In this document: positions 1 through 16,874 of the stretch, piece after piece
How positions within the stretch are numbered: the first letter of the stretch is position 1
How the letters are laid out: each line of letters starts with the position of its first letter
NCBI GenBank assembly: GCA_011049365.1
Contig: DSBD01000051.1
Coordinates: 1-16,874 of the forward strand
From: Candidatus Vogelbacteria bacterium
GTDB taxonomy: Bacteria; Patescibacteriota; Minisyncoccia; Phycocordibacterales; XYD1-FULL-46-19
Length of the DNA stretch: 16,874 bases
Direction: 5' to 3'
The notes under the pieces: generated by a model
What the model was told of the DNA's origin: nothing
The model's input: the letters and a program-made list of their open reading frames with translations, nothing else
Database searches by the model: none
Translations under genes and position numbers: made by a program

Positions 1-272
1 AAAAAGGCCAAGTGGATATCTCCTTGTTGACCAGAGATGATAGGGCTATAATTAAAATAGAAGATACTGGAGTAGGCATAGCCGAAGAAGATAGAAAAAA
101 TCTTTTTCATAAATTCTCGCGAGGCAAAAAAGCCACCGATATGTACACTGATGGCTCCGGTCTCGGTTTGTTCATAGCTCAAAAAATAGTTACTGGCCAT
201 CCCCAAGGGGAAATAGATTTTTCTTCTCAAGTAGGCCGAGGAACCATCTTTGAGATTAGCTTAGCTAAATAA
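1..272 (+). CDS. Sensor histidine kinase, C-terminal ATP-binding part (5' end outside window)
   Basis: This is the last part of a two-component sensor kinase. The frame is open from the first base of the window, so the GTG at 12 is internal and not a start. What remains is the HATPase_c fold: the G1 box DTGVGI (from base 63), an F-box-like FHKFSRG, and the G2 box DGSGLGLFIAQ, followed by the usual final strands ending in GRGTIFEISLAK. The dimerisation helix with the phospho-accepting histidine and any sensor domain lie upstream and cannot be seen. The stop codon is followed after 1 nt by the response regulator gene, so the two very likely form one cognate pair. The input signal is unknown. 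Confidence 0.93.
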   Translation, partial: KGQVDISLLTRDDRAIIKIEDTGVGIAEEDRKNLFHKFSRGKKATDMYTDGSGLGLFIAQKIVTGHPQGEIDFSSQVGRGTIFEISLAK

Positions 273-273
273 C

Positions 274-669
274 ATGAAGAACAAGAAAATATTTTTAATA
301 GAAGATGATAAGGATCAAATAGAGTTGTATAAAATGGCTTTGGAGATGTTTTTACCGGAGATAGAAATAGTTGCTTGCCTGGAACCTGAAAAAGTTATTG
401 AACAGATAAAAAATCAAAAGCCGGATTTAATTCTTTTGGATTTAATTTTGAAAAACTATGATGGAATGGATATTTTGGAGGATTTAAGAAAAGATGATGA
501 ATTAAAAGATTTGAAGGTAATAGTTTTAACTAATTTGTATAAAGAAAGCTTGAAAGACAGAGCTTTAGAGTTGGGGGCTTTAGGATATTGGCTCAAAACA
601 GAAATTTTACCTAAAGAATTGGCTCAACAAATTTCTAAAATGTTGGAGTTGGGAAATGAAATCCAATAA
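274..669 (+). CDS. Single-domain response regulator (CheY-like receiver)
   Basis: A 131-residue protein made of one receiver domain with no DNA-binding or enzymatic output domain. The acidic pocket is E10-D11-D12, the phospho-acceptor is D56 in LILLDLIL, the switch threonine is T86 in VLTN, and the conserved lysine is K108 in YWLKTEI. All residues needed for phosphorylation are present. It begins 1 nt after the kinase stop and its last 14 nt overlap the start of rnhB, which suggests translational coupling. With no output domain it probably acts by protein-protein contact or as a phospho-relay intermediate. The partner kinase is inferred to be the truncated one just upstream. Confidence 0.92.
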   Translation: MKNKKIFLIEDDKDQIELYKMALEMFLPEIEIVACLEPEKVIEQIKNQKPDLILLDLILKNYDGMDILEDLRKDDELKDLKVIVLTNLYKESLKDRALELGALGYWLKTEILPKELAQQISKMLELGNEIQ

Positions 670-1264
670 ATATCTAATTGGCATAGACGAAGCCGGCCGA
701 GGCCCTTTAGCCGGTCCATTGGTTTTTAGTTTGGTGGCGGTCAGAGAAGGGGATTATGATAATTTTTTGAAAGAAATTTCATCTTTCAATATACCTTTGC
801 GTGATTCTAAAAAACTCTCTCTTAAAATGCGCCTTAAGTGGAGAAAATTTTTGTATCAACAAAGAAAAGAAAAGAAAATCATTTTTAGTTATAAATCAAT
901 TAGGGCTCAGCGAATAGATAATCTGGGATTAATCAAATCTTCAAAATTTTGTATTAATTGTCTATTGTCTTGTTCTGATTTCTCGCCCCTGGAAAGTAAA
1001 ATTTTATTAGATGGTGGTTTAAAAGCACCAGTTGAATATATTTTTCAAGAGACAATTATTAAAGGGGATGAAAAGGAGCCCTTGATATCTTTAGCTTCCA
1101 TTATTGCCAAGACAACTAGAGATATAAAATTATGTCATTTGGCAAAGAAATTTCCTGAATATGGCTTTGAAAAACATAAAGGTTATGGTACCAAAGAACA
1201 TCGGCAGAGAATAGAGTATTATGGACTTTGCCCAGAACATCGCCGGAGTTTTGTAAGAAAATAA
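656..1264 (+). CDS. rnhB: Ribonuclease HII
   Basis: RNase HII cuts the RNA strand of RNA-DNA hybrids and removes single ribonucleotides misincorporated into DNA. The 202-residue length is normal for the family. Visible motifs are GIDEAGRGPLAGP (D11, E12), DSKKLS (50-55), LLDGG (D119), SIIAKTTRD (D156), and the C-terminal GYGTKEH and PEHRRSF signatures. D11, E12, D119 and D156 match the four metal-binding carboxylates of the family. The ATG at 656 lies inside the response regulator gene and is preceded by GGAG-type purines, one of the few plausible ribosome binding sites in the window. The start is supported by the immediate MKSNKYLIGIDEAG beginning. Confidence 0.96.
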   Translation: MKSNKYLIGIDEAGRGPLAGPLVFSLVAVREGDYDNFLKEISSFNIPLRDSKKLSLKMRLKWRKFLYQQRKEKKIIFSYKSIRAQRIDNLGLIKSSKFCINCLLSCSDFSPLESKILLDGGLKAPVEYIFQETIIKGDEKEPLISLASIIAKTTRDIKLCHLAKKFPEYGFEKHKGYGTKEHRQRIEYYGLCPEHRRSFVRK

Positions 1265-1276
1265 TTTAAATTTTTC

Positions 1277-1305
1277 TTGCTTTTTTCACTTATTTAGTTT
1301 ATAGT
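1277..1305 (+). promoter_or_regulatory. Candidate sigma70 promoter of rpmF, possibly leaderless
   Basis: TTGCTT (1277-1282), a 17-nt spacer, and TATAGT (1300-1305). Only 7 nt separate the -10 box from the rpmF ATG at 1313, so transcription would start at or next to the start codon. The 48-bp gap after rnhB holds nothing else. The call rests on consensus match and position only. Confidence 0.6.
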
Positions 1306-1312
1306 ACTACTT

Positions 1313-1567
1313 ATGTCGGTCAGAATGAGACATACTAGAGAGCATACGGCTAAGCGTCGTAGTCACCACGCTTTAAAGGAGCCACGTCTTTGTCGTTGCG
1401 CAAATTGTAGTCAATACAAAAAGCGTCATACGGTTTGTCTTAATTGCGGTTTTTACCGTGGCCGAAAATTAATTGATGTTCTCGCCAAATTGGACAAGAA
1501 GGAGAAAAAGAAGAAAGAGAAAGAATTGTCGGCTCAGAATCAGAATGTCCCAGTAGCGGGAAAGTAG
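1313..1567 (+). CDS. rpmF: 50S ribosomal protein L32
   Basis: L32 is a small zinc-ribbon protein of the large ribosomal subunit. The 84-residue product starts MSVRMRHTREHTAKRRSHHAL, the variant form of the family's basic N-terminus that I associate with Patescibacteria. It has two cysteine pairs, C29/C32 and C42/C45 (CANC and CLNCG), that would bind zinc, followed by FYRGRKLIDV. The last 25 or so residues are a lysine/glutamate-rich tail beyond the usual L32 end. The ATG at 1313 is preceded by a promoter and no Shine-Dalgarno sequence. The gene heads a run of same-strand genes reaching smc. Confidence 0.94.
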   Translation: MSVRMRHTREHTAKRRSHHALKEPRLCRCANCSQYKKRHTVCLNCGFYRGRKLIDVLAKLDKKEKKKKEKELSAQNQNVPVAGK

Positions 1568-1595
1568 TTTTTTTGTTTTTTTTAAAAATATATTT

Positions 1596-2492
1596 ATGGC
1601 CAATCGGCATTTGCTTAGGAGCTTAGTAATGCAAGCTCTCTTTGAGTGGGATTTTAACAATTTAGATAGGAGTGTTTTACCTGATATTGTTCGTCGTTTA
1701 GCGAATGAGTTTGCTTATGGGGTGGAAGATTTATCTTTTGCTCTTGATTTAGTTGATGGTGTTATTTCTCGTTTGGAGCAATTAGATAAGGTTATAACCA
1801 CTGTTGCTCCAGATTGGCCAATAGAACAAATTGCCATAGTTGATAGGAATATTTTAAGACTCGGCCTATATGAGCTTTTGTTTGGTAATACCAAAGATGT
1901 GCCGGCTCGGGTGGCTATTAATGAAGCTATAGAATTAGCTAAAACTTTTGGCGGTGAAAATAGTGGCCGTTTTATTAACGGTGTTTTAGGAGCTATTTAT
2001 AAAGAAATAGGGGAGCCGGACAAAGATGAAATTCCAGCTAAATTGAAGAAAAAAGACATTCCCTATGAACAGATGGAGCAAGAATTGTTAGCTGGCGCGG
2101 TAGTTTATTGCCAAAAAGATGATGGTGCCTTGGAGTTGGCTTTAGTTCATGATATTTTCGGTTATTGGACCTTATCTAAAGGTCGTGTGGAGGAAGGGGA
2201 AGAATTAGCAGATACGGCTAAACGTGAACTAAAAGAAGAAATTTCTTTAGATATAGAGATAAAGGATGAATTGGGTGATAATGAATATGTGGCGACTGAC
2301 CCAGAGAAGGGAAAGATAAGAAAAAAAGTTAGTTATTTTCTAGCCGAAGCCAAAAATCCTGATGAGTTGAAATTGTCATCTAAGGAAGGACTTGATAAAG
2401 CTAAATGGTTTCCAATAAATGAAATATCAGATTTGAAGATATATGATGATATTTTGCCGATTATTACTCAAGCTTTAAAGAAATTAGCTTAA
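1596..2492 (+). CDS. nusB: NusB-Nudix hydrolase fusion protein
   Basis: A 298-residue protein with two domains. Residues 1-140 are a complete NusB, the RNA-binding antitermination factor that works with NusE/S10 on rRNA transcription. The start MANRHLLRSLVMQALFEWDF and the segments PEQIA-like/DRNILRLGLYELL and VAINEAIELAKTFG...RFINGVLG are typical, and normal NusB ends near here. After a charged linker, residues about 164-298 form a Nudix domain. Its box runs from G196: E202, R210-E211 and E214-E215 fit the metal-binding pattern, but the final glycine is S217. Nudix enzymes cleave nucleoside diphosphate-linked substrates; this one's substrate cannot be read from sequence. No stop or frameshift lies between the domains. 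It starts 28 nt after rpmF and ends 3 nt before rnc. Confidence 0.93.
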   Translation: MANRHLLRSLVMQALFEWDFNNLDRSVLPDIVRRLANEFAYGVEDLSFALDLVDGVISRLEQLDKVITTVAPDWPIEQIAIVDRNILRLGLYELLFGNTKDVPARVAINEAIELAKTFGGENSGRFINGVLGAIYKEIGEPDKDEIPAKLKKKDIPYEQMEQELLAGAVVYCQKDDGALELALVHDIFGYWTLSKGRVEEGEELADTAKRELKEEISLDIEIKDELGDNEYVATDPEKGKIRKKVSYFLAEAKNPDELKLSSKEGLDKAKWFPINEISDLKIYDDILPIITQALKKLA

Positions 2493-2495
2493 TTT

Positions 2496-3194
2496 ATGAA
2501 AAAAATTGATTTGAGCGATTTGGAGAAGAAAATAAATATTGAGTTTAAAGATAAGGAACTTTTGCAAAGAGCTTTAACTCATCGTTCTTATCTTAATGAA
2601 CACCGTGAATTTACCGGTGGACATAATGAGAGATTGGAATTTTTAGGCGATGCGATTTTAGAATTGTCAGTTACCGATTATCTTTATAATTTTTATCCTC
2701 AAAAAACCGAAGGTGAATTAACTTCTTACCGAGCTGCCTTAGTTAATACTTTTCATTTAGCTGAGGTAGCTAAACGTTTAAAGGTTGGAGATTATTTACT
2801 TTTATCAAAAGGTGAAGCTCGGGATATTGGTCGGGCTCGGCAATATATTTTAGCTAATACAATGGAATCTTTGATTGGCGCTATTTATCTTGATAAGGGT
2901 TATGGCAAGGCTGACGAATTTATAAAAACTGAGATATTATCTTCAGCTGAAGAGACTATAAAAAAGAATTTATCTCGAGACACCAAAAGTCGCTTTCAGG
3001 AAAAAGCTCAAGAAATAGAGGGAATTACTCCGACTTATCAAGTTTTAGAAGAATCTGGCCCTGATCATAATAAAAATTTTCTAATCGGCCTTTATTTAGA
3101 TGACAAATTAATTGCTACTGGTAAGGGTCATTCCAAACAAGAAGCTGAACAAAAAGCTGCTCAGGCAGGTTTGAAATTAAAAAATTGGGAATAA
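2496..3194 (+). CDS. rnc: Ribonuclease III
   Basis: RNase III cleaves double-stranded RNA, notably in rRNA precursor processing. The 232-residue length is typical. The N-terminal nuclease domain carries the signature NERLEFLGDAIL (44-55), with E45, E48 and D52. The second active-site helix reads LANTMESLIGAIYLD, where E124 is the essential metal ligand but the usual nearby aspartate (E. coli D114) is asparagine N121. A double-stranded RNA-binding domain follows, about residues 160-232, ending KQEAEQKAAQAGL. It starts 3 nt after the NusB-Nudix stop and smc begins 1 nt after its own stop, so the genes are very likely co-transcribed. The context links it to rRNA synthesis and maturation with NusB. 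Confidence 0.96.
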   Translation: MKKIDLSDLEKKINIEFKDKELLQRALTHRSYLNEHREFTGGHNERLEFLGDAILELSVTDYLYNFYPQKTEGELTSYRAALVNTFHLAEVAKRLKVGDYLLLSKGEARDIGRARQYILANTMESLIGAIYLDKGYGKADEFIKTEILSSAEETIKKNLSRDTKSRFQEKAQEIEGITPTYQVLEESGPDHNKNFLIGLYLDDKLIATGKGHSKQEAEQKAAQAGLKLKNWE

Positions 3195-3195
3195 T

Positions 3196-5397
3196 ATGCG
3201 CCTTAAACAGTTAGAAATTTCTGGTTTTAAATCTTTTGCTAAAAAAACCCTCTTTTCTTTTGAGAGTCCCATAACAGCTATAGTTGGTCCTAATGGTTCT
3301 GGTAAATCTAATGTGGTTGAAGCTTTCCGTTTTGTTTTAGGGGAACAATCAATGAAATCTTTAAGAGGCAAGAAGGGTGAAGATTTAATTTTTTCGGGTA
3401 ATAGCGGTCGGCAAAATAGAGCTTCAGTCAAAGTTTTATTTGATAATCGGGATAGAAAATTAAATATAGATTTTGCTGAAGTGGAAATTTCTCGAGCCGT
3501 TGGGCGAGACGGAGTGAATGAATATGCTGTTAATGGTTCGCAGGTTAAATTAAGGGATATTTGGGAAATTCTGTCCGGTTTGGCTTTGGGTCCACAAACA
3601 ACTTCTATTATTAATCAAGGTGAAACTGATAGAATCCTCTTGGCTAATCCCAAAGATCGGCGAGAGATGATTGAAGAGGCCTTGGGTCTACGGGTTTATC
3701 TTTGGGAGATAGCCACCAGTGAAAAAAAACTTTCTAAGACAGAGGAAAATATCAAGCAGACTGAATCATTAAGAAGAGAAATTGCTCCTCATTTACGATT
3801 TTTGAAAAAACAAGTAGAACAGGTCAGGCAAATGGATATTTGGCGGAGTGAATTAAAGGTCAAGTATTTAGAGTACTTAAAAAGAGAGAACAAATATTTG
3901 GGTAATTTGGAAATGGAAATAAAAAAGAGTAAAGAAAAATTATTGGAGGAATATAATCGTAATAATCTTCGCTTTAAAGAACTGGAATTTATAAAAGAAA
4001 ATTATGAAGGAGTTGATAGTTTTGAAGAAAAAACTTTATCTGAAATAAATAATACTTTAAAGAGTATTAATGAAGAAAAAAATGAATTATTGCGTCGACT
4101 GGGACGAATTGAAGGTGTTTTAGAAATCAAAGAGGACAAAACTCAAAGTGAAGAAATAAAACAGTTTGTTTCTTCAGAAGAATTAAATTCTTTAATAAAA
4201 GAGGCTGATGATTATTGGTCTAAATTACCAACTGACATTGCTTCTTATAAAGACTTTTTTTCTTGGCTGAAAGATAAGCTCAATAATTTGATTAAAACTC
4301 CTATAAAGGAAGTTTCAACTGAGGCTCAAAATCAATTATCAAATTTACAAAAAGAAAAAGAAGAAATAATAGCTAATATAAATCTTTTGGAAGAAAAAAT
4401 TAGACAAGAAGAAGAAAAAAAGGTTAATTTACAAAAGAAAATAGAGAAAGCTAATCAGGATTCTCGTTTCATGGATAAAGAATATTATGAATTGAGAGCC
4501 CGTCAGACTGAATTAAATTCCAAACTTGACTTATTATCTTCTAAAGAAGAAAAATTAACTATTGAGAAAGAAAATTGGCAAAGAGAAATAGATGAGGCCT
4601 TGGTTTTGGTAGATAGAGAAATATTAGAGTATGAAAATCTAGGACCGGATGTTTCAAATGAAGAACCAAGAAGTCTACAAGAAGAGAGGCGTCGAGCCAT
4701 TGAGAAAATAAAAATAAGATTGGAAGATGCCGGTGTTGACCGAAATGATGTTTATAAAGAATACCAAGAAGTTAGTCAGCGAGATAAATTTTTAGAGAAA
4801 GAGATTATTGACCTTCGTCAGGCTTCTCAATCGCTTTTAGATGTTATAAAAGAATTAAAAATTAAGGTCAATAATGAATTTAATGAAGGTTTGGTAAAAA
4901 TAAATAAAGAATTTCAACACTTCTTCTCTTTAATGTTTGGCGGTGGGTCAGTTTCTTTAGATTTGGAAGAAATAAACAGTCGTCGTTCGCTGACTGATGA
5001 GGAACTAATGGAAAATGATGACGAAGAGGCAGAAACTCAAATTGGTTTAACTATTAAAGTTAATTTACCACGCAAAAAAATAAAAAGTTTAGAAATGTTA
5101 TCCGGCGGTGAGAGAGCTCTCATATCTATTGCTTTACTTTTTGCCGTCTCGCGAATAAATCCACCACCTTTTCTGATTTTAGATGAAACCGATGCGGCCT
5201 TAGATGAATCTAATTCTCGTCGCTATAGCGATATGATAGAGGAGTTAGCTAAATCTTCTCAACTTATTTTGGTTACTCATAATCGGGAGACGATGTCGCG
5301 AGCTGGGGTATTATATGGTGTTACTATGGATTCTGATGGAATATCGCGTCTTTTATCTATTAAGTTTGAAGAGGCGGAAAATTACGCTAAAAGATAA
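3196..5397 (+). CDS. smc: Compact SMC-family ATPase without a recognisable hinge
   Basis: SMC proteins form condensin rings that organise and segregate chromosomes. The N-terminal head starts MRLKQLEISGFKSFAKKT and has Walker A GPNGSGKS (31-38) followed by the SMC-typical LGEQSMKSLRGKKGEDLIFSG. The C-terminal head has the ABC signature LSGGE (635-639) and Walker B FLILDETDAALDE (D663, E664), again of SMC type. Two coiled-coil arms (about 165-310 and 390-580) flank a short helical stretch with no glycine-rich SMC hinge. At 733 residues it is far shorter than the usual 1150-1200. The open frame, good motifs and absence of a frameshift argue for a genuinely short protein. No scpA or scpB is in the window. 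Its stop lies 1 bp from that of the convergent rnr. Confidence 0.9.
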   Translation: MRLKQLEISGFKSFAKKTLFSFESPITAIVGPNGSGKSNVVEAFRFVLGEQSMKSLRGKKGEDLIFSGNSGRQNRASVKVLFDNRDRKLNIDFAEVEISRAVGRDGVNEYAVNGSQVKLRDIWEILSGLALGPQTTSIINQGETDRILLANPKDRREMIEEALGLRVYLWEIATSEKKLSKTEENIKQTESLRREIAPHLRFLKKQVEQVRQMDIWRSELKVKYLEYLKRENKYLGNLEMEIKKSKEKLLEEYNRNNLRFKELEFIKENYEGVDSFEEKTLSEINNTLKSINEEKNELLRRLGRIEGVLEIKEDKTQSEEIKQFVSSEELNSLIKEADDYWSKLPTDIASYKDFFSWLKDKLNNLIKTPIKEVSTEAQNQLSNLQKEKEEIIANINLLEEKIRQEEEKKVNLQKKIEKANQDSRFMDKEYYELRARQTELNSKLDLLSSKEEKLTIEKENWQREIDEALVLVDREILEYENLGPDVSNEEPRSLQEERRRAIEKIKIRLEDAGVDRNDVYKEYQEVSQRDKFLEKEIIDLRQASQSLLDVIKELKIKVNNEFNEGLVKINKEFQHFFSLMFGGGSVSLDLEEINSRRSLTDEELMENDDEEAETQIGLTIKVNLPRKKIKSLEMLSGGERALISIALLFAVSRINPPPFLILDETDAALDESNSRRYSDMIEELAKSSQLILVTHNRETMSRAGVLYGVTMDSDGISRLLSIKFEEAENYAKR

Positions 5398-5398
5398 T

Positions 5399-7297
5399 TT
5401 AGTCAACCAATTCAAAATCTATCCAGCCGTTTATCGTATTAACTTTTGCTAAACGAATTTTTATTTTATCCCCTAAAGAGTATTTTCTATTTCCTTTGGA
5501 AGTTAATTGAAGATTTTTTTCATCAAAATGATAATAACCTTTTAAATTAGATATTCTAACTAAACCTTCGGCGCCGGTTTCTTCTTCTTCAACAAAAAAA
5601 CCAAAAGAAGTAATAGCGACTATTATTCCTTGCGATTTGAAGCCGATTTTATCAGATAAATATTCTATTAATTTTAATTTTAAAGCTCGTCTTTCAATTT
5701 CAGCTATTTCAATTTCTCTCTCATTAGCTCTTGATATATTTTCCTCATTTAAGCCAATTTTTATTAGCGACGTAGAGTGAGTGAAATGAAAATGTTTTTT
5801 TACATTTTCATTTCCGAACCGAGGAGCTAATATAGGTATAACACTGCACGGCTCGGCCGGACGCAAGGACGAGCGAAGCAAGTTCGTATTATTACCTCGG
5901 GACTTTGCCCCGAGGGTATATATTTTGGTGGTTTGGTTTTTATTAATGATATCTTTCAAAAGATAGTGAATTATCAAATCAGGCCAACGTCTAATTGGTG
6001 AGGTGAAATGGCAATAATCTTTCAAAGCTAAGCCATAATGACCAATGTTTTTTGATGAATATTCGGCTTTAGCCAAAGAGCGGATGACTAATTTATGAAT
6101 TATTTCTTTTTGGGGGTGATTATCAATGTTTTTTAAAAAATCGCCCAAAACCAAAGAAGAAGTTTCCATTTTTTTGGCTGGAAAATTAAGTCCAAAATTT
6201 TTCAAAATTTGAGCCAATTGATTTATTTTATCAATCGGCGGATTATCGTGGATTCTATAAAGATGATTTTTTTTATTATTTTTATTTATTATCTCAGCCA
6301 CTTGACGATTGGCCAATAACATAAAATCTTCAATCATTTTTTCGGTTTTCAGTCTTTTTTTAGAATTAATGGCTATTATTTTACCTTGATTATTAAAAGT
6401 AAAATCCTTTTTTGCTTCTTCAAGTGGTAACATACCTTTTTTAATGTTTTTTTGCCGTATTTTGTTGGCTAAAGAATTTAATATTTTTAATTCTTTAAAA
6501 TGAGGACCTCTTTTAGTATCAATTATATTTTCTGCTTCTTGATAAGAAAATTTTTTCTTTGATTTAATGACTGTTTTTTCTAAATCAGCCGAAATGATCT
6601 GACCGGCAGTATCTATTTTAAATATGATTGATAGACATAAACGGTCTTCATTAGGTTTTAAACTACAGATTTGTTCGGAAAAAATTTTTGGCAAGAGATG
6701 GATTGTTTTACTGGGTAAATAGATTGAAAAATTTTGCTTAATGATTTGTTTGTAAATATCGCTATCTGGCTTGATGTAGAAAGAGACATCAGCTATATGA
6801 ACACCAATTTCATAAATATCATCCTCCAGTTTCTTCACTGACAAAGCATCATCAAAATCTTGGGCACTGGTCGGGTCAATAGTAAAAGTTGGAATTTGTC
6901 TATAATCTTTTCTGGTTGTTATTTCTTTCTGGATCCTGTCTGACCAGTTAGAAGAAAGTTCTTTTATTTCCGAAGAGTATTTGTCATATTTGTTTTCTGG
7001 TAAATTATGCCCAATCAGCAGAGCCTTTATTTCTGTTTGATATTTACCGGCCGGACCTATTATTTCTTTTATTTGACCATTTTTTTTTGATTTTAATCTT
7101 ATTATTGCCTTGTGATTATCATATTTTTCCGGGCAATCTTCTAAGTAAATAGCCCCAATATTTTCCTTTTTATTATCAGGAATAACTATCATTTTTTTAT
7201 TTATTTTTTTTACCAGACCAACAAATTCATAACCAGATTTAAAAATATCCGATTTTCCTCTTGTTTTTGGGGACTTCATTTTTTTCTTTTTGGGCAT
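5399..7297 (-). CDS. rnr: RNase R/RNase II-family exoribonuclease with repeat-derived insertion
   Basis: A 3'-to-5' hydrolytic exoribonuclease, 632 residues. A lysine-rich N-terminus and cold-shock-like region precede the RNB catalytic domain. The metal site IDPTSAQDFDDA holds D141, D147, D149 and D150, equivalent to RNase II D201, D207, D209 and D210. HFTSPIRRWPD (430-440) is the second RNB signature. A C-terminal S1 RNA-binding domain (about 555-630, GIIVAITSFGFFVEE) follows. Between RNB and S1, residues about 455-514 have no counterpart in the family and are encoded by two repeat-like blocks, yet the frame is kept, so the protein is probably functional. The start ATG at 7295-7297 lies 6 nt from a candidate -10 box. 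It is transcribed convergently with smc and divergently from rpsP. Confidence 0.93.
   Translation of the reverse strand: MPKKKKMKSPKTRGKSDIFKSGYEFVGLVKKINKKMIVIPDNKKENIGAIYLEDCPEKYDNHKAIIRLKSKKNGQIKEIIGPAGKYQTEIKALLIGHNLPENKYDKYSSEIKELSSNWSDRIQKEITTRKDYRQIPTFTIDPTSAQDFDDALSVKKLEDDIYEIGVHIADVSFYIKPDSDIYKQIIKQNFSIYLPSKTIHLLPKIFSEQICSLKPNEDRLCLSIIFKIDTAGQIISADLEKTVIKSKKKFSYQEAENIIDTKRGPHFKELKILNSLANKIRQKNIKKGMLPLEEAKKDFTFNNQGKIIAINSKKRLKTEKMIEDFMLLANRQVAEIINKNNKKNHLYRIHDNPPIDKINQLAQILKNFGLNFPAKKMETSSLVLGDFLKNIDNHPQKEIIHKLVIRSLAKAEYSSKNIGHYGLALKDYCHFTSPIRRWPDLIIHYLLKDIINKNQTTKIYTLGAKSRGNNTNLLRSSLRPAEPCSVIPILAPRFGNENVKKHFHFTHSTSLIKIGLNEENISRANEREIEIAEIERRALKLKLIEYLSDKIGFKSQGIIVAITSFGFFVEEEETGAEGLVRISNLKGYYHFDEKNLQLTSKGNRKYSLGDKIKIRLAKVNTINGWIDFELVD
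5758..5833 (+). repeat. Palindromic element copy 1, inside rnr
   Basis: A 76-nt block matching 9195-9268 in the same orientation. By hand, about 59 of 70 aligned positions outside the loop are identical. The shared left part is GCGACGTAGAGTGAG and the shared right part is CGARCCGAGGAGC. Between them is a 13-bp perfect stem (5783-5795 with 5802-5814) with a six-T loop. Read on the - strand it encodes rnr residues about 489-514 without a stop codon. Confidence 0.85.
5835..5920. repeat. Second repeat-like GC-richer block inside rnr
   Basis: Directly next to the palindromic element, this block encodes rnr residues about 460-488, which have no family counterpart. It is visibly richer in G and C than the surrounding gene. 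It contains a 7-bp perfect hairpin (5895-5901 with 5909-5915, 7-nt loop) and a GCAAG direct repeat, and is bounded by GGTATA at 5835-5840 and 5915-5920, which could be a target duplication or chance. No second copy exists in this window, so calling it a repeat is inference from its position and composition. Confidence 0.45.
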
Positions 7298-7303
7298 TAA
7301 GGA

Positions 7304-7332
7304 AGCATAACATGGCTGGATTTCTTTTTGAA
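7304..7332 (-). promoter_or_regulatory. Candidate promoter of rnr, possibly leaderless
   Basis: On the - strand: TTCAAA (7327-7332), a 17-nt spacer and TATGCT (7304-7309), each matching 4 of 6 consensus bases. The -10 box ends 6 nt before the rnr ATG. Its -35 box is only 4 bp from the -35 box of the divergent rpsP promoter, so the two may compete or be co-regulated. Confidence 0.4.
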
Positions 7333-7336
7333 GTTA

Positions 7337-7365
7337 TTGACCATTTTGACTTTTTCTGATAGCAT
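7337..7365 (+). promoter_or_regulatory. Candidate promoter of rpsP, possibly leaderless
   Basis: TTGACC (7337-7342), a 17-nt spacer and TAGCAT (7360-7365). The -10 box ends 7 nt before the ATG at 7373, so the transcript would start at about the start codon. It is back to back with the rnr promoter within a 75-bp intergenic gap. Confidence 0.5.
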
Positions 7366-7372
7366 TGTTTTC

Positions 7373-7894
7373 ATGTTAGTAATTAGATTACAAAGAGTTG
7401 GGCGTAAGAATGACCCACGTTTTCGTTTGGTTGTTACTGATTCTAAAAATGGACCCAAGAGTGGTAACTTTGTGGAAATTTTGGGTTCTCATAATCCCCG
7501 AGCCGGTAAGCCGGTCTTAAAGACCGAAAGAATACAATATTGGTTGTCAGTTGGCGCTAAAACTTCCGGCACTGTTCATAATATGCTAGTTGATGCTAAA
7601 ATAGTTGAGAGTAAAAAAATAAATGTTTTACCTAAGATGAAGTCGGTGGAGAAAAAAGAAAAGGTAAAAGAAGAAAAAGCTCCTGAGAGTAAAGAGACTT
7701 CAGAAAAATCTGCTCCGGCAGAAACAAAAGAAGAATCCAAGGAGGAAAAAATTGAGGAAGAAAAGAAAGAAGGAGTTAAAGAAGAGATAGTGGAAGAGAA
7801 GGCTAAAGCTAAAGATTCCTCCCAAAAAGAAATAATAGTTGAAGAGACTAAACAAGAGGCCCAAAAAGAATCTATCATCGAGGCAGAAAAATAA
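7373..7894 (+). CDS. rpsP: 30S ribosomal protein S16 with long charged tail
   Basis: S16 binds 16S rRNA and is needed for small-subunit assembly. I chose the ATG at 7373, because the family begins MLVIRLQRVGRKNDPRFRLV there. An in-frame ATG at 7328 would add 15 unrelated residues and would overlap the promoter. Residues 1-85 are a full S16 with DSKNGPKSGNFVEILG and RIQYWLSVGA. The remaining 88 or so residues are a low-complexity lysine/glutamate-rich tail, making the 173-residue protein about twice the usual length. Such a tail is likely disordered; its role is unknown. It opens the rpsP-khpA-trmD cluster, in which rimM, often found between khpA and trmD, is missing. Confidence 0.95.
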   Translation: MLVIRLQRVGRKNDPRFRLVVTDSKNGPKSGNFVEILGSHNPRAGKPVLKTERIQYWLSVGAKTSGTVHNMLVDAKIVESKKINVLPKMKSVEKKEKVKEEKAPESKETSEKSAPAETKEESKEEKIEEEKKEGVKEEIVEEKAKAKDSSQKEIIVEETKQEAQKESIIEAEK

Positions 7895-7903
7895 TATCAG
7901 GTT

Positions 7904-7931
7904 TTGACATTATTTTAATTTAGTTTAGAAT
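7904..7931 (+). promoter_or_regulatory. Candidate sigma70 promoter of khpA
   Basis: A consensus -35 box TTGACA (7904-7909), a 16-nt spacer and TAGAAT (7926-7931), just after the rpsP stop. Transcription would start near 7938 and give a leader of roughly 59 nt. The leader contains GGTT/AACC (7948-7951 with 7960-7963) followed by a run of T, a weak terminator-like hairpin that may or may not matter. Confidence 0.6.
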
Positions 7932-7996
7932 CTAAGAAGCGGTGATAGGTTGGTCGAATAACCGTTTTTACAAACCATTAGCGATTGCCAAAATTC

Positions 7997-8329
7997 ATGT
8001 CTGAAAACTTCAGTGACCAAGTATTTTTGGAATATGTCATCAAATCCTTGGTTGATAATCCGCAAGATGTAAAGATTGATCGCAAGGTTGATGAATTGGG
8101 TGTTTTACTCACCCTAGATATCAATCCGGCCGATATGGGTAAAATAATCGGTCGTCAAGGCAATACTGCCAAAGCCATCAGGACTCTCTTGAGGGTAGTT
8201 GGTATGAAAAATAATGCCCGAGTCAATCTGAAAATCAATGAACCGGAGGGATCGAGAAGAGATTCTCAAACTCAAACACCTTCGGCTTCAGAATCGGTTG
8301 ATCAAGCGATGCAGGATTTAAAACTCTAA
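7997..8329 (+). CDS. khpA: KH-domain RNA-binding protein KhpA
   Basis: A 110-residue protein with one KH domain of the KhpA (YlqC) family, small RNA-binding proteins encoded beside rpsP and trmD in many bacteria and linked to cell-envelope and small-RNA control in some Gram-positive species. The N-terminal helix LEYVIKSLVDNP and the loop GKIIGRQG (48-55, with the GxxG at 52-55), followed by AKAIRTLLRVVG, are diagnostic. The C-terminal 25 residues are serine/glutamine-rich and likely disordered. The ATG at 7997 is preferred to the TTG at 7985, as MSENFSDQVFLEYV is the usual beginning. Its own promoter lies upstream and a strong terminator downstream, so it may be a single-gene unit. Confidence 0.93.
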   Translation: MSENFSDQVFLEYVIKSLVDNPQDVKIDRKVDELGVLLTLDINPADMGKIIGRQGNTAKAIRTLLRVVGMKNNARVNLKINEPEGSRRDSQTQTPSASESVDQAMQDLKL

Positions 8330-8351
8330 TCTCTTATTTTTAGGGATGGAA

Positions 8352-8385
8352 GAAAAGACCGGCTTTGAGCCGGCCTTTTCTTTTT
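8352..8385 (+). terminator. Rho-independent terminator after khpA
   Basis: A hairpin of CCGGCT (8359-8364), loop TTG and AGCCGG (8368-8373), extended outward through an A/C mismatch to GAAAAG and CTTTTC, followed by TTTTT. It lies 23 nt after the khpA stop and 26 nt before trmD. The A-run on the other side means it could also act on the - strand. Confidence 0.88.
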
Positions 8386-8398
8386 GTCTATATATGTT

Positions 8399-8404
8399 TA
8401 GAAT
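8399..8404 (+). promoter_or_regulatory. Candidate -10 box of trmD, possibly leaderless
   Basis: TAGAAT ends 6 nt before the trmD ATG at 8411 and just after the khpA terminator, so trmD needs its own promoter. No good -35 box is visible at 15-18 nt spacing, because that stretch is the terminator's T-run. Confidence 0.4.
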
Positions 8405-8410
8405 ATCTCT

Positions 8411-9052
8411 ATGATACATTTTCATATTTTAAGCGCCTTTCCGGAAAGTTTTTCTTCTTATTTTTCTCAGTCCCTAATTAAGAGAGCGATAGAAAAGAAG
8501 ATTATAAAAGTTTCCATTTATGATTTGCGCGCTTTTGCTTCTGATAAAAGAAAAAGCATTGATGGTCGTCCTTATGGCGGTGGTCCGGGTATGGTTTTGT
8601 TGGCCGAGCCGATAATTAAAGCCATAAAGAAAATAAAAGGGCGGAAGAAAAATTTTAAGATAATTGTTACTTCAGCTGGAGGTAAAACTTTCTCTAATGA
8701 ATTGGCTGAGAAATGGAAGGGAGAATTTAAACATATTTTAATTATTTGTGGTCATTATGAAGGGATAGATGCTCGTTTGACAAAAATTTTTAAAGCTCAA
8801 GAAATATCTATCGGTCCATATATTTTGACCGGAGGAGAATTGCCAGCCCTGGTGATGGTAGATGTTATCACTAGACGTTTGGAGGGAGTTTTAGGAAAAG
8901 AAGAATCTGTGGAAGAAAAAAGGATTGCCAGTCATGAAGTTTATACTCGTCCGGAAATCATAGAATATCAGGGCAAGAAATATAAAGTGCCAAAAGTTTT
9001 ACTTTCCGGCCATCATAAAAAAATAGATGCTTGGCGAAAGAAAAAGAGTTAA
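8411..9052 (+). CDS. trmD: tRNA (guanine-37-N1)-methyltransferase
   Basis: TrmD methylates G37 next to the anticodon with S-adenosylmethionine and prevents +1 frameshifting. The 213-residue length is close to the usual 230-250. Knot-fold motifs are clear: DGRPYGGGPGM (51-61), CGHYEGID (113-120), SIGPYILTGGELPA (133-146), and YTRPE (178-182). The segment after GVLG is odd. Where most TrmDs have EEDSF with the catalytic aspartate (D169 in the gamma-proteobacterial enzymes), this one reads EEKRI (168-172), and the following stretch before YTRP is about four residues shorter. The protein is otherwise well conserved, so I take it as active TrmD with an altered catalytic loop. The gene stands alone between a terminator and the rpoB promoter. 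Confidence 0.94.
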   Translation: MIHFHILSAFPESFSSYFSQSLIKRAIEKKIIKVSIYDLRAFASDKRKSIDGRPYGGGPGMVLLAEPIIKAIKKIKGRKKNFKIIVTSAGGKTFSNELAEKWKGEFKHILIICGHYEGIDARLTKIFKAQEISIGPYILTGGELPALVMVDVITRRLEGVLGKEESVEEKRIASHEVYTRPEIIEYQGKKYKVPKVLLSGHHKKIDAWRKKKS

Positions 9053-9054
9053 AT

Positions 9055-9084
9055 TTGACTTTTTAGACCCTTTTAGGTTATAAT
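9055..9084 (+). promoter_or_regulatory. Strong sigma70-type promoter of rpoBC
   Basis: TTGACT (9055-9060), an 18-nt spacer and a perfect TATAAT (9079-9084), starting 3 nt after the trmD stop. It is the best consensus match in the window. Initiation would be near 9091, leaving an rpoB leader of about 235 nt. Confidence 0.8.
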
Positions 9085-9162
9085 TCTGACGATTGTTTTA
9101 AGCAGTTTGATTAAGTTCTGGAAGTCGTAATCCAGTTCCAAAAATAATTTAAATACAATTAA

Positions 9163-9202
9163 GCCACTTCAGATAGTTGCCTGAGGCGGTTTTGTTTTTA
9201 TT
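9163..9202 (+). terminator. Terminator-like hairpin in rpoB leader (possible attenuator)
   Basis: GCCACTTCAG (9163-9172) pairs with CTGAGGCGGT (9181-9190), with two G-T wobbles and one mismatch, and an 8-nt loop. TTTGTTTTTATT follows. Two further A-T pairs extend the base. It lies downstream of the rpoB promoter, so it would cut rpoBC transcription as an attenuator. It is too far from trmD to be only that gene's terminator. Confidence 0.5.
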
Positions 9203-9268
9203 GGCGACGTAGAGTGAGAGTAATGGAAAAGTTCCGACTTTTCCATTACCGAGCCGAGGAGCCAAGAT
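9195..9268 (+). repeat. Palindromic element copy 2, in rpoB leader
   Basis: A 74-nt copy of the block at 5758-5833 in the same orientation. It has a 13-bp perfect stem, 9220-9232 with 9237-9249, and a TCCG loop. Relative to copy 1, three stem pairs differ and all three are changed on both sides so that pairing is kept (9221/9248, 9226/9243, 9230/9239). The flanks GCGACGTAGAGTGAG and CGAGCCGAGGAGC are nearly identical to copy 1. The - strand is also free of stops in one frame across this copy. Confidence 0.85.
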
Positions 9269-9327
9269 TAGGTTTTATTGTTACATTTTTTTGATTTAAT
9301 TTAAAAATTAAAAGTTTTATTTTTACT

Positions 9328-12300
9328 ATGAAGCAAAAATATTTTTCACGCTACAAGAAACCCTTAGTCGAAATGCCCAATTTAGTTAAGAATCAAATTG
9401 ATTCCTATAATTGGTTAATAAAAGATGGATTAAAGGAAGTTTTCAAGGAGTTTTCGCCTATTACCGATTATACTGATAAAAAGTTTGAAATGTCTTTTAT
9501 TGATTACACTATAGACGAACCTAAATATGATGAATATTTTGCTAAAGAGAATAAGTTGTCTTATGAATCTTCATTGAAAGTGAAAGTTAAATTAAAAAAT
9601 AAAACTCTAAATAAAGAAAAGGAACAAGAAATATTCTTAGCTGATTTTCCGCTGATGACCGAACATGGAACATTTGTCATTAATGGTATTGAGAGAGTAA
9701 TTGTTCCACAAATTGCCAGAAGTTTCGGTGTTTTCTTCACTGCTAATGAAATTAGAGGCAATAAATATTTTGGCGCTAAAATTATTCCGGCTCGTGGCGC
9801 TTGGGTGGAGATGGAAATGGAGGCCGATGGACTTATTTATGTTCGCATAGATCGTCGTCGCAAATTTCCCATTTCTTATCTATTAAGGATTTTTGCTGAT
9901 AAAGAAAATTTCTCAACTGACAAAGAGGAAATCAAGAAGGTTTTAATTGATGCCGGCGCTAAATCTGAAGATGTTCAAAATCTTTTTATTAAAGACGAAA
10001 ACAAAGAAATAGACGATTGCTATTTAGGAGTCTATAAAAGACTAAGAGATAGTGAATTAGCTACAGTTGCCAACTCTAAGGAATTTGTTTTAGGTCTTTT
10101 TTCTAGAGAGAAATATGATTTTTCCACTGTTGGCCGATTACGTTTTAATTCTCGTTTTAACTTGCCAACCGGAGATGAAGTTCGCGAAGATCGCCTAATA
10201 ACATTTAAAGATTTAGTTTTGATTGTTAAGAAAGTTCTAGATTTGCAAAACGACCCGCAAGCTAAAGAAGATGATATAGATCATTTAGGTTTTAGAAGAG
10301 TTAGGAGTGTTGGCGAAACTTTTCAGCAGAAAATCAAAATCGGTATGACTCAAATGAAAAGAAATATTCAAGACAGGATGTCAACTATTGATACTGCTAC
10401 CTTATTACCAATCCAATTTGTTAGTCCTCGTCCTTTGCAAGCTAGGATTAGAGAGTTCTTTGCTACTAATCAGCTATCACAATTTATGAGTCAAGAGAAT
10501 ATTCTTTACGAGGTTGAACATTTAAGGACTTTATCGGCTTTAGGTCCGGGTGGTCTAACTAGGGAAAGGGCGGGTCTAGATGTCCGTGATGTTCACACTT
10601 CTCATTATGGCCGAGTTTGTCCGATTCATACTCCCGAAGGTCCGAATATTGGTTTGATTCTTCGTTTAACCGCTTATGCCAGAATAGATGAATTTGGTAT
10701 TATTGAGACTCCTTATAGAAAAGTAGTTGATGGTAAAATAACTTCGGAATTAGTTTATTTAAATGCCTTAGAAGAAGAGGAATATTATATTGCTCATGCC
10801 AGAGTTAGTTATGATGACGAAGGGCGATTATTAGATGATTTAGTAGAGGTTAGATATAAAGCCAAACCGACTTTGGTTTCACCTCAAGATGTTAACTTTA
10901 TAGATGTTTCTCCTAACCAACCATATTCGGTAGCTACTTCTATGATTCCTTTCTTGGAGCATGATGATGCTAATAGAACTTTGATGGGTTCTAATATGCA
11001 AAAACAATCAGTCCCTTGTATAAAACCGGAGGCCCCTTTGGTGGCTACTGGTATTGAAAATAAAGCGGCTCTGGATTCTGGTCGTTTAATTATTGCTAAG
11101 AAAGCCGGTCAAGTTAAGGCGGTTGATGGTAAAAAAATTGTTATTAAAAATACTGATGGTCAAGATGATGTTTACAACTTAATTAATTTCTCAAAAACCA
11201 ATGCTAATTCATGTCTCCATCAACGACCAATAGTTGAATTGGGTCAAGAAGTTAAGAAAGGCCAAGTTTTGGCTGACTCTTCTTCAACAGTTGGTGGTCA
11301 AATGTCGGTCGGCCAGAACGCCCTAGTAGCTTTTATACCTTGGTATGGCTATAATTATGAAGATGCGATTATTATTTCTGAAAAATTAGTTAAAGAAAAT
11401 AAATTCTCCAGTATCTATATAGAAGAATTTGATATAAGTGTTAGAGATACCAAACTTGGACCGGAGATAACAACTCATGATATACCCAATGTTAGTGAAG
11501 CTAAATTAAGAAATCTGGACGAGGAGGGAATAGTCAGAGTTGGGGCCGAAGTTGAACAAAATGATATTTTAGTCGGTAAGATTACTCCTAAAGGGGAAGT
11601 AGAATTAACTCCGGAAGAAAGACTTTTACGTTCTATTTTTGGCGAGAAGTCTCGAGAAGTTAAGGATTCTTCATTAAGAATGCCCCATGGCAAAAAGGGG
11701 AGAGTCATAAGAGTTAAAGTTTTTTCTCGCGATCATGGTGATAAATTAGAATCAGGAATTTTAAAGAAAATATATATTCAAGTAGCCCAGTGGAGAAATG
11801 TTTCTGCCGGTGATAAATTAGCGGGACGCCATGGTAACAAAGGGGTCATATCAAGAATATTACCAGAAGAGGATATGCCTTTTACTAAAGATGGTCAGTC
11901 AGTAGATATAATTTTAACTCCTTTGGGTGTTCCTTCTCGTATGAATTTGGGCCAGATTTTTGAAATGCATCTTGGTTTAGCAGCTCATACTCTAAATTAT
12001 CAAGCAATTTGCCCGCCTTTTATGGGAGCCACTGAAGAAGAAATTAAAATTGAATTAGAAAAAGCTGGTTTTCCAACAACTGGAAAGATAGATCTTTATG
12101 ATGGTCAAACTGGTGATAAATTTAACCAACCGATTGCTATTGGCTACATGTATATGCTTAAACTTAATCATATGGTTGAAGATAAGATACATAAACGCTC
12201 AATCGGTCCTTATTCCTTAATAACTCAACAACCGTTAGGGGGACGTTCTCAAGGTGGTGGTCAACGTTTTGGAGAAATGGAAGTCTGGGCCTTGGAAGGT

Positions 12301-12489
12301 TATGGCGCTGCTTATACTTTGCGTGAAATGCTTACTTATAAGTCAGACGATATTGCAGGTCGATCACAAGCTTTTGATTCTATTGTCAAAAATATACCTA
12401 TCCGCCCACCGCAAATACCAGCTTCTTTCAATGTTATGTTGAATGAATTACGCGGATTGGCTCTTGATATAGAACTTGAAAATTTTTAA
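9328..12489 (+). CDS. rpoB: DNA-directed RNA polymerase subunit beta
   Basis: The beta subunit forms half of the polymerase cleft. At 1053 residues it is at the short end for the family and lacks the large lineage-specific inserts of proteobacterial forms. Landmarks in order: LMTEHGTFVINGIERVIV near the start, the rifampicin region QLSQFMSQ...LSALGPGGLTRER (from Q382), HYGRVCPIHTPEGPNIGL, YNYEDAIIISE, GDKLAGRHGNKGVIS, and the C-terminal QPLGGRSQGGGQRFGEMEVWA. In the rifampicin pocket, S388 and T401 replace the residues equivalent to E. coli D516 and R529. The ATG at 9328 has no Shine-Dalgarno sequence. rpoC follows after 12 nt. Confidence 0.98.
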   Translation: MKQKYFSRYKKPLVEMPNLVKNQIDSYNWLIKDGLKEVFKEFSPITDYTDKKFEMSFIDYTIDEPKYDEYFAKENKLSYESSLKVKVKLKNKTLNKEKEQEIFLADFPLMTEHGTFVINGIERVIVPQIARSFGVFFTANEIRGNKYFGAKIIPARGAWVEMEMEADGLIYVRIDRRRKFPISYLLRIFADKENFSTDKEEIKKVLIDAGAKSEDVQNLFIKDENKEIDDCYLGVYKRLRDSELATVANSKEFVLGLFSREKYDFSTVGRLRFNSRFNLPTGDEVREDRLITFKDLVLIVKKVLDLQNDPQAKEDDIDHLGFRRVRSVGETFQQKIKIGMTQMKRNIQDRMSTIDTATLLPIQFVSPRPLQARIREFFATNQLSQFMSQENILYEVEHLRTLSALGPGGLTRERAGLDVRDVHTSHYGRVCPIHTPEGPNIGLILRLTAYARIDEFGIIETPYRKVVDGKITSELVYLNALEEEEYYIAHARVSYDDEGRLLDDLVEVRYKAKPTLVSPQDVNFIDVSPNQPYSVATSMIPFLEHDDANRTLMGSNMQKQSVPCIKPEAPLVATGIENKAALDSGRLIIAKKAGQVKAVDGKKIVIKNTDGQDDVYNLINFSKTNANSCLHQRPIVELGQEVKKGQVLADSSSTVGGQMSVGQNALVAFIPWYGYNYEDAIIISEKLVKENKFSSIYIEEFDISVRDTKLGPEITTHDIPNVSEAKLRNLDEEGIVRVGAEVEQNDILVGKITPKGEVELTPEERLLRSIFGEKSREVKDSSLRMPHGKKGRVIRVKVFSRDHGDKLESGILKKIYIQVAQWRNVSAGDKLAGRHGNKGVISRILPEEDMPFTKDGQSVDIILTPLGVPSRMNLGQIFEMHLGLAAHTLNYQAICPPFMGATEEEIKIELEKAGFPTTGKIDLYDGQTGDKFNQPIAIGYMYMLKLNHMVEDKIHKRSIGPYSLITQQPLGGRSQGGGQRFGEMEVWALEGYGAAYTLREMLTYKSDDIAGRSQAFDSIVKNIPIRPPQIPASFNVMLNELRGLALDIELENF

Positions 12490-12501
12490 TCTAAAATCTT
12501 T

Positions 12502-15500
12502 ATGATAAACAAAAAAAATAACGAAAGAATAAAAGACTTCAATGTTATCTCTCTAAAACTAGCTTCACCGGAAAGAATTCTGAATTGGTCTTATGGAGAA
12601 GTTACCAAACCGGAGACTATTAATTATCGCTCGGGCCGAAGTGAAAGAGGAGGCTTATTTGATGAAAGAATTTTCGGTCCGGAAAAAGATTTTGAATGTT
12701 ATTGCGGGAAGTATAAAAGAATTCGCTATAAGGATGTAGTCTGTGAAAAATGTGGTGTTGAAGTTACCCGTTCTATTGTTAGAAGAGAAAGGATGGGTCA
12801 TATAGAATTAGCCAGTCCGGTTGCTCATATTTGGTATTTGAAAAGCATTCCTAGTCGTATGAGTTTGGTTTTGGGATTGCCGGTAGGCGATTTGGAAAAA
12901 GTTATCTACTTTGCCGGCTATTTAATTACTTCAGTTAATGAAGATGAAAAGCAAAAAGTTTTAAAAGAGATAGATAGTGAATATAAAACTAAGTTAAAAA
13001 GTATAAAAAATGCCGAAGAAAAAGATAAGCTTAAAGAAGCTTTAGATGATGCTAAAAGGCAAATAGGCCTATTAATTTCTAGAAAGGTGATTGATGAAAT
13101 AACCTATCATCGTCTGTCTTTCAAATATGGTTCGGTTTTTGAGGCATCCATTGGTGCTGAAGCCATTTATCAAGTTTTTCATTCTATGGATTTAGAGGAA
13201 GAATTGGCAAATATTCAAGCTAGTATGGAAAAGGCTGGTTCGGTTGAAAGGCAGAAACTTCAAAAAAGATTTAATTTAATCAAAACCATGAAAAGGTCAG
13301 GTGTCAGGCCAGAGTGGATGTTTTTGAAAGTATTACCGGTCATACCGCCAGCTCTTAGGCCAATGGTGGCTTTAGATGGTGGTCGTCATGCTACTAGTGA
13401 TGTCAATGATTTATATCGACGAGTAATTAATCGTAATAATCGTCTAAAGAAATTAATAGATCTCAATGCTCCGGAAGTGATATTGAGAAATGAAAAAAGA
13501 ATTCTTCAAGAAGCAGTTGATGCTCTTTTAGATAATTCAATTCGCCAAGGCACTGGAGCAATGAGTCAAGCTCAGAGAAGGCCCTTAAAATCTTTAGCTG
13601 ATAATTTGCGTGGCAAACAAGGTCGTTTTCGACAAAATCTTTTAGGAAAAAGAGTTGATTATTCAGGCCGAAGTGTGATAGTGATTGGTCCGGAATTGAG
13701 AATGAATGAATGTGGTCTACCTAAATTAATGGCTCTAGAACTCTTTAGACCCTTTATTATATCCAAAATATTAGAATATGAAATGGCTTTTAATATCCGT
13801 GGAGCGGGACGTTTGATTGATGAAGGTGAGCCGGAGGTTTGGGCTATTTTGGAAGAGGTTATTAAGAATAAATATGTTCTTTTAAACCGAGCTCCAACTT
13901 TACATCGTTTAAGTATTCAAGCTTTCAAACCAGTTCTAATTGAAGGCCGAGCAATTCAAATACATCCTTTGGTTTGTACGGCTTTTAATGCTGACTTTGA
14001 TGGCGACCAGATGGCTGTTCATGTTCCTTTGTCTTCCTCAGCTCAAAGAGAAGCTCAAGAATTAATAGCCGCTAATCGCAATCTCTTAAAACCGGGTAGT
14101 GGTGATCCAATAATCAATATGAAGTTGGATATTGTTTTAGGTTGTTATTATGCCACTAAAGTAGTGGCCAATACTGACCGGGCGGAAAAGAAATTTTTCC
14201 ATAGCCCTAATGCTGCCATTATGGCTTATGATTTCGGTGATGTTAAATTGCAAGAATTAGTTAAAGTAGTAGGGGGTAAAAAGGAAAAATACGGTGAAAA
14301 TTCAGGAAATTTAATGGAGACAACCATTGGTCGCATTTTATTTAATAATAACTTGCCTAATGATTATCCATTTATTAATGAAAACATAAATGGTAAGCAG
14401 ATTTCTAATTTAGTAGAGAATTTGATAACCAAATACGGAATCTCTGAAACTGCCTCGATAGTGGATAAAATCAAAGATTTTGGATTTAAGTTTTCAACTA
14501 TTTCCGGTATCACTTGGGGTATGGATGATGTAAAAGTGCCAGAGAAGAAACAGGATATTGTAAAAGAGGCCGAGTTGGAAGCTCAAAAAATAGAAGAAAA
14601 CTTTAATGAGGGAATAATTTCTGATAATGAGCGCTATAGGATGATAATAGAGATTTGGACTAAAGCTAGAAATGAGATAGAAAAATTAATTCCCGATTCT
14701 TTAGAAATTAACGGTTCGGTGGCTGATATGATAAATTCCAATGCCAGGGGGTCTATTAGTTCGGTCTGCCAAATGTCCGGTATGAAAGGTTTGATTGTTA
14801 ACCCTGGAGGGAAGATGATAGATTTTCCAATAATCCCTTCTTATAAAGAAGGATTATCTCCTTTGGAATATTTCATTAGTACTCATGGTTCAAGAAAAGG
14901 TCTAGCTGACACCGCCTTAAATACCGCTAAGGCGGGTTATATGACTAGAAAATTAGTTGATGTGGCTCAAGATGTTGTAGTTATGGAAGAGGATTGTGGC
15001 GACACTGAAGGGAAATTAATTACTGAAGATAATATTTATGGTTTTGATACCGGTATCGGTAATAATATTAGAGGCAGAATCTTGTTGGAAGATTTATTAG
15101 ACAAGGATGGTCAAATAATATTTAAAAAAGGTCATATGCTTTCGGGTGAAGACCATAAGATAGCAGAAGAAAAAGGAGCTATTCAAGCCAAAATCAGAAC
15201 TCCTTTAAGTTGTAAATTACGACGGGGTGTTTGCCAGAAATGTTATGGTGAAGATCCATCTAGGAGGGGATTAGTAAAAATAGGTGAAGCAGTTGGAATT
15301 GTGGCTGCTCAAGCTATTGGTGAACCGGGAACGCAGTTAACCATGAGAACCAAACATGCTGGTGGAGTTAGTACTGGAGCTGACATAGTCGGTGGTTTAC
15401 CGAGAGTAGAGGAGCTATTTGAAAGACGCTCGCCTAAAAATTCAGCTACTATCAGTGAATATGATGGCTTGGTTAGCGAGATTATAAAGAAGAATCATAA

Positions 15501-16167
15501 TATTACTATAAAGATATTAATAGATCATTCTGCGCGTAAAAAATCAGGTAAGAAAAAAGAGGCAGTTGAATATACTGTTCCTAGATTTAGAACTATTTTA
15601 GTTAAAGAAGGAGATAAGGTCTCTACTGGGGATGTTTTAACTGATGGTCCTCTTGATCTGATTAATTACTTTAAATTGGCTGGTAAAACAAAAGTGGAAG
15701 ATTATATTATTAAAGAAGTTAGTTCTATTTATGAACTTCAAGGAGTTGATATTTCTCGCAAACATATAGAACTTATAATCAGGCAGATGATGTCCAGGGT
15801 TAAAATAAAAGATCCCGGTGATACCGGTTTTACAGTTGGTTCTATAATTGACCGAGCAACAGCTTTGGATGAAAATGATAAAGTAAAAGATAATGGAGGA
15901 AAAGAGGCCGAATTTGAAACTGCGCTTTTGGGTATCTCTGAATCATCTCTTAATACTGCCAGTTTCTTATCAGCAGTTTCTTTCCAACATGCCACTAGAG
16001 TTTTGATTGATGCCTCTATTGAAGGTTCAGTTGATTATCTAAGAGGCTTAAAAGAAAATGTTATTATTGGCAGATTAATTCCAGCCGGAACTGGTTTAAT
16101 AGAAAACTATGAAGAGGAGTCAAATAGACTTTATGGCCAATACCGAGAAGAAGAGGAAGAATATTAG
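12502..16167 (+). CDS. rpoC: DNA-directed RNA polymerase subunit beta'
   Basis: The beta' subunit carries the catalytic centre. In this 1221-residue protein the N-terminal zinc site has C66, C68, C81 and C84. The catalytic loop NADFDGDQM holds the magnesium-binding D498, D500 and D502. The second zinc site has C832, C904, C911 and C914. The bridge-helix region [26 protein letters not shown] is normal. The trigger loop reads MRTKHAGGV (948-956): the catalytic histidine H952 is kept, but the residue before it, phenylalanine in E. coli (F935), is lysine K951. There is no large insert in the trigger loop. It is encoded 12 nt after rpoB and 21 nt before dnaG, so dnaG may be read from the same transcript. 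Confidence 0.98.
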
Positions 16168-16188
16168 TTTTTTGTTAACTTAAAATTT

Positions 16189-16874
16189 ATGTCTACTCCT
16201 GTAGAAAAAATAAAGGAGCGTCTTGATATAGTGGATATTATTGGTTCTTATATCAAACTTGAAAAAGCTGGAGTCAATTACCGTTCTCGTTGTCCTTTTC
16301 ATAATGAAAAGACACCTTCTTTTTTCGTCTCACCTTCTAGGCAAAGTTATCATTGTTTTGGTTGTGACCGGGGAGGTGATATTATCTCTTTTGTTCAAGA
16401 AATTGAAGGCTTAGATTTTAAAGGTGCTTTAGAACTTTTAGCTGATAAAGCTGGTATAAATTTAGTTTATAAAAATTCTAAAGAGATTTCAGAAGTAGCT
16501 AAACTAACTAAAATTTTGGAAATAGCTTTGAAGTTTTATCAACAAAAGCTGAAAATAAATGACCAAGCAATAAAATATTTATTACAAAGGGGATTAAAGA
16601 AGGAAACAATAGAAAACTTTTCTCTTGGTTATGCGCCACTAGAATGGCGTTCCTTAACCAATCATTTAATTGATGCCGGTTTTTCTTTAGCTGATGCTGA
16701 AAAAATTGGTTTGGTTATAAAAAATGATAAAAGGGGAGATATTTCTTTTTATGACCGTTTCCGTGGACGTTTAATGTTTCCTCTTTTTGATTGTAATGGT
16801 AAAATAGTCGGTTTTTCGGGAAGAATTTATGATGATGAAAAAAATAGAACTACTGAGGGAAAATATATTAATTC
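16189..16874 (+). CDS. dnaG: DNA primase, N-terminal part (3' end outside window)
   Basis: DnaG makes RNA primers for DNA replication. The first 228 codons are in the window and the frame runs off its end. The start MSTPVEKIKERLDIVDIIGSY is typical. The CHC2 zinc ribbon is intact: C35, H38, C56 and C59, in CPFHNEKTPSF and YHCFGCDRGGDIISF. Residues about 198-228, RFRGRLMFPLFD and GKIVGFSGR, mark the start of the polymerase domain; the TOPRIM catalytic acids lie beyond the window. Position 60 is aspartate where CFGCG is usual, which is a mild change. The gene follows rpoC after 21 nt with no terminator, coupling transcription and replication genes. Confidence 0.95.
   Translation, partial: MSTPVEKIKERLDIVDIIGSYIKLEKAGVNYRSRCPFHNEKTPSFFVSPSRQSYHCFGCDRGGDIISFVQEIEGLDFKGALELLADKAGINLVYKNSKEISEVAKLTKILEIALKFYQQKLKINDQAIKYLLQRGLKKETIENFSLGYAPLEWRSLTNHLIDAGFSLADAEKIGLVIKNDKRGDISFYDRFRGRLMFPLFDCNGKIVGFSGRIYDDEKNRTTEGKYIN

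Follow-up and report, generated by a model that had tools for sequence, protein, structure and literature searches.

A dispersed family of hairpin elements with covarying stems and clean insertion sites in Patescibacteria

The window analysed here is a stretch of 16,874 nucleotides from a Candidatus Vogelbacteria genome (assembly GCA_011049365.1, contig DSBD01000051.1). It carries, on the minus strand, an RNase R-type gene encoding 632 aa with RNB and S1 domains (5399..7297) and, on the plus strand, rpoB (9328..12489), recognised by reading its translation. As the initial annotation had it, one copy of a palindromic sequence lies within the RNase R-type open reading frame and a second one in the rpoB leader. 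Direct reading confirmed the rest of that description as well, namely two 13-bp perfect stems with three compensated differences, differing loops and nearly identical flanks. In copy 1 the arms occupy 5783..5795 and 5802..5814 on the plus strand and enclose a loop of six T; in copy 2 they occupy 9220..9232 and 9237..9249 on the same strand, around the loop TCCG. Stem positions 2, 7 and 11 are changed on both sides, which leaves pairing intact, and the flanks common to the two copies form families D1 and D5. Folding of the plus strand gave z scores of −7.06 for copy 1 and −7.59 for copy 2, against 200 shuffles each. The extents first proposed, 5758-5833 and 9195-9268, fell on real copies, but the element proved to be larger (5764-5922 and 9201-9277), an outer stem, a mismatched section and a tail having been missed. 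Both copies had also been described as stop-free in one minus-strand frame; this is the case for copy 1, whereas copy 2 has two such frames, and some 25 stop-free codons are unremarkable alone.

Copy 1 is a complete element of 159 bp (5764..5922, plus strand), which interrupts the RNase R gene in antisense orientation without breaking its frame; its 53 codons correspond to 53 residues that are extra relative to 13 RNase R homologues. Its first hairpin (5764..5830, plus strand) is built from an outer stem, TTAGC/GCTAA, a conserved section and the 13-bp variable stem, of type A, with its T6 loop. The 5′ part of the conserved section, GACGTAGAGTGAG (5769..5781, plus strand), contains by our reading tandem G.A and bulged positions, and faces the 3′ part, CGAACCGAGGA (5815..5825, plus strand). 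A long tail follows (5831..5922, plus strand), a second structured part with GC-rich hairpins, which finishes in ...GGGTATATA (ends TATA...TATA). Copy 2 is a complete element of 77 bp (9201..9277, plus strand), whose right end was placed by comparison with other short-tail copies rather than from an empty site. It consists of a first hairpin (9201..9265, plus strand) with outer stem TTGGC/GCCAA, a type B variable stem and the TCCG loop, then a short tail, GATTAGGTTTTA, and the rpoB start codon is found 50 bp after its end. The outer stem therefore also covaries between the two copies. Directly 5′ of each copy stands TTTA (5760..5763 and 9197..9200, plus strand), which we presume to be the target, judging from the bases that precede 142 copies in other genomes.

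More generally, the element is a rod hairpin made of an outer stem, a conserved, mismatched, G.A-rich section and a variable stem, with the tail directly after it, over about 76-160 bp. The tail is mostly a second hairpin. A test of this second hairpin, in which right ends were preset to TA, was moderate, as perfect 6-bp arms were found in 25% of cases compared to 13% with a simple shuffle; the case for the second hairpin thus leans more on the arms that can be seen and on the empty sites described below. A long tail like that of copy 1 starts after 12 of the 30 own-genome copies examined, and stem types A, B and C are each combined with more than one tail type. Arrays in the window genome are direct head-to-tail repeats, spaced at 76-79, 88 and 159 bp, the last being the length of copy 1 and the period of a direct array on contig C48.

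The window genome, a 435-kb assembly, contains 32 strong copies. Pattern searches allowing up to 3 mismatches found 60 places there, compared to 54 in the reversed control, so that only places with 0-2 mismatches are informative. The element was found in 24 of 61 genomes when the window genome and its relatives were taken together, and in 21 of 286 genomes sampled across the phylum; many genomes of the window genome's order had no match. Elsewhere, 94 of 96 pattern-matched stretches were confirmed among the matches listed, the two dropped being L108, which lacks a stem and is titled Rhodospirillales, and L094, which has a run of N. Short matches (limit 55 bases) were left out of the conserved-section, left-flank and right-end, strand, terminator and empty-site analyses. 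Viral contigs gave no exact pattern match for the common class and one form of a second class, and 50 viral stretches chosen beforehand with a 15-base piece scored at most 25.4 bits with the model, which was taken as chance. A plasmid search had no match to copies 1 or 2, and a phage search had none for copy 2 and, for copy 1, one match of 26 bases (E 0.5). Comparison of the window with Rfam yielded two matches, both away from the element and below the gathering score. No published description of the element was found in the literature searched, most subscription journals and all preprints lying outside its scope.

The initial annotation had proposed a family selected for its folded form, an idea at odds with an absence of further copies or with non-compensatory stem changes in them. 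Further copies were found in the genome itself and in relatives, and their stem changes are largely compensatory. In an alignment of 97 rows, 96.2% of cells were paired compared to 73.1% after shuffling, double-change cells numbered 347 compared to 75.5, and the covariation score was 0.662 compared to 0.207; none of 500 shuffles reached any of these values. Covariation was lost on sliding the partner arm. Another measure, counting pairs altered on both sides, was matched by 35 of the 500 shuffles. Mispairs were 60 G.T and 13 A.C, and still 34 and 11 in the 56 rows that were not pattern-selected. This excess of G.T means that one strand is the folded one. A GC-skew strand bias was weak (49 of 80, p=0.03) and was left unused.

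Joint changes of two arms could also arise with no selection, if template switching during replication kept the palindrome perfect, and the discrete stem types with perfect or near-perfect arms within one genome speak for it. However, the conserved section between the outer and variable helices is not of Watson-Crick type, and each of its positions is kept in 23 to 29 of 29 rows, in copies not selected by the sequence of that section. Such an imperfect section, conserved and uncorrected right beside the stem, is not what plain palindrome correction would leave. The excess of G.T over A.C, and the covariation of both outer and variable stems across many lineages, also go against this explanation, which we regard as extremely improbable. 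The family is dispersed, its helices covary, folding favours one strand over the other, and an imperfect section is conserved; its fold appears to be kept by natural selection.

Filled and empty sites could be compared in three cases, for insertions of 159 bp (RNase R), 96 bp (alanyl-tRNA synthetase, AlaRS) and 105 bp (intergenic). The RNase R of the window genome has 53 aa more than every one of 13 same-family homologues, a comparison that left out the fragment L264 and the second piece of G004 (L265). The AlaRS of another genome has about 32 extra codons in frame, with the element in sense; 4 of the 17 loci fetched for this alignment fell outside the filter, the window genome's own AlaRS included. 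For the 105-bp copy, in L159, the empty site is seen at the DNA level in L100. A same-genus search for the empty site of one copy gave no clean site. Among 142 copies of other genomes, the left flank has T at 0.89, T at 0.90 and A at 0.97 at positions −3, −2 and −1, and falls to background by about −8; some own-genome copies carry GA or GT there instead. Insertion at all three sites is therefore clean and lies 3′ of T-rich bases resembling TTA, any target duplication being at most 2-3 bases. Insertion into the T-runs of terminators was considered and dropped, since upstream folding was not above control (p=0.066, n=133, other genomes; p=0.83, n=26, window genome).

Target duplications of at least 4 bases are excluded at the three sites, but the bases common to left flank and right end are TA for both RNase R and AlaRS, and TTA for L159. 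DDE transposases of the IS630/Tc1-mariner group duplicate the dinucleotide TA, and a miniature element moved by such an enzyme would account for a left flank that ends in TA in most copies and a right end that is also TA at these sites. Yet terminal inverted repeats are absent: in four elements whose ends are known or inferred, the first 12 bases are unrelated to the reverse complement of the last 12. Moreover, the last two bases differ between left flank and right end in 5 of 11 short-tail own copies, and the conserved T at −3 exceeds the needs of a TA target. We consider this origin highly improbable. Insertion of the IS200/IS605 type is not known to duplicate its target; with regard to that system, the sites rule out 4 bases or more only, given the TA or TTA common to both sides.

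In the wide sample of 95 copies, 15 were inside open reading frames of at least 80 aa, many of these short or hit near the N-terminus. The upstream gene had the same orientation as the element for 36 copies and the opposite one for 31, the rest being within open reading frames or without an upstream gene, and the largest cluster of flanking genes in common comprised 3 proteins from 3 loci. In the window genome, by contrast, 16 of 20 array-collapsed sites were on the sense side downstream of a gene (p=0.012), a preference that may point to a role as RNA. If the element were a structured RNA family, of cis-regulatory or small RNAs, used by many genes and acting as a fold in the transcript, this would fit the preference, as well as the strong covariation and the tolerance of G.T on one strand. 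Tandem G.A modules, too, are typical of RNA. On the other hand, the copies of other genomes show no constant direction or gene association, one copy is antisense in RNase R while another is sense in AlaRS, comparison with homologues shows clean insertions, no match is seen in many genomes of the window genome's order, and Rfam has none at the element. Such a family is possible, in our opinion, but rather unlikely.

The parallel with Rickettsia palindromic elements (RPE), drawn in the initial annotation, is apt as an analogy. RPE are described, in PMC10969869 and PMC3733652, as dispersed palindromic elements of about 150 bp, found in frame in unrelated genes, and the present element is likewise short, palindromic and in frame in genes, with 53 codons in RNase R and about 32 in AlaRS. 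In-frame insertion is real, yet it is not the rule, as most copies examined are outside genes. The host phylum differs, a conserved mismatched section is present, and the two clear in-gene copies, being translated in opposite directions, do not encode a single conserved peptide; moreover, the element is set beside RPE by description, not by sequence. The same limit applies to the double-hairpin elements of fungal mitochondria, mentioned in PMC2800124, which are also two adjacent hairpins, dispersed and sometimes within genes, but in the organelle DNA of fungi.

REP and BIME sequences, with their RAYT (GTAG and CGTC superfamilies), are also hairpin repeats, mostly intergenic, some in genes. The initial annotation had suggested a RAYT (TnpA_REP) partner, and a GTAG-type REP family moved by such an enzyme gains from the GTAG in the 5′ conserved section of the common class and from the imperfect one-strand hairpin, which resembles E. 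coli REPs, for which mismatches are required and strand specificity is seen (PMC8266576). But this GTAG is not at the element foot, so that the hallmark of GTAG REPs, a GTAG or GTGG left unpaired just 5′ of the hairpin foot, is lacking, and the second class (L199, L201, L202, L204, L205, L215) has no GTAG. The element also exceeds REPs in length, most of its tail forming a second hairpin, and the arrays of the window genome are direct repeats, with no inverted, head-to-head pairs. Finally, the element lies away from Y1 genes: it was found at 1 of 34 Y1 loci, about 1.5 kb being read on each side where the contig allows. Y1 was present in 13 of 21 element-bearing genomes searched, and in 16 of 24 positive (not detected in 8) versus 25 of 37 negative genomes (Fisher p=1). 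The only Y1 match of the window genome has an in-frame stop and is on a contig that looks foreign. The RAYT partner was thus not borne out, and we hold a GTAG REP family to be very unlikely. REPs of the CGTC type occur without a dedicated transposase, according to PMC3733652.

No mobiliser was found among the Y1, reverse transcriptase, serine recombinase and TnpB families. Serine recombinases were present in 11 of 21 element-bearing genomes, with no positive association, and TnpB was above cut-off in none of the 21, with two matches below it (G029, G118). Four element-bearing genomes (G053, G018, G058, G118) had no Y1, reverse transcriptase or serine recombinase. Transposition events were not observed. 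Spread through RNA, the element transcript being reverse transcribed and inserted in SINE-like fashion at T-rich sites, would agree with one favoured folded strand and a T-rich target. However, reverse transcriptases were found in 7 of 21 element-bearing compared to 12 of 21 element-free genomes and were not found in the window genome (83% complete); G053, 95% complete with 11 element matches and no detected reverse transcriptase, already points against this route, which seems to us quite unlikely.

We conclude that the element is probably, on balance, a non-autonomous mobile element of Patescibacteria, in which a one-strand rod hairpin, containing G.A modules as well as a variable stem, is followed by a tail that is mostly hairpin. 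By analogy with REP, RPE and IS200/IS605 ends, it may work like a non-autonomous single-strand element. IS200/IS605 ends share with it one-strand hairpins, the lack of terminal inverted repeats and insertion 3′ of a short fixed sequence, but here the hairpins are terminal, not subterminal, and neither Y1 nor TnpB tracks the element. The hairpin and tetranucleotide logic of these insertion sequences is outlined in PMC6006769. In our model, an enzyme supplied in trans would act on the folded single strand, as it does with REP or IS200/IS605 ends; this enzyme may recognise the conserved mismatched section, and the two similar TTA-like sites, at left flank and right end, may be the cut sites. A new copy that inserts at the right end of an existing copy would then generate the arrays, which are direct and head-to-tail, with stem types mixed with tail types. 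As acting form, single-stranded DNA would be preferred over RNA. More tentatively, and with more doubt than confidence, we suggest that this may be a new mobile class, double-hairpin and spread among Patescibacteria. The enzyme that moves its folded single strand would then belong to none of the four families searched (Y1, reverse transcriptase, serine recombinase, TnpB), and recognition would be via the conserved tandem G.A stack.

Patescibacteria genomes are small, yet this 435-kb assembly holds 32 strong copies, and in-frame copies are found in RNase R and AlaRS genes. A substrate is thus in hand without its enzyme, and because the element has a covarying, strand-biased fold, defined ends and three filled/empty sites, the question of what moves it is testable.

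Copy 1 (5764-5922, + strand) lies inside an RNase R-type gene and copy 2 (9201-9277, + strand) in the leader of rpoB, a gene assigned by reading, as had been claimed in the initial annotation. Direct reading also bore out its two hairpins with perfect 13-bp stems, the three compensated differences between them and the flanks common to both copies, whose folding far exceeds that of shuffled sequences. The rpoB leader also has, directly 5′ of copy 2, a terminator- or attenuator-like hairpin with a T-run after it (9162-9200). A 733 aa ORF (3196-5397) reads as an SMC-type protein, short for that family and perhaps with a shortened coiled coil.

The outermost part of hairpin 1 is a stem, TTAGC/GCTAA or one of many covarying versions, and its innermost part is a variable stem (12 modelled pairs; 13 pairs in both window copies) closed by a loop that also varies. 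Between the two stands a conserved section, GACGTAGAGYGAG facing CGARCCGAGGA, in which we read two sets of tandem G.A pairs together with a GUA/GA bulge and single Watson-Crick pairs. In a second class of six loci (L199, L201, L202, L204, L205 and L215), the 5′ side reads GARRTGAGYGAG and, at five of these loci, the 3′ side reads CGARCGAAYGAG; such sections can likewise be read as tandem G.A pairs at regular spacing. The tail directly adjoins hairpin 1 and often contains a second hairpin, whose arms are, for example, TATAGTCC...GGACTATA or AAACCG...CGGTTTA; some window-genome copies have a short tail only, e.g. GGAAGGGTTTTA. Long tails (window 5831-5922 and those of loci L031-L060) carry GC-rich hairpins such as GGACGAGCGAAGCGAGTTC, which repeat a C-GA-GC...GC-GA-G arrangement, and related hairpins are also seen in the tails of other lineages.

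The 13-base flank piece has 12 exact matches in the window genome, where a search at 3 mismatches gave a count no better than a reversed control. The covariance-model search proposed initially yielded many further copies: R1, a model built from 26 of this genome's own copies, gave 32 full-length matches in it at E <= 6×10−16, plus one at 3×10−6 (copies cut by contig ends are also present), and identified 24 of 61 genomes as carriers. R2, built from copies of other genomes, was run on 286 genomes from across the phylum and found copies in 21, the window genome being counted in both samples; these counts are lower bounds, because filters were stricter and few candidates were scored, as illustrated by genome G059, positive with R1 and negative with R2. 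An exact-pattern search found at least 96 stretches in named genomes, of which 94 were retained, each with a model match (97 matches in total). Among 80 titles listed, a manual count gave about 66 Patescibacteria lineages and 13 labelled 'bacterium' only; another, L108, titled Rhodospirillales, lacked the stem and was excluded. The viral contigs, phages and plasmids searched gave no convincing copy. The L190 stretch matched DNA of genome G343 (1.5 Mb, same genus as G230) 34 times, with many of the matches covering the element unit; G343 is possibly a very rich carrier. In L025 near 1501 (G000:C3:13334), a copy retains TTAGCGACGTAGAGT and diverges afterwards; it is perhaps truncated.

Stem changes in the further copies were largely compensatory. 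Over 97 rows (94 loci, selected with the exact pattern), pairing was seen in 96.2% of cells and two-sided change affected 347 cells versus 75.5 in shuffles, a signal destroyed when the partner was slid. Counting instead the pairs that show two-sided change at all (16 versus 13.9 shuffled) adds little, because 35 of 500 shuffles reached that number. Mispairs were G.T in 60 cases and A.C in 13 (34 versus 11 in 56 rows selected without the pattern). Two cautions apply to these counts and to the covariation: related sequences contribute cells that are not independent, and the alignment, being fitted, favours standard pairs. As the conserved section was fixed by choice in the 97 rows, it was rechecked in 29 rows that R1 had found, a model that still leans towards this section: at each position 23 to 29 of them kept the conserved base, and pair 18-60 was A-T in place of G-C in two. 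The neighbouring mismatched section would not survive palindrome correction alone. These sequence patterns are best explained by selection on the + strand fold, and the covariation and G.T excess support the selection on a folded form first suggested by the compensated stems.

The RNase R carrying copy 1 is exactly 53 residues longer than each of 13 same-family homologues, an excess matching the element span 5764-5922; a direct array on contig C48 also repeats every 159 bp. In the AlaRS of L164 the 96-bp element unit makes 32 codons, and over a wider stretch this protein exceeds 13 homologues, which vary by small gaps elsewhere too, by 32 to 39 residues. At the DNA level, L159 has a 105-bp copy where the L100 sequence runs uninterrupted, L100 having its own copy just upstream of that site; once the L159 copy is omitted, the flanks match apart from a few mismatches and two gaps of one base. 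No target duplication of 4 or more bases was seen at these three sites, where TA (RNase R, AlaRS) or TTA (L159) is common to the left flank and the right end. Among short-tail copies of the window genome, the last two bases differ between the two sides in 5 of 11. No terminal inverted repeats were found in the first and last 12 bases of four elements. In 142 copies of other genomes, the bases preceding the element converge on T, T, A at −3 to −1, and the signal is down to background by about −8. Because the next copy in the 159-bp array comes after ATATA, the end of the previous one, we regard TTTA as context and not as part of the element.

Stem types A, B and C account for 19, 3 and 8 of 30 window-genome copies; each is paired with more than one tail type, and arrays mix types. 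Such mixing fits a scheme in which successive insertion at the right ends of older copies would build arrays, and exchange between copies would shuffle stems and tails.

In the sample of 95 copies taken from other genomes, 36 have an upstream gene of the same direction and 31 one of the opposite direction; 15 copies are inside ORFs, and for 13 the stretch shows no gene upstream. The window genome departs from this, with a co-directed upstream gene at 16 of 20 sites (30 of the 32 strong copies were examined, with arrays collapsed by hand). Flanking genes in the other-genome sample are hardly common between loci, the largest cluster having 3 members. Four of seven scanned ORF-borne proteins had a Pfam match: in IMPDH and SBP_bac_5 the element precedes the domain, and may lie upstream of the true start; in a glycosyltransferase it is between two domains; the fourth is AlaRS.

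The proposed nearby REP-associated (TnpA_REP-like, RAYT) transposase was not supported: Y1 transposases were present in 16 of 24 element-positive versus 25 of 37 negative genomes, and an element accompanied 1 of 34 Y1 loci. That locus, L245, holds a weak Y1-like gene (21.5 bits, below cut-off). The only Y1 match of the window genome, L219 (G000:C28:447-707), has an in-frame stop and adjoins a gene reading like an outer-membrane protein, unexpected in Patescibacteria; its contig may be foreign. Neither reverse transcriptase (7 of 21 element-positive versus 12 of 21 element-negative genomes) nor serine recombinase (11 versus 14 of 21) was positively associated, and TnpB exceeded its cut-off in 0 of 42 genomes. 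Four of the 21 element-positive genomes searched gave no Y1, reverse transcriptase or serine recombinase match; one of them, G053, has 11 element matches at 95% completeness. The mobilising enzyme may belong to a different kind, be encoded in missing sequence, or have disappeared once the element had spread.

The conserved strings were not found in the literature text searched, nor was a description recognised in work on palindromic, REP, hairpin or structured-RNA sequences of Patescibacteria/CPR (few subscription journals and no preprints in either case). The mismatched section parallels the bulge of E. coli REP, described as required for activity in PMC8266576. The element works like a single-strand substrate of the REP or IS200/IS605 type, but because it fails the partner tests we do not place it in those families. 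We conclude that this double-hairpin element is real, widespread and structurally selected, and very probably mobile.
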